Shown here piece by piece: positions 1 through 64,000 of a DNA stretch of 64,000 nt. The stretch is from positions 62,001 through 126,000 of the forward strand of contig NZ_ATWL01000006.1 in the NCBI RefSeq assembly GCF_000421225.1, given 5' to 3'. The stretch is from Ruania albidiflava DSM 18029 (GTDB lineage: Bacteria > Actinomycetota > Actinomycetes > Actinomycetales > Beutenbergiaceae). Under the pieces are notes generated by a model. It saw only the letters and a list, made by a program, of their open reading frames with translations. It made no database searches and was not told where the DNA came from. Each line of letters starts with the position of its first letter. The first letter of the stretch is position 1. Position numbers and translations under genes: made by a program.

Positions 1-500
1 GTGGCGCCGGCGCCGTAGGGCTTCTCCGCGGGGCTGGTGAGCCGGAAGTAGCACAGCTGTCCGATCTTCATTCCCGGCCAGAGCGTGATCGGCAGCGTGG
101 CCACGTTGGACAGCTCCAACGTGACGTGCCCGGAGAAGCCCGGGTCGATGAAGCCGGCGGTGGAGTGGGTGAGCAGGCCGAGCCGGCCGAGGGAGGACTT
201 GCCCTCCAACCGGGCGGCAAGGTCGTCGGGAAGGGTGATCAGCTCCAGGGTGGAGCCGAGCACGAACTCACCGGGATGCAGCATGAACGGCTCGTCGGGG
301 GGAACCTCGACCAGGCGGGTCAGCTCAGGCTGCTCGGCTGCTGGGTCGATCACCGGGTACTTGTGGTTGTCGAAGAGTCGGAAGTACCGGTCCAGGCGCA
401 CGTCCACGCTCGAGGGCTGGACCATCGTCTCGTCGAGCGGGTCCAGGCCCACACGTCCGGAGGTCAGCTCGGCTCGGATGTCACGGTCGGAGAGGAGCAC
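1..500 (-). CDS. dcd: dCTP deaminase, 3' part outside window
   Basis: Deaminates dCTP to dUTP (in actinobacteria often bifunctional, giving dUMP) in cytosolic dTMP supply. The translated N-terminal ~166 residues begin [12 protein letters not shown] and contain the family core [20 protein letters not shown], which carries active-site residues of the Dcd/dUTPase fold. The GTG at 498-500 is chosen because family members usually start with this MLLSDRDIR peptide; there is no strong ribosome site. The gene runs off the left edge. It diverges from tRNA-Gly, an arrangement I recall from other actinobacteria. Identification is firm; the start is likely. Confidence 0.93.
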
Positions 501-629
501 GAGGCCACGGTAGCCGAGCGGCGCCTGTAGCTGCGAGCGCCCGGTTCATCCCGGTCGGCAGGCGGCCCGTCGATCCCGGCTGGCAGGGGCCCGCTCGGGG
601 CACCCCGTCCCACTGTGCGACAGCCGATG

Positions 630-658
630 TGAAAACACCCGGTCCCGTTAGGTATGCT
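630..658 (+). promoter_or_regulatory. Candidate sigma70-type promoter of tRNA-Gly
   Basis: A TGAAAA hexamer at 630-635 and TATGCT at 653-658 are separated by 17 bases and end about 30 bases before the tRNA. The -10 element is close to consensus, the -35 is weak. Inferred from position and spacing only. Confidence 0.45.
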
Positions 659-688
659 GGCCCCGCTGTGGTCCTCCATGGGCCTCAT

Positions 689-762
689 GCGGGTGTAGTT
701 CAATGGTAGAACTTCAGCTTCCCAAGCTGACGGCGCGGGTTCGATTCCCGTCACCCGCTCCA
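689..762 (+). tRNA. tRNA-Gly(CCC)
   Basis: A complete cloverleaf: 7-bp acceptor stem GCGGGTG (689-695) with CACCCGC (752-758), anticodon stem TCAGC/GCTGA around loop TTCCCAA giving anticodon CCC, a T arm with the GGTTCGATTCC core, and encoded CCA at 760-762. Its 3' half (719-759) is the attachment repeat of the adjoining island. Confidence 0.96.
719..759 (+). repeat. attL-like direct repeat inside tRNA-Gly
   Basis: These 41 bases of the tRNA (anticodon loop to acceptor end) recur in the same orientation at 5286-5326 with two mismatches (739 G/A, 753 A/G). An intact tRNA at one end and a 3'-end copy at the other is the usual signature of tyrosine-recombinase integration into a tRNA gene. Confidence 0.75.
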
Positions 763-1090
763 TGTGATGTCTCGCGACATCGTGAACGGCTGAACCCTCA
801 CCGAGTGTGGGTTCAGCCGTTTTTCCACTTGGTAGGCGTGGGCAGGGGTCTTGCGGTTGATGCCACGGTGGGGGCGCTGATGGTTGTAGTAGTCGCGGAA
901 GGTATCTAGGACGTGTTGCAACTCGGTCAGTGTGGCTGGGTGTTGGGTGCGTAGATGTTTGGCCAGGGTCTGCCAGAAACGTTCGATCTTGCCCTGGGTG
1001 GTGGGCTTGAAGGGTTTGCCGTTCTTCTGGGTGATGCCGTGCAGGGCCAGGAGGGTTTCGAGGGCGTTGCCGGCATCTCCACCTCGGTGC
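751..1090 (-). pseudogene. IS481-type transposase, C-terminal remnant
   Basis: The minus strand encodes about 100 residues of an rve-type DDE transposase C-terminus. Recognisable parts are GITQKNGKPFKPTTQGKIERF (the glutamate-bearing end of the catalytic core) and DYYNHQRPHRGINRKTPAHAY, a signature of IS481/IS3-like enzymes. Upstream, an in-frame stop closes the reading frame near 1090, so the N-terminal three quarters is missing. Downstream the frame runs into the tRNA and stops at 751-753. No intact terminal inverted repeats were found. A dead fragment. Confidence 0.7.
786..824 (+). terminator. Rho-independent terminator after tRNA-Gly
   Basis: Perfect 12-bp stem ACGGCTGAACCC (786-797) with GGGTTCAGCCGT (809-820), 11-base loop, followed by TTTT. 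It lies 24 bases after the tRNA CCA but within the transposase remnant, so the tRNA may terminate in DNA brought by the element. Confidence 0.8.
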
Positions 1091-1205
1091 CATCATCGAG
1101 CTCGGCGTCGGCGAAATCGGATGTCATGCCCTCCTGCCGTAGAAGGGCAGGTTGGTCGCGCAGCGCATGAGGGCGCGGCGCATGGTCGGCTCCTCGTCCT
1201 TGGCG

Positions 1206-1420
1206 ACAGACGACCTGCTCGGCGACGGCGTCCGGCGCCATCAAATCGACCGGTATTCCGTTCGGTGATATCCACGACCCGAGGGCGCTCGGCCGTGCGT
1301 CGGGAACGAAGCCAGCGGCCCTCATCGCAACCTCGACAAGCCGCTCGGAGGCCAGGAGGTCGGGATCGACCGCCAGGTCGCCGTCGGTCGTGAACTCGGC
1401 GAGCGCGATCTCGGTCGCGC
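1206..1420 (-). pseudogene. Nucleotidyltransferase-like fragment
   Basis: About 70 residues on the minus strand read EIALAEFTTDGDLAVDPDLL, then RAAGFVPD and GIPVDLMAPDAVAE. This pattern (an acidic TTD strand, a charged helix, then VDLM) resembles part of AbiEii/MNT-type nucleotidyltransferases common in actinobacteria. The nucleotide-binding GS motif and the C-terminal helices are absent, and the frame degenerates after the VDLM segment. The assignment rests on visual similarity only; it is a remnant in the island. Confidence 0.35.
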
Positions 1421-1518
1421 TCGTTGGGTACGGCCGCGAGCGGCGGCGGCGACAGGGCCGGGTACTCCCCGGAGGGCGTCGAAGCGTCGACGGAGATGAC
1501 GGTCAGCGTCTGCGGTCG

Positions 1519-2115
1519 TCACCGCGGTTCGACGGGCTCCCGGGTGCGCCACCAGGCGATCGTACGTTCCAGGCCAACCCGCCAAGGCACCATCGGCCGC
1601 CATCCGAGAAGATCGCGCGCGAGGGTCGTGTCGGGCCGCCGGATCTGAGGGTCGTCCACGGGTCGCGCGATGTAGTCGATGGACGACGCGGATCCGACAG
1701 TCGCGATGACGTCCTCCGCAATCCGGAGGACGCCCAACTCCTCCGTACCGCCGAGATTCACTGGCCCCGCATGGGCACCGTCGGCGAAGGCGAGGACACC
1801 GCGCACGAGGTCGTCGACGTAGCACAACGAGCGAGTCTGTTCTCCGTCGCCAGCCACGGTGAGAGCATCACCAGCGAGCGCCTGACGGATGAACGTCGGC
1901 ACGGCACGTCCGTCGTGGACGCGCATGCGCGGTCCGTAGGTGTTGAAGATGCGCACGATCCCGGCGTCGACGCCTTTGGCGTCACGATACGCGGCCGTCA
2001 GCGCCTCTCCGAACCGCTTGGCCTCGTCATAGACGCTCCGCGGACCCACCGGGTTCACGTTGCCCCAGTACATCTCCGGCTGAGGATGCACCATCGGGTC
2101 TCCGTACACCTCGGA
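1519..2115 (-). pseudogene. UDP-glucuronate decarboxylase-like, C-terminal half (inversion-split)
   Basis: Encodes the C-terminal ~198 residues of an extended SDR sugar-nucleotide enzyme of the UDP-glucuronate decarboxylase type: [14 protein letters not shown] at the break, the YDEAK form of the YxxxK catalytic motif, then NTYGPRMRVHDGRAVP. The N-terminal half of the same protein lies adjacent on the opposite strand (2112-2453). Halves plus a start codon give about 313 residues, normal for the family, so the gene was broken by inverting its 5' half. No start codon precedes this half, so it should not make enzyme. Confidence 0.8.
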
Positions 2116-2453
2116 TCGTCACCGGCGGTGCGGGGTTCGTCGGGAGTCATCTCTGTGAGACGCTGCTTTCCGAGGGGGCAGAGGTCGTCTGCATCGACAA
2201 CTTCATCACCAGCTCGCCGCGCAACATCGAGCACCTGACCCAGAACCCGCGGATGAGGGTCGTCGGGGCCGATATAGTCGACGGCATCCAGGTCGACGGG
2301 CCCGTCGACCTGGTTCTGCACTTTGCGTCGCCTGCGTCGCCAGTAGACTATCTCGAACTCCCTCTCGAGACCCTCAGGGTCGGCTCGGTGGGAACGATGA
2401 ACGCCCTGGAACTCGCGAGCGCCAAAGGGGCCAGGTTCGTCCTGGCGTCGACA
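2112..2453 (+). pseudogene. UDP-glucuronate decarboxylase-like, N-terminal half (inverted segment)
   Basis: The plus strand encodes [13 protein letters not shown], the Rossmann NAD-binding motif, then CIDNF and [11 protein letters not shown], ending at FVLAST where SEVYGDP would follow. This is the missing N-terminus of the minus-strand half at 1519-2115. The segment is edged by CGGAT (2112-2116) and ACCCG (2453-2457), one base from the expected inverted copy ATCCG. On the minus strand just outside, a GTG at 2458-2460 follows CGGAGG and continues CGG, the first codon of this half: the original start was left behind by the inversion. Confidence 0.8.
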
Positions 2454-2461
2454 CCCGCACG

Positions 2462-3616
2462 TCAGAGGCCCTCCGGGCCGACCACGCGCGCATCGATCGC
2501 TCGTCGACGCCACTCCCCCAGATCGTGCGGGAGCTCGGGTCGATCGTCTCCCTGCACCCCGGTGAGGATGAGGGAAGTGACCCGCCCGGCGAGACGGATG
2601 CGGGTGGAGAATCCGCGGCGATAGCCGAGGTGCGCCAGTCTGGTGGGAATGTCGAGCTTGGCGTCGGCCAGCACGCAGAGACGACCTCCCCTCAACGCCG
2701 GGCGCGCAGACCGCCAGACCACGTCCAACGAATCCGAAACACCCCCGGCCGCGCGGACGGCGTTATTCCACGGAGGGTTCGTTATGACGACTGCTCCCGG
2801 ACCCCGCCGATCCCACGGAATTCGGGCGGCATCCTCGATGCCGGTATCGATCTCGACGCCTGCCCGGGCCGCGTTTCTGCGGGTGTTCTCGACCCTCGCT
2901 GGATCGAGGTCACTCGCGTGGAAAGCGATCCCGGGGTGCTGGAGGCCAGCCTCGATCGCGATCGTACCGTCGCCGCAGAACGGATCGAACGCCCGAGTCT
3001 CGGCCCGCATGCCCGCGATCGCGACGAGGGCGGCGGCGGCCGGCGGATGCAGCGTGCCGGGCGCGGTGTCGTGCTTGTACGGTCGCCGATGGAGCGGTGC
3101 CGCGCTCAGCCGCACGGCCACCACCGCCGCGCCCTGCTTCACGAACAGGCGCACGGTCACGTCCGGACGCTCAGAGGAGGACAGCCCCTCGGCGGTCCGC
3201 GCGAGGTGGGTCGCGCCCCACAGCGGCGCGACCTGTTCGCCGACGGCGTTCTCGACGTCGAATCGGCTGTACCGGTGGTCGCCCTCGATGCTGGCGACGA
3301 CATCGAAGAAAAACTCATCGGGAGCCGTCCGTGCCGCGCTCAGCCTGTGCAGCGCTTCGTCCCAGTCCAGTCCCCGGACGCGCTGCGCGAGGCGGGCCAC
3401 GGCGCCCTTCGTCGCCCCGACGTCGTCGATCCTCGAGATCACGACAAAGAGGTCGTCGACCGTCTGCAGCCGGAGCAGCGCCGCCGCGGGCCCGTCGTAC
3501 TCGAACGTCACCTCACGATTCCCCATCCGGATGCGACGCGCGTCCGGGAAGCGTCTCTCGATCTCCGCAGCGGACACCCATTCCAGCCCTCGCAGCGTCC
3601 GAGCAATCAGTTCCAT
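2462..3616 (-). CDS. THUMP-domain class I RNA methyltransferase
   Basis: A 384-residue SAM-dependent methyltransferase of the RlmL/TrmN-like UPF0020 family, probably N2-methylating guanosine in rRNA or tRNA. The N-terminal ~170 residues resemble a THUMP-type RNA-binding module; the catalytic part shows motif [15 protein letters not shown] and motif IV NPPWNN. The ATG at 3614-3616 is preceded by GGAGAGGGAGAGGAC, a strong ribosome site, and sits 19 bases after the glycosyltransferase stop; longer readings overlap that gene. Its TGA is one base from the former GTG of the inverted UDP-sugar decarboxylase, so three genes once formed an operon. Confidence 0.72.
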
Positions 3617-3635
3617 GTCCTCTCCCTCTCCGCGC

Positions 3636-4520
3636 TCACGCGGTCCCGCTCGCGCCATGATCAGCTCGGGGTCGGTCGACGTCACCCCAGGGGGTGCGGT
3701 GCAGCACATCTGCGTACCACCCGGAGAACACCGGTCGGCAGGTCGCGGAATCCGGCTTTCCCCCGCCGCAGTAGTGGACGATGGCCGGATCCGCCGCCTC
3801 CATCTCCGACAGGTAGTTCCAGGTCTGATCGATGCGGGTCCATTGTTCATGCAAGACGACATTCAGACCAAACTGATCATGCTGCGGCCACCGCCCCTGG
3901 GCGAGGAGGTAGTCCCTCTCCACGCTGCACACGGCCAGGACGCGCGAACCGACGTCCTCCCTGCGCCACGCCTCCAGGTCGACGAGGAGAACACCGGAGT
4001 TGAAGTACTCCGCCTCCGGGTTCAGTCCCAGCCGCTCCCACGGTGCGACCGCGTCTCCGAGGCGCGGGAGGAAGTAGTCGAGGGCGGCGCCGACCACGGA
4101 TCCTCGAAGATCCGCGCTGAGGAGCGCCCGGGGATCGCGCCGCACAAGACTATCCGCATCGACGTATATGCACCGCCGGATCGACTCGGGGTACACGTCG
4201 CCCAGGAGACAGCGGAAGTAATGGGGCTTGCGTTGGAACGGCGCGACGGCCTCATGCCACGTCGCGGACTCGTCGACGGAGAACCACCGCAGAGTGAGCC
4301 GCTGAGCGCACGACTCCACCAGACGCTGTGATTCGCGGTCTATTTCCGCGTGGATCACCGTTAGCTCGACCTCTGTGTCGTCGTTGAGCGACGCATCCAG
4401 CGACGCGACCACGACCGCGAGGTACGGGAGGTAGTTCGCATCGCACGATGTCAGAATCGGCAGGAACACCGCGCCGTGATCTCGATCGTCTGTCAAGCTC
4501 ATGTCCCTCATGTCACTCAT
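3636..4520 (-). CDS. GT8-family glycosyltransferase
   Basis: A 294-residue cytosolic glycosyltransferase of the GT8 group (LgtC/glycogenin-like retaining enzymes using UDP-sugars). Visible features are the N-terminal strand ILTSCDANYLPYLAVVVASL, the metal-binding DxD motif in CIYVDADSLVRRD, FNSGVLLVDLEAWR, and the C-terminal IVHYCGGGKP, with the conserved histidine. Length fits the family; there are no membrane segments. The start overlaps the end of a possible small upstream gene by 8 bases. With the adjacent nucleotide-sugar enzyme it suggests decoration of surface polysaccharide or another acceptor. The donor sugar cannot be told from sequence. Confidence 0.78.
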   Translation of the reverse strand: MSDMRDMSLTDDRDHGAVFLPILTSCDANYLPYLAVVVASLDASLNDDTEVELTVIHAEIDRESQRLVESCAQRLTLRWFSVDESATWHEAVAPFQRKPHYFRCLLGDVYPESIRRCIYVDADSLVRRDPRALLSADLRGSVVGAALDYFLPRLGDAVAPWERLGLNPEAEYFNSGVLLVDLEAWRREDVGSRVLAVCSVERDYLLAQGRWPQHDQFGLNVVLHEQWTRIDQTWNYLSEMEAADPAIVHYCGGGKPDSATCRPVFSGWYADVLHRTPWGDVDRPRADHGASGTA

Positions 4521-4959
4521 ATCCTCGTCCCGGCACGATCCGCAACTGTCCGTCCTCCGCTCGGCGCACGATCATCGGGCGCGAGAACGCATCCACCTGT
4601 TGGCAGAACTCGATGTCGTCCCGCAGACTCTCACGGCTGGCCGCGGGTCGGTCGCCAGTTCTACGACACTGCTGCATCATCACGATGTGCGTGCCCTGCT
4701 TGCCGACAAGCGGCAGGTCACCCAGATCCTCCAGAGTGCACGCGAGGTGTCGGAAGCGCTTCACCGACCCGACCTGCCGGTGCCCGCTGGCGGTTTCGCC
4801 CAGTCACCGGTCTTCGACCCCGCGACTCCCATAGCGGCGCGGCTGCGGGCCGAGCATGAGGCAGCCATGCGTGACCTCTACTACGGAGCCGAGGCGCCGC
4901 CCAGCTACGAGGAGATCATCGAGCGGGTGCATGCTGACGCAGAACTGCTCGCTACTTGA
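4501..4959 (+). CDS. Hypothetical protein, uncertain
   Basis: A 152-residue frame whose C-terminal part (from about 4765) has actinobacterial codon use and a helical, acidic sequence (ARLRAEHEAAMRDLYYGAE, then SYEEIIERVHADAELLA). Its first part overlaps the start of the GT8 gene and the small minus-strand frame, so the given start is doubtful. No family recognised. It could be the 3' end of a truncated island gene. Confidence 0.3.
   Translation: MSLMSLISSSRHDPQLSVLRSAHDHRARERIHLLAELDVVPQTLTAGRGSVASSTTLLHHHDVRALLADKRQVTQILQSAREVSEALHRPDLPVPAGGFAQSPVFDPATPIAARLRAEHEAAMRDLYYGAEAPPSYEEIIERVHADAELLAT
4513..4764 (-). CDS. Small hypothetical protein upstream of GT8 gene
   Basis: An 83-residue reading frame with GTG start at 4762-4764 whose stop overlaps the ATG of the glycosyltransferase gene by 8 bases, the arrangement expected of a translationally coupled operon gene. 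The protein (SRPMIVRRAEDGQLRIVPG near its end) matches no family I recognise. A plus-strand frame covers the same DNA, so only one of the two is likely real; the operon-like overlap favours this one. Confidence 0.3.
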   Translation of the reverse strand: MKRFRHLACTLEDLGDLPLVGKQGTHIVMMQQCRRTGDRPAASRESLRDDIEFCQQVDAFSRPMIVRRAEDGQLRIVPGRGYE

Positions 4960-5159
4960 GATTGGCCAGGAACGACGCCGCATGGCAGCGATCGACAGCA
5001 GCGCGAGGCGCCGATAGTGAGCCATGTGCAAGCGCTGGGCGCCCTGGATCTCCGTCTGCTTGATCCAGAGACACCTGCTCCCACACGTCAAGACGCACCG
5101 CGTTTCCAGGCGTCGGCCCGGCGGCGCATCCACGAGGCGCGATCGGTTCAGGGAGCAAG

Positions 5160-5297
5160 ATGAAATGGCGAACGCTCCCAGGGGCGCCTCCGGACTCCCT
5201 CCTGCTCCGCGCCGATCGGGCATCGTCGCAGGTCAGAGCGCGTCTTCCGCGCGATGGCAGGGTTGTCAAAGTCCCGGGACGACGATTCCCAAGCTGA
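5160..5297 (+). CDS. Possible 45-residue basic peptide ending in the att repeat
   Basis: ATG at 5160 with GGGAG six bases upstream, encoding a basic 45-residue peptide (MKWRTLPGAPPDSLLLRAD to PGRRFPS). Its last codons and TGA lie in the duplicated tRNA segment. Excisionases of tRNA-integrated elements are small basic proteins near att, but no fold is recognisable, so this is only a possibility. Confidence 0.15.
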   Translation: MKWRTLPGAPPDSLLLRADRASSQVRARLPRDGRVVKVPGRRFPS

Positions 5298-5326
5298 CGG
5301 CGCGGATTCGATTCCCGTCGCCCGCT
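5286..5326 (+). repeat. attR-like copy of the tRNA-Gly 3' end
   Basis: Copy of tRNA-Gly bases 719-759 with two substitutions (5306 A, 5320 G). It keeps the anticodon 3' side, the T arm core and acceptor strand but has no 5' half, so it is not a tRNA. It marks the right boundary of the island. Confidence 0.75.
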
Positions 5327-5490
5327 TCGCAGGCCGGGCTCCAGTAGCCCGGCCGCTGGTGTCTCCAGGTGGCGTCACCGCGCCCGGGCGTGGGGCCAGC
5401 GAGCGCGACGAGGATCATCGCCACAGCGAGCGGGACCATGGTCTGGGCGAATGCGGTCGGGGCGCCGGTCGGCGCCAGGCCTAGGTATGG

Positions 5491-6101
5491 CACCTGCTGA
5501 AGCTCGCTGGCGTGGCAGTCACCGCCGAGACACCAGCCGCCACGCTGCCGGACGGGGTGGATACCATTCTGGAGCAGCTGGAGCCGTTCCCAGCGGTCGT
5601 CCTCTCCGAGCGCTACGACATCCTCGCGTACAACGGCACGTTCCGGTTCATGGTCGGCGACTTCGACGAAGTCCCGGACGGCGAGCGAAACTATCTGTGG
5701 CTGTTCTTCACCCACCGCTACTGGCAGGCGATCTGCGTCAATCGGGACCGGGCAGCGTTGCACCTGGTCAACAGCATGCGCGCGGCGATGGCACCGCACC
5801 TCGACGATCCGCTCTGGAATGCTCTCGTCGCTCGGCTCCGAGAGGCGTCATCGGAGTTCGAATCGCTGTGGCGACGCTCCGACGTCACAGCGATGGCGAT
5901 GGCGGAGAAGGAGTTCCGCAGCCCGTACGGTGAGCTTCGATCCATGGCACCAGGCTGGCCATCGGTGGAGACGGGCTGAACCGGCTGATGGTGTATGCGC
6001 CCCGCGACGACGCCACCCGGGCCCGGTTCGAACGGCTGCTGACTGAGGGCAATCCCGATCCGACCGGCGCGGGCCTGCTGCGAGAGCCAGCGAGGGTCTG
6101 A
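5491..6101 (+). pseudogene. MmyB-type transcription regulator, truncated and frameshifted
   Basis: The frame from 5491 encodes the ligand-binding domain typical of actinobacterial MmyB-type HTH regulators: HLLKLAG, a linker, then ILEQLEPFPAVVLSERYDIL, YLWLFFTHRYW and a long helical segment. The N-terminal helix-turn-helix is missing, with an in-frame stop a few codons upstream (about 5482). Near 5940-5975 the frame shifts; the C-terminal end LNRLMVYAPRDDATRARFERLL continues in another frame to TGA at 6101. Two lesions mean it is non-functional. It lies just outside the right att-like repeat. Confidence 0.72.
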
Positions 6102-6271
6102 ACCGGGCGACGATGACGGGGCAGGGCGCGGACCGCAGCGGGATGAGCCGGCAACGCCGGCCGATCGCCGGGTGAGTACCGCGCACCGGCAGCGAACCTG
6201 CCCCGGTGAGCTCCGCCGTCGGACTGGGGCAGGAGCGCGGAGAACGCCCGGGTGCCTGCCGTGCTCGCCGA

Positions 6272-7954
6272 CTACCGCCGCAGCTGGCGGTACCGCTCGA
6301 TGAGCGCCTTCGTGGAGGAGTCCTGCGCGGCGAGCGCGTCGGTGTCCCCCTGGACCGCGGGCGCGATCTGCAGGGCGAGCTGCTTGCCGAGCTCCACCCC
6401 CCACTGGTCGAAGGAGTCGATGCCCCAGACGACGCCCTGCACGAAGGTGATGTGCTCGTACAGCGCGATCAGCTGGCCCAGGACGCTCGGCGTCAGCTCC
6501 GGGCCGAGGATCGAGGTGGTCGGCCGGTTCCCGGTGAACACCCGCGCCGGCACGATCTCCTCCGCAGTGCCCTCGGCGCGCACCTCGTCCGCAGTCTTGC
6601 CGAACGCGAGCGCCTTGGTCTGGGCGAAGAAGTTCGCCAGGAACAGGGAGTGCACGTCGGTGCCGCCATCGGTGAGCGGGTGGGCCGGGTTCGCCATCGC
6701 GATGAAGTCGGCCGGGATCACCCGGGTGCCCTGGTGGATCAGCTGGTAGAAAGCGTGCTGACCGTTGGTACCCGGCTCGCCCCAGAAGACCTCGCCGGTG
6801 TCGATGGTGACCGGGCTGCCGTCCCAGCGCACCCCCTTGCCGTTGGACTCCATGGTCAGCTGCTGCAGGTAGGCGGGGAACCGGTGCAGGTACTGGGCAT
6901 AGGGCAGCACCGCATGGGTCTGCGCGTCCAGGAAGTTCGTGTACCAGACGTTCAGCAGACCCATCAGCGCCGGGACGTTGCGCGCGAACGGGGTGCTGCG
7001 GAAGTGCTCGTCGATGGTGTGGAAGCCGGCGAGGAACTCGGCGAAGTGGTCCGGGCCGATCGCGACCGCCAGGGAGGTGCCGATCACCGAGTCCACCGAG
7101 TAGCGCCCGCCCACCCAGTCCCAGAAGCCGAACGCGTTCGCCGGGTCGATGCCGAAGTCCGCCACCTTGTCCAGGGCGGTGGAGACGGCGACGAAGTGCT
7201 TGGTGACCGCCTCGGTGCGCGCCTCCTGGGTGTCGGCCAGCGCACCGGCGGCGGCCAGCTTCTCCCACAGCCACTCCCGGGCCAGGCGCGCGTTGGTCAG
7301 GGTCTCCAGGGTGCCGAAGGTCTTGGAGGCGACGATGAAGAGGGTGGTCTCCGGGTCGAGGCCCTTGGTCGTCTCGGCGACATCCGTGGGGTCGATGTTG
7401 GAGATGAACCGCACCTCGAGATGGTCGGCGACGTACGGGCGGAGCGCCTCGTAGGCCATCACGGGACCCAGGTCGGAGCCGCCGATGCCGATGTTCACCA
7501 CAGTGCGTACCGGCTTACCGGTGATGCCGGTCCACTCCCCGCTGCGCACCTTGTTCGCGAACGCGTACATCTTGTCCAGCTCGGCGTGCACGTCGGCATC
7601 CACGTCCTGACCGTCCACGTGCAGCGCCGGGGTGGCACCGGCGGGGCGGCGCAGAGCAGTGTGCAGCACGGCGCGGTCCTCGGTGACGTTGATGTGTCCG
7701 CCGGAGAACATCGCCTCGATCCTGCCGGTCAGGCCCACCTCGTCCGCGAGCTGCAGGAGGAGCTCGACTGTGCGGTCGGTGATGAGGTTCTTCGACAGGT
7801 CGACGTGCAGGTCACCGGCCCGGAAGGCGAACCGCTGCGCCCGGTCGGGGTCCTCGGCGAACCAGGTGCGCAGGTCCGGGGTGAGGGAGTCCTGGTGGGC
7901 GTGCAGGCCGGCCCAGGCGCGGGTGCCGGCGGCGTCGATCGGTGCGGGGATCAC
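6272..7954 (-). CDS. pgi: Glucose-6-phosphate isomerase
   Basis: Interconverts glucose-6-phosphate and fructose-6-phosphate in glycolysis and gluconeogenesis, in the cytosol. The 560-residue protein is full length, with the sugar-phosphate site [16 protein letters not shown], the [18 protein letters not shown] segment, and [10 protein letters not shown] near the catalytic glutamate and lysine region. GTG at 7952-7954 is preferred because GAGGAG lies five bases upstream and the longer reading adds 30 residues unlike the family. Monocistronic here. The upstream region has repeated GGTCTG elements. Confidence 0.95.
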
Positions 7955-7989
7955 TTCAGCTCCTCGGGCGGCGGTTCTGGTCACGCAAT

Positions 7990-8055
7990 GTCTGGCCGTG
8001 GCAGCGGTCTGTCGGCGGTCTGGCCGTACCAGCCGCCAGACCAAGACAACGGTCT
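7990..8055. promoter_or_regulatory. Clustered GGTCTG elements upstream of pgi
   Basis: Within about 65 bases the motif (G)GTCTG recurs four times on the plus strand and once inverted; GGTCTGGC at 8017-8024 and GCCAGACC at 8035-8042 form a perfect 8-bp inverted repeat with a 10-base spacer. It could be a regulator site or a hairpin in the pgi leader. No known regulator is assigned. Confidence 0.3.
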
Positions 8056-8170
8056 GCCCCTACGTTACGCGGACGGGCGCGGGCATGGGCGGCCGTCCGC
8101 GTACCGGCACGCTCGTCGGTATCGGCCCGGGTGGGCGGACAGCAGGAGGCCTTACCAGTCAGCACCGACA

Positions 8171-8182
8171 TTCTCCGGAGAA
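8171..8182. repeat. 12-bp palindrome TTCTCCGGAGAA
   Basis: Perfect palindrome in the pgi/HNH intergenic region, 21 bases before the DnaA box pair. It may be an operator for the divergent promoters; function unknown. Confidence 0.35.
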
Positions 8183-8203
8183 TTTCGGTCCTGTCGGCGA
8201 CTC

Positions 8204-8230
8204 TTGTGGATAACAGATCGTTATCCACAA
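8204..8230. promoter_or_regulatory. Inverted pair of DnaA boxes
   Basis: TTGTGGATAAC (8204-8214) and GTTATCCACAA (8220-8230) are exact inverted copies separated by AGATC; each contains the consensus DnaA box TTATCCACA. The site lies about 107 bases before the DUF222/HNH start. There is no dnaA, dnaN or AT-rich unwinding region, so it is not oriC; DnaA-dependent control or titration is inferred. Confidence 0.7.
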
Positions 8231-8337
8231 AAACTCTGGATCGCGTGTCGGCAGACCTTGATGTCAGTGCACAACGTTAGAATATTTGTACGAGCACGCG
8301 ATCAAGAAGCAACAAGGGCGTCAGGAGGTGGACGACG

Positions 8338-9909
8338 ATGGCAGACTCGACCCGGAGCAGCAGTCTGGCGCCGGACACCCCTGTCGGCGACCTCCTCGAG
8401 GCGGACCTGCCGACGCAGCTGGCCACCTTGGAAGCGCTCTGTGACGCCATCGTCAGCGGCGACATCCAGGACGAACGCGATCGGCACACCGGACCTGAGC
8501 TGGGTTCCGCGAGTGTGCGTGTGCACCAGATGTGCGCCCGGCTCACCGCCAAGCGGTATCAGTGGATCGCAGCCGAAGAAGCTGACGGCCTGTGGGCCGC
8601 CTCAGAGTTCCATCCCCGCACCTATGCCTCCTATGTGGCCCACACCCACGGAATATCCTATTCTCACGCACGGAGCACAGTTCGACTCGCTCGTCAGCTG
8701 CGAGACGAGATCCCCCAGTTCGGCGCGGCGCTCCGTGCCGGGAAGATCGGGCCGGACCAGGTGCAGGCGTTCGCCGCCACCGCCCTGACCTCACCGACCC
8801 GGGTGGCTGCCCTGGCCGAGGAAGTCCAGGTCGAGACCGAGGAGCACAGCACCCTGGGCACCGGCGACGCGCCAGAGGGCGACCAGGGGCCCGAGGGGCG
8901 CTCCGCCGACCACGATCTGCCCGCCGCCCAGACGCAGAGCATGGAGACCTTCCTGCTGGACCAGGCTCGCCACCTGCGCCCGGACCAGGTGCGGCGTCTG
9001 GGTCGCCACTTCGCCCACGTGGCCGACCCCGAGGCCGATGAACGCGGCTACCGCAAAGCCAAAGAACGCGAATACCTCGAGCTGGTGCGCACCCTGGACG
9101 GCTGGCACCTGTCCGGCTTCCTCACCGAGGAGAACGGTCGACTCATCCGCACCGCGATGGACGCTGTGATGAGCCCGCCTGCACCAGACGACGAGCGCAC
9201 CGGCGAGCAGCGCCGCGCTCAGGCTCTCGCGGATATCGCGCATCTGGTTCTGGATCAGGGCCTCCTCGGCAACCGCGCCTCCGTGCGGCCGCACCTGGGG
9301 GTGCTCATCGGAGCCGCCGAGCTCGATCAGCTACTCATCAACGCTCACGAACCCGACCAGGGCACCCCTGAACCCGCACACTCCACCGATGCCTCGTGGC
9401 AGACCCCAGCACTAGCAGACCTGGCCGGCATCGACTGGGCACCCCGACTCACCGAACAACCACCCACCTTCGACGACGGCACCGGCCCCGTCCCACCAGC
9501 ACTCCTACGCCGGCTGGCCACCTGCGGTGGCATCTACCGTGTGCTGTTCTCACCCGAGAGCGAGATCATCAACCACGGACGAGAACGCCGACTGTTCACC
9601 CCCGCCCAACGCCGAGCCCTCATCGCCCGCGACAAAGGCTGCACCTGGCCCGGCTGCACCGCCCCACCAGTGATCTGCGAATCCCACCATGCCCGCATCC
9701 ACTGGGCCGACGGCGGACCCACCAACACCGCAAACGGCGCACTGCTCTGCTACCACCACCACGCACTCGTCGACACCCGATCGATCAGCATGACCCGACA
9801 CGACCACCGGTGGATCTTCACCCGACCCGACGGCACCCTCATCAACCCGGATCACGCCCCACCACACCGCACCACCGGTGAACCGGGCGGCTGGACCCTC
9901 ACCAGCTAG
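8338..9909 (+). CDS. DUF222 / HNH endonuclease (13E12-repeat family)
   Basis: A 523-residue protein of the REP13E12-like family, multicopy in many actinobacteria and sometimes linked to mobile DNA. The N-terminal ~350 residues are the helical DUF222 domain (LAERTARLARQL-like helices, HLRPDQVRRLGRHFAHVADP). The C-terminus is an HNH nuclease with a Cys-Cys pair in DKGCTWPGCT, then ICESHHARIHWADGG and LLCYHHHALVD. AGGAGG lies upstream of the ATG. A DnaA box pair precedes it. From about 9350 on, codon use turns strongly C-rich and G-poor compared with the first part, suggesting recombination between family copies. Native role unknown. Confidence 0.9.
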   Translation: MADSTRSSSLAPDTPVGDLLEADLPTQLATLEALCDAIVSGDIQDERDRHTGPELGSASVRVHQMCARLTAKRYQWIAAEEADGLWAASEFHPRTYASYVAHTHGISYSHARSTVRLARQLRDEIPQFGAALRAGKIGPDQVQAFAATALTSPTRVAALAEEVQVETEEHSTLGTGDAPEGDQGPEGRSADHDLPAAQTQSMETFLLDQARHLRPDQVRRLGRHFAHVADPEADERGYRKAKEREYLELVRTLDGWHLSGFLTEENGRLIRTAMDAVMSPPAPDDERTGEQRRAQALADIAHLVLDQGLLGNRASVRPHLGVLIGAAELDQLLINAHEPDQGTPEPAHSTDASWQTPALADLAGIDWAPRLTEQPPTFDDGTGPVPPALLRRLATCGGIYRVLFSPESEIINHGRERRLFTPAQRRALIARDKGCTWPGCTAPPVICESHHARIHWADGGPTNTANGALLCYHHHALVDTRSISMTRHDHRWIFTRPDGTLINPDHAPPHRTTGEPGGWTLTS

Positions 9910-9952
9910 GGCGATCGACGCACGACCGCGCCGAGGGCTAGTCTCGCTGTCG

Positions 9953-10231
9953 ATGGACATCGTCGCCTTCCGCCGCCGCGTGCTGGAGATCCAGACCGAG
10001 CTGGAGGCTCTCGACCCGACGGCTCCCGGGGCTGCCGACCGGGCCGGGGAGCTCAGTGCAGAGCTGGAGCAGCTGGCCGCCGAGCAGCGCGAGCGCACCG
10101 CCCGGACCGCCGCCCGAGCCTTCGGGCAGACCGTCACCCCCACCGGTGTGGACGCCCCGGTGGACACCCTCTCGGAGCTGGTCGACCGGCTGGACAGTCC
10201 CACGACGTCCGATCTGGAGGAGAGCACATGA
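9953..10231 (+). CDS. Small coiled-coil protein, partner of acyltransferase-MazG gene
   Basis: A 92-residue acidic, helical protein. Heptad-like spacing (FRRRVLEIQTELEAL, then AGELSAELEQLAAEQRERTA) predicts a coiled coil over residues 4-60, followed by a flexible Pro/Thr tail. Its TGA overlaps the ATG of the next gene (ATGA), so the two are translationally coupled and probably act together. The ribosome site before the ATG is weak. No known family recognised; a structural or adaptor role is inference. Confidence 0.6.
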   Translation: MDIVAFRRRVLEIQTELEALDPTAPGAADRAGELSAELEQLAAEQRERTARTAARAFGQTVTPTGVDAPVDTLSELVDRLDSPTTSDLEEST

Positions 10232-11628
10232 CCGGCGCCCTGACCATCGCCCAGGTACGTAGCCGGCTCAGTGCTGCCGACCTGCCGGAGACCCTCGTGC
10301 TGCTCGGGTTCACCGATCAGGACGCTCGTGACCTGCTGGCAGGTGTCGCCCGCACCCTGCAGGACGATGCAGCGCTGGCCCGCATCTCCGAGCTCACCGG
10401 TGCCGTCCGCGCCCGCATCGGCGACCTGCTGGGTGAGACTGAGGGGCACGTGTGGCAGCGCGAGCACCAGTGGGCCGGCGAGCGCGACCTCGCCCTGCCC
10501 ACGCTGCTGGCCACAGTGCCCGACATCCGCGCCTACCACCAGGGCCGCGGCATCCCGGACGCGATCTCCTGGCGTTCCTTGTCCGACCTGGGCCAGCAGG
10601 TGGCGGTGCACCGGCTCACCTTCGGCACGTTCGGCGTGCACACTCACGACTGGTTGGTGAACGCCTGGACCGGCCGGCTGTACTGGCTCGGCCGGTTGCA
10701 GTACACCATCGAGCAGGCTGACGACGGCATCGTCGCCTCCGCGCACATCCCCCGCACAGGATCGTTCGCCCCCGAGGTGGTGGACGCCTCCTTCGCGCGG
10801 GTCGGCCCGTTCTTCGCCCAGCACTTCCCCGAGCTCACCCTGCGCGGCCTGCACTGCGCGAGCTGGTTGCTGGACCCGCAGCTGGCTGAGGTGCTGCCCG
10901 AGGGCTCCAACATCGCGGCGTTCGGTCGCCGTTGGCAGCTCACCGACGAGACGCGGCCCGGGGATGCGGACGTGCTGTTCTTCGTCTTCTCCCGCCGCAG
11001 CTTCCGCCACGACCTCTCGGACATCGACCTGGCGGCGCTGCCGCAGCAGACCTCGCTGCAACGGGCGGTGGTGCTACGTCTGCAGGCCGGTGGCCACTGG
11101 CACAGCCGCATCGGTCATCTTCCGCTCCCCGACGGCGGAGCTCACCCAGGTGGCGCGCTCACCGCTGCCCGGGGTCAGGATCCAGAGTCCCTCGTGCGGG
11201 TGTTCCACGAGGTCTACTACGTCCCCGTCCGTAGCCAGCCACCAAGTCTGCACAGCGACCGGGTGCCGATGCGGATGGCGTTGATCGCTGAAGAGCTCGC
11301 CGAGCTGGTCGGGGCCGTCTACGGCCAGGACGCGCAGCAGGTGATGGCGGAGGCCTACACCCGCGCCGTCGCCGCCGACGACGGCACCAGGGACGTGGTG
11401 GAGACAGCAGACGCGATCGGCGACCTGGTGTACGTGCTCTACGGGATGGCGCTGGAGTGCGGCATCCCGCTGGCCGAGGTGCTCGCCGAGATCCAGGACG
11501 CCAACCTGTCCAAGCTCGGCGCCGACGGCCGGCCGCTGCTGCGCGAGGACGGCAAGGTGCTCAAGGGCCCCGGCTACCATCGTCCGGACATCGCCCGGGT
11601 GCTGCGCGGCCACGGCTGGCAGGGCTGA
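10228..11628 (+). CDS. GNAT-like acyltransferase fused to MazG-like pyrophosphohydrolase
   Basis: 466 residues in two parts. Residues 1-305 resemble the actinobacterial acyltransferase with GNAT-like N- and C-terminal domains (YHQGRGIPDAI, LYWLGRLQYTIE, VDASFARVGPFFAQHFPE, SWLLDPQLAEVLPEGSNIAAF). Residues 320-460 look like an all-alpha MazG/PRA-PH nucleotide pyrophosphatase: the EExxE metal motif at E355, E356, E359 and a second ExxD...D set at E392, D395, D399, ending DANLSKLGADGRPL and KGPGYHRPD, as in MazG-like enzymes acting on nucleotide-type substrates. I have not seen this combination described. Substrates unknown; fusion in one frame is certain, domain names are from pattern recognition. 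Confidence 0.7.
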   Translation: MTGALTIAQVRSRLSAADLPETLVLLGFTDQDARDLLAGVARTLQDDAALARISELTGAVRARIGDLLGETEGHVWQREHQWAGERDLALPTLLATVPDIRAYHQGRGIPDAISWRSLSDLGQQVAVHRLTFGTFGVHTHDWLVNAWTGRLYWLGRLQYTIEQADDGIVASAHIPRTGSFAPEVVDASFARVGPFFAQHFPELTLRGLHCASWLLDPQLAEVLPEGSNIAAFGRRWQLTDETRPGDADVLFFVFSRRSFRHDLSDIDLAALPQQTSLQRAVVLRLQAGGHWHSRIGHLPLPDGGAHPGGALTAARGQDPESLVRVFHEVYYVPVRSQPPSLHSDRVPMRMALIAEELAELVGAVYGQDAQQVMAEAYTRAVAADDGTRDVVETADAIGDLVYVLYGMALECGIPLAEVLAEIQDANLSKLGADGRPLLREDGKVLKGPGYHRPDIARVLRGHGWQG

Positions 11629-11715
11629 CCGGCCAGCTCCGACACCTCGGCTCCACCTCCGGACACGGCGACACGCTCCTGATGGTCCAGTCCGAGAGCG
11701 CCCAGCGCACCTTCC

Positions 11716-12423
11716 TCAGCCCGGCCAGACCGCTCGCACCTGCAGCACCACGAACCAGGTCGCCAGACCGCACACCAGGGCGAAGCTCGCGTTCCACACC
11801 AGGACCGGCACCCGGGTGAGCGCAGCCAGCACCGCTGGGTCCGACCCGCTCGACGGTCCGGTCACCACAGCGCCCAGGTGCCGCCACGCACCGACCACCA
11901 GCGTCCCGCCGACCGCCAGCAGTGCCCAGGCCTGCAGGTCGTCAGCGCGCAACCACCACAACGCGCCCAGCCCGGCGAGCACGGCCAGCGTGACCAGTGC
12001 GGTCAGGAACGAACGCACCCGGACCAACGCCACCAGCGTGATCAGCAGGATCACGGTGAGCACCGGTGCTGCCCAGCCGCGCAGCGCTGCTGCCACCAGG
12101 CCGGCACCCACGATCGCTGGGGCCGGGTAACCGGCCCAGGTCGTCACCGCCCGCCCCACGCCCCGGCTCGGGCCGCGGGTGACCGCGTGCCCGGAGGCGT
12201 CCGGACGAAGCACGAAGGCGGTGAAGGTCCGCCCGCAGGCGATACCGACGACGGCGTGGCCCAGCTCGTGCACGAACGTCACCCCGAGCCGGGCTGCTCG
12301 CCATACCGGGGCGATCCCGATGATCGCCAAGCTGACTGCCAGGATGATCAGCAGGGTGGTCCGGTCCAGCTGTACGGCGCTGGTCGGCTGCACCCGCACC
12401 GCCACCTCGGACCAGATCTCCAC
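11716..12423 (-). CDS. M50-type membrane zinc metalloprotease
   Basis: A 235-residue integral membrane protein with the zinc-protease motif HELGH at residues 52-56 and about six hydrophobic segments, matching the short M50B-like site-2-protease family of actinobacteria. Such proteins lack PDZ and C-terminal parts of classical site-2 proteases and have unknown substrates. The second zinc-ligand motif is not evident by eye. It is divergent from the RecQ-like gene and convergent with the acyltransferase gene. Confidence is good for family, low for function. Confidence 0.8.
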   Translation of the reverse strand: MEIWSEVAVRVQPTSAVQLDRTTLLIILAVSLAIIGIAPVWRAARLGVTFVHELGHAVVGIACGRTFTAFVLRPDASGHAVTRGPSRGVGRAVTTWAGYPAPAIVGAGLVAAALRGWAAPVLTVILLITLVALVRVRSFLTALVTLAVLAGLGALWWLRADDLQAWALLAVGGTLVVGAWRHLGAVVTGPSSGSDPAVLAALTRVPVLVWNASFALVCGLATWFVVLQVRAVWPG

Positions 12424-12544
12424 AGCTCGAGCCTACGGCGCGGCACGCCAGCCTGGCCGCCCGGCGGGCAGCACCAGGAGGGGACCGGGCCGCTCGTCCA
12501 CAGCCTGACCGCAGATGTCGGCGCCGCCGGGCAGGATGGAGGGG

Positions 12545-14665
12545 ATGACGACCACTGCCGAGATCCTCACCTGCACCATCCGTTCGGCCGCCGGTGCCGA
12601 CGCCAGCCCACGCCCGGACCAGGTGACCGCTGTGACCGAGCTGGTGGACCGCCGTCGGCGGGTGCTCGTGGTGCAGGCGACCGGCTGGGGCAAGTCGGCC
12701 GTGTACTGGGGTGCAACGGCGGCCCTGCGGGCTGGCGGCGCCGGGCCCACCCTCGTGGTGTCCCCGCTGCTGGCGCTGATGCGGGACCAGATCGCTGCCG
12801 CTGAACGTGCCGGGCTGCGCGCTGCCACGATCAACTCCACGAACTTCGAGGAGTGGGACCAGGTGCTGGGCGCCCTCTCTGCCGGAGAGGTGGACGTGCT
12901 GCTGATCTCCCCGGAACGGCTCGCCAACCCGCGCTTCGCAGCCCGGCTGCCACAGCTGCTCGGGCAGGTCGGGCTGCTGGTGATCGACGAGGCGCACTGT
13001 GTCTCCGACTGGGGTTTCGACTTCCGCCCGGACTACCAACGGCTCACCCGCACGCTGCTCGAGCTGGCACCGGGCACACCGGTGCTGGCCACCACGGCTA
13101 CCGCGAACCAGCGGGTCACCCACGACGTCGCCGCCCAGCTGGGTGAGGAGACCGTCACCCTGCGCGGGTCGTTGGCTCGCGCCTCGCTGCGGCTGGCCGT
13201 GGTGCCGGGTCTCTCCCCGCTGGAGCGGTACGCCTGGGTGGCCGAAGCGCTGCGTACCCTGCCCGGCTCCGGGATCGTGTATGTGCTCACCGTGGCCGAG
13301 GCGGACCGGGTGACCGCGTTCCTGACCGACCAGGGCCTGGACGTGGCCGCCTACAGCGGACGCACCGAGAACCGCGAGGAGCTCGAGGACCGGCTGCGGC
13401 ACAACCGGGTGAAGGCACTCGTGGCCACCTCAGCGCTGGGTATGGGGTACGACAAGCCGGACCTGGCGTTCTGCGTGCACCTCGGCTCGCCGGCCTCTCC
13501 GGTGGCGTATTACCAGCAGGTGGGCCGCGCCGGTCGCGCACTGCCGGATGCCACGGCGGTGCTCGTACCCTCCGCCGGGGACGAACGGATCTGGGAGTAC
13601 TTCGCCACCGCCGGTATCCCGGATCCCGAGCAGGCACAGCAGGTGCTCACCGAGGTGAACCAGCCCACGGCTGACCCAGGCCCGGACGCCGCCAACGCGG
13701 CCGCACGCGTTCCGGGTGCTCCGCCCGGTCAGAAGGGCTGGCTCGAGCCGGTGTCGGAGACTGCGCTCTCCGCCGCGACCGGTATCCGGCCGGGCCGGCT
13801 GGGCACGCTGGTGAAGATCCTCGCCGTGGACGGTGCACTGCGCCGGGTCGAGGGCGGCTGGGTCGGCACCGGGCAAGAGTGGCACTTCGACGCTGCCAAG
13901 TGGGACGAGCTGCGCGCCGTCCGGGCAGCCGAGGCGGACCTGATGCGCCGGTACGCCCACGGTGAGGGCTGCCTGATGCAGTTCCTGCAGCAGGCACTCG
14001 ACGACCCCGACCCGCACCCGTGCGGCCGCTGCTCCGTCTGCGACGGCCGGTTGCCCGACCCTGGTGCTCGACCGGCCCAGGAGACTGTGGCCGCGGCGCG
14101 GGCATTCTTCCGCGGCCTGGACGTGCGGGTGGAGCCGCGCAAGCTGTGGCCGCCGCGCACGCCGCAGGTGAAGGGCCGCATCCACGGCATCGGCGAGGGC
14201 CGGGCGATCGCCTTCGCTGACGACCCCGCCTGGGCCGAGACCCTCGCGACCCTGTGGCACCGGGACCAGCCGGCCCCCGAGGAGATCCTCACCGCGTGCG
14301 TGGCGGTGCTGTCCCGCTGGTCGCGAGAGTGGCAGCGACCCACAGCAGTGGTGCCGATGCCCTCCCGGCGTCACCCGCAGCTGATCTCGTCCGTGGCCGA
14401 GCACCTTGCCCGGGTGGGCAAGCTGCCGCTGGTGCACGCGCTGGAGGTAAGCGGGCCGCCGCCGCGGGACGAGACCACGTCCGCCACCCGGGTCACCGAC
14501 CTGCTCGCCGGGATGAAGGCGGTCCCTGGGGTAGAGCTGTCCGGTCCGGTGCTGCTCGTGGACGACACCATCCGCACCCGGTGGACCGTCACCGTCGCCG
14601 CACAGCTGCTCGGTATCGCCGGTGCGAGCCAGACCCTGCCGCTGGCGATCCACCAGCTACCCTGA
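12545..14665 (+). CDS. RecQ-family ATP-dependent DNA helicase with PRTase-like C-terminus
   Basis: A 706-residue superfamily 2 helicase. Walker A QATGWGKSAVYW (about 44-55), DEAH box VIDEAHCVSDWGFDFRPDYQ, motif III TTATAN, and motif VI-like QQVGRAGR are visible; a cysteine cluster (GCLMQF then CGRCSVC) is the RecQ zinc-binding element. The C-terminal third ends with VLLVDDTIRTRWTVTVAAQLL, a PRPP-loop-like phosphoribosyltransferase segment seen in actinobacterial RecQ homologues. It should unwind recombination or replication intermediates. Three ATGs compete (12515, 12536, 12545); the last follows GGAGG but closely. Confidence 0.88.
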   Translation: MTTTAEILTCTIRSAAGADASPRPDQVTAVTELVDRRRRVLVVQATGWGKSAVYWGATAALRAGGAGPTLVVSPLLALMRDQIAAAERAGLRAATINSTNFEEWDQVLGALSAGEVDVLLISPERLANPRFAARLPQLLGQVGLLVIDEAHCVSDWGFDFRPDYQRLTRTLLELAPGTPVLATTATANQRVTHDVAAQLGEETVTLRGSLARASLRLAVVPGLSPLERYAWVAEALRTLPGSGIVYVLTVAEADRVTAFLTDQGLDVAAYSGRTENREELEDRLRHNRVKALVATSALGMGYDKPDLAFCVHLGSPASPVAYYQQVGRAGRALPDATAVLVPSAGDERIWEYFATAGIPDPEQAQQVLTEVNQPTADPGPDAANAAARVPGAPPGQKGWLEPVSETALSAATGIRPGRLGTLVKILAVDGALRRVEGGWVGTGQEWHFDAAKWDELRAVRAAEADLMRRYAHGEGCLMQFLQQALDDPDPHPCGRCSVCDGRLPDPGARPAQETVAAARAFFRGLDVRVEPRKLWPPRTPQVKGRIHGIGEGRAIAFADDPAWAETLATLWHRDQPAPEEILTACVAVLSRWSREWQRPTAVVPMPSRRHPQLISSVAEHLARVGKLPLVHALEVSGPPPRDETTSATRVTDLLAGMKAVPGVELSGPVLLVDDTIRTRWTVTVAAQLLGIAGASQTLPLAIHQLP

Positions 14666-14736
14666 CCAGCTCCTGCCGCTGGTCGGCGCAGGTCAGAGCA
14701 GTCCGCCGCAGCCGGTGACGCCGTAGCCGCTGCGGC

Positions 14737-15429
14737 TCAGCGCCGGGTGTACTTCGCCGTGACCGCAGCCACGAACGGCCGCGCCGTCAGCGCGAGCAGA
14801 CCGACGAATGCCCAGGTGAGCAGCAGCAGCACGATTTCCGAGGCCAGCAGCACCGCGGCCCCCACCACGAGCAGACCGAGCACACCGAGGCTGAACCGCC
14901 ACTGCGGCACCGCCTCCGCGACCGCGATCCTGGCCGCGTCCCGGGTCCGCAGGTGGAAGCAGGCGGTGAGCACCACCATCTGTCCGCACCACAGCACCAC
15001 CAGGGTCGCGATCACGAGCAGCACCGGCAGCAGCACGGCACCACCAGCGACCGCGCCCAGGTGCGCCAGGTTGAAGGAGAGCACAGCGAGCAGCAGCACC
15101 GCCGGCACCCACCACCTCAGCGTGGCGATCAGGTCCCGCCGGTAGGCCCGCAGGAACGGGCGCGCTGGGGCGAGGTCGTCGTCCTTCGGCCAGGCCCGCA
15201 CTGCTGCCACCCCTGCCACGAGAGCGGGGGCTACGGGCAGGAACGCCAGCACGGCGAGCGGGAGGTTGGAGGCGTCCCGGTCCAGCAGCAGGAGCACCAC
15301 CACTGTGGGCAGGCAGGTGAGCAGCAGCAGGACCTCGAGCACCAGCAGCCGGTAGACGACCGCCGCCCCGCGGGACAGCGGACCACGTCCGACCTCCGAT
15401 GCCTCCTGCGCCCGTGCCATCGCACTCAT
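14737..15429 (-). CDS. YesL-like DUF624 membrane protein
   Basis: A 230-residue protein with five to six hydrophobic helices and the ARPFLRAYRRDLIATLRWW segment typical of YesL/DUF624 proteins, which accompany LplA/LplB/YtcP-type sugar importers in Gram-positives. It is the last gene of the GH3-transporter operon, 117 bases after the lipoprotein gene. Role in the transporter is unknown; association is by genomic context. GAGGAGG precedes the chosen ATG; the ATG three codons further is an alternative. Confidence 0.78.
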   Translation of the reverse strand: MSAMARAQEASEVGRGPLSRGAAVVYRLLVLEVLLLLTCLPTVVVLLLLDRDASNLPLAVLAFLPVAPALVAGVAAVRAWPKDDDLAPARPFLRAYRRDLIATLRWWVPAVLLLAVLSFNLAHLGAVAGGAVLLPVLLVIATLVVLWCGQMVVLTACFHLRTRDAARIAVAEAVPQWRFSLGVLGLLVVGAAVLLASEIVLLLLTWAFVGLLALTARPFVAAVTAKYTRR

Positions 15430-15546
15430 CTTCGCCCATCCTCCTCGTCGGTGCGGTCATGCGGTGCCGTCCTGCGCTGCCGTCATGCGCTGCTGTCGGG
15501 CTGCCGCCGGACGGGTCGGTGCGCATCCGGCCGGCGGCAGCGCAGG

Positions 15547-17220
15547 TCACTCGGCCTGCCGGGCGAGCGCCTCGTTGTAGGTGTCGACCAGCTGCTGGGA
15601 ACCGAGTGCTTCCATCTCGGCGACGTACGCGTCCCACTCCTCCAGGGAACGCTGGCCAGTGATGAACGCGGCAGTGGCGGCCTGCACCCCGTCCTCCAGC
15701 TGGCTGTCCAGCAGCGACGTGGTCTCCAGCTCGAGCTCGTCCAGCTGGGCCGCCGGTGCGACCGGGAGGGTCTCGTTCATGGCGAGCACCTCCTGGGTCC
15801 ACTCCCGGGTCTCTGGTGACATCACCGACTGCAGGAGCTCTTCGGTGGAGCCGTTGGCCAGCAGGAAGACCCCGTTGCTGTAGCCGAAGTCGGCGTTCAG
15901 CTGCAGCTCGGCTCCAGGGTTCAGCCCGTTCCAGTCCACATCGTCAGCCAGGGTGCGTTCGCCGTCATCGGCGACGGTATAGGTCTCGCCCTCCACTCCC
16001 CACTGGGCGAACTCGATACCCTCGTCGGAGTAGTACAGCCAGTCGATGAACTGCAGCATGGCAAGGAAGTTCGGGCTCTCCGTGACCGAGCTGGACAGCA
16101 TCAGCCCGGAGGAGAGCTGGCTGCGAGCGAGATAGTTGCCGAACGGGCCGCCCGGGATGGTGATCAGCCGGATCGGCACGTCGTCCTGGCCGGCGTCGGC
16201 GAACTCGGTCCGGTACTCGTTGATCACCTGGGTGTTGGCGGAGATCGCCGCGGTCTCCCCGGAGATGAACTTCTGCACCGCCTGGTCGTCGCTCTGGGTG
16301 ATCTCCGGGTCGAGCAGCCCGTCCTCGACGAGCCCGGCCACGTAGCTGATCAGCTGGTGATAGCCCTCAGAGCTGCCGGTGAAGACGAACTCCCCGGCAT
16401 CGTGGTCGTACCAGGTGTTGCTGTAGCCCCAGCCGGCGGCGGTGCCGAACGTCGGTGCCATCACGTTGAGGAACGAGCCGAGCGTCCTGTCGTCGGTCCA
16501 CCGGTCGGACATCGCGTAGTCCAGGTCCGGGTTGGCCGCCATGACCTGCTCGAGCTGGGACTGGAACTCCTCCCACGTGGCCGGATCCTCGGTGATGCCG
16601 GCGTTCTCCCAGAGGTCCTCACGGATGGCCACGGAGTACTGCACATCCGGAACCTCGCGGATACCAGGCAGCTGGTAGATCTTGCCGTCCGACTGCCGGT
16701 GGGTCTCCAGCTCGTCCTGCAGACCCCACTCCTCAACCTTCTGGGAGAAGTTCGGCAGGTACTGGAAGTAGTCGGAGACCGGCAGGATGGCGCCACCGCT
16801 CACAAACTGGGTCTCCTGGCCCGGATAGGTCACCGAGATGATCTCCGGGGCATTTCCGGCGGAGACCAGCAGGGCCTTCTTCTGGTCGTAGTCCGCGGCC
16901 GGCACCGTCGTCAGGTCGAAGGTGACGTTCTGGTTCTCCTCGAGCTCTTCGAAGACCGACCAGTCCTCCTGCACCGGATAGTTCGGGTGGTCGCGGTACA
17001 GCAGCGAGAAGTTGACCGGCTCGGTCGCCTCGAAGGTGGTGCCGACGTCATAGTCCGCCATCGCGCCGACGGAGTGCTCCTCGTCGATGGTGACCGATCC
17101 ATCGCCACCCTCAGGGCTGCCGCCACTGCTCTCATCACCTCCGGAGGAACATGCGGTCAGCACGAGGGCGGTCGCGGCCAGTGCCGCTACCCCCGTCATG
17201 CGGGTACGAGTGAGTGCCAT
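15547..17220 (-). CDS. ABC sugar transporter substrate-binding lipoprotein (LplA-like)
   Basis: 557-residue extracytoplasmic binding protein. The N-terminus has a lipoprotein signal with lipobox LTAC at residues 21-24, then a Ser/Gly/Glu linker. The body fits the long LplA/YtcQ subfamily of oligosaccharide-binding proteins (LPGIREVPDVQYSVAIREDLW; MSDRWTDDRTLGSFLN). AAGGAGA is eight bases before the ATG at 17218-17220. It follows the two permease genes by 65 bases. With the GH3 glucosidase it likely imports beta-glycosides or oligosaccharides. No ATPase is encoded here; such systems usually share an MsiK-like one. Confidence 0.9.
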   Translation of the reverse strand: MALTRTRMTGVAALAATALVLTACSSGGDESSGGSPEGGDGSVTIDEEHSVGAMADYDVGTTFEATEPVNFSLLYRDHPNYPVQEDWSVFEELEENQNVTFDLTTVPAADYDQKKALLVSAGNAPEIISVTYPGQETQFVSGGAILPVSDYFQYLPNFSQKVEEWGLQDELETHRQSDGKIYQLPGIREVPDVQYSVAIREDLWENAGITEDPATWEEFQSQLEQVMAANPDLDYAMSDRWTDDRTLGSFLNVMAPTFGTAAGWGYSNTWYDHDAGEFVFTGSSEGYHQLISYVAGLVEDGLLDPEITQSDDQAVQKFISGETAAISANTQVINEYRTEFADAGQDDVPIRLITIPGGPFGNYLARSQLSSGLMLSSSVTESPNFLAMLQFIDWLYYSDEGIEFAQWGVEGETYTVADDGERTLADDVDWNGLNPGAELQLNADFGYSNGVFLLANGSTEELLQSVMSPETREWTQEVLAMNETLPVAPAAQLDELELETTSLLDSQLEDGVQAATAAFITGQRSLEEWDAYVAEMEALGSQQLVDTYNEALARQAE

Positions 17221-17285
17221 GTGTTTCTCTCCTTCTGGTGCTGGCGCCGTCGGTCGACGTCCGGGGGATGGTGCGGGCGGTGCCC

Positions 17286-18218
17286 TCAGCCCTTGACGGA
17301 GCCGAGCATCACGCCCGAGACGAAGTACTTCTGCAGGAACGGGTAGAGGCAGATGATCGGCAGCACGGTGAGCAGCATCGTCACCGACTGGATGTTCGCG
17401 CCGATCTGGACGGCGTCTGTGCCAGCGCCTCCGGTGATCTCCTGCGACCCGGTCGCAGCCGCGATCAGGTTGCGCAGGTACACCGTCACCGGGAACAGCG
17501 ACTTGTCGTCCAGGTAGAGGAACGCGGTGAACCAGGAGTTCCACAGTCCGACGGCGTAGAACAGGGTCATCGTGGCCAGCACGGCCTTCGAGAGCGGCAG
17601 CACGATCCGCCCGAAGACGCCGTAGGTGGTCAGGCCATCGATCGTCGCCGCTTCCTCCAGCTCGGTAGGGAAGTTCTCGAAGAACGACTTCATCACCAGG
17701 AGGTTGAAGATGCTCAGTGCTGTGGGTACCACCACGGCCCACATGCTGTTCCGCCAGCCGAGGAAGTTGGCGACCAGGATGTAGTTCGGGATCAGACCGC
17801 CGTTGAAGAACATCGTGAACACGGCGATACCGATGAAGAACGTCCGGCCCTTGAGCTGTGTCCTGCTGATCGCGTAGGCGTAGGTGCTGGTGATCGCCAT
17901 CGCGATCAGCGTGCCCACCACCGTGTACACCACGGTGTTCTTGTAGTTGGTCCAGAACATCGAGTCGGTCAGGACCGCCTGGAACGTGGTGGTGTTGAAG
18001 CCGCGGGGGATGAGATTGACGTTCCCAGCCGCGATCTGCCCCTCGGAGGAGAAGGACTTGGCGATCAGGTTGACGAACGGGTAGAGGGTCACCAGGCACA
18101 CGCCGGTCAGCACCACGGCGTTGACCACGCGGAACACCCGGTAGGAGCGGCTGTCCTTGATCGCACCGCCGCTGTGGACGGCAAGGATGTCCGGTGTCTT
18201 GGAGAGCTCGGTCACCAC
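17286..18218 (-). CDS. Carbohydrate ABC permease, YtcP-type
   Basis: A 310-residue MalG-like inner membrane permease with six predicted helices and the ATPase-contact EAA loop in EAATIDGLTTYGVFGRIVLP. The long periplasm-facing segment FNGGLIPNYILVANFLG and C-terminal KYFVSGVMLGSVKG are typical of YtcP partners of LplB. Its start overlaps the lplB-like stop by seven bases, indicating coupled translation. Confidence 0.9.
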   Translation of the reverse strand: MVTELSKTPDILAVHSGGAIKDSRSYRVFRVVNAVVLTGVCLVTLYPFVNLIAKSFSSEGQIAAGNVNLIPRGFNTTTFQAVLTDSMFWTNYKNTVVYTVVGTLIAMAITSTYAYAISRTQLKGRTFFIGIAVFTMFFNGGLIPNYILVANFLGWRNSMWAVVVPTALSIFNLLVMKSFFENFPTELEEAATIDGLTTYGVFGRIVLPLSKAVLATMTLFYAVGLWNSWFTAFLYLDDKSLFPVTVYLRNLIAAATGSQEITGGAGTDAVQIGANIQSVTMLLTVLPIICLYPFLQKYFVSGVMLGSVKG

Positions 18219-19192
18219 AGGGAGGCTCCAACCAGTCGGCGCGAGACGAAGTTCGCGGAGAGCACGAGGACGAGGCCGATCAGTGCCTCGAAGAGTCCGA
18301 TCGCGGTGCCGTAGGAGAACTGCGCGGACTGGATACCCACCCGGTACAGGTAGGTGGAGATGACGTCACCGGTGGAGTAGATCAGCGGGTTCTGCAGCAG
18401 CAGCACCTTCTCGAAGCCCACCGCCATGAACGAGCCGATGTTCAGGATGAGCAGCACCACCATGGTCGGCCGGATCCCTGGCAGTGTGATGTGCCAGGTC
18501 TGCTGCCACCGGTTCGCCCCATCGATCCGGGCCGCCTCGTAGAGCTGGCCGTCGATCGTGGTCAGGGCCGCGAGGTACAGGATCGTCCCCCAGCCGACGG
18601 TCTGCCACACCTCCGAGGAGACGTAGATGGTGCGGAACCACTCCGGCAGCTGCATGAACGGGATCGCATCTCCGCCGATCGCGGTGACGATCTGGTTGAT
18701 CGTCCCGTCCAGCGAGGTCAGCTGGAACACGATGCCGGCGACGATCACGATGGACAGGAAGTGCGGCAGGTAGGAGATGGTCTGCACCACCCGCTTGAAC
18801 CGGCGCGAGCGCAGCTCGTTGAGCAGCAGCGCCAGCACGATCGGCAGCGGGAAGCAGATCAGCAAGGTCAGCCCGCCGAGGATCGCCGTGTTCCAGAAGA
18901 CGTTCCAGAACTGCTCGTTGCCGATGAACATCTCGAAGTAGTGCAGGCCCACCCACTCGTCACCGAAGATCGAGCTGCCCGGGCGGAACCGGCGGAAGGC
19001 GATGACGTTTCCCGCCATCGGCAGGTACCGGAAGATCAGCAGGAAGATCACCGGTGCGATCAGGAACGTGTAGAGGCGCCAGTCCCGCTTCAGTGCGCGG
19101 CGCCAGGTGTTCTTGCGTGCCGGTTCCGGCGGCCGTTCCACCGCGTCAAGCTCGACGACGAGCTCCTGGGTCTCGACTTTCGTCGCGTTCAT
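18212..19192 (-). CDS. Sugar ABC permease, LplB-type
   Basis: A 326-residue MalF-like permease: cytosolic N-terminus, six hydrophobic helices, EAA loop YEAARIDGANRWQQTWHITLP. LplB/YtcP pairs import oligosaccharides. The ATG overlaps the GH3 stop codon (ATGA), so hydrolase and transporter are in one transcript. Substrate is inferred from the glucosidase, not from the permease itself. Confidence 0.9.
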   Translation of the reverse strand: MNATKVETQELVVELDAVERPPEPARKNTWRRALKRDWRLYTFLIAPVIFLLIFRYLPMAGNVIAFRRFRPGSSIFGDEWVGLHYFEMFIGNEQFWNVFWNTAILGGLTLLICFPLPIVLALLLNELRSRRFKRVVQTISYLPHFLSIVIVAGIVFQLTSLDGTINQIVTAIGGDAIPFMQLPEWFRTIYVSSEVWQTVGWGTILYLAALTTIDGQLYEAARIDGANRWQQTWHITLPGIRPTMVVLLILNIGSFMAVGFEKVLLLQNPLIYSTGDVISTYLYRVGIQSAQFSYGTAIGLFEALIGLVLVLSANFVSRRLVGASLW

Positions 19193-21570
19193 CCCACCGT
19201 CACCTCCTGGGGTGTCCGGCCGCCGGTGCCCACTGCGGTGCGGGCCAGCAGCCGCCGCGAGGAGCCGAGACGACGCACGTCGCCGACGATGGTCACCGGC
19301 ACCTCGGTGTGCACGTCGACGCTCGACCGGGCCACGCGCAGCGTGACCGGTCCGGGCTCGACGATCCGACTGCCGTCCGGGTCGATGTAGGAGGCGAGGT
19401 CGGCATGCACCCGGAAGGTGACCTCGGCACTCTCCCCCGGAGCCAGCCGCACGCGCCGGAAGGCCAGGAGCAGCGCCTCCGGCCGGGCGACCTGCGCGAC
19501 CGGATCATGCAGGTACACCTGGACGACGTCGCTCGCCTCGCTGCGCCCCTCGTTGGTGACCTGCACGTGCACGGTGATCTCGCCGTCGACGGCCCACTCG
19601 TGCTCGCTGCAGGTGACCTCACCCCAGGTGAGCTCCTGGTAGGAGCGGCCGTGCCCGAACGCGAACAATGGCGTGGGGTCGAGGTTGGAGACGGCAGTGG
19701 CGCGGCCGAGGGTGGGCGCCAGGTAGGTCGCAGGCTGCGCACCAGGATGGCGCGGGATCGACACCGGCAGGTGCCCGGACGGGTTCACCGCGCCGGTGAG
19801 GACTTCAGCGATCGCCTGACCGCCGCGCTGCCCGGGGAAGAACGTCTGCACCAGCGCCGCCGCTCCGCTGAGGGCGCCGAGTGCGTAGGGGCGGCCGGAG
19901 ACCACCAGCACGACGACGGGTGTTCCGGTGGCAATCGCGGCCTCTGCGAGCGCCTGCTGCTCACCAGGCAGCCTGAGGTCGGGGGCGTCGCAGCCCTCGC
20001 CGGAGGTGCCCCGGCCGAACAGACCGGCCCGGTCACCAACCACCACCACTGCTACGTCTGCCTCGGACACGGCGGCGACGGCGGCCTCGAAACCTTCCCG
20101 TCCCGGTGCGGAGACGGTGCAGCCGGGCGCGTGCGTGATCGGGCCGTCGTGGTGCTCCCGGAGGGCCCCGAGCACTGTGGGGATGTCGATTCCCATCCCG
20201 GCCTCCGGGTGGTGGGTGCCCACGTGCGTCGGGAAGGAGTAGCAGCCGAGCATCGCGTACGGGTCGTCGGCGAGCGGGCCGACGACGGCGAGTCTGCCGC
20301 CTGCCCCCAGCGGCAGGGCGCCGACGTCGTTGCTGAGCAGGACCACGGCCTCGCGGGCCAGCTGCAGAGCGGTCTCGCGCTGGCCGGTGGTGTCCAGGTC
20401 GGGTGCGCCGTGGGTCTCGGGATGCCAGTCCGGGTCGAGCAGACCCAGCTCCACCTTCTGCACCAGTACGCGCAGCAGCGCCCGGTCGACGAGCTCCTCG
20501 GCGACCGCACCGGAGCGGACGGCCTCGACCAGCGGCTCGCCGTAGGCGTACACAGATGGCAGCTCGACGTCGATGCCGGCGGTCAGTGCCAGCGCTGCAG
20601 CTTCCCCGTCAGTGGCTGCAACTCGTTGCAGGGAGCGCAGGAAGGCCACCGAGAAGTAGTCGGCGACCACTGTTCCCTCGAACGCCCAGTCCTCGCGGAG
20701 CAGGTCGGTGAGCAGTCGCGGGTCGGCGGCAGCCGGTACGCCGTCCACAGCGGCGTAGGAGTTCATCACCGAACGAGCGCCACCTTCCCGCAGCGCAGTG
20801 AGGAACGGCGGGTAGTACACCTCAGCCATCTCCCGTGGGCCGGCGGAGACCGGGGCGTGGTTGCGCCCCGCCTGCGAGGCGGAGTAGCCGGCGAAGTGCT
20901 TCAGCGTCGCCACCACGCCCGCACCTTCCAGTCCGCGCACATAGGCTGCGCCGATTGCGCCTACCAGGTACGGGTCCTCTCCGATGGCCTCCTCCACTCG
21001 GCCCCACCGGTAGTCCCGGACGACGTCGAGCACCGGCGCCAGACCCTGGTGCACACCGACCGAGCGCATCGAGGCGCCGATCTCGGCCGCCATCTGTTCG
21101 ACCAGGTCGGTGTTGAAGGCGGCGCCCCAGGAGAGTGGCACCGGGTAGGCGGTGGCGCCCCAGGCGGCGAACCCTGCCAGGCACTCCTCGTGCACCTGAG
21201 CGGGGATGCCGAACCGGTTGGCGGCCATGACCTGCCGTTGCGCTCGTGCCAGGGACTGCGCGCCGAGCAGCGGGTCGACCGGAGCAGTGCCGAACGGGCG
21301 GGTCAGCTGACCCAGACCGTCCACGATCACCTCAGCGAAGCCCGGTCCGTGCTGGGTCATGTCCCCCTGGTACGGGGCGACATCACCACCGGAGGCATCG
21401 GCACCGACCCACAGGCCCACGAGCTGGCTGACCTTCTCGGTCAGCGTCATCGCGGAGACGAGAGCCGCCGCACGTTCACGCGGCGAGAGGCTCGCGTCTG
21501 TCCAGGGCCCCGGCAGCCCCGGGCGCGTGCGGTCTCCGTCAGCGACCGCACTGCTTGACGGGTCAGTCAT
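19189..21570 (-). CDS. Glycoside hydrolase family 3 beta-glucosidase-type enzyme
   Basis: A 793-residue retaining GH3 enzyme, cytosolic (no signal peptide). The N-terminal barrel shows EAIGEDPYLVGAIG and KHFAGY; the presumed nucleophile is Asp304 in VVADYFSVAF. The second domain (GDRAGLFGRGTSGEG) and a C-terminal fibronectin-like domain (PLFAFGHGRSYQELTW; VTNEGRSEASDVVQVY) complete the usual three-part layout of BglX-like enzymes. ATG at 21568-21570 has GGAAG eight bases upstream; an ATG seven codons earlier lies on the operator. First gene of the operon; probably cleaves imported beta-glucosides or xylosides. Confidence 0.92.
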   Translation of the reverse strand: MTDPSSSAVADGDRTRPGLPGPWTDASLSPRERAAALVSAMTLTEKVSQLVGLWVGADASGGDVAPYQGDMTQHGPGFAEVIVDGLGQLTRPFGTAPVDPLLGAQSLARAQRQVMAANRFGIPAQVHEECLAGFAAWGATAYPVPLSWGAAFNTDLVEQMAAEIGASMRSVGVHQGLAPVLDVVRDYRWGRVEEAIGEDPYLVGAIGAAYVRGLEGAGVVATLKHFAGYSASQAGRNHAPVSAGPREMAEVYYPPFLTALREGGARSVMNSYAAVDGVPAAADPRLLTDLLREDWAFEGTVVADYFSVAFLRSLQRVAATDGEAAALALTAGIDVELPSVYAYGEPLVEAVRSGAVAEELVDRALLRVLVQKVELGLLDPDWHPETHGAPDLDTTGQRETALQLAREAVVLLSNDVGALPLGAGGRLAVVGPLADDPYAMLGCYSFPTHVGTHHPEAGMGIDIPTVLGALREHHDGPITHAPGCTVSAPGREGFEAAVAAVSEADVAVVVVGDRAGLFGRGTSGEGCDAPDLRLPGEQQALAEAAIATGTPVVVLVVSGRPYALGALSGAAALVQTFFPGQRGGQAIAEVLTGAVNPSGHLPVSIPRHPGAQPATYLAPTLGRATAVSNLDPTPLFAFGHGRSYQELTWGEVTCSEHEWAVDGEITVHVQVTNEGRSEASDVVQVYLHDPVAQVARPEALLLAFRRVRLAPGESAEVTFRVHADLASYIDPDGSRIVEPGPVTLRVARSSVDVHTEVPVTIVGDVRRLGSSRRLLARTAVGTGGRTPQEVTVG

Positions 21571-21589
21571 GCATCCCACTTCCTTGTGC

Positions 21590-21604
21590 ATCGAACGTTT
21601 CGAT
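21590..21604. promoter_or_regulatory. LacI-type operator candidate, GH3 operon
   Basis: ATCGAACGTTTCGAT, near-palindromic around a central CG with AACGTT core, as LacI-family operators of sugar operons are. It overlaps the leader just upstream of the GH3 start, a repressing position. The regulator gene is not in the window. Confidence 0.5.
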
Positions 21605-21878
21605 ATCTGCCCCGATATCGTCGAATCGCTTCATACCGTAAGGATAATCGTCGTTCCCGTCAAGATCGGAAGTGCTGCACGAGCGAAACTGGACCGTTTC
21701 GACGCGTTGCCGAAGCGATGCGCCGATATTTTCGGTCGAAGTGTAGACGCAGCGAGCCGCACGTGGCGGGACTCACGAGTCTGTTGCCAACCCGTCCAGA
21801 CGGACCACCGGTCCACGTGACCGGTGCATCATCGGTCCCCCGGCTGGGCCGCATCGCCCACCGGTGGACTGCCGGGCC
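21605..21878. other. Leader/intergenic region of GH3 operon
   Basis: Promoter region between the GH3 start and the downstream end of the next minus-strand gene; AT-richer than its surroundings at 21600-21760. Apart from the second inverted repeat no gene or RNA is recognised. Confidence 0.4.
21684..21701. promoter_or_regulatory. Second inverted repeat CGAAAC-N6-GTTTCG
   Basis: CGAAAC (21684-21689) and GTTTCG (21696-21701) are exact inverted copies about 80 bases upstream of the first operator candidate. Spacing suggests a second site for the same or another regulator, possibly with DNA looping. Confidence 0.4.
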
Positions 21879-22559
21879 TCAGGCGGGTCGCACCACTGCC
21901 GTCCAGTGCTGCGGCTGCAGCTCGGGCACCAGAGCGGGGTTCGCGCCGGCGCACTCGTGCGCCCAGGCGATCGCCGCACGGAGCAGCTCACAGAGCCGAT
22001 CGTCCGGGTCGGACACGCACGCTTCGGCGATTCCCCGCGTCGCGATCTCCGTCATCGCACCGGTCGCGGAGCGGTCCCTGCTGACCAGGCCCATCCGGTC
22101 CACGAACTCCCGGGCCCAGCGTTCGATTCCGTAGTGCTGGCGGAGCAGCGTGCGAGCGCTGGCCTTCCACACGTCGTGCGCCTGGCTGTCGTAGTCGCCC
22201 ACCTCGCCGAGGATGCGCAGCACACCCACTGCGATCCCCCGCTGCCGCTCCTGGGCGGCGATCGGCAGCGCGTGCACGGCCGCGATCAGCGCAACCTCGT
22301 CAGCGAAGCCCGCGCCCAGGCCGCGTAGCCCGATCACCGAGGGGATCATCGGCGAGAGCCTCGGTCGGGCGTCGTTGGAGCTCAGGTCGTTCACCAGCCG
22401 AGCCAGGTGCGCCAGGGACTCGTCCGTGCAGGCCGGACTGTCCGTCCAGGTCTCGCCGGCCAGGTAGGAGGCCAGCTCCATGAAGCACGCGCCGCGTCGG
22501 GGGCTCCGGTGCCGTCCGCGGGCGAGCATCGGCATCATCATCGGTGCTGTGGCAGTCAT
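21879..22559 (-). CDS. Conserved actinobacterial hypothetical protein
   Basis: A 226-residue mostly helical protein without signal peptide. The segment CFMELASYLAGETWTDSPAC, a following NDLSSNDARPRL, and ARTLLRQHYG look like a family widespread in actinobacteria without known function. GGAGG nine bases before the ATG supports the start. It stands alone: GH3 operon downstream on the same strand, map upstream in transcription order reversed. No catalytic motif recognised. Confidence 0.65.
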   Translation of the reverse strand: MTATAPMMMPMLARGRHRSPRRGACFMELASYLAGETWTDSPACTDESLAHLARLVNDLSSNDARPRLSPMIPSVIGLRGLGAGFADEVALIAAVHALPIAAQERQRGIAVGVLRILGEVGDYDSQAHDVWKASARTLLRQHYGIERWAREFVDRMGLVSRDRSATGAMTEIATRGIAEACVSDPDDRLCELLRAAIAWAHECAGANPALVPELQPQHWTAVVRPA

Positions 22560-22707
22560 TCGTCGACACCTCCGCAGGGGTATCGAGCCATTATCCGCCT
22601 GTTCCGCTCCGGACGCCAGAGGAGACCGCGAACCCTCGGGCTGCGCGCACCCAGGAGATCTGCCAGACCCTGGGCGCCCGGGACTGCGCCGGATCAGGAC
22701 GCCGGGG

Positions 22708-23475
22708 TCAGGATGCGGCGGTCAGCACCACCGGGCCGTCAGCGGTGATCGCGACCGTGTGCTCGCTGTGTGCGCCACGGGAACCATCCACGCTGCGCAG
22801 CGTCCAGCCGTCCGGGTCGGTGAAGATCTTGTCGGTGCCGGCCATGAACCAGGGCTCGATGGCGATCACCAGGCCCGGGCGCAACGGCAGACCGCGCCCG
22901 GCGCGCCCGTTGTTCGGTACGTGTGGCTCACCGTGCATCGTCCGGCCCACACCGTGGCCACCGAAGTCGGTGTTCACCGGGTAACCGTGCTCGCGCGCCA
23001 CTGCGCCGATCGCCGCGGAGATGTCGCCGATCCGGTTGCCGACCTTCGCCACGTCGATCGCCGCCGCCAACGCCTGCTCAGTGGCCGCGATGAGGCGCTG
23101 GTCCTCCGCGCGCGGGGTGCCCACGATCATGCTGCGGGCAGCATCGGCCACCCAGCCGTCGACGCTCACCGCGAAGTCGACGGACAGCAGGTCGCCGTCC
23201 TTGAGACGGTAGTCGTGCGGCAACCCGTGCAGCACAGCGTCGTTCACCGACGTGCACAGCACCTTGCCGAACGGGCTGGCGCCGAACGAGGGGTGGTAGT
23301 CGATGTAGCAGGAGGTGGCGCCGGCCTCGCGGATCATCCGGTGGGCGAGCGCGTCGAGGTCGAGCAGGCTGACCCCCACGTCGGCAGCGTCAGCCAGCGC
23401 CGCCAGGACGCTGGCGACGACGGCACCCGCCGGGCGCATCTCCTCGATCTCGGTAGGAGTCTTCAGTTCGATCAC
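22708..23475 (-). CDS. map: Methionine aminopeptidase, type I
   Basis: Removes the initiator methionine from nascent proteins; cytosolic dimetal enzyme. The 255-residue protein carries the metal ligands in SVDFAVSVDGWVADAARS, the histidine in GGHGVGRTMHGEPHVPN, and the glutamates in IAIEPWF and SEHTVAIT. The core begins close to residue 1, so this is the short form without an N-terminal zinc/SH3-binding extension. Not in a ribosomal protein operon here, so it may be a second copy. Confidence 0.95.
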   Translation of the reverse strand: MIELKTPTEIEEMRPAGAVVASVLAALADAADVGVSLLDLDALAHRMIREAGATSCYIDYHPSFGASPFGKVLCTSVNDAVLHGLPHDYRLKDGDLLSVDFAVSVDGWVADAARSMIVGTPRAEDQRLIAATEQALAAAIDVAKVGNRIGDISAAIGAVAREHGYPVNTDFGGHGVGRTMHGEPHVPNNGRAGRGLPLRPGLVIAIEPWFMAGTDKIFTDPDGWTLRSVDGSRGAHSEHTVAITADGPVVLTAAS

Positions 23476-23581
23476 CTGCCTAGCCTAACCGGGTGCGGCC
23501 CGACTCCGACGGCTCAGCAGGCCTCGCACAGAGCAAGAACGGTCAAGCACCGCGCTGATACCGCTCGGTAGCGTCGAGGAC

Positions 23582-24076
23582 ATGCTGGAGACACCGGAGG
23601 AGATCACTGCCCTGCACGAGCTGATGGACCGGTCCTACACCGGTGCCAGCGCGCACCTGAGAGACATCGTCAGCGGCGACCGGCGGCTGGACGCAGCCGG
23701 GGTCCTCACCGCGACCACGGGGATGCGAGTGCTCAGCCTCGCCACTGTGACCGCCGCCGGAGAACCCCGGATCAGCGCCGTCGACGGCCACTTCCTGCAC
23801 GGCACGTGGACCTTCGGTACGGCCGGCGCCTCGATCAAGGCGCGGCACCTCGCGGCCCGACCCGCTGTGAGCCTGGCCTATGTGGACGGTGAGCGGTGCG
23901 GCATCTTCTCCCACGGATACGCACACCAGCTCCGGCCGATGGATGCCCAGTACGCCGAGACCATCGCACACTGGGCCGCGCACTACGGCTCGGACCCGAC
24001 CACCTGGGGTCCGGACGTGCGGCTCTACCGCGCCGAGCTGACCTGGTTGGTCGGGTACGCGAACTCTGCCGACTGA
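23582..24076 (+). CDS. Pyridoxamine 5'-phosphate oxidase-like flavin protein
   Basis: A 164-residue protein with the split beta-barrel flavin/F420-binding pattern: MRVLSLATVTAAGEPRISAV, FLHGTWTFGTAG, SIKARHLAARPAVSLAYVDG. This group includes PNPOx-like, general stress and F420-dependent proteins; substrate cannot be told. The C-terminal WGPDVRLYRAELTWLVGYA is typical of the actinobacterial subgroup. It is a lone gene, followed 200 bases later by a strong hairpin. Confidence 0.75.
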   Translation: MLETPEEITALHELMDRSYTGASAHLRDIVSGDRRLDAAGVLTATTGMRVLSLATVTAAGEPRISAVDGHFLHGTWTFGTAGASIKARHLAARPAVSLAYVDGERCGIFSHGYAHQLRPMDAQYAETIAHWAAHYGSDPTTWGPDVRLYRAELTWLVGYANSAD

Positions 24077-24282
24077 CAGCCCTGTCCAGAACGGCCTGTC
24101 CGGGACCGGTCTGCCGGACCGGCCGGGTCGGGGGTGACCTTCCTCGCACCCGGCACCCGGTCGCCGGCAGATTACTGCGGAAACTTCTGCCCGGGTGCGC
24201 GTCGTTGCGCGAGGTGAGCTCCGCCGTCGGCAATCATGAGAACGCCCACTGGCAGTGCCGGGAGCCCTACCGGACCATCGGC

Positions 24283-24330
24283 ACAGAGCGAAGGCCCCTC
24301 GGACTAGGGATCCGAGGGGCCTTGCTCTGT
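24283..24330. terminator. Long hairpin terminator
   Basis: ACAGAGC-g-AAGGCCCCTCGG (24283-24302) pairs with CCGAGGGGCCTT-GCTCTGT (24312-24330): a 19-bp stem with one bulged base and a 9-base loop. No U-tract follows. Likely ends transcription from the upstream flavin-protein gene, and being symmetric could act in both directions. Confidence 0.65.
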
Positions 24331-25010
24331 CCCGAGGACGGTGAACGGTGGATGTCCGCCCGCAGCGCCCGCACGCGGGGTGCGTTCCTCGAGAGCGGTT
24401 CGGCCGGGCCATCACGGTGCGGACCCATCCTGGTCCCCGCGAGCTGCACCCGTTCGTGTTCAGTCGCGGCCACCGGTGGAGTCCGGTCGAACACGATCCC
24501 ACCAACGCGGTTGTGCTGCCACCCAGCGTCCCGGCTGGCACACGGTGCAGAAGCTGCGGATCTCTCCACGGTCCCTGCGGGTGCACGTCCCAGGCGTCCC
24601 CGGTCCGTGCGGTGGGAGATCAGTGTCGGTGTGCGCTCCGGTCTGGGCCCGCGCCTCTCGGATTGCTCCGACGCCTCGGTCCTGGACCTCGGTGCACCAC
24701 TGGCTCTCCCAAAGCCGCCTCGCGCTGTAGTTGCCTACCGCGCGGTCCGACCGCCCCGTGAGCGTCGGCACGGTCCCGAGCTGCCGATCCGTCTTCGCCG
24801 ACTACTACCGTGGAGTCGCCCCCAGGGCATCGTGCCTGCGATATCGGACCCGCATCCCAGGGTGCTGACCCTTCGGTTGCGATCGAGCTGGTGAACTCGA
24901 TGACTCCTTTGTAGTGACCCGGCTCACACTTTGCAAGGGGTTCTGCGAAGCAATTTCTGGCCGCAGGTTACGCACATCCTCCTCCACAGGCTGACCTGCG
25001 AAGATGCCCG
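24331..25010. other. 680-bp stretch without a supported gene
   Basis: Several open frames exist on both strands but none has a recognisable domain or convincing start. One minus-strand frame (24460-24771) has a CTVC pair; a plus-strand frame (from 24348) has CRSC and CGC. The last ~150 bases (24880-25010) are AT-richer and should hold promoter elements of the Nudix gene. It may contain a decayed gene. Confidence 0.4.
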
Positions 25011-25044
25011 TTGTGCACAGGGATGTGGACAAAAATTGTGGATC
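25011..25044. promoter_or_regulatory. DnaA-box-like sites upstream of Nudix gene
   Basis: TTGTGCACA (25011-25019), TGTGGACAA (25025-25033, exact complement of the actinobacterial box TTGTCCACA) and TTGTGGATC (25036-25044) lie within 34 bases, ending 21 bases before the ATG. DnaA binding near the promoter is inferred. Confidence 0.5.
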
Positions 25045-25065
25045 ACGCCCCGGTAGCATCGCCCC

Positions 25066-25494
25066 ATGTCCTCCCCTCGTCGTCTGGTCGTGGCCGGTGC
25101 CATCGTCGACGACCTGCACCGGCCCACTGAGCTGCTCGCTGCTCGGCGCAGCGCACCGAAGTCGCTGGCCGGCCAGTGGGAGTTCGCCGGCGGGAAGGTG
25201 GAGCCCGGCGAGGCCGCCGAGGACGCGTTGCACCGGGAGCTGGCCGAGGAGCTCGGCGTCCGCGTGCTGCTCGGTGCGGAGATCCGGCCGGCGCAGGGCC
25301 AGCAGTGGCCGATCCTGCACGGTCACGCGATGCGGATCTGGTTCGTGCAGATCGTCGATGGCATGCCCGCCCCGCTCGCTGACCACGACGAGCTACGCTG
25401 GCTGCCGGTCAGCGACCTGTACCAGGTGCCCTGGCTGGAACCTGACCTACCGATCGTGGACGCGGTCAGCAACCTGCTCGGCGCGAGGGGCTGA
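25066..25494 (+). CDS. MutT-like Nudix hydrolase
   Basis: A 142-residue Nudix hydrolase. The Nudix box reads GGKVEPGEAAEDALHRELAE then ELGV, with all catalytic Glu and Arg positions of GX5EX7REUXEEXGU. The N-terminal VVAGAIVDD strand and preceding WEFAGGK match MutT/CTP-type enzymes that sanitise 8-oxo-dGTP. DnaA-box-like sites upstream would tie it to replication state. It is convergent with xdhC, nine bases away. Confidence 0.88.
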   Translation: MSSPRRLVVAGAIVDDLHRPTELLAARRSAPKSLAGQWEFAGGKVEPGEAAEDALHRELAEELGVRVLLGAEIRPAQGQQWPILHGHAMRIWFVQIVDGMPAPLADHDELRWLPVSDLYQVPWLEPDLPIVDAVSNLLGARG

Positions 25495-25503
25495 GCGGCA
25501 CCG

Positions 25504-26325
25504 CTACTCCTGGTGCGCGCCGACCTCACCCTGCATCCGCACCACCAGGTCAGCAGCCACGCTCAGGGCGATCACTGCCGGCTCCTTCCCGGCGATGTCC
25601 GCACGGCCGATCGGAGTGGTGATCCGGTCCAGCTCGCTGCGCTCGTGCCCGTACTCGGCGGTCAGGGCCCGGCTGAACCGCGCCCACTTCGCGCTCGAGC
25701 CGATCAGCCCGATGCTGCCCAGGTGGTCGGCGCGCAGCGCGGCGTCGCAGATCGCCAGGTCCTCGGCGTGGTCGTGGGTCATCACCAGCACGTGCGCACC
25801 GGGCGGCAGGTCGGCGATCACCCGCTCCGGCGTGAGCGGCTCGTGCCGCACATGCACCTGGGCGAGGGCATCGGCGAGCACCGCCAGGCGCTCCTCGGCG
25901 AGCTGCTCGGCCCGGGAGTCCACCAGCGTGAGGTCCACGTCGTGCCGGGCCAGGATGCGGGCCAGCTCCAGGCCCACGTGCCCGACACCGAACACCGCCA
26001 CCGCGCCCGAGACGCCGATCGGATCCAGCAGCACGGTCACCTCACCGCCACAGCACTGCACGCCGAACTGCAGCGGCGCCTTGTCCGACAGCGACACGTG
26101 CAGCAGCTCGGGGCTGGTGCCGCCGGTGCGCAGCATCTCCCGGGCCGCGTCGATGGCCACCGCCTCGAGGTTGCCGCCGCCGATGGTGTCCCAGACCTGG
26201 TCCAGCCCCACGACCATCTTCGCCCCGGCGGGGCGGGGGGAGTGCCCGCGCACCTGCGCCAGGGTGACCAGCACCCCCGGGGACCGGTGGTGGCGAAGGT
26301 GCGCGAGCGCCGTCATCCATTGCAT
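25504..26325 (-). CDS. xdhC: Xanthine dehydrogenase maturation factor XdhC
   Basis: A 273-residue XdhC/CoxI protein that binds molybdenum cofactor, promotes its sulfuration and inserts it into xanthine dehydrogenase. N-terminal XdhC domain: LVTLAQVRGHSPRPAGAKM, DTIGGGNLE, and CCGGEV with the cysteine pair. C-terminal Rossmann domain: VAVFGVGHVGLELARIL and HDHAEDLAICDAAL. Directly follows xdhB by seven bases in the same operon. Confidence 0.93.
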   Translation of the reverse strand: MQWMTALAHLRHHRSPGVLVTLAQVRGHSPRPAGAKMVVGLDQVWDTIGGGNLEAVAIDAAREMLRTGGTSPELLHVSLSDKAPLQFGVQCCGGEVTVLLDPIGVSGAVAVFGVGHVGLELARILARHDVDLTLVDSRAEQLAEERLAVLADALAQVHVRHEPLTPERVIADLPPGAHVLVMTHDHAEDLAICDAALRADHLGSIGLIGSSAKWARFSRALTAEYGHERSELDRITTPIGRADIAGKEPAVIALSVAADLVVRMQGEVGAHQE

Positions 26326-26332
26326 CGGGCCC

Positions 26333-28905
26333 CTACGGGTGCTTCTCCGCGCGGCGACCGGCCGGTGCAGTCGCCTCCAGCGGGAGCCGCTCGATCACCG
26401 GACCGTCCTGGTCGGCAGGGCCGGTGTCGATGGTCGTCTGGTCCCCGTGACCGTTCTGGCCGTTCCCGGCCATACCGACGACGGAGGGCGCCAGGGGGCG
26501 GACCGTCTCACCGGGGCGAAGGCCCACCACGGCGCCGTCCCCGCGCTGGGCTGCCGACTGCGCGAGGTGCGGCTCGGCCAGCGCCGCCCGGGCGCGTTGC
26601 ACCGCCCAGTAGACCTCCTCCGGGGTGGCCGGGGAGCCGAGGTCCAGGCTGAGCCCGTCCGGTCCGAACGCTGCCGCGGCCTGCCGCAGCGCCTCGCGCA
26701 CCGAGATCGCCAGCGGCAACGGTGGTTCACCGACGGCCTTCGAGCCGTATACGGCGCCGTGCTCAGTGGCATCGGTGAGCACCGAGACGTTGAACTCGCC
26801 CGGCATCTCGGAGAAGCTGGGCAGCTTGTAGGTGCTCGCCGCCTGGGTGGCCAACCGACCCCGGTTCTCGGAGTCGGAGGTGTCCCAGCGCAGGTCCTCC
26901 AGCGTGAGCCAGCCGGCACCCTGGACGAACCCGCCCTCGATCTGTCCCAGGTCCACGATCGGGGAGAGCGAGTCTCCGGCGTCGTAGACGATGTCCACCC
27001 GGCGGGTGGAGTAGGCCCCGGTGAAGCCGTCCACCTCCACTTCGGCGAGCGCGGCGGCGTGCACGAAGTACTTGTACGGGTGGCCCTGCATCGTCTCGGC
27101 GTCCCAGTGCAGACCGGAGATCCGGTAGAAGCCGGCCGCGTGCAGCTGCACCTGCTGCTCGTAAGCCTTGGCGATCAGGTCCTCCCAGGCCAGGTGCGGT
27201 CCACGGCCGCCGCGGGCGTAGACCTCGGAGCCGGCGAACACCAGGTCCTGCGGGTGCACACCGAGCTCCTGGGCCGCCACCACGGCGATCCGGTCCCGGA
27301 TCTGCTCGCAGGCGTCCTTCACCGCAGCACCGTTGAGGTCGGCACCGGTGGAGGCGGCGGTCGCCGAGGTGTTCGGCACCTTGTCCGTGCGGGTCGGTGC
27401 GAGTCGGACCCGGTCCCGGCGCACCCCCAGCGTGGTGGCGGCCACCTGCAGCATCTTGGTGTGCAGGCCCTGGCCCATCTCGGTGCCGCCGTGGTTGACC
27501 AGCACCGAGCCGTCCCGGTAGACGAGCACGAGCGCCCCGGCCTGGTTCATCACGCCCTGCCCGAACGCGATGCCGAACTTCACCGGGGTGATCGCCAGCC
27601 CACGCTTGGTGTGCGGGTGGGCGTCGTTGAATGCGGCGACCTCCCGGCTGCGTCGGTCGAACTCGCCGCTGTCGAGCACCTGCTGCCACGCGGCGTGCAG
27701 CCGGGGTGCCTGCTCCACCTCCTGCCCGTACGGGGTGGTCTGCCCGCGCTGGTACAGGTTGCGCCGGCGCAGCTCGTGCGCCGGGATGCCCAGCAGCGGG
27801 GCGCACCGGCCGATGGCGTCCTCGATGCCGAGCATGCCCTGTGGTCCGCCGAAGCCGCGGAAGGCGGTCTGAGAGGTGACGTTGTTCCGGGCGATGCGGC
27901 CGGTCAGGTCCGCGTTCGGCAGGTAGTAGGCGTTGTCGGAGTGGATCACCGCCCGGTCCACCACCGGGATGGACAGGTCGAGGTTCCAGCCGCCGTTGGC
28001 GACCAGGTCGGCCTGGTAGGCCTGGATCCTCCCGTCGTCGTCGAAGGCGATGGTCCACCGGATGCGGAAACCGTGCCGCTTACCGGTCATGGTCAGGTCC
28101 TGGGTGCGGTTCAGCCGCACCCGCACCGGGCGGCCGGTGACGGCCGCGCCGAGCGCCGCGACGCCGGCGTAGTGGTTCGACTGGGTCTCCTTCCCGCCGA
28201 AGCCACCGCCCATCCGCAGGCTCTGCACGGTGACCATGCCAGCGTCCAGGCCGAGCAGGTCGGCGATCACGTGCTGGGCACCGGTGGGGTTCTGCGTGCT
28301 GGACTGCACGAACATCTGCCCGGCCTCGTCCTGGTAGGCCAGGGCCGCCTGCGTCTCCAGGTAGAAGTGCTCCTGCCCGGCGAAGTCGAGCTCACCGGAG
28401 AACACGTGCGCGGCCTCGGCGAACGCTGCGTGGACGTCGCCGCGCTGCATGTGCCGGGTCGGTCCCTGGTAGGAGTCGGCCTCGATCGCATCGGCCAGGC
28501 TGACCAGGCTGGGCAGCTCGGTGTAACGCACCTGCACCGCCTCGGCACCCAGCCGGGCGGCCTCGAGGGTCTCCCCGAGGACCCAGCACACGGCCTGGCC
28601 GTAGTACTGCACCTCGTCGGGAAAGACCGGCTCGTCCTCGTGCTCGTTGCCGTCGTTGTTGCCCGGCACGTCGACGGCGGTGAGCACCTTGACCACACCG
28701 GGCACCTGCTCGGCAGCGGTGATGTCCAGCACCTCTACCCGGGCGTGCGCGCAGGTGGCTTGCACCGGGTAGCCGTGCAGCACGTTCTTCGTGCGCCCGA
28801 CCAGGTCGTCGGTGTACAGCGCCGTGCCGGTCACGTGCAGCGCAGCGGACTCGTGCGGTTCGGGACGGCCCACGACCGGGTCGGTGGGGCGCTGTGCGAG
28901 GGCGC

Positions 28906-28909
<4 letters not shown>
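26333..28909 (-). CDS. xdhB: Xanthine dehydrogenase, molybdopterin-binding subunit
   Basis: An 858-residue large subunit that oxidises hypoxanthine and xanthine to urate at the molybdenum centre. Family hallmarks: TALYTDDL near the start, GGGFGGKETQSNH (Moco-binding), RMTGKRHGF-like region, TAFRGFGGPQGM, and the C-terminal GEPPLPLAISVREAL that includes the catalytic glutamate position in VGEPP. About 70 extra residues at the C-terminus are Gly/Pro-rich and low complexity. ATG overlaps the xdhA stop (ATGA). Purine catabolism, cytosolic. Confidence 0.95.
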
Positions 28910-30486
<1,577 letters not shown>

Positions 30487-30670
30487 CGTCGTGACTCCTC
30501 ACTCCTGTTGTGCACTGCTGCGCCTCCGACCTGATGGGTCGGAACAGGCCTGCGCCTCGTTACGCGTCCGAACTGGGTTCGTTGCGGAGTGAGAGTCACA
30601 CCCATCCGAGTGCGTACGCCTGTACGCAAGGCCCAGAGTAACCCAGGACGCACCATTTCGCGCGATATTT

Positions 30671-30691
30671 GGTTTTCGCATGTCGAAAGCC
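30671..30691. promoter_or_regulatory. TetR operator candidate between xdhA and tetR
   Basis: GGTTTTCG (30671-30678) and CGAAAGCC (30684-30691) are inverted copies matching at 7 of 8 positions around CATGT. Located in the divergent intergenic region where TetR proteins usually bind; assignment is by position. Confidence 0.5.
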
Positions 30692-30766
30692 AAGTGCGCT
30701 CGCCGAGGCGTCCTCGCTCTTCACGACTGATTCGACTCTTCCGTCACGAAATGAGATACTCGGCTC

Positions 30767-31441
30767 GTGCCCAAGATCATCGGCTCGACCCTTGCCGAGC
30801 ATCGTGAACGCGTCCGTACCAAGCTGTTCACCGCCCTCTCGGAGCTGATGGCCGAGACCGGTTTCGACGCCGTCAGCATGGCTGACATCGCCGCACGCGC
30901 CGGCGTGGGGCGCACCTCGGTGTACAACCACTTCCCGGACAAGGAGGCAGTGCTGCTCGGGTTCATCGAGCACGAGACCCGGCAGTACGTCCAGGCGCTC
31001 GCCGAGTCGCTGGAGCACGTGCACGACCCCGAGGAGCAGCTGCGGGTCTACGTCCGCGAGCAGATCAACCTGAAGTCGGTGTATCACCTCGCCCCCGGCC
31101 CGGACCTGCGCAGCGTGGTCTCGTCCGGCACGCAGGCACGGTTGCGCGAGCACGTGACGCAGGTGACCGCGCTGCTCACCGAGATCCTCGAGCACGGGAT
31201 CGCGACCGGGCGGCTGCCCGACCAGGACGTCGAGGCCGTGGTGCCGCTGATCAACGCCTGCCTGTCCGGGCGGATCCACCCGGAGGCCGGCCCGGAACGC
31301 GAGCGCGCGGTCGAAGCCACCGAGGCGTTCGTGCTGCGGGCCGTAGGGCTGCGTCCGGCACCCACCACGCCGACCGCCGAGATCGATCCGCGTGAGGACC
31401 TGCAGGCTCTCGAGGCAGCCCGCACGCTCACGATTGCCTGA
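30767..31441 (+). CDS. TetR-family transcriptional regulator
   Basis: A 224-residue regulator: N-terminal helix-turn-helix (ALSELMAETGFDAVSMADIA, RAGVGRTSVYNHFPDKEAVL) and an all-helical ligand domain. GTG start at 30767. Divergent from xdhABC with a palindrome between them, so it most likely represses the xanthine dehydrogenase operon in response to a purine-related ligand; that link is inference from position. Confidence 0.88.
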   Translation: MPKIIGSTLAEHRERVRTKLFTALSELMAETGFDAVSMADIAARAGVGRTSVYNHFPDKEAVLLGFIEHETRQYVQALAESLEHVHDPEEQLRVYVREQINLKSVYHLAPGPDLRSVVSSGTQARLREHVTQVTALLTEILEHGIATGRLPDQDVEAVVPLINACLSGRIHPEAGPERERAVEATEAFVLRAVGLRPAPTTPTAEIDPREDLQALEAARTLTIA

Positions 31442-31579
31442 CAGCGGGCACGCCATCGCCTGAGCGCCGCGGTCAGACCATCGCCGGAGCGCGGCCGGTG
31501 CCCGCCTATCGAGCACCTCCGTACGACCGGAAGTGGATTTTCGCCACACTCTCGTCGCACAATAAGCTGGAGGGGCTTG

Positions 31580-31598
31580 TCAGGTTAGCCAAACCTCA
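31580..31598. promoter_or_regulatory. DtxR/IdeR iron box upstream of heme oxygenase
   Basis: TCAGGTTAGCCAAACCTCA matches the 19-bp DtxR/IdeR consensus (TTAGGTTAGGCTAACCTAA) at 15 positions, with both AGGTTAG/AACCT arms intact. It lies 56 bases before the heme oxygenase start, predicting repression by iron-loaded DtxR/IdeR. Confidence 0.75.
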
Positions 31599-31654
31599 CC
31601 TAGGGTGCTGACATCGTGTCACGACACCGTGTCAGCAACTGATCGTGAGGTCCC

Positions 31655-32305
31655 ATGTCCGTCACCGCCCTGCCGAGCGCACCTGTCAGCGTTCTCCTGA
31701 AGGGAGCGACCCAGGAGGCGCACACCCGCGCAGAGACCACCGCGTTCGTCACCGACCTGATGGCTGGGCGGTTGTCGATCGCAGCATTCACCGCTCTGGC
31801 GGCACAGCACCAGGCGATCTACGCCGCCCTGGAGGATCTCGGCCGGCGGGTGGCCGGCGAACCGGGAGCTGATGCCCTGGTCCGACCGGAGCTGGAGCGC
31901 ACCGCGGTGCTGGCCGAGGACCTCCGCACGCTCACCGGGGGCGGTGAGGCTCCCCCAGTGCTGGCCAGCACCGAGGAGTACGTCCATCGGCTGCACACCC
32001 TGGACGACCTGGCCGGCTATGCCGCACACGCCTACACCCGCTATCTGGGCGACCTCTCCGGTGGGCAGGCGATCAAGCGGATGATGCAGCGGCACTACGG
32101 CATGGGCGAGGACGGGCTCGCGTTCTACACCTTCACCCAGATCGCCAAGATCCCGCCGTACAAGGCCGCCTACCGCACCGCCCTGGACGAGCTGCCGCTG
32201 GACCAGGGCGGCCGGGAGCGACTGGTCGCCGAAGCACGAGCCGCGTTCCGGTACAACGAGGCCGTGTTCGTCGAGCTTGGGCGCCAGTTCCGCCCTGCCG
32301 CCTGA
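31655..32305 (+). CDS. hmuO: Biliverdin-producing heme oxygenase
   Basis: A 216-residue heme oxygenase that opens heme to biliverdin, CO and iron. The proximal haem ligand is H23 in GATQEAHTRAE; the distal helix is YLGDLSGGQAIKR with the flexible glycines, and FYTFTQIAKIPPYKAAYR is conserved. Length and motifs match HmuO of Corynebacterium. Iron-regulated expression is predicted from the DtxR box upstream. No haem importer genes are adjacent. Confidence 0.92.
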   Translation: MSVTALPSAPVSVLLKGATQEAHTRAETTAFVTDLMAGRLSIAAFTALAAQHQAIYAALEDLGRRVAGEPGADALVRPELERTAVLAEDLRTLTGGGEAPPVLASTEEYVHRLHTLDDLAGYAAHAYTRYLGDLSGGQAIKRMMQRHYGMGEDGLAFYTFTQIAKIPPYKAAYRTALDELPLDQGGRERLVAEARAAFRYNEAVFVELGRQFRPAA

Positions 32306-32406
32306 CCGCTCGCCCATCACCCGGGGTCCGGACGCCCGGCCGTCGCTCACCACGTGCTCCGGGCGCCGGTTCGTGCCCGCACCCTCCGCTGGCGTACGTT
32401 GTCGCC

Positions 32407-33099
32407 ATGGAGTTCGTGGTGCCGGCCCGCTTCTGCGGGCCTCCGGAGTCGGGCAACGGTGGCTGGGTGAGCGGACGGCTGGTCGCCTATGCCGATGTCG
32501 ACGGCGCAGCCTCCGTACGGCTGTCCAGTCCCCCGCCGTTGGACAAGGTCCTGCAGCTGGAGCGGGACGGCGATTCCACCGTGCTCCTGGACCAGGCCGT
32601 GCGTATCGCCCAGGCCGGCCCGGCCGAGCCGATCACCGACGACCCCGGCCCAGCGCCCGTCTCCTACACCGAGGCGCTCGCAGCCGGTGAGCGTTACCCG
32701 GGGCTGACCGAGCACCCGTTCCCTACCTGCTTCTCCTGCGGCACCGAGCGCGACCCGGACGACGCCCTGTGCCTACGCCCCGGGCCGGTCGCCGAGCACA
32801 CGTTCGCCGCGGCCTGGCTGCCCCGGGAGGTGACCGGCGAGATCGTCTGGTCCGCGCTGGACTGCCCGGGCGGCTGGGCGCTCGGAGTGGGTGGGCGGCC
32901 GATGGTGCTGGGCACGATGACCGCGCAGATCAGCGGGCTGCCGGCAGTGGGCGCCGAGTGTGTGGTGATGTCCTGGCGGACCGGTGGCGAGGGGCGCAAG
33001 CACACTGCTGGCACCGCGCTCTACTCCGGTCGCCGGCTGCTCGCCCAGGCCCGCTCGGTGTGGCTCGAGGTCGACCCGGAGAAGGTCCGGCCCGCCTGA
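32407..33099 (+). CDS. Hotdog-fold conserved protein with CFSCG motif
   Basis: A 230-residue protein with a repeated thioesterase-like hotdog pattern (WVSGRLVAYADVDGAASVRL in the first half; LGTMTAQISGLPAVGAECVVM and SGRRLLAQARSVWLEV in the second) and a central PFPTCFSCGTERDPDDALCL, whose cysteines may bind a metal. This type of protein is common in actinobacteria without a known substrate. Lone gene on the plus strand after heme oxygenase. Confidence 0.6.
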   Translation: MEFVVPARFCGPPESGNGGWVSGRLVAYADVDGAASVRLSSPPPLDKVLQLERDGDSTVLLDQAVRIAQAGPAEPITDDPGPAPVSYTEALAAGERYPGLTEHPFPTCFSCGTERDPDDALCLRPGPVAEHTFAAAWLPREVTGEIVWSALDCPGGWALGVGGRPMVLGTMTAQISGLPAVGAECVVMSWRTGGEGRKHTAGTALYSGRRLLAQARSVWLEVDPEKVRPA

Positions 33100-33197
33100 C
33101 CGACCCGCCCCCGCATTCAGGTTGGAACACCTGCCACTCGTCGAAACCACTCTGTGCGCAGGTTCGAGTGCGCCAAGGGTGTTCCCACCAGCGCCGT

Positions 33198-33393
33198 TCA
33201 GGTCAGCACCCGGAGCAGCTCGGCGTACGTTCCGTCCACATCGCCGGTGCGAGTGCGCACGTACCGCGTGGCTGGCCGGGTGCGGAGCATCTCGATCGAG
33301 CACGAGCGTGAGAGCACGCTCCTCGGCCAGTCGGCGGGCGAGCGTCGACTTCCCGCTCGCCAGCGCCCCGTTGATCAGCACCAGTCGCACCAC
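33198..33393 (-). pseudogene. P-loop kinase-like gene with internal deletion
   Basis: Starts with VRLVLINGALASGKSTLARRLAEE, a complete Walker A motif of the small AAA/zeta-like kinase family, then jumps to a different frame encoding TRTGDVDGTYAELLRVLT and TGA at 33198, which resembles the C-terminal tail of the same family. Around 100 residues between (lid and Walker B) are missing and the two ends are out of frame. Non-functional remnant. Confidence 0.6.
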
Positions 33394-33402
33394 CCGGCCA
33401 GG

Positions 33403-34017
33403 CTAGCCGCGGCCGCCTGGCGAGCGACCATCGGGGGAGCGCGCACCCCGAGAACGCGCACCCCGAGAGCGATGCCGACGATCCTGCCGCCGCAGCGGCT
33501 GGGCCCGATGCAGCACCAGCACGGCGGAGTCCGCCCGGGGCGCCGGTGTGAACGCCGCAGCCGGTAGGTGCATCCCGAGCTCGGCCCGGAACCCGCGGGG
33601 CGGCCTGCGCAGGTAGCGCTGCACCATCCACCGGGGCAGCACCAGGTCGGCGCGCACCAGCGCGACGTCCCGGGCGGTGAGCCGGCAGAGCAGCTCGGCA
33701 GCGATCGCATAGGGCGGGTTCGCCACCACTCGGAACCGGCGGCGGGGCAGCGGTACCTGGAGCACGTCGGCCTGCACCACGGTGACCACCCGGTGGCGCG
33801 CCATCGCCTCGCGCAGCTGCTCGGTCCGCCGTGGATGGAGCTCGACGGCGAGCACATGGCCCGCACCGGCCGCCAGCGGTCGGGTCAGCGCACCGGTACC
33901 GGCGCCCAGGTCCAGCACAGTATCCCCGGGGCGCACCTCGGCAGCCCGGACTACCCGGTCAGCCCAGGACGGCCGGAGCCGGTGCCACCCCCAGCGCCGC
34001 TGCCCGGAGCCGGACAC
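33403..34017 (-). CDS. Erm/KsgA-like rRNA adenine methyltransferase
   Basis: 204 residues. SAM motif I VLDLGAGTGALT (about 34-45) and motif IV NPPY (100-103) place it in the rRNA adenine N6-methyltransferase family; the order of elements is like actinobacterial Erm proteins that methylate 23S A2058 and give macrolide resistance. It lacks the usual C-terminal helical domain; instead the end is basic and Arg/Gly/Ser-repetitive (SRGARSRGARS). GTG start. Whether it methylates 23S rRNA or confers resistance is not shown by the sequence. Confidence 0.65.
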   Translation of the reverse strand: MSGSGQRRWGWHRLRPSWADRVVRAAEVRPGDTVLDLGAGTGALTRPLAAGAGHVLAVELHPRRTEQLREAMARHRVVTVVQADVLQVPLPRRRFRVVANPPYAIAAELLCRLTARDVALVRADLVLPRWMVQRYLRRPPRGFRAELGMHLPAAAFTPAPRADSAVLVLHRAQPLRRQDRRHRSRGARSRGARSPDGRSPGGRG

Positions 34018-34117
34018 GGCGCATCACCATGAACATACCCATGGCGCTCACAGTAGGAAGCATCGGCCGGGGTGGTCCACGGAATTTCGTCTCAGCCGCG
34101 CCAGCTACCGTGTGCCC

Positions 34118-34822
34118 ATGTCTCGCGGCGCGAAAGTCACTCTCGGCACCGTCCTGGTCCTGGTGATCCTGCTGGTGCTCGGCTACGGGGTCGACCGATA
34201 CGCTGCGCACCGCATCGAGCAGAACATCAGCGAGGAGCTCGCGACCGCCGCCGCGGGACAGGGCGTGCACACCGAGATCACCGGAGGGTTGTTCTTCCCG
34301 CAGGTGATCAGCGGTTCTCTGGACGAGATCCGGGTCCAGGCGGACCAGGTGCAGCTGCAGGACCTGGTGATCACCGACGTCACCGGGACCGGCACCGGGG
34401 TGAGCGTGGACGAGCCACGCACCCTAGACCGGCTGACGGTCACCGGGACGCTTCCGGTGGCCACGCTGCAGCACCTGCTCGCCCGGGTGGACGCCGTTCC
34501 CGACACGCTCCAGCTGGACGTGGCCGACGGCCGGCTGGTCGCCGAGCTGACCGTCCTCGGTAGCACGTTGCGCGCCACTGCTGACCCGGTGGTCCGCGAC
34601 GGCGCCCTCTACCTCGAACCGCGTGAGCTCACTCTCGGCGGTGTGCAGCTCGACCTGACCCACCTGCCCGGTACCGTCGACGAGGTGATCGGCAGCCTGG
34701 CGGTACCGACCAACGCACTGCCGGAAGGACTCTCGCCCAGTGCCATCGAGGTCGTCGACGGCGGTCTCCGAGTCACTGTGACCGGCACCGAGGTGGTGCT
34801 GGACGACCTCGGAACCAGGTGA
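34118..34822 (+). CDS. LmeA-like DUF2993 secreted protein
   Basis: A 234-residue protein with an N-terminal membrane anchor (VLVLVILLVLGYGV) and the DUF2993 domain typical of LmeA, the phospholipid-binding mannan-elongation factor of mycobacteria: GGLFFPQVISGSLDEIRVQA, and the beta-rich repeats after it. Probably extracytoplasmic, binding lipid during envelope glycan assembly. ATG at 34118 begins just before the hydrophobic helix; upstream frame has no signal. Confidence 0.72.
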   Translation: MSRGAKVTLGTVLVLVILLVLGYGVDRYAAHRIEQNISEELATAAAGQGVHTEITGGLFFPQVISGSLDEIRVQADQVQLQDLVITDVTGTGTGVSVDEPRTLDRLTVTGTLPVATLQHLLARVDAVPDTLQLDVADGRLVAELTVLGSTLRATADPVVRDGALYLEPRELTLGGVQLDLTHLPGTVDEVIGSLAVPTNALPEGLSPSAIEVVDGGLRVTVTGTEVVLDDLGTR

Positions 34823-34868
34823 CCCGACCAGTACGGGAGCGTCCCCTCTACCTCGCCACCGCCGACCT

Positions 34869-36971
34869 TCAGCCCAGCACCTCCGGCAGTTCCGGCGCCG
34901 GCTGGCCGAGCACGTGCTCGGCGAGGAACGCCGTCACCACCTGGTACCAGACCTTCGCGTGCTGCGGAGTGAGGATCCAGTGGTTCTCGTCCGGGAAGTA
35001 CAGGAACCGGTGCGCGGTGCGACCCTCGGCGTCGGCGGGCAGCCCGGACGAGCTGAGCAGCTCGTACCAGAGCCGCAGCCCCTCCCCGATCGGCACCCGG
35101 TAGTCCTTGTCCCCGTGGATCACCAGCATCGGGGTGACGATCTGCGCCACGGACAGGTGCGGGGAGTTGGCCAGCGCCATCTCCGGCGTCATCTCCCGAC
35201 GCCAGAAGTAGCCCGCGTCGGTGGTGGAGCCGAAGCCGTCCAGGGCCCACAGGCTGGCGTGGGTGACGATCGCGTCGAACCGGTCGGTGTGCCCGGCCAC
35301 CCAGTTGGCCATGTAGCCACCGAAGGAACCGCCCATCGCCGCGGTGCGGCTGCCGTCGATCTCCGCCAGCTCCTCGGCCGCATCGGTGATCGCCATCAGG
35401 TCGGTGAACGGCGCCTTGCCCCACTCGCCCCAGCCGCGCTGGATGAACTCCTGGCCGTAGCCGGTGCTCAGCGCCGGGTCCGGCAGCAGCACCGCATACC
35501 CCTGGGCGACCAGCAACCACGGGCACCAACGCCAGCTCCAGGAGTTCCAGGACCCCAAGGGACCACCGTGGATCCAGAGCAGCAGCGGCGCCGGCGCTTC
35601 TGCGGAAGCGCCTTCGGGCAGCGCCAACCAGGCGCGCACCGGTGTGCCGTCGTCCGTGGTGGTGCTCACCTCGCGCAGCGTGCCGGGCAGCTCCGGCCGG
35701 GAGACCGGCCCCGGCAGCGCCGTCACCGTGGCCGCACCCGCGTCCAGGTCCAGGCGGACCACCTCGGCCGGGTGCGCGTAGGACGCCCGCAGTGCATAGG
35801 CGCAGCGCCCGTCCGGGGCGACGACCACACCGGAGTAGGCCGCATCGTCGTGGGTGAGCCTGCGCACCCCACCTGCCAGGGTGAGGTGGAAGACCGGGGC
35901 GCGACCGCCGTCGTCGGCAACGACGAGCAGCCCGGTCGAGTCCGGCAGCCAGACCAGGCTCGCCGGCCACCGGTCCCAGTCCGCGGCGACCTGGCGGGTC
36001 TCGGAGCCGTCCAGCCGGCTCACCCGGAGGGTGACCGTAGGCGCCTCGTCCGGGGTGGACAGGCTCTCCACCAGGTAGGCGACCAGCTGCCCGTCCGGGC
36101 TGATCCGCGGCTCGAACAGCTCCGCGTCGGGGTCGTCGGCGAGCACACGCTGCTCCCCGGTGGCCACGTCGATGTGCACCAGCCGGGAGCGCACCGCCCC
36201 CTGCCCGGTGGGCACCGACCAGGTCGTCACCACTGTGCTGCCGTCCGGGCTGAGGTCCGCCGAGCTCTCGATCAGCGCCTTGCCGGCGGCCGGGGTCAGG
36301 TCGCGCAGGTCGACGGCGGAGCTCCCCTCGGTCTGTCCGGTCACCACGCCGGCGGCACGTCCGGGCAGGTCACCGGTGAACAGTCGGGGTGCCGCCGGGC
36401 CCAGGTCGTGGTCCCAGAACCGCACCGGGTAGTCGGAGTGCAGGATCGCGGAGACGCATCGGGTCTTGCGCGCCTCGAGCAGCTGCTCCTCGCTGGCCAG
36501 GCCGGTGGCCGAGGGCATCGTGTCCGCAGTGACCAGCACCGTGGCGGCCTCCCGGGCGGTTCGAACAGCGTCCACCCCGCCGGGCCGGGTGGCCACCTGG
36601 TGCGCCTCGCCACCGGTCGCGGGCAGCAACCAGACCGCCGGCTTGGCGTCGTCCTCGGCCACGCCGTCGGTGGGTCGCTTGGCCACGAACAGCAGGTCAC
36701 CATCGGCGGTGAACGCCGGGGCGGACTCCCCCGTCAGTCCGCGGGTGAGGCGGTGGGCCGGTGTGGTCCCGGTCGGGTCGACCTGCCAGAGCGCGGTCAG
36801 GTACTTGGTCTTGTCCTCGTTCAGCGCAGAGACGGCGACCGCAAGACGGTCACCAGCGGGGCTGAGGGCCAGGGAGGTGAGCCGCGGCAGGGCGATGTAG
36901 GCGTCCAGGTCGTGGAACGGGGTCGGTCCCGGGGTCGCCTGGTCGTCGGGAGTGGCTGTGGTGTCGGTCAT
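34869..36971 (-). CDS. S9-family prolyl oligopeptidase-type peptidase
   Basis: A 700-residue serine peptidase (acylaminoacyl-peptidase/DPP-like). The N-terminal ~440 residues form a beta-propeller (SPAGDRLAVAVSAL; SPDGQLVAYLVESL). The C-terminal alpha/beta-hydrolase has the nucleophile in MGGSFGGYMANW, the acid in HGDKDYRVPIGEG and the histidine in PDENHWILTPQH. No signal peptide, so cytosolic peptide degradation is likely. Convergent with the LmeA-like gene. Confidence 0.92.
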   Translation of the reverse strand: MTDTTATPDDQATPGPTPFHDLDAYIALPRLTSLALSPAGDRLAVAVSALNEDKTKYLTALWQVDPTGTTPAHRLTRGLTGESAPAFTADGDLLFVAKRPTDGVAEDDAKPAVWLLPATGGEAHQVATRPGGVDAVRTAREAATVLVTADTMPSATGLASEEQLLEARKTRCVSAILHSDYPVRFWDHDLGPAAPRLFTGDLPGRAAGVVTGQTEGSSAVDLRDLTPAAGKALIESSADLSPDGSTVVTTWSVPTGQGAVRSRLVHIDVATGEQRVLADDPDAELFEPRISPDGQLVAYLVESLSTPDEAPTVTLRVSRLDGSETRQVAADWDRWPASLVWLPDSTGLLVVADDGGRAPVFHLTLAGGVRRLTHDDAAYSGVVVAPDGRCAYALRASYAHPAEVVRLDLDAGAATVTALPGPVSRPELPGTLREVSTTTDDGTPVRAWLALPEGASAEAPAPLLLWIHGGPLGSWNSWSWRWCPWLLVAQGYAVLLPDPALSTGYGQEFIQRGWGEWGKAPFTDLMAITDAAEELAEIDGSRTAAMGGSFGGYMANWVAGHTDRFDAIVTHASLWALDGFGSTTDAGYFWRREMTPEMALANSPHLSVAQIVTPMLVIHGDKDYRVPIGEGLRLWYELLSSSGLPADAEGRTAHRFLYFPDENHWILTPQHAKVWYQVVTAFLAEHVLGQPAPELPEVLG

Positions 36972-37067
36972 CCTGTCGTCCTATCACGACGGCGGCACCT
37001 CGCCCAGCAGATGGGGTCTGCTGTCCGAGTTCGCTAGGGTGCCCTGCGGCAGACTGGAAGGAGTCCC

Positions 37068-38099
37068 ATGACGACCGCGACCGCCGACCAGGGCACCCGC
37101 AGCGGCCCGGAGCGCTCTCGACCACCGTTCGAGCAGTGGTTCCCCGGCGCGCCGATGGATGCCACCTACGGCTACGACCTGGATGGGCTGCTGCAGGTCA
37201 GCGCTCCCCAGCCACCGGAGGACTTCGCCGACTTCTGGCGGGGTCTGCATGCCCAGGCACGGCAGGTGGCGCCGGCACCGGAGCTGGCCGGATACCCGAT
37301 GACCGCCCCGGCGCACACCGTGCACCGCGTGGACTTCACCAGTCTTGGCGGGCTACGGCTCGGCGGCTGGGTGGCACTGCCGACGCAGCAGCCGGCGCGG
37401 GTGGGCGTGGTGGTGAGCCACGGCTACGGCGGCCGGGAGGAGCCCGAGCTCGCCGGCATCCCGGATGATGCCGCAGTGATCTTCCCGGTGGCACGCGGGT
37501 TGCCGTCGGTGAGCCTGATGCCGCAGGTGCGCCGGCCCACCGACGGGCACGTGCTGGAGGGCATCGAGTCTCGGGAGAGCTACGTGCTCGGCGGCTGCGC
37601 AGCGGACGTGTGGTGTGCGGGGAGTGCGCTGACCGAGCTGGTCGGCGAGCTGCCGCTGGTGTTCGTCGGCGGCAGCTTCGGCGGCGGGCAGGGCGCCTTG
37701 GCGCTGCCGTGGGACTCCCGGTTCGTGGCCGGCGCGCTGCGGGTGCCCAGCTTCGGCCAGTACGACCTGCGGTTGCACCTGCCGTGCACCGGCAGCGGTG
37801 AACGGGTCCGGGAGCACGTGTCGTTGCACCCGCGGGCACGGGAGGTGCTGCGCTACTTCGACGCGGCCACCGCTGCCGGCTTCCTCACCGTCCCGACGCT
37901 GATGGCGTGCGCCCTGTGGGATCCGGCGGTGCCCCCGCCCGGGCAGTTCGCCGTGCACAACGCCGCCCGCGGCGCCACCGGTGAGCGTGCCCGGTTGCAG
38001 GTGCTGGCCGCCGGGCACGAGACGTACCCGCAGGAGACGGCTGACGGGGCCGTGTGGTGGCGCGGTGTCCACCAGCTGGTCAGCAGCGTCCCAGGGTAG
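37068..38099 (+). CDS. Acetylxylan esterase / cephalosporin-C deacetylase-type esterase
   Basis: A 343-residue alpha/beta hydrolase of the AXE1 (CE7-like) family removing acetyl groups from sugars or small esters. Nucleophile motif GGSFGGGQGALALP, followed by PSFGQYDLRL; C-terminal GHETYPQETADG contains the catalytic histidine. The N-terminal FADFWRGLHAQAR is family-typical. Cytosolic. Located upstream of a small membrane protein and symporter on the same strand with a 73-base gap. Confidence 0.85.
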   Translation: MTTATADQGTRSGPERSRPPFEQWFPGAPMDATYGYDLDGLLQVSAPQPPEDFADFWRGLHAQARQVAPAPELAGYPMTAPAHTVHRVDFTSLGGLRLGGWVALPTQQPARVGVVVSHGYGGREEPELAGIPDDAAVIFPVARGLPSVSLMPQVRRPTDGHVLEGIESRESYVLGGCAADVWCAGSALTELVGELPLVFVGGSFGGGQGALALPWDSRFVAGALRVPSFGQYDLRLHLPCTGSGERVREHVSLHPRAREVLRYFDAATAAGFLTVPTLMACALWDPAVPPPGQFAVHNAARGATGERARLQVLAAGHETYPQETADGAVWWRGVHQLVSSVPG

Positions 38100-38172
38100 C
38101 GGCGCGCACACGAGGTGCAGCAAACTGTCAGCCACCCGGCCCCGGGCCCGCAGTCTCGAAGGATTCACCCCC

Positions 38173-38457
38173 ATGAGCACACCCCGTTCTGATGGACGGC
38201 GCATGCACAGGACGATCGCACTGATCCTCGGCGTGCTGCTCGCCGCCTTGATGGTCTACCCGTGGCCGGAGCACACGCCCGAACCGATCATCCTCGGAGT
38301 CATCCCGGCACCACTGTTCGCCTGGATCGTGTGGGTCGCAGCGTTCATCGCCTACGTGGCCTGGATCTGCTACCGGTGGGACCCGTATGCCGCCATCGTG
38401 CAGCGCTTCGTCGACGAGCAGGCCGGGCGGTCCGGCGGCCAGGAGGTGCAGCGCTGA
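38173..38457 (+). CDS. DUF3311-like small membrane protein
   Basis: A 94-residue protein with two hydrophobic helices (ALILGVLLAALMVYPW; FAWIVWVAAFIAYVAWICY) as in DUF3311 proteins, which accompany sodium:solute symporters. Its stop overlaps the symporter ATG (TGATG), so it is co-translated and probably an accessory subunit. Confidence 0.75.
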   Translation: MSTPRSDGRRMHRTIALILGVLLAALMVYPWPEHTPEPIILGVIPAPLFAWIVWVAAFIAYVAWICYRWDPYAAIVQRFVDEQAGRSGGQEVQR

Positions 38458-39962
38458 TGTCCAACGCGGCCATGTGGATCGCGCTGATCGTCTTCTCGCT
38501 GCTGCTGGTGTACCTGGGCTATCTCGGCAACCGGAGCACCAGCAACACGATGGAGGACTTCGTGCTCGGCAGCCGGAAGCTGAACAAGCTCCCGGCGTTC
38601 TTCACGGTGACGGCGACGCTGTTCAGCGCGTTCAGCTACTTCGGGATCACCGGCCAGTTCTACACCAACGGCATCGGCGCCTGGATCCAGGTCGCCACCA
38701 CTGCGGCGGTCGGCCCGATCATCTACTTCGCTGGCACACGGATCTGGCTGGTCGCACGGCGCTACGGCCTGGTGAACATCACCGAGTACCTCTCCGACCG
38801 GTATGCCTCCCGCGCTGTGGGTCTGGTGGCCGGGCTCATCGTGATCGTGGCGCTGGTCCCGTACATGGGCGCCCAGTTCCGGGGCAGCGGGCTGACCCTC
38901 GAGGCGGTGACCGAGGGCGGCATCCCCTACTGGGCCGGCGCCGTGTTCCTGGCCGTGGTGGTGACGCTGTACGTGATGAGCGGCGGGTTCCGGTCGGTGG
39001 TCTGGACCGACGTGGTGCAAGGGGCGATGATGTACGTCCTGCTCGCCGTCGCCATGCTGATCCTGGTGTTCACCCAGACCGGCGGCTTCACCGAGCTGAT
39101 GGACACTGTCGGGGAACAGTCGGAGCTGTTGTCCAACCCGGGCGGGGACGGGCTGTTCAGCCTGCAGTACCTGGTCTCGGTGCTGGTGATCTTCGCTGCG
39201 GCGCACTTCACCATGCCGCAGCTGCAGCAACGATGGATGGCGGCGCGGAGCCACTCGACGCTGAAGTTCATCGCGATCTCCCTGCCCGTGGGTACCGCGC
39301 TGGTCTACATCTGCTGCTTCTACATCGCGATGGTCGGGGTCGCCACCCGGCCAGGTTTCCCCAATCCGGAGTCGATCTACCCGGCGATGATCATGGAGGT
39401 GCTGCCGCAGTGGTTGCTGCTGCTGGCGATCCTGGCGATCATCGCCGCCACCGGCAGCACCGCCAACTCGATCGTACTCACCCTGAGCTCGATCGTGGCC
39501 AAGGAGCACGTCCGACCGGTGATGGAGCGCCGGGGCTCCACCGGCGCCGCGCTCGACCGGAGCCTGACCCTGACCACCCGGGTGATGCTGCCGCTCTTGG
39601 TCGGTGGCGGGCTGCTGGTGGCCTTCTTCGGCCCGCAGAGCATCATCGGGATCATCGTGGCCATCACCTGGCCGGCAGTGTTCCTGATCTTCCCGACGCT
39701 GCTGGCCGGCCTCTACTGGCGGCGGGCCACCGCTGCCGGTGCGGTCGTCTCCATGGTGGTCTCCGAGGTGCTGTTCATCAGCCTCGACCAGGGGTGGCTG
39801 CCGGTGCCGCTGGGCGGCTGGCACCCGGCGATGCTCGCCGCGGTCGTGGGCGTGCTGCTGCTGGTGGTGGTCAGCCTGGCCACCCGGCCGCCGGCACGGG
39901 AGCACGTGGACCGGCACTTCGCACTGTTCGAGGAACCCGCGACCACCGGGGCGCGGTCATGA
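38457..39962 (+). CDS. Sodium:solute symporter (SSS family)
   Basis: 501 residues with about 13 transmembrane helices in the SSS/SLC5 fold: NTMEDFVLGSRKLNKLP after TM1, FSAFSYFGITG, and MSGGFRSVVWTDVVQGAMM, the family signature between TM5 and TM6. AGGAGG precedes the ATG. Such carriers import organic acids, sugars or amino acids; substrate unknown. Neighbours (SDR, acyl-CoA ligase, MDR) hint at a carboxylic or keto acid. Confidence 0.9.
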   Translation: MSNAAMWIALIVFSLLLVYLGYLGNRSTSNTMEDFVLGSRKLNKLPAFFTVTATLFSAFSYFGITGQFYTNGIGAWIQVATTAAVGPIIYFAGTRIWLVARRYGLVNITEYLSDRYASRAVGLVAGLIVIVALVPYMGAQFRGSGLTLEAVTEGGIPYWAGAVFLAVVVTLYVMSGGFRSVVWTDVVQGAMMYVLLAVAMLILVFTQTGGFTELMDTVGEQSELLSNPGGDGLFSLQYLVSVLVIFAAAHFTMPQLQQRWMAARSHSTLKFIAISLPVGTALVYICCFYIAMVGVATRPGFPNPESIYPAMIMEVLPQWLLLLAILAIIAATGSTANSIVLTLSSIVAKEHVRPVMERRGSTGAALDRSLTLTTRVMLPLLVGGGLLVAFFGPQSIIGIIVAITWPAVFLIFPTLLAGLYWRRATAAGAVVSMVVSEVLFISLDQGWLPVPLGGWHPAMLAAVVGVLLLVVVSLATRPPAREHVDRHFALFEEPATTGARS

Positions 39963-40705
39963 GCACGCAGCACCAGCCGGGACCGGTCGCCGTGGTCACC
40001 GGCGGTTCTGCCGGCATCGGCTGGGCAGTGGGGCAACGACTCAGCGCCGACGGTTTCCGTGTCGTGAGCCTGGCCCGCGGTCACAGCTCCGCCGACGACG
40101 GCTGGCGGCCGGACGAGGAGCTCGAGGTGGACGTCACCGATGCGGACGGTCTGGAGGCGGCCGCCCAGCAGATCCGCACCAGACATGGCCGGGTGGAAGC
40201 CCTGGTGACCTGCGCAGGCGCCGTCAGCAGGGGCAGCCTGGTCGAGACCTCCGCGCAGCAGCAGCGGCGGCAGGTGGAGGTGAACCTGCTCGGCACGATA
40301 CATGCTTGTCGGTCGTTCGCACCGGCGCTGCAGCAGGCCGGTGGAGCGGTGGTGACGGTCAGCTCCTCGATCGCCACCCAGCCGCAGCCGGGGGCCAGCG
40401 CGTATGCCGCGGCCAAGGGTGGCGTGGAGGCGTTCAGCCGCGCGCTGGCGCTCGAGCTCGCCCCGGTACGGGTGAACGTGGTGCGCCCGTCGCTGGTGGA
40501 CACCGGCATCTGGGTCACCGGCGGGATGGCTGCCGATGACTACGCCGAGCTCGTGGTGCGCCGCGGCGAGGAGTACCCGCTCGGTCGTGTCGGCCGGCCA
40601 GCGGACGTCGCCGCCGCTGTCGCGTTCCTGCTCTCGAGCGAAGCTGCGTGGATCACCGGGGCGGTGCTGCCGGTGGACGGTGGAGCCGGTCTGGTCGGAC
40701 GCTGA
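39959..40705 (+). CDS. Short-chain dehydrogenase/reductase
   Basis: A 248-residue classical SDR: cofactor motif TGGSAGIG, catalytic Ser in VSSSIATQ and YAAAK (YxxxK), C-terminal SSEAAWITGAVLPVDGG. NADP or NAD-dependent oxidation of an alcohol. ATG overlaps the symporter stop (ATGA), so it likely acts on the imported substrate. Confidence 0.9.
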   Translation: MSTQHQPGPVAVVTGGSAGIGWAVGQRLSADGFRVVSLARGHSSADDGWRPDEELEVDVTDADGLEAAAQQIRTRHGRVEALVTCAGAVSRGSLVETSAQQQRRQVEVNLLGTIHACRSFAPALQQAGGAVVTVSSSIATQPQPGASAYAAAKGGVEAFSRALALELAPVRVNVVRPSLVDTGIWVTGGMAADDYAELVVRRGEEYPLGRVGRPADVAAAVAFLLSSEAAWITGAVLPVDGGAGLVGR

Positions 40706-40748
40706 GCCCCGGGTCACCACTGAGAACCCGCGTCGGGCTGCCTGCGAG

Positions 40749-41162
40749 TCAGCCGACCGCCGTGCTGTACACACCCCGTCCGACGGCGAGCTGCCTGGCG
40801 TCGCCCTCCCGCACCACCACCGCGTCGGCGACACCGAGGGTACGGCCCCGGCGGACCACGGACCCGGTGGCCAGCAACCGGTCGCCCGGGCGCGCGGGCC
40901 GCAGGTAGTCCACCCGCAGGTCGATCGTCGGCAACCCGACCCCGACCTCGCTGACCAGAGCGAAGTCCGCGGCGATGTCCAGCAGCGTGGCGAGCAGCCC
41001 GCCATGCACATAGCTGCCGGCAGTGTCCGCAGTCATCTCGGGCCGGCAGTCCATCCCGATGGTCACGGTGCCGGGAGTCACCTCGACCAGCTCGAGCCCG
41101 AGCCAGCGGTGGTAGGCGGGTGTGGTGAGCAGGCGGTCGAGATCGGCACGGTCGATGGTCAT
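40749..41162 (-). CDS. PaaI-type hotdog thioesterase
   Basis: A 137-residue acyl-CoA thioesterase. Hotdog pattern with active-site segment GSYVHGGLLATLLDIAADFAL and core LRVDYLRPARPGDRL. Last gene of a three-gene operon with an acyl-CoA synthetase and a dehydrogenase; start overlaps the synthetase stop (ATGA). May release CoA from stalled intermediates. Confidence 0.88.
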   Translation of the reverse strand: MTIDRADLDRLLTTPAYHRWLGLELVEVTPGTVTIGMDCRPEMTADTAGSYVHGGLLATLLDIAADFALVSEVGVGLPTIDLRVDYLRPARPGDRLLATGSVVRRGRTLGVADAVVVREGDARQLAVGRGVYSTAVG

Positions 41163-42727
41163 CGTGTTCCTTCCTTCGGGTGGGATGCACCAGCTGCGTA
41201 CTTCTCCTCAGCCAGGGTGGACAGCTGGGCGTAGTCGACCTTGCCGGTGCCCCCCAGCGGCAGCTCCGAGACGAACCACACCCTCCTGGGGTGGGCGTGG
41301 GCGGCGCCGCGCTGCAGAGCGAACTGCTTGACCTGGTCCTCGGTGAGATCGTCTGCGACCACGAACGCCACCGGCACCTGACCCTTGCGCTCGTGCGGCA
41401 CCGGCACCACCGCCACCTGCCCGATCCCAGGCATTGTCGCGAGCAGCTTCTCCACCTCGAGCGGGTAGACGTTCTCCCCGCCGACGTTGATCATGTCGTC
41501 TGCGCGGCCGAGCACCCGCAGGTAGCCCTCTCCTGCGGCCTGTGCCAGGTCACCGGTGCGCAGCCATCCGTCGGCGGAGATCCGCTGCCGAGTGACCTCC
41601 GGGAGGTGGTGGTAGCCCAGGGTCACCCCGGGATTGCGCACCCACAGCTCACCGGCAGCTCCGGGAGTGACCTCCGCCTGCTCGGCGACGCGCTCCGGGG
41701 TCGGCACCCCCGGTTCCAGCAACCGCACCTGGCAGCCGGGAAGCGGCCGCCCGGCCAGCCCGTACCGCGGGGCGTCGGTGCGCGGGTTCATCAGGACCTG
41801 CGGACCGCCCTCGGTCAGCCCGTAGGCCTCGATCACGGGGGCTCCGAGACCCTCGGCGAAGCGGCGGCCGAGCGTGTCGGAGAGCGGTGCGGAACCGCAG
41901 ATCACGAACCGCAGCGAGCTGAGGTCGTGGCGGTGCTGCTCCCCACTGGCCAGCAGCATCTCGTAGGTGGCGGGCACCCCGGTGGTGTAGGTGCACTGGT
42001 GCCGGGCAACTTCTGCAGGGATGCCGGCGGGTTCCGGCCCGCGGCCGATCACGATCGTGCCACCGACCAGCAGCAGCGGCTTCACCACGCAGATCATGGC
42101 GTTCTTGTGGTACAGCGGCGCCGTGACCAGTCCACGGTCGTCGGCACCGAGCTGCCACACCTGCGCGACGGTGCTGGCGTTCCAACGCTGCCCGCCGTGG
42201 GTGAGCAGGCACCCCTTCGGTGAGCCGGTCGAACCGGAGGTATAGGGCTGCAGGCACACGTCCTGGGCGGCGACCGGGTGGGGATCGTCGGCAGCCGGGG
42301 CACCGGCCGGTGGCTCAGCGGACCAGCCGCCGGCGTCAGCGAGCAGGATGTCCGGTCCGCCAGCGGTCAGCTCGACGGCGCGGTCGGCCAGTCGGTCCTG
42401 GGCAAGCAGCAGCACCGGATCGGCGTCAGCCATCACGTGCCGCAGCGCCGTCCTGCCCGCACGCGTGTTCAGCGGAACGGCAACAGCACCGGTCCACAGG
42501 ATCGCGAGCAGCCCCTCGATGAATCGGTGGTGGTTGCCGAACAGCAGCGCCACCCGGTCCTCGGGTCGCACGCCAGCCGTGCGCAGCAGCCGCGCGGTGC
42601 CGCGCACCCGGTCTGCCAGCTGTCGGTAGGAGATGACCTCCTCGCCCTGCCGGATCGCCGGCCGGTCCGGGTGCTCGTCAGCACCGGCCAGCAGGCGCAC
42701 GGCGAGGTTGTTCTCCACACCGGTCAC
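41159..42727 (-). CDS. AMP-dependent acyl-CoA synthetase/ligase
   Basis: A 522-residue adenylate-forming enzyme that activates a carboxylic acid to its CoA thioester. P-loop YTSGSTGSPKGCLLTH, A5 motif EAYGLTEGG, A7 motif GWLRTGDLAQ and the hinge GRADDMINVGGENVYP with C-terminal GTGKVDY lysine are all present. GTG start overlaps the preceding stop (GTGA). Substrate not predictable; medium-chain or aromatic acids are typical. Confidence 0.92.
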   Translation of the reverse strand: MTGVENNLAVRLLAGADEHPDRPAIRQGEEVISYRQLADRVRGTARLLRTAGVRPEDRVALLFGNHHRFIEGLLAILWTGAVAVPLNTRAGRTALRHVMADADPVLLLAQDRLADRAVELTAGGPDILLADAGGWSAEPPAGAPAADDPHPVAAQDVCLQPYTSGSTGSPKGCLLTHGGQRWNASTVAQVWQLGADDRGLVTAPLYHKNAMICVVKPLLLVGGTIVIGRGPEPAGIPAEVARHQCTYTTGVPATYEMLLASGEQHRHDLSSLRFVICGSAPLSDTLGRRFAEGLGAPVIEAYGLTEGGPQVLMNPRTDAPRYGLAGRPLPGCQVRLLEPGVPTPERVAEQAEVTPGAAGELWVRNPGVTLGYHHLPEVTRQRISADGWLRTGDLAQAAGEGYLRVLGRADDMINVGGENVYPLEVEKLLATMPGIGQVAVVPVPHERKGQVPVAFVVADDLTEDQVKQFALQRGAAHAHPRRVWFVSELPLGGTGKVDYAQLSTLAEEKYAAGASHPKEGTR

Positions 42728-43737
42728 GGGGTGATGACCACCTTCCCGAACACCACCCGGTCCTCCAGGAGCCGCTCCGCCTCTCGGATCTCGTCCAGGC
42801 CGAGCACCCGGTCGACCACTGGTTCCAGGCTGCCGGCCGCGACCATGTCGAGGAGCGCCTCGAGGTCTTCTCGGCGCCAGCCGTTGCTGCCGCGGATATC
42901 GAGCTCACGCACCCAGACGTAGGGCTGGAACTGGGTGACCTCGTAGCCGCTCGTCGCCCCGCAGGTGACCACTCGGCCGCCTGGCCTGGTGGCACGGATC
43001 GAGGACTGCCAGGTGGCTGCGCCGGTGTTGTCCACCATGAGGTCGACGCCCTGCTTGCCGGTGGCCGCCCAGATCTGCCCGCCCCAGTCCTCGGCGCTGG
43101 AGTCGATGACGATATCGGCGCCGAGCTCCTGCAGACGGTCACGTTTGGCGGCCGAGCTCGCACAGGCGATCACGCGCGCGCCGATGGCCTTGGCGATCAG
43201 CACGGCACCGGTGCCAAGCCCGCCCGCGGCGCCGAGGATGGCGACCGTCTCCCCCGCCTGGAGGCCTCCGCGGGTGATGAGCTGCCGGCGCGCGGTGCCG
43301 TAGGCGATGGGCAGCGCCGCCGCGCGGACGTAGTCGACACTGTCCGGCAGCGGGATGCAGTTCTTTGCGGGCACAGAAGCGTATTCGGCCAGCCCGCCCT
43401 GAAGGTCCTCACCCAGGGCCTTCCCCGCGACCAGTGGATCGATCAGCACGCGGTCACCGACCTGCACCTCGGTCACGTCACTGCCACGACGAGCCACCTC
43501 ACCGGCGATGTCCCCGCCGGAGATGTGCGGCAACGGCAGGTGCGCACCAGCGACGCCCTTGCGCACGAACACGTCCAAGTGGTTCAGGGAGCAGGCCCGC
43601 ACCCGCACGAGCACGTCCTCCGGCCCCATGCCGGGTACGGGGTGCTCGGCGACGATGCGCCCCTCGGGGCCGCCTCGTTCCACGATCAGCGCGGCGCGCA
43701 TCTGCTCCTCGGGGCTGGATGACGGCACGGTCTCCAT
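42724..43737 (-). CDS. Zinc-less MDR alcohol dehydrogenase / quinone oxidoreductase
   Basis: A 337-residue medium-chain dehydrogenase: GroES-like start with ACSLNHLDVFVRKG, SGGDIAGEV, and Rossmann VAILGAAGGLGTGAVLIAKA. The structural-zinc cysteines of alcohol dehydrogenases are not evident, so it fits the quinone/enoyl reductase branch using NADPH. GAGGAG is six bases before the ATG at 43737. First gene of the operon with ligase and thioesterase. Confidence 0.88.
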   Translation of the reverse strand: METVPSSSPEEQMRAALIVERGGPEGRIVAEHPVPGMGPEDVLVRVRACSLNHLDVFVRKGVAGAHLPLPHISGGDIAGEVARRGSDVTEVQVGDRVLIDPLVAGKALGEDLQGGLAEYASVPAKNCIPLPDSVDYVRAAALPIAYGTARRQLITRGGLQAGETVAILGAAGGLGTGAVLIAKAIGARVIACASSAAKRDRLQELGADIVIDSSAEDWGGQIWAATGKQGVDLMVDNTGAATWQSSIRATRPGGRVVTCGATSGYEVTQFQPYVWVRELDIRGSNGWRREDLEALLDMVAAGSLEPVVDRVLGLDEIREAERLLEDRVVFGKVVITP

Positions 43738-43891
43738 CCGAACTCCTCATCTCGGTCGGGCAAGGGCAAGGTCGGCTGACAGCCGAGCCGGTGCTACCTT
43801 CTCACGCACCCTGAGAGCAGTAGCAGCCGGCTCACACCGTGGACCCGTGGCGCCGCCGCGGCCGCCCGCCGACGACGCGTACAGTCGATAC

Positions 43892-44518
43892 ATGCCCATC
43901 GAGCTCGATCACCTCGTCTATGCCGGACCGGACCTGGATGCGCTGCAACGGGAGGTCGAGGAGCTCACCGGTGTTGCCTCCACACCAGGTGGCAGCCACG
44001 AGGCTCGCGGGACGGCGAACGCGCTGCTCGGCCTGGGTGGTGGGCGCTACCTGGAGCTGCTCGGCCCTGACCCGGACCAGGGCGAACCGGAGCAGCCGCG
44101 CCCGCTGCGGGTGGACGAGGTGTCCGGCCCGACACTGGTCGGGTGGGCCGTGCGTACCCCGAACATCGACCGACTGGTCAGCTCCGCGCGGGCGGACGGG
44201 TACGACCCGGGCCCGGTGGCGGCCATGTCCCGGATCACCCCGGACGGCACACGGCTCTCCTGGCGACTGACCCCGCCCGAGGGCGGGTTCGACGGTGCGG
44301 TGCCGTTCCTCATCGACTGGCAGGACAGCCCACACCCGTCCATGACGCTGCCGGCGGTGGCACTGACCGCCATCCAGCTCGAACATCCTCAGGTGAGCGA
44401 GGTACGCGCGGCCCTGACCGCCGTCGGGGCTCTCGACCTGGTCGAGCTCCGCCCGGGACCGGCCTTCCGGATGGAGGTCGTGCTGGCCACCCCGCAGGGT
44501 CAGGTCACCCTGGGCTGA
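43892..44518 (+). CDS. Glyoxalase-like (VOC) domain protein
   Basis: A 208-residue protein of the Glyoxalase_3-type VOC family: IELDHLVYAGPDLDAL, GSHEARGTANALLGLGGGRYLELLG, FLIDWQDSPHPSM. Metal-dependent isomerase, lyase or dioxygenase folds of this kind are diverse; no substrate assignable. Start chosen at the ATG immediately before the first VOC strand. Confidence 0.82.
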   Translation: MPIELDHLVYAGPDLDALQREVEELTGVASTPGGSHEARGTANALLGLGGGRYLELLGPDPDQGEPEQPRPLRVDEVSGPTLVGWAVRTPNIDRLVSSARADGYDPGPVAAMSRITPDGTRLSWRLTPPEGGFDGAVPFLIDWQDSPHPSMTLPAVALTAIQLEHPQVSEVRAALTAVGALDLVELRPGPAFRMEVVLATPQGQVTLG

Positions 44519-44548
44519 CGAGGCCTTCGAGCAGGCAGACGACAGCAG

Positions 44549-45607
44549 TCAGGGCAGCCGCTCGAAGGCGAGCTGCACTCCGGCGCGGGTCCGCGGCCCC
44601 CACGCGGTGAACGGGTCCGGATCGATCGTCGGTCGGGCCGGGGTGCCTGCCCGGCGCCACAGCCCGATCACCCGGCCGGCCTTGACCACAGTGGCGCGGA
44701 AGACGCCGTTGCCGCCGGGCACCAGGCGGTGCAGGTGCGCCGGCGGTACCGCGAAGGTGCGGTCACCGTAGCCGAGCATGAGCTCGTCGAACCCGGGCAG
44801 CAGCAACAGGCGGCGCGCATCCCGCCGGTGTTCGGCGAGCAGGTCGGGTACGGCCGGATCCAGGTAGTGCCGCACGCCGTCGATGTCGAGGCGTTCCAGT
44901 CCGTCGGCGCGGGCCAGTGCGGGTCGTACACGGCCCAGCGGCAGGCCCAGCCAGCGGGCGGCGTCCCGTTCGGTCACCGGGCCATGGCTGAGGGCGTACC
45001 GGCGCACCCACTCGGTCAGCCCCTCCTCTGCATCCAACGATCGGGCGTTGGGCACCCAGTCGGGCAGGTGCACCACCTGCTGCTCGGTGCCGACCATCGG
45101 ACCGAGCGCCAGCTGGCCAGCGCCGCAGAGCACGTGCAGCACGAACAACGCGGTGCGGCGTTGCGCCGGAAGGCCCGCCGCCACCCAGTGCTCCATCAGG
45201 GCCGCACGGGTCAGTGCCTGGCCGTCGGCGAGCACCTCGGCAGCCACGGCGGCAGCCTTGGCCAGGGCAGCATCATCGATACCACTCTCGGTCAGCCGGG
45301 TACGCAGCCCGGACTCGATCCGATCACCAGTGATCGCCATCATCCAGCCCACGTCCTCAGCCGGCACCAGGTGCAGCGTCCCGCGCATCGGCCAGGTGCG
45401 CACGAGCTCGCCGCGGTCCAGCGCTGCGCGCACCTCCTCGCTGCTGCCGCCCTGCACGCGGAGCGCCACCGAAGTGAGTGCACCGGTGAGGTCCTGCGCT
45501 TGCACTGCGCCCAGGTGCCGCACCGCTGCCGAGGGCGTCTGCCAGCGTGGTCCGGCCAGGCGTTGGGCGACTATGCGGAGCAGGGTGAGCTCCTGGTTGT
45601 GCACCAT
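44549..45607 (-). CDS. Winged-helix AlkZ/YcaQ-like protein
   Basis: A 352-residue HTH_42-family protein related to DNA glycosylases that remove interstrand crosslink adducts. The catalytic QxQ/QxD region appears as GAVQAQDLTGA, followed by RTWPMRGTLHLVPAED typical of the family, and a C-terminal winged-helix part (LVPGGNGVFRATVVKAGRVIGLW). Some members protect producers against alkylating natural products; here no biosynthetic cluster is near. Function as glycosylase is inferred. Confidence 0.8.
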   Translation of the reverse strand: MVHNQELTLLRIVAQRLAGPRWQTPSAAVRHLGAVQAQDLTGALTSVALRVQGGSSEEVRAALDRGELVRTWPMRGTLHLVPAEDVGWMMAITGDRIESGLRTRLTESGIDDAALAKAAAVAAEVLADGQALTRAALMEHWVAAGLPAQRRTALFVLHVLCGAGQLALGPMVGTEQQVVHLPDWVPNARSLDAEEGLTEWVRRYALSHGPVTERDAARWLGLPLGRVRPALARADGLERLDIDGVRHYLDPAVPDLLAEHRRDARRLLLLPGFDELMLGYGDRTFAVPPAHLHRLVPGGNGVFRATVVKAGRVIGLWRRAGTPARPTIDPDPFTAWGPRTRAGVQLAFERLP

Positions 45608-45783
45608 CGGCCCAGTATTGCCCCGGGCACCGACATCGACCGTCCCGAGGTACGGATACTCGACCGTCCCGGGCGACGGACATCGGGTACCGCCCCTGGC
45701 CTGGGCGGCGCAGCAGGCACGACAAGATGCGCACCGTCCTCATCTGCAAGACGCGACCGGCCTGACCCGGGCAGACTGGCAGG
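45608..45783. other. Intergenic region with short direct repeats
   Basis: Divergent promoter region between the AlkZ-like and dienelactone hydrolase genes. CGACCGTCCCG occurs at 45636-45646 and 45660-45670 in the same orientation, 24 bases apart (about two helix turns), a plausible regulator site. No RNA recognised. Confidence 0.3.
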
Positions 45784-46488
45784 GTGAGCAGCGACATCAT
45801 GAACCTTCCGACCGAGAGTGGCGACCTGCCGGTGCACCGGTGGCTGCCGCCGTCCGGCACCGGCCCTGGCGTGCTGGTGCTGCAGGAGATCTTCGGCGTC
45901 AGCGACTACGTACGTAGTCGCGCCAGCGATCTCGCCGAGGCGGGCTACGTGGTCTTCGCACCCGAGCTGTACCACCGGCTGCCGGATGCCGCAGTCGGCG
46001 AGGACGACCTGGCCAAGGGTATGGAGCTGGCCGGAGAGCTGCCGTGGGACGAGGCTCTCACCGACGCCCGCACCGCGATGGACGCGCTGCGCGCCGCCCC
46101 GGAGACCGGTGGTCGGGTAGCTCTCCTGGGCTTCTGCTACGGGGGCGGCCTGGCGTTCAACCTGGCAGCACAGGCTGTGCCGGACGCGTTGGTCAGCTAC
46201 TACGGGTCCGCGCTGCCCACGCTGCTGCCGCTGGCCCGGGAGGTGACCTGCCCCAGCCTGCACCACTTCGGCACCGCTGACGACTACATCCCGCTGGAGA
46301 CGGTGGAGAAGATCCGTGCTGCGGTCACCCTGGGCAACCGGCGGGTGCAGTTCTTCACCTATGACGCCGCAGGGCACGCGTTCGACAACCCGTCGCCGAT
46401 GTTCCACCACGAGCGGGCGTCCGCGCTCGCCTGGCAACGCACGCTCACCTTCCTCGCAGCGCACCTAGGCCGCGCCGAGAACGCCTGA
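45784..46488 (+). CDS. Dienelactone hydrolase family protein
   Basis: A 234-residue alpha/beta hydrolase with cysteine nucleophile in LGFCYGGGLAFNL, the acid in FGTADDYIP and histidine in GHAFDNPSP, as in carboxymethylenebutenolidase. VLVLQEIFGVSDYVRSRA is the conserved N-terminal strand with the family glutamate. Hydrolyses lactones or esters; aromatic ring cleavage genes are not nearby. GTG at 45784; an in-frame ATG six codons on is an alternative. Confidence 0.9.
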   Translation: MSSDIMNLPTESGDLPVHRWLPPSGTGPGVLVLQEIFGVSDYVRSRASDLAEAGYVVFAPELYHRLPDAAVGEDDLAKGMELAGELPWDEALTDARTAMDALRAAPETGGRVALLGFCYGGGLAFNLAAQAVPDALVSYYGSALPTLLPLAREVTCPSLHHFGTADDYIPLETVEKIRAAVTLGNRRVQFFTYDAAGHAFDNPSPMFHHERASALAWQRTLTFLAAHLGRAENA

Positions 46489-46594
46489 TTCCTCGGACCG
46501 GGCCGGCGCTCGGCCCGCCGCCCCACCGGCGCGTTCGACACCTGGCCCGTCGGGGCGATACCGAAGAGCACGCTTCCCCGTGCGAAGTATCGCG

Positions 46595-46606
46595 TGAATC
46601 GATTCA
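46595..46606. repeat. 12-bp palindrome TGAATCGATTCA
   Basis: A perfect palindrome with a central CG, resembling LacI/GntR-type operators, lying between two convergent gene ends rather than at a promoter. Confidence 0.3.
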
Positions 46607-46628
46607 GCCAGGGGGGTGGGTGGGCCGG

Positions 46629-48638
46629 TCAGTGGTGGTCGTCGCGCTCTTCCTCGGTGGCCATCTGCGCCAGCATCGCGTTGTACGCGGCCAGGTCGGC
46701 ATCGTGGTCCCGGTCCGCCTTGCGGTCCAGCCGACGGGCGGTGCGCGCATCGCTGCGGATCCAGCTTGCCGCCAGGGCGATCGCGATCGACAGCGAGGGC
46801 AGCTCCCCGATGCCCCACGTGATCTGCCCTCCGCTGACCTGGTCGGCGAGCGCGTCCACACCCCAGGGCAGACCGAGGGCCCCGAAGTAGTCCGCAGCCA
46901 GCAGTGAGTTCATCATCATGATCGCGATCCCGAAGAACGCATGGAAGGCCATCGTGGCGAACAACAGCACCAGCCGCAGCGGGTAGGCCGGCCTCTTCGG
47001 CCCCGGATCGACCCCGATGAGCACGTTCACGAACAGGTAGCCCGCCAGGCTGAAGTGCACCACCATGCCGATGTGGCCGATGTGGGTGGTCAGCGCCAGG
47101 TGGAACAACGGGGTGTAGTAGAACACGATCATCGATCCGGCGAAGTTCACCGCGGCGACCACCGGATGGCTGAAGAAGTTCCCAGCACGGGAGTGCACCA
47201 GCTTCAGCAGCCACTCCCGCGGTCCCCGGGAGCCGTCCTTGCGGTGCGGCAGTGCGCGCAGCGCGAGCGTCACCGGTGCCCCGAGCGTGAGCAGGATCGG
47301 CAGCACCATCACCAGGGTCATGTGCTGCAGCATGTGTGCGGAGAACATCAGCCGCCCGTAGACGGCCGCGCCACCGCAGGTGATGTAGCCGAAGCCGATC
47401 GCCCCGATCACCCAGCTGATGGTGCGCGAGAGCGGCCAGCTGTCTCCCCGACGGCGCAGCCGCACCACCCAGCGCAGGTACATCACGACCATGAGCACAG
47501 CGACCCCGCCGAAGAGCAGGTCGGCGCGCCACTGGGTGAACCAGGTCGCCAGCGTCGGCGGCGGAGGCACGGGGTTCTGGGACAGCTCCGCAGCCGGGCT
47601 GAGCCCCTCCTGCGGTTCCTGCGGGATCGGCGGTTGGGTGTCCGACAGCGCCGAGGCCACGCCCATGACGGCGGCCATCACCACCACCTCCACCCCCACC
47701 AGGCGCCAGAAGGCCCGCGGGGTGCCGGCGCCGTCGGTCGGCGTGAGGGCGGGGATGGTGCGCTCTCGGTGGACGTAGCCCATACCGCCGAGCAGCACGA
47801 AGCCGGCGATCTTCACCAGCAGCAGCACCCCGTACCCGGTCGCGAAGCCGGCCAGGGAGCCGAGCCGTATCCAGGCGTTCGCGATCCCGGAGACACCCAC
47901 CCCGATGAAGCACCAGAGAGCGAGCTGAGAGTACCGGGAGGCGGCTGCGGTCAGCCCGGTGTCCAGGCGGCGCGCGGCCAGCGCGAGCACGGCCAGGCCG
48001 CCGACCCACAGCGCCGCGAACAGGATGTGCAGGTACAGACCGGTCATGCCCAGCTCATGGTTGGCCGCACCGGCGGCGTGCCCGGTGGTCGCGATCGGCG
48101 CCAGCACCACCAGCACGCCCACCGCGGACAGCAGGGCTGTGCCGTACCCGGAGACGGCCACCGTGATGAGGGAGAGCACCGCGGCGAGGATCGCCGCCAC
48201 CAGCGCGGCCCGTCCGGAGGAGATCTCGGTGAGATAGAAGGCCAGCTCGTCCCCGAAGTTCGCACCCCCGATCTGGCGTCCGGCGACGTTGGCGTACCCG
48301 AAGAACAGGTCGACCACCAGCAGCACCGCCCACAGCGAGCCTGCGATGGACACCACACGCGCCGCCGTCGACCAGGCCGGGGAGGTGCGGGGCAGGACGA
48401 ACAGCAGCACGCCCAGACCCCCGACAGTGCCGGCAGCAGCCAGCTGCCAGGCCACGGTGACCAGTGGCCGGCCCCAGCGGACCACGGCACCGGCGTCCGC
48501 GATCACCGTGGGTGCAGCAGCACCGGAGAGTGCCAGACCGGCCAGGCACGCCAGCAGCGCAGCGGGCACGGCCGCCCACACCCACCGCGAGGGGGAGGGC
48601 AGCTTCACAGCCGTCGACGGCGCAACCTCCTGGACCAC
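46629..48638 (-). CDS. CopD-CtaG fusion: copper/cytochrome c oxidase assembly membrane protein
   Basis: A 669-residue protein with about 15 transmembrane helices. The first half matches CopD copper-resistance (ELGMTGLYLHILFAALWVGGL; GYGVLLLVKIAGFVLLG), the second the CtaG-type caa3 oxidase assembly factor (WPLSRTISWVIGAIGFG, FSAHMLQHMTLVMVLPILLT, FHAFFGIAIMMMNSLLA) with conserved histidines. This fusion is usual in actinobacteria and serves copper delivery to cytochrome oxidase. C-terminus is cytosolic and charged, ending His-His. Confidence 0.9.
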   Translation of the reverse strand: MVQEVAPSTAVKLPSPSRWVWAAVPAALLACLAGLALSGAAAPTVIADAGAVVRWGRPLVTVAWQLAAAGTVGGLGVLLFVLPRTSPAWSTAARVVSIAGSLWAVLLVVDLFFGYANVAGRQIGGANFGDELAFYLTEISSGRAALVAAILAAVLSLITVAVSGYGTALLSAVGVLVVLAPIATTGHAAGAANHELGMTGLYLHILFAALWVGGLAVLALAARRLDTGLTAAASRYSQLALWCFIGVGVSGIANAWIRLGSLAGFATGYGVLLLVKIAGFVLLGGMGYVHRERTIPALTPTDGAGTPRAFWRLVGVEVVVMAAVMGVASALSDTQPPIPQEPQEGLSPAAELSQNPVPPPPTLATWFTQWRADLLFGGVAVLMVVMYLRWVVRLRRRGDSWPLSRTISWVIGAIGFGYITCGGAAVYGRLMFSAHMLQHMTLVMVLPILLTLGAPVTLALRALPHRKDGSRGPREWLLKLVHSRAGNFFSHPVVAAVNFAGSMIVFYYTPLFHLALTTHIGHIGMVVHFSLAGYLFVNVLIGVDPGPKRPAYPLRLVLLFATMAFHAFFGIAIMMMNSLLAADYFGALGLPWGVDALADQVSGGQITWGIGELPSLSIAIALAASWIRSDARTARRLDRKADRDHDADLAAYNAMLAQMATEEERDDHH

Positions 48639-48760
48639 ACGTCGAGCCTAATCCGCCGCCAGCGATGGGCAGTCCTTCCCATCGGCATCCGCTGGGTTGT
48701 CCAGGTCTGGCTGGCATAATCGCTCGGCGTACCGAACGCCCCCGTCCCGAGTGGGAGATC

Positions 48761-49783
48761 ATGTCCAGTCCCGTAGCCGCGCACCTCGCGCCCGCGACCT
48801 CGCCGATCTCTTATGACGACGGCCAGCGCGCCACCACGTTGCTCGGACAGATCGGCCGAGTGTTCGACCAGCGCATCGTCGGTCAGCAGGGGCTGCGCAC
48901 TGCGCTGGTCAGCTGCCTGCTCGCCGGTGGGCACGTGCTGCTGGAGTCCGTGCCAGGTCTGGCCAAGACCACCGCTGCACAGACGCTCGCCGACTCGGTG
49001 ACCGGGTCGTTCCACCGGATCCAGTGCACACCGGACCTGATGCCGAACGACATCGTCGGCACCCAGATCTACAACTACGCCACCGGCGAGTTCTCCACCC
49101 AGCTCGGGCCGGTGCACGCGAACCTGGTGCTGCTGGACGAGATCAACCGGTCCTCGGCGAAGACCCAGTCGGCGATGCTGGAGGCGATGCAGGAGCGGCA
49201 GACCTCCATCGGCGGAGAGATGTACCCGCTGCCGAACCCGTTCATGGTGCTGGCCACCCAGAACCCGATCGAGGAGGAGGGCACCTACGTCCTCCCCGAG
49301 GCGCAGATGGACCGGTTCCTGATGAAGGAGGTGCTCACCTACCCGGCTCCGGACGAGGAGGTGGAGATCCTCGACCGGATCGAGTCCGGGTCGATGACTG
49401 CACCCCTGACCGCCGAGTCGATCACCGTGGCAGACGTGCTGTTCCTGCAGTCCCTGGTGACCAAGGTGTACGTGGACACCTCGATCAAGCAGTACATCGT
49501 CGCACTGATCAACACCACCCGCGGCGGTGGGCCCCGCCCGCTGCCGAACCTGAACCAGCACGTCCGCGTCGGCGCCAGCCCCCGCGGTGGCATCGCGCTG
49601 ATGCGCATCGCCCAGGCGCTGGCGCTGCAGGCCGGCCGTGCCTACGTGGTGCCCGACGACGTCAAGGCCCTGCGCCACTCGGTGCTGCGGCACCGGATCG
49701 TGCGCACCTACGACGCACTGGCCAACAACGTGGCACCGGAGTCGCTCATCGACGCCGTGTTCGCCGCCGTCCCCAGCCCGTGA
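48761..49783 (+). CDS. MoxR-family AAA+ ATPase
   Basis: A 340-residue chaperone-like ATPase: Walker A VPGLAKTTAAQ, Walker B LVLLDEINRSSAKTQ, sensor motif ATQNPIEEEGTYVLPEAQMDRF and a lid domain. MoxR proteins help mature or activate partner VWA proteins. First gene of a six-gene operon with DUF58 and VWA proteins, as in aerotolerance (Bat) loci. Confidence 0.93.
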   Translation: MSSPVAAHLAPATSPISYDDGQRATTLLGQIGRVFDQRIVGQQGLRTALVSCLLAGGHVLLESVPGLAKTTAAQTLADSVTGSFHRIQCTPDLMPNDIVGTQIYNYATGEFSTQLGPVHANLVLLDEINRSSAKTQSAMLEAMQERQTSIGGEMYPLPNPFMVLATQNPIEEEGTYVLPEAQMDRFLMKEVLTYPAPDEEVEILDRIESGSMTAPLTAESITVADVLFLQSLVTKVYVDTSIKQYIVALINTTRGGGPRPLPNLNQHVRVGASPRGGIALMRIAQALALQAGRAYVVPDDVKALRHSVLRHRIVRTYDALANNVAPESLIDAVFAAVPSP

Positions 49784-49841
49784 CCGACGCGGCCGGCCGC
49801 TGAGCGGCCGCCCGCCACCCACCCCGACCGAGGAGCAGCCC

Positions 49842-50732
49842 GTGGCCTCGACCACCTCCCGCTTGGCCAAGGTCCGAGCCCGGCTCGACCTGCCGACGGT
49901 TCGGCGCGCCTCCGGTCTGCTCGAGGGCCGGCACCGGTCGATCTACTCCGGGCACGGGCAGGACTTCGACGAGATGGCCGAGTACCAGTTCGGCGACGAC
50001 GTCTCCGACATCGACTGGAAGGCCAGCGCCTCCTACGGTCTGCCGGTGATCCGCCGGTTCGTGCGGGACTCGAACCTCGCGATGGTGGTCGCCGTGGACA
50101 CCGGCCGGAACATGGCCGCCACCGCCCCGGACGGTGGCCCGAAGACCGAGATCGCCATGTTCGCCGCCGAGGTGGTCTGCTTCCTCGCCCGGTCGCGCGG
50201 CGACACTGTCGCACTGGTGGCCGGGGACTCCGAGCGGATCGTGCAGATCCCCGCCCGCGGCGGCACCGAGCACATCGAGACGCTGCTACGCCGGGTGGAG
50301 GCGATGTTCGAGCTGGAGGCTCCGGCCAGCGACCTGAACCGGGTGCTGGACCGAGTGCTCACCTGGTTCAACCGCCGTTCCCTGGTGGTACTCATCACCG
50401 ACGAGGCTCGGCCGCAGCCGGAGCACGAGCTGGCCTTGAAGCGTCTGCGCACCCGCCACGAGGTGATGGTCGTCCAGGTCGGTGACGCCGTGCCGACGAT
50501 GTTCGGCGACCAACCCATCGACGACGTGGACGTGCACCTGGAGATCCCCGAGTACATGCGCTCGGACAAGGCGCTGGCGGCGGAGGCCCGCGAGGTGGCC
50601 GAGCGGCGCCGGGAGGACGTCCGTACGCTGCTGCGTCGACAGGACGTCCAAGGGGTGGTGGCCACCAGCGAGGACCAGCTCATCGACGCCCTGATCGACC
50701 TGCTGCGGAGGCAACGCCGTGTTCGCCACTGA
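49842..50732 (+). CDS. DUF58 domain protein
   Basis: A 296-residue protein with the DUF58 signature FDEMAEYQFGDDVSDIDWKASA followed by a VWA-like fold (MVVAVDTGRNM; SLVVLITDEARPQ). DUF58 proteins are constant partners of MoxR. GTG start with GAGGAG before it. C-terminal tail is helical and basic. Cytosolic. Confidence 0.9.
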   Translation: MASTTSRLAKVRARLDLPTVRRASGLLEGRHRSIYSGHGQDFDEMAEYQFGDDVSDIDWKASASYGLPVIRRFVRDSNLAMVVAVDTGRNMAATAPDGGPKTEIAMFAAEVVCFLARSRGDTVALVAGDSERIVQIPARGGTEHIETLLRRVEAMFELEAPASDLNRVLDRVLTWFNRRSLVVLITDEARPQPEHELALKRLRTRHEVMVVQVGDAVPTMFGDQPIDDVDVHLEIPEYMRSDKALAAEAREVAERRREDVRTLLRRQDVQGVVATSEDQLIDALIDLLRRQRRVRH

Positions 50733-51258
50733 GCAGCACCTGACCACGGTGAGCCGCGCCGTCGAGCACAGGACGGTCCTCGAAGGGCCGTTGCTGGCGG
50801 CACCGATCAACGAGCCGGTGCCGCCGGCCGCCTACTCCACCTGGGTGTGGATCGTGGGTCTGGTGCTGCTGGCGCTGATCGCCGCCTGGTACTGGTTCGT
50901 CTTCTACCACACCCGCAAGCGCCCGGCACGGGAGGAGTCCGGTCGCGGGGACGCCTACGCCTCGCTGCGCACCTCGTCCATGGCCGAGGTGGATGCTGCC
51001 GAGGCCCGGTACCGGGAGGGTGAGGCTGACCTGCGCACCCTGCACCTGGACCTGAACCACATCCTGCGCGAGTTCGCCTCCGGCCGGCTGCAGATGGACG
51101 CCAGCTCGCTGACCGTGGGTGAGCTCGCCACCCTGGAGGGCACCGACCGCCTCACCGACCTGCTCGCCGACTACCAGGAGCCGGCGTTCGCCGCAGACTC
51201 CGATGCGCAGGCGCTCGCCGCGACCCAGCACGCCCGGGCGGTGATCAGCCAGTGGTGA
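50719..51258 (+). CDS. Membrane protein of MoxR/Bat operon
   Basis: 179 residues, one transmembrane helix (WVWIVGLVLLALIAAWYWFVF) and a cytosolic helical C-terminus (ARYREGEADLRTLHLDLNHIL). Position resembles the DUF4381-like component of Bat operons. Overlaps the DUF58 gene by 14 bases with CGGAGG before the GTG. Role: probably scaffolding of the VWA proteins. Confidence 0.75.
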   Translation: MFATEQHLTTVSRAVEHRTVLEGPLLAAPINEPVPPAAYSTWVWIVGLVLLALIAAWYWFVFYHTRKRPAREESGRGDAYASLRTSSMAEVDAAEARYREGEADLRTLHLDLNHILREFASGRLQMDASSLTVGELATLEGTDRLTDLLADYQEPAFAADSDAQALAATQHARAVISQW

Positions 51259-52292
51259 CGTCGACGCTGCTGCACGGCTGGGCCATCCCGGTGGTCATCG
51301 GGGGAGTGGTCGTCGCCCTGGTGCTGGGATGGTTTGCCCGGTCCGCCCGGCAGGAGCGGCGCCGCGTGACCTGGGTGGCGAATGCCGCCTACCTGACTCG
51401 GCTGCCCTCGTTCCGCGCACGGCTCTCCCGCTACCGGGTGCTGCTGCTCGGGCTGGCGGTGGTGCTGGTCGGCGCCTCGGTGGTCACCGGCATCCTGAAC
51501 GCGCGGCCGGTGGACAAGGAGACCCGGTCCGAGGAGCTCGCCACCCGGGACATCGTGCTCTGCCTGGACGTCTCCGGGTCGATGATCGAGTACGACACCG
51601 AGATCGTCGAACGGTTCCTGGAGCTGCTGCCCAGCTTCCACGGCGAACGCATCGCACTGTCCATCTTCAACTCCACCTCCCGGACGGTGTTCCCGCTCAC
51701 CGACGACTACACGCTGGTGGAGGAACAGCTCACCGAAGCTGCCGAGGCGCTCGACTTCGACGTGGACTCCCTGGACGACTGGTCCTACGACCCGGCCGCC
51801 CTGGACCGGCTGCTGCACTTCCTCGCCGGCACAGAGGGCATGGGCCAAGATGCGTCCTCCCTGGTCGGCGACGGGCTGGCCACCTGTGCGATGGCGTTCG
51901 ACCTGAATGACGAGGAGCGCTCCCGTTCGATCATCCTGGCCACCGACAACGAGGTCTTCGGAGACCCGCTGTACACCACCACCGAGGCTGCCGAGCTGGT
52001 GACCGAACGGGACATCACCCTGCACGGCTTCTACGCCGGGGAGGTGACGTCCACCTCCGCCGCCCAGGAGAAGGAGTACCAGGACGCGGTGGAGGCGAAC
52101 GGCGGACTGTTCTTTGCCAGCGACGACCCCGAGGCGGTCGAGGGGATCATCGACCAGATCACCGCCCAGCAGGCGGTGGACCTGGACGCCGACCCGGACG
52201 TGATCATCACCGACCGGCCGGAGGAGTACTACCCGTGGCTGGTGGTTGCCCTGGGCCTGTACCTGGTGGCGGTCTGGAGGTTGCGATCATGA
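51255..52292 (+). CDS. VWA-domain membrane protein (BatA-like)
   Basis: About 345 residues: an N-terminal helix, a second helix (VLLLGLAVVLVGASVVTGIL), a VWA domain with MIDAS motif DVSGSM and threonine/aspartate parts (FNSTSR; LATDNE), and a C-terminal helix (YPWLVVALGLYLVAVWRL). Metal-dependent protein binding at the outer face is expected. Start at GTG overlapping the previous stop (GTGA); a GTG one codon earlier is possible. Confidence 0.88.
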   Translation: MTSTLLHGWAIPVVIGGVVVALVLGWFARSARQERRRVTWVANAAYLTRLPSFRARLSRYRVLLLGLAVVLVGASVVTGILNARPVDKETRSEELATRDIVLCLDVSGSMIEYDTEIVERFLELLPSFHGERIALSIFNSTSRTVFPLTDDYTLVEEQLTEAAEALDFDVDSLDDWSYDPAALDRLLHFLAGTEGMGQDASSLVGDGLATCAMAFDLNDEERSRSIILATDNEVFGDPLYTTTEAAELVTERDITLHGFYAGEVTSTSAAQEKEYQDAVEANGGLFFASDDPEAVEGIIDQITAQQAVDLDADPDVIITDRPEEYYPWLVVALGLYLVAVWRLRS

Positions 52293-53365
52293 CGCTGCGC
52301 ATGATGTGGCCGCTGTGGCTGCTGCTGCCGGTCTTCCTGCCGCTGCTGGCGCTGACCGTGTGGAAGGTCCGCAGCTCGCACGGTGAGCGACGGTGGGACT
52401 GGATCCGGCGCACCGCGATCGTGGTGTGCCTGCTGATCATCGGTCTCACCCCGGCGATCCCGCGCACCAGCCAGGACGCACTGATCTCCAACGTGGAGAT
52501 GTTCTTCGTGGTGGACCGCACCGGGTCCATGGCCGCTGAGGACTACAACGGCGACCAGGCGCGGCTGGTGGGGGTGCGAGACGACCTGATCGCGCTCACC
52601 GAGGCGATGCCCGCCGCCCGGTACACGATCATCGGGTTCGACTCCCAGGCCACCCAGCAGCTGCCGATGACCACGGACTCGCGCGCGGTGCAGACCTGGG
52701 CGGAGACGGTCACGCAGGAGATCACCAACTACTCGGCGGGCTCGACGATCGACCGGCCGCTGGAGGAGCTGACCCAGTCGCTGACCTCCGCCGAGGAGCG
52801 CAACCCGGGCAACGTCCGGCTGGTGTTCCTCTTCACCGACGGGGAGAACACCGACGGCTCCGCCTCGGACGCCGGTGGCGACTTCAGCTCCTTCGCCGAG
52901 CTGGAACCGTTGGTCGATGGCGGAGCGGTGCTCGGCTACGGCACGGCCGACGGCGGCAACATGCGCTCCTACGACGGCACCTCGGGCACCGGCTTCGGCA
53001 CCGATGCGCCGTACATCACCGACGACACCGGCCAGCCGGCGGTCTCCCGGATCGACGAGGACAACCTCCGGACCGTGGCCAACCAGCTCGGCGTGGACTA
53101 CGTGCACCGCATCGAACCGGGCCCGGTCGATGACCTGGTGGCAGACGTGGACATCGGCCAGATCACCGCCGACGGCCGCCGTGATGTGACCAGCTACGAG
53201 GACGTCTACTGGCCGGTTGCGATACTGCTGGCGCTGCTGCTGGCCTGGGAGGCGTGGGACCTCACCCGCGAGGTGCCCAGGTCCGGGCGGAAGCGCGGCA
53301 CGGACGAGACGTCACGGCAGCCCGCACGGGAGAAGGACCTGGTCTCTGGAGGGAGTAGGCGATGA
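52289..53365 (+). CDS. VWA-domain membrane protein (BatB-like)
   Basis: A 358-residue second VWA protein; MIDAS appears as VVDRTGSMAAEDY with SGSTID-like loop (SAGSTIDRPLEELTQSL) and FTDGENTDG. Helices flank the domain at both ends (LWLLLPVFLPLLALTVW; VAILLALLLAWEAW). It overlaps the previous gene by ATGA and is coupled to the TPR gene the same way. Confidence 0.88.
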   Translation: MTLRMMWPLWLLLPVFLPLLALTVWKVRSSHGERRWDWIRRTAIVVCLLIIGLTPAIPRTSQDALISNVEMFFVVDRTGSMAAEDYNGDQARLVGVRDDLIALTEAMPAARYTIIGFDSQATQQLPMTTDSRAVQTWAETVTQEITNYSAGSTIDRPLEELTQSLTSAEERNPGNVRLVFLFTDGENTDGSASDAGGDFSSFAELEPLVDGGAVLGYGTADGGNMRSYDGTSGTGFGTDAPYITDDTGQPAVSRIDEDNLRTVANQLGVDYVHRIEPGPVDDLVADVDIGQITADGRRDVTSYEDVYWPVAILLALLLAWEAWDLTREVPRSGRKRGTDETSRQPAREKDLVSGGSRR

Positions 53366-54270
53366 GCGTCGACCTGTTGCCCCCGCCGGGGGAGTTCCGC
53401 ACCACCCAGGAGATCCGGGACGCGAAGCTCGCGGAGAAGCTGGCGCGGCGGCGAAAGCTGATGCTGCTCTGGTCGGCACCGGTGGTGTTGGTGGTGTTCC
53501 TCGCTGCGGCCAAGCTGCTCAGTGCTGTGCTGCTGAACCTGGCGGGCACCAGCGCCTACGAGAAGCAGAACTATGTCACGGCCACGGACCGGTTCGCCTC
53601 ACTAGCGTTCTTCAACGTGGTGGAGCCGTGGAAGGCGCCGTTCAACGAGGGCACCGCGGTCTACGCCACCGGCGACTTCTTCACTGCCAAGGAGCACCTG
53701 GACGTGGCTCTCGGTCTGGTGCCGACGGCCCCTGAGGGTGAACCGCGCGGGGAGGAGGAGTGCATGGTGCGTACCAACTACTCGCTCTCCCTCGAGGGGC
53801 TCGGCGACGAGGCGATGATCGCCTCCGACTTCGCGATGGCGACCGACTACTACGAGCAGGCGCAGACGATGCTCGCCGACTGCGGTGAGTCCGGTGGCAA
53901 CGGTGGCGAGCAGGCTGAACAGGCCGAGGAGCGCCAGCAGCAGAGCCAGGAGGAGTCCCAGCAGCAGCAGGAACAGCAAGAGCAGCAGCAGGGCGACGGT
54001 GAGGGCGAGGAGGAGAACGAGTCTCCTTCCGAGGATGAGTCCGGCGGCGAGGAGAGCCAGTCCCCCTCGGAGGGCGAGTCCGGCGGCGAGGAGAGCCAGT
54101 CCCCCTCGGAGGGCGAGTCCGGCGGCGAGCAGAGCCAGTCCCCCTCCCCCGGCGAGTCCACCGATCCGCGGCAGGATGAGCTGGAGGAGCGCAACCAGGA
54201 GGCACAGGAGTCGCGCGAGGCGGAGGAGCAGCAGTCCGGCGGCGGGGACGGCTCCGGGCAGAACTGGTAG
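53362..54270 (+). CDS. TPR-containing membrane protein with acidic repetitive tail (BatC-like)
   Basis: A 302-residue protein: cytosolic N-terminus, one helix (LLWSAPVVLVVFLAAAKLL), a TPR-like region (AYEKQNYVTATDRFASLAFF; ATGDFFTAKEHLDVALGL; DFAMATDYYEQAQTML), then a 120-residue Glu/Gln/Ser/Gly-rich tail built partly of 13-residue repeats ESGGEESQSPSEG. The tail should be disordered and strongly negative outside the cell. Last gene of the MoxR operon. Confidence 0.8.
   Translation: MSVDLLPPPGEFRTTQEIRDAKLAEKLARRRKLMLLWSAPVVLVVFLAAAKLLSAVLLNLAGTSAYEKQNYVTATDRFASLAFFNVVEPWKAPFNEGTAVYATGDFFTAKEHLDVALGLVPTAPEGEPRGEEECMVRTNYSLSLEGLGDEAMIASDFAMATDYYEQAQTMLADCGESGGNGGEQAEQAEERQQQSQEESQQQQEQQEQQQGDGEGEEENESPSEDESGGEESQSPSEGESGGEESQSPSEGESGGEQSQSPSPGESTDPRQDELEERNQEAQESREAEEQQSGGGDGSGQNW
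54022..54159 (+). repeat. 39-bp tandem coding repeat, 3.5 units
   Basis: Units start at 54022, 54061, 54100 and (partial) 54139, encoding a 13-residue Ser/Gly/Glu-rich block. Units 2 and 3 differ by one base; unit 1 is more diverged. Prone to slippage, so copy number probably varies between strains. Confidence 0.8.
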
Positions 54271-54294
54271 TAGCGGCTGCGCGGTGAGCATTCT

Positions 54295-55290
54295 GTGACT
54301 CCTCGAGCATCGGCGGGGGCCTCCCGGCCCCGCGACCGGCGCACGATCGATCGCCGGACGATGATGCTGGTCAGCAAGGCGTTCTACATCGATGGGCTGT
54401 CCAAGGTGCAGATCGCCGCGGAGATGGGGATCTCCCGGTTTCGCGTGGCTCGCGCGCTGGCTGCCGCCCGGGACGTGGGCATCGTCTCGATCACGTTGAA
54501 CAGTGGTGCGCCGATGCCTGAGCTGTCCGAACGCGTCCGAGCGCACCTGCGCCTCCGGGACGCGCACGTAGTCGAGGTCTATGGCGATCTGGACAGCCTG
54601 CGGACGGCGGTAGGGCGGGCCACGGGCGCCCGCTTGTCCGAGGTCCTCCGCGACGGCGAGTCGCTGGGCATCGGGTGGGGGCGCACCCTCGACTCGATGA
54701 TGGATGGGGTCGAGCACCTGCCGGAAGTCGAGGTGATCCAGCTCTCTGGACGGTTCGAAGCCGACCGGCGCAATGCCGCTGCGGAGCTCACCCGCCGGGC
54801 CGTCGCCCTCACCGGCGGCGCGTTCCATGCGATCCCGGCCCCGTTCTTCGTCGACGATGCGCGGGTAGTCAACGCGCTGCGGCGCCATCCAGAGGTGGCA
54901 GCAGTGGTTGCGGGCTTTGACCAGATCAGTACAGCAGTCGTCTCGGTCGGGACGGTATGGCCGCAACCGATCACAATCGCCTTCTCATCGATGCCACGTC
55001 GGTTCACCGAGAGCCTGCTGGACTCTGGAGCGGTCGGGGAGATCTGCGGCAACCTGTTCTCCCGGGAGGGATACACAGTGGAGTCCCCGCTGTGGCGACA
55101 CCTGCTGACCATCACACCGGACCAGATGCGCGGGATCGAGCGCGTGATCGGTGCAGCCGTGCATCCGGTCAAGGCGGAGGCAGTGCGGGCGGTGTGCCAA
55201 GCGGCGGTCATCAACGAGCTGGTGCTGGACGTCGAGCTCGCCCATACGCTGCTCAGGCTCCCGGAGGTCACGAGCACCCTGGCCGACTGA
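54295..55290 (+). CDS. SorC-family sugar-binding transcriptional regulator
   Basis: A 331-residue regulator. N-terminal HTH (VSKAFYIDGLSKVQIAAEMG, ISRFRVARALAAARDVGIV), then the sugar-phosphate-binding Rossmann-like effector domain (GESLGIGWGRTLDSMM; EVEVIQLSGRF). SorC proteins typically bind phosphorylated metabolites, fitting control of the importer and glycerol-1-phosphate dehydrogenase genes downstream. GTG start; the operator candidates follow the gene. Confidence 0.88.
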   Translation: MTPRASAGASRPRDRRTIDRRTMMLVSKAFYIDGLSKVQIAAEMGISRFRVARALAAARDVGIVSITLNSGAPMPELSERVRAHLRLRDAHVVEVYGDLDSLRTAVGRATGARLSEVLRDGESLGIGWGRTLDSMMDGVEHLPEVEVIQLSGRFEADRRNAAAELTRRAVALTGGAFHAIPAPFFVDDARVVNALRRHPEVAAVVAGFDQISTAVVSVGTVWPQPITIAFSSMPRRFTESLLDSGAVGEICGNLFSREGYTVESPLWRHLLTITPDQMRGIERVIGAAVHPVKAEAVRAVCQAAVINELVLDVELAHTLLRLPEVTSTLAD

Positions 55291-55301
55291 CGGCGACTGC
55301 G

Positions 55302-55353
55302 AGCGTTACCAAAGCGTTATCGCTCAAATGAGCGATCTAGTTGGTCGACCAAC
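55302..55353. promoter_or_regulatory. Operator cluster before ABC genes
   Basis: Three elements in 52 bases: direct repeat AGCGTTA at 55302-55308 and 55313-55319 (11-base period); ATCGCTCA-AA-TGAGCGAT perfect inverted repeat at 55319-55336; GTTGGTCGACCAAC perfect 14-bp palindrome at 55340-55353. They sit about 140 bases before the ABC ATPase start, the expected place for SorC control. Confidence 0.6.
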
Positions 55354-55492
55354 CGGACGGCCTCAGCACTCGTCCTACTCTCGGGTCGCACCACCCCTGC
55401 AAGGGCGCATCCACGATGCCTGGTCGCTGCGACCGGCTGGGTCCAGGGCGTCGGCGCAGCCTGTCCCGCCAGAGTTCTACGGAGCAACGATC

Positions 55493-56605
55493 TTGAGCGT
55501 TTCGATCACCATCACCGATGCCGTCAAGCGATACGGCGACACCACCGTCATCTCGGACTTGTCGGTGCAGATCGGCAGTGGCGAGTTCTTCACCCTGCTC
55601 GGCCCATCAGGCTGCGGGAAGACGACTCTGCTGCGGATGATCGCCGGCTTCAACACGGTGGAGGCAGGGGACATCCACTTCAACGAGAAGCGCATCAATG
55701 ATGTCGAACCTTCCAAGCGGCGCATCGGGATGGTATTCCAGAACTACGCAATCTTCCCGCACCTGAGTGTGCGCAAGAACGTGGAGTTCGGGCTGCGCAA
55801 CATGGACTTCCCACGCAAGGAGGTGCGGGACAAGGCGCAGGAGTTCATCGAGCTGGTGCAGATCGGCCGGTGGGCCGACCAGATGCCGGACCGACTCTCT
55901 GGCGGACAGCAACAGCGGGTGGCGCTCGCCCGAGCGCTGGTCACCTCACCGGACGTGCTGCTCATGGACGAACCGCTGTCCAACTTGGACGCGAAGCTCC
56001 GGGTGGAGATGCGCGAGGTCATCCGTGAGATCCAGAAACGAGTCGGCATCACCACGGTCTACGTCACCCACGATCAGGAGGAGGCGATGGCCGTCTCCGA
56101 CCGGATCGCCGTGATGAAGGACGGGGTGATCCAACAGCTCGGTACGCCACGAGAGCTCTACCATCGCCCGGCCAACATGTTCGTCTCCAGCTTCATCGGC
56201 CGCACGAACACTCTGGACGGCCAGCTCACCGTACGCGACGGCCAGACCCACCTGGTGGTCGCCGATGCCGACCTGGTGATCCCCGACCTGCCCTCTGCAG
56301 CGGATGCCGTCGGGCCGGTCAAGGTGGCCGTGCGCCCCGAGGAGTTCGTCCTGGACACTGCGGCCACCACCGGGATCCCGGCGGTCGTCGACCATGGCGT
56401 CTTTCTCGGTGTGAACACGCACTACTTCCTCACGCTCGCCGACGGCACCGCGATCGAGGCGATCCAGGAGTCCGAGTTCGACGAGGCGCTCGAGCCCGGA
56501 GCCACCGTGTTCCTGGACGTCAAACGACACAAGGTGAACATCTTCGACAGCGCCGGCGAGCACAACCTGCGCACCCGTGCCGCAGCCGAGGTGGTCGGCT
56601 CATGA
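55493..56605 (+). CDS. ABC transporter ATPase, Fe3+/organophosphate/spermidine type
   Basis: A 370-residue ATPase: Walker A GPSGCGKTT, Q-loop MVFQNYAIFPHLSV, signature LSGGQQQRVALA, Walker B VLLMDEP, H-loop VTHDQEEAM, and a C-terminal TOBE-like domain. The most consistent start is TTG at 55493 with GGAG nine bases upstream, since homologues begin just before SITITDAVKRYG; longer frames add unrelated residues. Closest to FbpC/AfuC/PhnT-like energisers by general pattern. First gene of the transport operon. Confidence 0.9.
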   Translation: MSVSITITDAVKRYGDTTVISDLSVQIGSGEFFTLLGPSGCGKTTLLRMIAGFNTVEAGDIHFNEKRINDVEPSKRRIGMVFQNYAIFPHLSVRKNVEFGLRNMDFPRKEVRDKAQEFIELVQIGRWADQMPDRLSGGQQQRVALARALVTSPDVLLMDEPLSNLDAKLRVEMREVIREIQKRVGITTVYVTHDQEEAMAVSDRIAVMKDGVIQQLGTPRELYHRPANMFVSSFIGRTNTLDGQLTVRDGQTHLVVADADLVIPDLPSAADAVGPVKVAVRPEEFVLDTAATTGIPAVVDHGVFLGVNTHYFLTLADGTAIEAIQESEFDEALEPGATVFLDVKRHKVNIFDSAGEHNLRTRAAAEVVGS

Positions 56606-58293
56606 CGACGATCATGACCACTCCCGGGGCCCAGACCCGGCGGGGCAGGTTCTTCAAGCTGGACATGTGGACGGCCACGTCGCTCGGACTGCTCCTGCTG
56701 TTTGGACTCTTCCTGCTGTACCCGTTGTTCGGAGTGCTCAAGGAGTCGGTGCTCGACGGCGAGGGCGGGTTCACCTTCGCCAACTTCGCAAAGTTCTTCG
56801 CCAACGACTACTACTTCGGCACCATCCGGAACAGCTTCATGGTGAGCCTCGCGGTCACGGTCGTCTCGCTGGTCATCGGCGTGCCGTTCTCGTACTTCTA
56901 CACGTTCTTCAAGCTTCGCGGGGCCAAGTTCCTCTTCGTCGGTGCGGTGCTGTCCTGCATGTCGGCACCGTTCATCGGTGCCTACGCCTGGATCCTGCTA
57001 CTCGGCCGGAACGGGATCGCGACTCGCCTCCTCGAGGCCGTGCTTCCCTTCAGCATCGGCAGCATCTACGGCTTCGGTGGAATTGTCCTGGTGCTCAGCC
57101 TCAAGCTGTTTCCCCTGGTGTCGGTGTACATGAACGCCGCCTTCCGGAGCGTGGACATCTCGCTCCTGGAAGCCGCCTCCCTGATGGGCAGCACGGGGCT
57201 GCGGCGCATCTGGCAGGTGATGATCCGGCTCACCGTGCCCACACTGCTGGCCGCCTCCCTGCTGGTGTTCATGCGCGCCTTCGCGGACTTCGGAACACCC
57301 ATGCTGATCGGCGAGGGCTACCGCACGTTCACGGTCGAGATCTACAACCAGTACCTCGGTGAGATCGGGCAGAACCACAACTTTGCGGCGGCGATCGGCA
57401 TCGTCGGCGTGGTGGTCACCGCCGCGGTGTTCCTGCTGCAGAAGTTTGCGGCGAACAAGTTCAGCTTCTCGTTGAAGGCCGGCAGCCCGGTGCAGAAGCG
57501 GCGCCCACGCGGTATCGGTGGCGCACTGGTCTACCTGTACATGTACGCACTCATCGGCCTGGCGCTGCTGCCGCAGCTGTACATCGTGTACCTGTCCTTC
57601 CGGAACAACAACCAGGTCGTGTTCCTGCCCGGCTACTCGCTGGACAACTACCGGCAAGCGATGAGCCGTCTGCTCGGCCGGTCGGTGTACAACACGATCT
57701 TCTTCGCCGTCGTAGCGCTGGTGATCATCATCGCCGTCTCCGTCCTGCTGGCCTACCTGGTGGTCCGGCGCAGCAACGCGGTGAACAACTTCCTGGACAC
57801 GGTCTCGATGCTGCCCTACATCATGCCGGGAGCAGTGATCGGCATCGGCCTGGTGATCGCGTTCAACTCTCCCCCGCTGGCCCTGACCGGGACGATGACG
57901 GTGATGATCATCATGCTGGTGATCCGACGGATGCCCTACACCATCCGGTCGGCCACCGCCACGTTGATGCACCTGCCGATGTCGATGGAGGAGGCGGCAC
58001 GCAGCCTGGGTGCCTCGAAGCTCAAGGCTTTCTGGCGGATCACTGTGCCGATGATGTCCGCCGGTGTGGCCTCGGGCGCAGTGCTGAGCTTCGTGGCGAT
58101 CGTCACCGAGATGTCCGCGGGGATCATCCTCTACAACAACCAGACCATCACGCTGACCATGTCCGCCTACGTCGCCATCACCCGCGGCAGCTACGGGCTG
58201 GCCTGTGCGTTCTCCGCGATCCTCACCGTGCTCACCGCTGTGCTGCTGGCTGTGTACCTGAAGTTCACCAAGGAGGAGGACGTCAAGATGTGA
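56602..58293 (+). CDS. Fused ABC permease, FbpB/AfuB type
   Basis: 563 residues with about twelve helices, a duplicated permease as in Fe3+ and sugar-phosphate importers. Two ATPase-contact loops: LLEAASLMGSTGLRRIWQV and MEEAARSLGASKLKAFWRI. ATG overlaps the ATPase stop (ATGA). Forms the whole membrane channel alone. Confidence 0.92.
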   Translation: MTTIMTTPGAQTRRGRFFKLDMWTATSLGLLLLFGLFLLYPLFGVLKESVLDGEGGFTFANFAKFFANDYYFGTIRNSFMVSLAVTVVSLVIGVPFSYFYTFFKLRGAKFLFVGAVLSCMSAPFIGAYAWILLLGRNGIATRLLEAVLPFSIGSIYGFGGIVLVLSLKLFPLVSVYMNAAFRSVDISLLEAASLMGSTGLRRIWQVMIRLTVPTLLAASLLVFMRAFADFGTPMLIGEGYRTFTVEIYNQYLGEIGQNHNFAAAIGIVGVVVTAAVFLLQKFAANKFSFSLKAGSPVQKRRPRGIGGALVYLYMYALIGLALLPQLYIVYLSFRNNNQVVFLPGYSLDNYRQAMSRLLGRSVYNTIFFAVVALVIIIAVSVLLAYLVVRRSNAVNNFLDTVSMLPYIMPGAVIGIGLVIAFNSPPLALTGTMTVMIIMLVIRRMPYTIRSATATLMHLPMSMEEAARSLGASKLKAFWRITVPMMSAGVASGAVLSFVAIVTEMSAGIILYNNQTITLTMSAYVAITRGSYGLACAFSAILTVLTAVLLAVYLKFTKEEDVKM

Positions 58294-58388
58294 CGCCGCC
58301 TCCCCCTCCCCCAGGACCGCCGTCCCCCGGTCCAGCGACCCCATCCCCCGGACACGACCACAACCCTGACGACGAGGAGTACCCACAC

Positions 58389-59432
58389 ATGAGACGCAGC
58401 AAGACCCTGGCCGCTGGCGGCGTGCTGGTGGCCGCAGCGCTCGCCCTCGCTGCCTGCAACGGCGGCGGCGGTGGCGGCAACGACGAGAACCATCTCGTCC
58501 TCTACTCGAGCATGACCGACAACGACCTGAACGTCTTCACCGACATCGTCACCGCTGAGTTCCCGGACATCGACATCGAGATCGTCAACGGCTCTGCCGG
58601 TGAGCTCACCACCCGGATCCAGTCCGAGTCCGGCAACCCGCAGGGCGACATGATGTGGGGCGGTCTGGACACTGCGGACGGAGACCGCTACTCCGACATC
58701 TTCGAGCACTGGCTGTCCGACTACGAGGACAACCTTCTGCCGGAGTACCGCTCGCCGAACGGGTTCTACAACGTCGACCACCTGTCCACAGTGGCGTTCG
58801 CCGTCAACACGGACATCGAAGAAGAGCTCGGCATCGAGATCAACGGGTACGAGGACCTCCTCGACCCGCAGCTCAACGGCCGGATCGCGATGGCCGACCC
58901 GACCTCGTCGTCCTCCGCCTGGAACAACATCAGCAACATCATGGCGGTGTACGGCTATGACTCCGAGGAGTCCTGGGACTACATCGAAGCGCTCCTCGAC
59001 AACGGTCTGGTGATCGCATCCTCGTCCTCCATCCCGTTCGCGAGCACCGAGGACGGTGAGTACGCCGTTGGCCTCACCTACGAGGACGGCATCGCCGCGC
59101 TGCTGAAGTCCGGCGCCTCCCACATCCGGCTGGTCTACCCCGAGGAGGGCACCAGCGCCTCGGCGTTCGCCACAGCGGTCATCGCCGACGCACCCAACGG
59201 CGACCTCGCCAAGGACGTCATCAACTACCTGATGAGCCCTGAGGGCCAGATCGCGTTCGCCGAGGCGAACGGCACGGTCCGGATGACCACGAGCGCGGAC
59301 TACACGCTGGAGTTCCTGCCTGCGCACGACGAGATCACCTGGGTGGACCGGGACATCGAGTGGCTCACCGAGAACCGGTCCGACGTGGTGGAGCAGTGGA
59401 CCGAGCTGTATACCAGCGTCCAGGGCTCCTGA
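58389..59432 (+). CDS. ABC substrate-binding lipoprotein, FbpA/AfuA type
   Basis: A 347-residue lipoprotein: signal peptide with lipobox LAAC at residues 19-22, Gly-rich linker, then the ferric-type binding-protein fold starting LVLYSSMTDNDLNVF, with GDMMWGGLDTADGD and FAVNTDIEEELG. Relatives bind iron, hexose phosphates (AfuA) or 2-aminoethylphosphonate (PhnS). The usual paired tyrosines of iron binders are not evident at the C-terminus, which favours an organic ligand; weak evidence by eye. Followed by a hairpin terminator. Confidence 0.88.
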   Translation: MRRSKTLAAGGVLVAAALALAACNGGGGGGNDENHLVLYSSMTDNDLNVFTDIVTAEFPDIDIEIVNGSAGELTTRIQSESGNPQGDMMWGGLDTADGDRYSDIFEHWLSDYEDNLLPEYRSPNGFYNVDHLSTVAFAVNTDIEEELGIEINGYEDLLDPQLNGRIAMADPTSSSSAWNNISNIMAVYGYDSEESWDYIEALLDNGLVIASSSSIPFASTEDGEYAVGLTYEDGIAALLKSGASHIRLVYPEEGTSASAFATAVIADAPNGDLAKDVINYLMSPEGQIAFAEANGTVRMTTSADYTLEFLPAHDEITWVDRDIEWLTENRSDVVEQWTELYTSVQGS

Positions 59433-59440
59433 GCCCCGTT

Positions 59441-59484
59441 TCCCGGTGGGCTGCTCCCGCACTGTGCACAGCAGCCCACCGGGA
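59441..59484 (+). terminator. Hairpin after the binding-protein gene
   Basis: Perfect 15-bp stem TCCCGGTGGGCTGCT (59441-59455) with its complement at 59470-59484, 14-base loop, no U-tract. Begins nine bases after the TGA. May attenuate readthrough into the secreted-protein gene and protect transporter mRNA. Confidence 0.7.
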
Positions 59485-59671
59485 GCACCAGAGCTGGCCG
59501 ACGTAGTCCGGCCGAACCGGGGGGACCGGTCTCGCCGAGCAGCGAGGCGGTGCCGCCATGCCTGAAACAGGTCGAGCCTGCCCGTGAGCGAAGGCGCTGC
59601 GACCTCCACCGAACGCCGCAACCGTGCCGGTGCGCCCGCACCGGTCGGCGGAGGAGAGAAGGAGAACACAG

Positions 59672-62041
59672 GTGAGTACCAGAACGATCAGAGGCACAGC
59701 CCGAGGGGTGATCGCGGGCACGCTGGGCGCCGCTCTGGCCACCACCGGCCTGGCGATCAGCGCCGGGCCCGCGGCGGCCACACCCGAGGAGGACACCTCG
59801 ACCGCCACGGGCGCAGCACCGGCGGACGCGTCCGACTTCGAGGAGACGGTGCTGCTGGAGGAGGACTTCTCCAGCGGCGCACTGCCTGAGGACTGGCTGC
59901 CGGTGGTCGGTGACTGGGAGGTCGTCGACGGTCAGCTGCGCTCCACCAGCGGTGATGAGGCAGCCCGCATCGGCTTCGGCCCGCAGGCACCGGAGAACTT
60001 CCGGGTGGAAGTCAGCGCCGAGTTCGTCGAGGTGGAGAATCCAGCTCGTTGGCTCAGCGTCGGTCTGGACTACCACGCCGAGGAGCACTGGGGGGCTTGG
60101 GTAGGGTTGCGCAGCCAGACCTCTGCGGACAACGGTGTGGAGTTCGTGCAGCGTCCGCAGAGCGGGTCGAACGCGCTGAGCGCCTACCCAGGTCCGTTCG
60201 ACATGGGCACCGGCCAGGCGCACGACCTGGTCTTCGAGGTGCACGGATCGTCGCTGGTGGCCAGCATCGACGGCGAGGAGATGCTGCGGACCGATGAGCT
60301 GCGCCGCACTGACGGCAGCTTCGGCTTCCGCTACAGCAGGTCGACCGTCGCCTTCGACGATGTCCGGATCACCGAGATCGCCCCGCAGGCCAGCGCACCG
60401 AGCGCTCCGCAGAACGTGCACCTGACCGAGGAGGCCGACGCGGCCACCATCACCTGGGACGCTCCTGCGGACCCGGGCATCGATGACCAGGGCCAGCCGG
60501 CGACGATCACCGGCTACGAAGTTGCCGCTGCCCCTGCGGGCACACCGAGCGACGAGCTGGTCTGGGGACCGGCCGCCGCGGAGAGCAGCCACACCTTCAC
60601 CGACCTGCCCGGCGATGCCGAGCAGATGCTGCAGGTCCGGGCGACGAACAGCATCGGGCTGACCGGCGAGCAGGCTGCCGTGGTGACGATGCGGGGCGCG
60701 GAGACTGTCGGCGGGTACAAGCTCCAGCTGCAGAGCGGCCCGTGGCCGACCTCCCACGTCCAGGGCATCGCAGTGGACGAGGAGAACGGCTTCGTCTACT
60801 ACTCGTTCACCACCCTGCTGGTGAAGACAGATCTGGCCGGGAACATCATCGGGACGGTCGGTGGTTTTACCGGGCACCTGGGCGACCTCGACTTCAACGC
60901 TGAGGACGGCCGCTTGTACGGCTCCTTGGAGTACAAGGACGCAGAAGCGTTCTACATCGCGATCTTCGACGTGGACGAGATCGACGAGGTCGGCATGGAT
61001 GCCCAGAACTCCCCGATCGTCTCGACTGTGTACCTCGAAGAGGTGGTCGAGGACTACACCGCCGACATGGACGGCGACGGGGTCTTCGACGGTGACACTG
61101 GCGACACTGCCGATCACCGGTACGGAAGCTCTGGTATCGACGGTGTCGGGTTCGGCCCTGCATTCGGTGAGGTGGACGGGCCGCAGCTCCTGACCGTGGC
61201 CTACGGCATCTACTCCAACACCGAGCGGACCGACAACGATCACCAGGTCCTGCTGCAGTACGACATCAGCGACTGGACGGGGCTGGAGCGCCCGCTGGCC
61301 GAGTCCGACCCGCACCACAGCGGCCCGGACGCAGTCGACGGCAAGTACTTCGTGTTCACCGGCAACACCACCTACGGTGTGCAGAACCTCGAGTTCGACC
61401 CGTGGCTGGACCGGTGGTTCATGGGCGTGTACGTGGGCAAGAAGGACCAGTATCCGAACTACGAGCTGTTCGCAGTCGATGCCGAGTCGACGCCGAGCCT
61501 GGAGACGCTCACCGGTCTGGACGGTGAGCAGGGGCTGCTCCTGCCGCTGGCGGAGGACGGTCTGCTCGACGAGGCCACCGGAATCCGTGGCTGGTACGAG
61601 ACCGCCTCGGTCGGTATCCAGTCGCTCGGTGACGGGCTGTACTACCTCAGTACGCAGACGAACGACGGCGGCCAGGGCTCGATCCTGACGCTGGAGACGT
61701 GGACCGGACATGCCGACGACCCGTTCGTGCCGGTGACGGCGGACTTCGACCCGGTCTCCCGCTGGGACGGTGCGGCCACCTACACCGCCGGGGACACCGT
61801 GGCGCACGCGCGATCGATCTGGCAGGCGTCCTGGTGGACCCGGGGCCAGGAGCCCGGCGACCCCTACGGGCCGTGGCAGGAGATCGTCACCACCTCGGAC
61901 GGGACCGCAGTGTGGACTCCTTCGCGGATCTTCGATGCCGGTGACGTGGTGAGCCACGACGGCACCCGGTACGAGGCGCAGTGGTGGACCCGCAACCAGG
62001 AGCCGGGCGCCGCGCACGGTCCCTGGCGTGCGATCGACTGA
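59672..62041 (+). CDS. Secreted multi-domain protein with two CBM5/12-type chitin-binding modules
   Basis: 789 residues. Signal peptide to about residue 34 (GVIAGTLGAALATTGLAI, cleavage near AAA-TPEE). Next a concanavalin-like domain (EDFSSGALPEDWLPVVGDWE; residues ~55-230), a fibronectin type III module (~235-345), then a 350-residue propeller-like region (SHVQGIAVDEENGFVYYSFT; NLEFDPWLDRWFMGVYVG). The C-terminus has two CBM5/12-type modules (YTAGDTVAHARSIWQASWWT; FDAGDVVSHDGTRYEAQWWT). No catalytic motif recognised. GTG with AAGGAG seven bases upstream. Probably binds or processes a polymer whose products the adjacent importer takes up. Confidence 0.8.
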   Translation: MSTRTIRGTARGVIAGTLGAALATTGLAISAGPAAATPEEDTSTATGAAPADASDFEETVLLEEDFSSGALPEDWLPVVGDWEVVDGQLRSTSGDEAARIGFGPQAPENFRVEVSAEFVEVENPARWLSVGLDYHAEEHWGAWVGLRSQTSADNGVEFVQRPQSGSNALSAYPGPFDMGTGQAHDLVFEVHGSSLVASIDGEEMLRTDELRRTDGSFGFRYSRSTVAFDDVRITEIAPQASAPSAPQNVHLTEEADAATITWDAPADPGIDDQGQPATITGYEVAAAPAGTPSDELVWGPAAAESSHTFTDLPGDAEQMLQVRATNSIGLTGEQAAVVTMRGAETVGGYKLQLQSGPWPTSHVQGIAVDEENGFVYYSFTTLLVKTDLAGNIIGTVGGFTGHLGDLDFNAEDGRLYGSLEYKDAEAFYIAIFDVDEIDEVGMDAQNSPIVSTVYLEEVVEDYTADMDGDGVFDGDTGDTADHRYGSSGIDGVGFGPAFGEVDGPQLLTVAYGIYSNTERTDNDHQVLLQYDISDWTGLERPLAESDPHHSGPDAVDGKYFVFTGNTTYGVQNLEFDPWLDRWFMGVYVGKKDQYPNYELFAVDAESTPSLETLTGLDGEQGLLLPLAEDGLLDEATGIRGWYETASVGIQSLGDGLYYLSTQTNDGGQGSILTLETWTGHADDPFVPVTADFDPVSRWDGAATYTAGDTVAHARSIWQASWWTRGQEPGDPYGPWQEIVTTSDGTAVWTPSRIFDAGDVVSHDGTRYEAQWWTRNQEPGAAHGPWRAID

Positions 62042-62050
62042 CCAGCCCAC

Positions 62051-62088
62051 GGTGCTGGGTCCCCGACAGCGGCCGGGGACCCAGCACC
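62051..62088 (+). terminator. Hairpin after secreted-protein gene
   Basis: GGTGCTGGGTCCCC (62051-62064) pairs perfectly with GGGGACCCAGCACC (62075-62088) across a 10-base loop, ten bases after the TGA. Reduces but may not block transcription into the dehydrogenase gene. Confidence 0.75.
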
Positions 62089-62141
62089 TCTGACCAGCCA
62101 GCCGCACCCAGCTGACGACGCGCTCTGAAGGACACCTATCG

Positions 62142-63512
62142 ATGTCTGCCCTGCTCGACCACGCCCTGACCACCGCCGACGAGACCAGGGCGATCGCTCT
62201 CGGTCCGGGTGCCGTGCACCGCACCGGAAGCATGTTCGCCGACCTGTTCCCCGGCCAACCAGCGCTGGTCGTCGCAGACGAGAACACCTTCGCCGTCGCC
62301 GGCGCAGCGGTCCTCGCCTCGCTCGAGCAAGCCGGTGTACCGCTGGCGGACGAACCGTTCATCTTCCCGGGAAGCCCCACGCTCTATGCCGACTACCCGA
62401 ACGTGCAGGTGGTGCGGGAGCAGCTCGCGACACTGCCTGCAGCGGTGGCATGCTCGATTGCCTCCGGAACGCTCAACGACATCACCAAGCTGGCCTCCGG
62501 TGAGCTGGACCGGCCGTACCTGAACGTGTGCACAGCCGCCTCCGTGGATGGATACAGCGCATTCGGCGCCGCGATCACCGTCGATGGTTTCAAGATCACC
62601 CGCACCTGCCCGGCCCCTGCCGGGCTCGTGGCCGACCTGGACCACCTGGTCGCCGCACCGGCGCGGCTGACCGCCACCGGCTACGGCGATCTGCTGGAGA
62701 AGATCCCGGCGGGTGCGGACTGGTTGCTCGCCGACGCTCTGGGGGTCGAACCTGTGCACGAGGTCGCCTGGCAGCTGATCCAGCCGACCGTACGGGACGT
62801 GCTGGACCGGCCCGAGCAGATCGCAGCCGCCGAGCCGGAGGCGATCGAACAGATGGCGGAGTGCCACTTCCTCTCCGGTCTGGCGATGCAAGCGACCAAG
62901 TCCTCCCGGCCCGCATCCGGCGCCGGCCACCAGTTCTCGCACACGTGGGAGATGGAGGGGCACGGGCTGGACTGGGAACCACCGCTCTCGCACGGGTTCA
63001 AGGTGGGCATCGGTACGGTCGCATCGTGCGCCCTGTGGGAAGAGGCACTCGCGATGGACGTCGCCGCCCTCGATGCGGAGACGATCGTCGCTGACGCGCC
63101 GAGTGCCGAACAGGTGGAGGCCGCGGTACGAGCCACGCTGCCGGCGGCGATGGCCGACGAATGCGTGGCGCTCACCCTGGCCAAACGAGCGGAGGGCGAT
63201 GCCCTGCGTGCCCGGGTCGCACGGATCCAGGAGGTCTGGCCGTCCCTGCGGGAGCGGTGCCGCGAGCAGCTGGTCTCCGCCCGTGGGGCCGCGACCATGC
63301 TGCAGCGGGCCGGCGCCCCGCACCATCCGGAGCAGATTGGCATCGGCATGGACCACTTCCGCCGAACCCATCTGGCAGCGCAGCGGATCCGCAGCCGCTA
63401 CACCGTGCTCGATCTGCTCGCGGACCTGGGGATGCTCGAGGCGGTGGTCGACCGACTGTTCGCTCCGAGCGGGTTCTGGGGTCGACGCCCTTCGCCGGAC
63501 ACAGGCAGCTGA
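62142..63512 (+). CDS. sn-Glycerol-1-phosphate dehydrogenase (AraM/EgsA family)
   Basis: A 456-residue iron-alcohol-dehydrogenase-fold enzyme interconverting DHAP and sn-glycerol-1-phosphate with NAD(P)(H). Family features: SIASGTLNDITKLASG, VCTAASVDGYSAFGAAI, metal-ligand histidines in GHQFSHTWEMEGHG and LSHGFKVGIGT. Longer than archaeal EgsA, as bacterial AraM-like forms are. GAAGGAC precedes the ATG. Clustered with an organophosphate-type importer it may oxidise imported glycerol-1-phosphate to DHAP. Direction in vivo is inferred. Confidence 0.88.
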   Translation: MSALLDHALTTADETRAIALGPGAVHRTGSMFADLFPGQPALVVADENTFAVAGAAVLASLEQAGVPLADEPFIFPGSPTLYADYPNVQVVREQLATLPAAVACSIASGTLNDITKLASGELDRPYLNVCTAASVDGYSAFGAAITVDGFKITRTCPAPAGLVADLDHLVAAPARLTATGYGDLLEKIPAGADWLLADALGVEPVHEVAWQLIQPTVRDVLDRPEQIAAAEPEAIEQMAECHFLSGLAMQATKSSRPASGAGHQFSHTWEMEGHGLDWEPPLSHGFKVGIGTVASCALWEEALAMDVAALDAETIVADAPSAEQVEAAVRATLPAAMADECVALTLAKRAEGDALRARVARIQEVWPSLRERCREQLVSARGAATMLQRAGAPHHPEQIGIGMDHFRRTHLAAQRIRSRYTVLDLLADLGMLEAVVDRLFAPSGFWGRRPSPDTGS

Positions 63513-63561
63513 AACCAAGCCCTGTCCTGGCCCGGGTACAGGCAGGACAGCGGCACAGCGA

Positions 63562-64000
63562 TCAGCCCCAGACCAGGCCGCGCTCCGGGTGCTCCATGAT
63601 CACCGCGACGTCGTGCAGCACCCGGGAGCCGAGCTCACCGTCCACCAGCCGGTGGTCGAAGGAGAGCGCCAGCTGGGTGACCCAGCGCGGTTTCACCTTG
63701 CCCTTGTGCACCCACGGCCGCTGCGAGATCGCACCGAGCGCGAGGATGGCCGACTCCCCGGGGTTGAGGATCGGGGTGCCGGTGTCGATGCCGAAGATGC
63801 CGACGTTGGTGATCGTGACGGTCCCGTCGCTCATCGCCGCCGGCTGGGTCTTGCCGGCCCGGGCGGTGGCGGTCAGCTCGGCGATCTCCTGGGCGAGCTC
63901 GAGCATCGAGAGCCGGTGCGCGTCCTTGATGTTCGGCACCACCAGCCCGCGGGGGGTCGCCGCAGCGATGCCCAGGTTGATGTAGTGCTTGTAGACGATC
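63562..64000 (-). CDS. 2-oxo acid dehydrogenase E2 (dihydrolipoyl acyltransferase), C-terminal part
   Basis: The last ~145 residues of an E2 catalytic domain: [40 protein letters not shown], and the active-site [11 protein letters not shown] (HxxxDG). Lipoyl and subunit-binding domains lie beyond the right edge. Transfers acyl groups to CoA in pyruvate, 2-oxoglutarate or branched-chain complexes; the type cannot be told from this end. Convergent with the glycerol-1-phosphate dehydrogenase gene. Confidence 0.93.

Follow-up and report, generated by a model that had tools for sequence, protein, structure and literature searches.

A run of six genes on the plus strand of Ruania albidiflava, at positions 54295-63512 of the 64-kb stretch of DNA analysed here (the window), may form an operon, under local regulation, for the catabolism of small phosphorylated polyols, of which glycerol phosphate, with its sn-1 enantiomer, is the most likely. 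We hold this reading with evenly divided confidence, and larger polyol phosphates are possible substrates. The genes that an earlier sequence-only reading had placed consecutively on one strand, for a SorC regulator, an ABC importer, a secreted protein with two carbohydrate-binding modules and a dehydrogenase, were all found there with Pfam and NCBIfam (Table 1). From its wider proposal, the import and oxidation of glycerol-1-phosphate or its polymers, we retain a regulated importer and dehydrogenase for a phosphorylated polyol, and give up the archaeal-lipid source. Among the papers listed by our literature searches, none deals with this operon.

Table 1. Features of the R. albidiflava locus, in positions of the window.
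Feature	Positions	Strand	Size and basis
SorC/DeoR-type regulator	54295..55290	+	331 aa; Pfam Sugar-bind
Probable SorC operator, palindrome	55319..55336	.	exact place comparison, two genomes
ABC importer ATPase, TTG start	55493..56605	+	ABC_tran, TOBE_2
ABC importer fused double permease	56602..58293	+	563 aa; BPD_transp_1, two stretches
Lipoprotein-type substrate-binding protein, AfuA/PhnS2-like	58383..59432	+	SBP_bac_8, SBP_bac_6
Strong hairpin 3' of the binding-protein gene	59438..59487	+	RNAfold
Secreted protein with fn3, propeller core and two CBM5/12	59672..62041	+	Pfam, AlphaFold2 core
Strong perfect hairpin between the secreted-protein and dehydrogenase genes	62051..62088	+	RNAfold
G1PDH-like Fe-ADH_2 dehydrogenase	62142..63512	+	456 aa; Fe-ADH_2

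Actinotalea caeni shares the gene order and a palindrome that follows sorC, which indicates that the gene run did not arise by chance. The palindrome, ATCGCTCA-NN-TGAGCGAT, is perfect, and its exact form occurs at one place per genome in R. albidiflava and A. caeni, in both cases between sorC and the ATPase gene; when two mismatches were allowed, one further place appeared in the R. albidiflava genome. Judged from the sequence, it is probably the SorC operator, and as both genomes have it at a single exact place, the regulator seems to act locally. The regulator matches the Sugar-bind effector domain of Pfam (148 bits, cut-off 27) and, among the NCBIfam models, best matches DeoR, with 118.6 bits for a cut-off of 420. 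Its copy in A. caeni is 66% identical, and translation may in fact begin at a more internal site, near the two ATGs around 54361.

Besides R. albidiflava, A. caeni alone was found to have the complete gene set, with a HAD-IIA phosphatase in addition, and the fact that only two species are known to carry it argues against the catabolic-operon reading. In a comparison of 20 regions, some of which end at contig ends, the dehydrogenase was held by 19 and the importer only by A. caeni, which goes part of the way towards the unlinking of dehydrogenase and transporter in relatives that the sequence-only reading had named as refuting it. The hairpins located 3' of the binding-protein and secreted-protein genes may separate the transcription of the parts, which also speaks against a single operon; RNAfold gave -39.6 kcal/mol for positions 59430-59500 and -36.1 kcal/mol for the second hairpin, which has a 15-bp stem, both being energies of the native sequence. 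A strong hairpin likewise follows the secreted-protein gene of A. caeni (RNAfold).

The dehydrogenase contains the Fe-ADH_2 domain (85.5 bits, Pfam cut-off 28) and its nearest solved structure is the G1PDH 9h4x (E 3.1e-39), in agreement with the glycerol-1-phosphate dehydrogenase proposed earlier, but its score against the NCBIfam G1PDH equivalog PRK00843 is 150.9 bits for a cut-off of 413. This score, far below the curated cut-off, counts against the glycerol-phosphate reading and makes the G1PDH name a prediction at the level of the subfamily. In an alignment of 47 sequences, the residues D136, H263, H267 and H284 are each conserved in 95% or more, and D136, H267 and H284, which we take to be the metal ligands of G1PDH, align with Asp/His residues of 9h4x. 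Activity on sn-glycerol-1-phosphate (G1P) is predicted from these comparisons. The enzyme could also be biosynthetic and supply G1P to an unusual lipid or polymer, the role of AraM in Bacillus. According to the available text of the corresponding papers, the AraM product goes into an ether lipid of B. subtilis (PMC4244643), and an araM of Streptomyces shares a syntenic region with genes of teichoic-acid transport (PMC13118837). We regard such a role as improbable, the regulator and the importer suggesting catabolism; moreover, no prenyltransferase or polymerase was found among the six genes (Pfam), and the matches of the class search, those of its own genome and of genome G311 excepted, are 26-35% identical.

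The gene neighbourhoods of the dehydrogenase subfamily were compared between genomes, the named genome loci being taken from the propeller scan described below and from plasmid records; a protein scan of genome contigs with the dehydrogenase as query gave no relative. Among 43 loci of the subfamily, HAD-IIA was present in 32, GlpD in 13, SorC in 7, glycerophosphodiesterase (GDPD) in 4, a UgpB-like protein in 3 and a GlpT-like transporter in 2, and each of them was found in none of 88 control loci. Since relatives of the dehydrogenase lie near glycerol-phosphate-type importers, GDPD, GlpD and HAD-IIA, glycerol phosphate is the most economical substrate. Two Verrucomicrobiota MAGs, near-identical and counted as one event, are in favour of the same reading, as they unite SorC, the dehydrogenase, a GlpT-like transporter, HAD-IIA, GlpD, a TonB receptor and the propeller core. 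Ugp-like and/or GDPD genes are carried by 4 of the 18 other dehydrogenase regions (A. caeni set aside), and a dehydrogenase paralogue of R. albidiflava has a Ugp-like importer and GDPD nearby on the opposite strand. Several observations weaken this association: GlpD and FGGY genes of the paralogue region are on the opposite strand as well, GlpD lies within 500 bp of the dehydrogenase in 1 of 13 loci and has a copy on the same strand in 6 of them, and for GDPD both counts are 1 of 4. The calls of the Ugp-, GDPD-, GlpD- and GlpT-like partners all score below curated cut-offs.

Pentulose-type FGGY kinases (30/43) and RpiB (26/43) are also frequent in the subfamily loci, which suggests polyols larger than glycerol. 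A tetritol or pentitol phosphate could thus be imported and oxidised, with a tetrulose or pentulose phosphate as product in place of dihydroxyacetone phosphate. For the four FGGY kinases scanned from loci L026, L029 and L033, ribulokinase models give the best scores, three of the four being below the cut-off, and the D-erythrulose-4-phosphate isomerase model, whose cut-off is 240, gives two RpiB relatives 149 and 147 bits. The same two relatives pass the ribose-5-phosphate isomerase model, however (191 and 181 bits, cut-off 168), and neither FGGY nor RpiB occurs in the A. caeni stretch, in either MAG stretch or, as with HAD-IIA and GlpD, in the window and the 19 kb that follow it. With the Ugp-, GDPD-, GlpD- and GlpT-like partners pointing to glycerol, even if below their cut-offs, we consider a larger polyol unlikely, although it is the foremost of the alternatives.

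The importer has its closest NCBIfam models in the aminoethylphosphonate transporter PhnSTU2, whose equivalog cut-offs exceed the scores of all three parts: 360 bits against PhnT2 for the ATPase (cut-off 458), 184 bits against PhnU2 for the fused permease (593) and 140 bits against PhnS2 for the binding protein (393). The TTG start of the ATPase at 55493 was read from the sequence by comparison with A. caeni, and the lipobox of the binding protein was read by eye. The solved structure nearest to the binding protein is AfuA 4r72 (E 2.9e-25), and its nearest relatives are the organophosphate binders AfuA and P5PA, together with 6lkg/6lki, presumably HptA, in favour of the glycerol-phosphate reading. 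On the phosphate side of the AfuA pocket, five of eight aligned residues are kept (G38, G59, S148, T150 as S, and S184), S37 being changed to A and G149 and G185 to S; T60, outside these eight, falls in a gap. On the sugar side none of five is kept, Y103, H205, D206, E229 and Q269 being replaced by H, D, G, S and G. The residues aligned with AfuA H205/D206, which we take to be the positions of the paired Tyr ligands of FbpA, are D235/G236 in the alignment with AfuA. We regard iron transport as less likely. The binding protein is not Ugp-like (29.6% identity over 54 residues, E 0.029). GpxB, a binding protein considered below, carries the Phosphonate-bd domain PF12974, which is absent from the Pfam families of the window's protein at E 0.001. 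An AlphaFold2 model of the latter, made from two sequences, had a mean pLDDT of 38.9 and was set aside.

These phosphonate-type matches would also fit an importer for something unrelated, such as 2-aminoethylphosphonate, another phosphonate or a polyamine, with the dehydrogenase as a chance neighbour. A plasmid search for AfuA-type relatives found one, in Fusobacterium vincentii (ATPase 60% and permease 51% identical), and neither dehydrogenase, SorC nor propeller is present within its 18.9-kb stretch, which argues against a linked system. An unrelated cargo is nevertheless doubtful, and somewhat more so than a larger polyol: the scores against PhnT2, PhnU2 and PhnS2 are far below the curated cut-offs, no phosphonate-degrading gene was found among the six (Pfam, NCBIfam), and A. 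caeni has the dehydrogenase alongside the importer as well, behind the same palindrome.

The secreted protein has a signal-peptide-like start (by eye), an N-terminal domain, fn3, a propeller core and two CBM5/12 modules (CBM_5_12, 52.7 bits in two stretches, Pfam cut-off 26.2); modules of this type point to GlcNAc polymers. For the N-terminal part, the match to 3keto-disac_hyd stays under that family's cut-off (E 0.0075). Family alignments place the conserved core at about residues 345-690, and its AlphaFold2 model is a confident beta-propeller (mean pLDDT 95.5). The core matches no Pfam family up to E 10, a profile search of PDB sequences gave nothing relevant, and among the 50 PDB matches listed in a fold search there were generic propellers only (query TM 0.30-0.42). 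These searches thus gave no Pfam or specific fold match to a known beta-propeller enzyme family, such as beta-propeller phytase. One scan recovered 251 relatives, a strongly conserved family without a name, which adjoins PhoD and TonB-receptor genes in Pseudomonadota and, in records from three phyla, genes for phosphate esters. As a speculation that we rate as rather unlikely, the core could be a new enzyme family freeing G1P (or racemic glycerol phosphate) from phosphodiesters of the phosphatidylglycerol (PG) or lipoteichoic acid (LTA) type on which GlpQ cannot act. Its partner would be PhoD in Pseudomonadota; in Actinomycetota and Verrucomicrobiota, a catabolic G1P dehydrogenase would take that place, and together they would form a widespread undescribed route. 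If this were true, that route would recycle the 'wrong' enantiomer of glycerol phosphate from bacterial envelopes.

Taken together, these data suggest the following mechanism for the use of glycerol phosphate. The CBM5/12 modules would anchor the secreted propeller protein to a GlcNAc-type polymer, where it could act on or gather a phosphate-containing substrate at the surface. The phosphate ester would be taken up intact by the ABC importer, as expected from the family of its binding protein. A substrate that enters with its phosphate would make an FGGY kinase, present in 30 of the 43 dehydrogenase loci, unnecessary. By its family, the dehydrogenase would convert G1P into dihydroxyacetone phosphate, which would enter glycolysis, and SorC would bind the palindrome at 55319 in response to a phosphorylated intermediate. 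The likeliest natural sources would be PG head groups and bacterial poly-sn-glycerol-1-phosphate teichoic acids rather than archaeal lipids. The salvage of archaeal ether lipids, put forward in the sequence-only reading, appears very improbable, as no ether-lipid-cleaving gene was recognised among the six (Pfam, NCBIfam) and the GlcNAc polymers suggested by the CBM5/12 modules point elsewhere. To call G1P rare in bacteria is misleading, because the same enantiomer is part of LTA and of the head group of PG, as stated in the available text of PMC7086022, and this too tells against an archaeal source. Archaeal recycling is, on the other hand, the motive given in the accessible part of PMC12718374 for work on the importers GpxB and UgpB in marine bacteria.

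Those importers, reported in December 2025, are the first bacterial ones for G1P by that paper's own account, and G1P supports the growth of a marine bacterium (available text of PMC12718374). The likeness to the Phaeobacter systems lies in the ABC import of G1P, there as a carbon source. GpxB is of the PhnD family and UgpB is a CUT1 binding protein, whereas the window's is AfuA/PhnS2-like; in the available text there is no mention of a linked G1PDH, SorC or secreted propeller, AraM is absent, and no enzyme is named for the fate of G1P after uptake. The hexose-phosphate importer AfuABC (PMC4546632, seen in part) provides the nearest solved relative of the binding protein, with the phosphate side of the pocket partly kept and the sugar side entirely replaced, while the permease and ATPase are best matched by PhnU2 and PhnT2. 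With AraM/EgsA the dehydrogenase shares the Fe-ADH_2 family, the putative metal-ligand residues and the nearest solved structures; it differs in its 456 aa, its score below the equivalog cut-off and the linkage of its relatives to catabolic genes and, for some, importers. The PhoD/TonB-receptor clusters of Pseudomonadota have the propeller core in common with the window's secreted protein and contain no dehydrogenase or such ABC importer, and neither PhoD nor a Pseudomonadota-type TonB receptor occurs within the window or the following 19 kb. The locus draws notice to an unnamed, strongly conserved beta-propeller family beside phosphate-ester genes. Ugp with the glycerophosphodiesterase UgpQ is alike in its proposed function, and the paralogous G1PDH region of R. 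albidiflava holds such a Ugp-like set with GDPD; the binding protein of the window is of another kind. The locus thus pairs a different type of importer with a dedicated dehydrogenase and a regulator, and since it combines importer, enzyme and operator, all are directly testable; the importer would be a third type of G1P importer, with its own dehydrogenase.

Annotation with Pfam and NCBIfam models placed six + strand genes at the end of the window (G000:C6:62001-126000, in a genome of 4.17 Mb and 60 contigs). The sequence-only reading had described a regulator, an importer, a secreted protein with two modules and a dehydrogenase, consecutive on one strand, and this arrangement was found as described. 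Upstream of sorC lies a gene without a Pfam match, whose tail is of low complexity and made up of repeated ESGGEESQSPSEG-type units; it is the last in a series that, judged by eye, looks VWA-like.

Positions of the gene set and of the features compared with it
Feature	Position	Strand	Remark
Gene with low-complexity tail	window 53362-54270		upstream of sorC
SorC-type regulator		+	first of six genes
Palindrome (putative SorC operator)	window 55319-55336		between sorC and ATPase gene
ABC ATPase		+	second of six
Fused double permease		+	third of six
Lipoprotein-type binding protein		+	fourth of six
Secreted protein, fn3 and two CBM5/12 stretches		+	fifth of six
Propeller core	window 60704-61738		middle 345 residues of secreted protein
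Fe-ADH_2 family dehydrogenase		+	sixth of six
2-oxoacid dehydrogenase E2	window 63562 onward	-	convergent, next after dehydrogenase gene
HAD-IIA phosphatase, Actinotalea caeni	L027:9060-9914		between secreted-protein and dehydrogenase genes
Dehydrogenase paralogue, RpiB, HAD-IIA	within L026 (G000:C4:283000-299498)	+
UgpA/E/B-like genes, glycerophosphodiesterase (GDPD), FGGY kinase, GlpD	within L026	-	adjoining
Propeller counterpart, MAG	L102:10001-11038
Next closest dehydrogenase relative	L028:7696-9099
Two genes annotated sn-glycerol-1-phosphate dehydrogenase	L170:9986-16165		Rubrobacter indicoceani plasmid

The same genes stand in the same order in A. caeni (G018; L027, the same place as L089), with 66-88% identity to those of the window. 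The HAD-IIA gene is extra in A. caeni and absent from the window, where the corresponding gap is only 100 bases, and was either lost in the window's lineage or gained in A. caeni. Both loci carry ATCGCTCA-NN-TGAGCGAT at a similar place. With at most two mismatches, each genome holds one exact site and G000 one additional two-mismatch site, while a backwards control pattern gave no matches in the same search of both genomes; with at most three, the palindrome is the single site in the 64-kb window, where 19 of 100 shuffles gave at least one match (0.20 expected). This near-uniqueness in both genomes points to a regulator that would act locally, SorC presumably binding the palindrome. Since strong hairpins are predicted 3' of the binding-protein and secreted-protein genes in window and A. 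caeni alike, expression of the gene set may be stepped.

The exact set is rare. A dehydrogenase homologue occurs in 20 of 59 genomes, its own included (two of the 20 weak), and among 20 regions retrieved (two from the own genome, some shortened by contig ends) 19 contain the dehydrogenase and one, that of A. caeni, the full set. An equally close binding protein was found, own genome included, in 2 of 24 family genomes (E <= 1e-40) and, with scoring confined to the top 5 or 6 candidates of each genome, in 1 of 394 class genomes (E <= 1e-45) and 1 of 346 phylum genomes (E <= 1e-35). The linkage of dehydrogenase and transporter expected in relatives, whose absence the sequence-only reading had named as refuting its proposal, therefore fails for the window's importer, A. 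caeni being the sole exception among the 20 regions. The L028 dehydrogenase (67% identical), which shares a clade with the copies of the window and of A. caeni, has a context unlike the window's, with PqqC/TENA-like and ketoacyl-synthase-like genes (named by eye).

The nearest solved relatives of the binding protein include AfuA (the best), an iron-annotated protein, 6lki/6lkg (HptA) and the pyridoxal-phosphate binder P5PA. When pocket residues were mapped as named in PMC4546632 and PMC8427247, five of eight aligned phosphate-side residues were kept and all five AfuA sugar-side residues were replaced. This pattern argues for a ligand that is phosphorylated but is not a cyclic hexose phosphate, and it does not single out glycerol phosphate. 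A Fusobacterium importer (ATPase 60%, permease 51% identical to the window's) stands without the partner genes, which weakens inference from the importer alone.

The neighbourhoods of 43 dehydrogenase loci were compared with those of 88 control loci carrying the propeller core, a match being counted at >= 80 bits. The former comprise 19 of the 20 first-retrieved regions, 20 further regions (19 places from another search that were new to the sample, plus one class-search region), the two MAG loci and two regions of Rubrobacter plasmids. Some of these contigs are short, and the sample does not include the window itself. The controls are L078-L168 minus L089, L102 and L105, L078 and L109 being one place. 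Matches in dehydrogenase versus control loci were 32/43 and 0/88 for HAD-IIA, 30/43 and 5/88 for FGGY kinase, 26/43 and 0/88 for RpiB, 13/43 and 0/88 for GlpD, 7/43 and 0/88 for both SorC and DhaK, 4/43 and 0/88 for GDPD, 4/43 and 3/88 for UgpA-like, 4/43 and 4/88 for UgpE-like, 3/43 and 0/88 for UgpB-like and 2/43 and 0/88 for GlpT-like genes, counts of non-independent events since many queries were drawn from the test loci themselves, many test loci are closely related and the controls are taxonomically different. Adjacency is looser than these counts suggest: partners lie within 500 bp of the dehydrogenase in 16/32 (HAD-IIA), 18/30 (FGGY), 7/26 (RpiB), 1/13 (GlpD) and 1/4 (GDPD) loci, and a copy is on its strand in 31/32, 28/30, 23/26, 6/13 and 1/4, respectively. 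Near the L170 genes are dihydroxyacetone kinase, HAD-IIA, RpiB and several FGGY kinases.

The second dehydrogenase copy of G000 (56% identical) lies in L026, by its predicted genes a second glycerol-phosphate-type region; L037 and L038 have the same Ugp-like set and GDPD, all listed Ugp, GDPD and GlpD scores being below curated cut-offs. In the window and the next 19 kb, no FGGY, RpiB, HAD-IIA, GlpD, GDPD, GlpT-like, PhoD or propeller-associated TonB receptor gene reached 60 bits, and weak UgpA/E-like matches at 17-19 kb of the window belong to another ABC importer.

Two MAGs labelled Verrucomicrobia/Verrucomicrobiota (L102, L105) have the order GlpD (341, below the cut-off of 360), HAD-IIA (121, above its cut-off of 100), organophosphate-type MFS transporter (PgtP 359, UhpC 343, GlpT 328 bits, none reaching its cut-off), then dehydrogenase and SorC (43% and 30% identical, respectively, to their counterparts in the window), with a TonB receptor then the propeller divergent from this run. 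In them a regulator, a dehydrogenase and the propeller stand together with a putative glycerol-phosphate-type transporter unlike the window's importer; being near-identical (94-99% between locus proteins), they count as one event.

Even at E values up to 10, no Pfam family was listed for the propeller core. Its AlphaFold2 model (40 sequences) is beta-rich with a mean pLDDT of 95.5 and matched propellers in general in fold searches. The family, unnamed and strongly conserved with an acidic DMDGDGxFDG-type loop, occurs in Actinomycetota, Pseudomonadota and Verrucomicrobiota records, in about 90 loci beyond the window and L102; one scan gave 251 relatives, of which 80 were retained. Among 93 loci compared (80 + 11 + 2, including one or more overlapping pairs), a TonB receptor is present in 26, and every one of the 24 loci with a PhoD relative is among these; three, A. 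caeni and the two MAGs, have dehydrogenase with SorC. TonB receptor and PhoD genes lie beside the propeller in most Gram-negative loci examined, a clear association by gene neighbourhood; the Sphingobium order is ECF sigma, FecR, receptor-type protein, alkaline phosphatase D, propeller. Corynebacterium occultum has a metallophosphoesterase 3' of the propeller. No recurrent phosphate-ester gene was recognised among actinobacterial loci whose neighbours were listed, which disfavours a general propeller-phosphate-ester rule. The role of the secreted protein is putative. A contig labelled Vibrio cholerae (L140, WNZI01000006.1) shares propeller-flanking gene clusters with Arthrobacter L111, L121 and L125; its label or assembly is probably wrong.

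In PMC7086022, lipoteichoic acid is described as built of sn-glycerol-1-phosphate (G1P) units and, when intact, as not cut by GlpQ, and the Gro1P entity as retained in phosphatidylglycerol. As bacterial envelopes hold this enantiomer, the archaeal ether lipids proposed as source are unneeded. Gene content, kept order, palindrome, neighbourhood associations and conserved putative metal ligands can be read from the sequence; binding by the regulator, the ligand, the reaction direction and the role of the secreted protein are presumed. We give about even chances to glycerol phosphate as substrate with oxidation of the sn-1 form; a larger polyol phosphate is judged unlikely, and an importer unrelated to the dehydrogenase slightly less likely still. 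In Phaeobacter, G1P supports growth, and the importers GpxB and UgpB that take it up discriminate little between enantiomers (PMC12718374); G1P uptake is already known in kind, and the locus is not a categorically new system.
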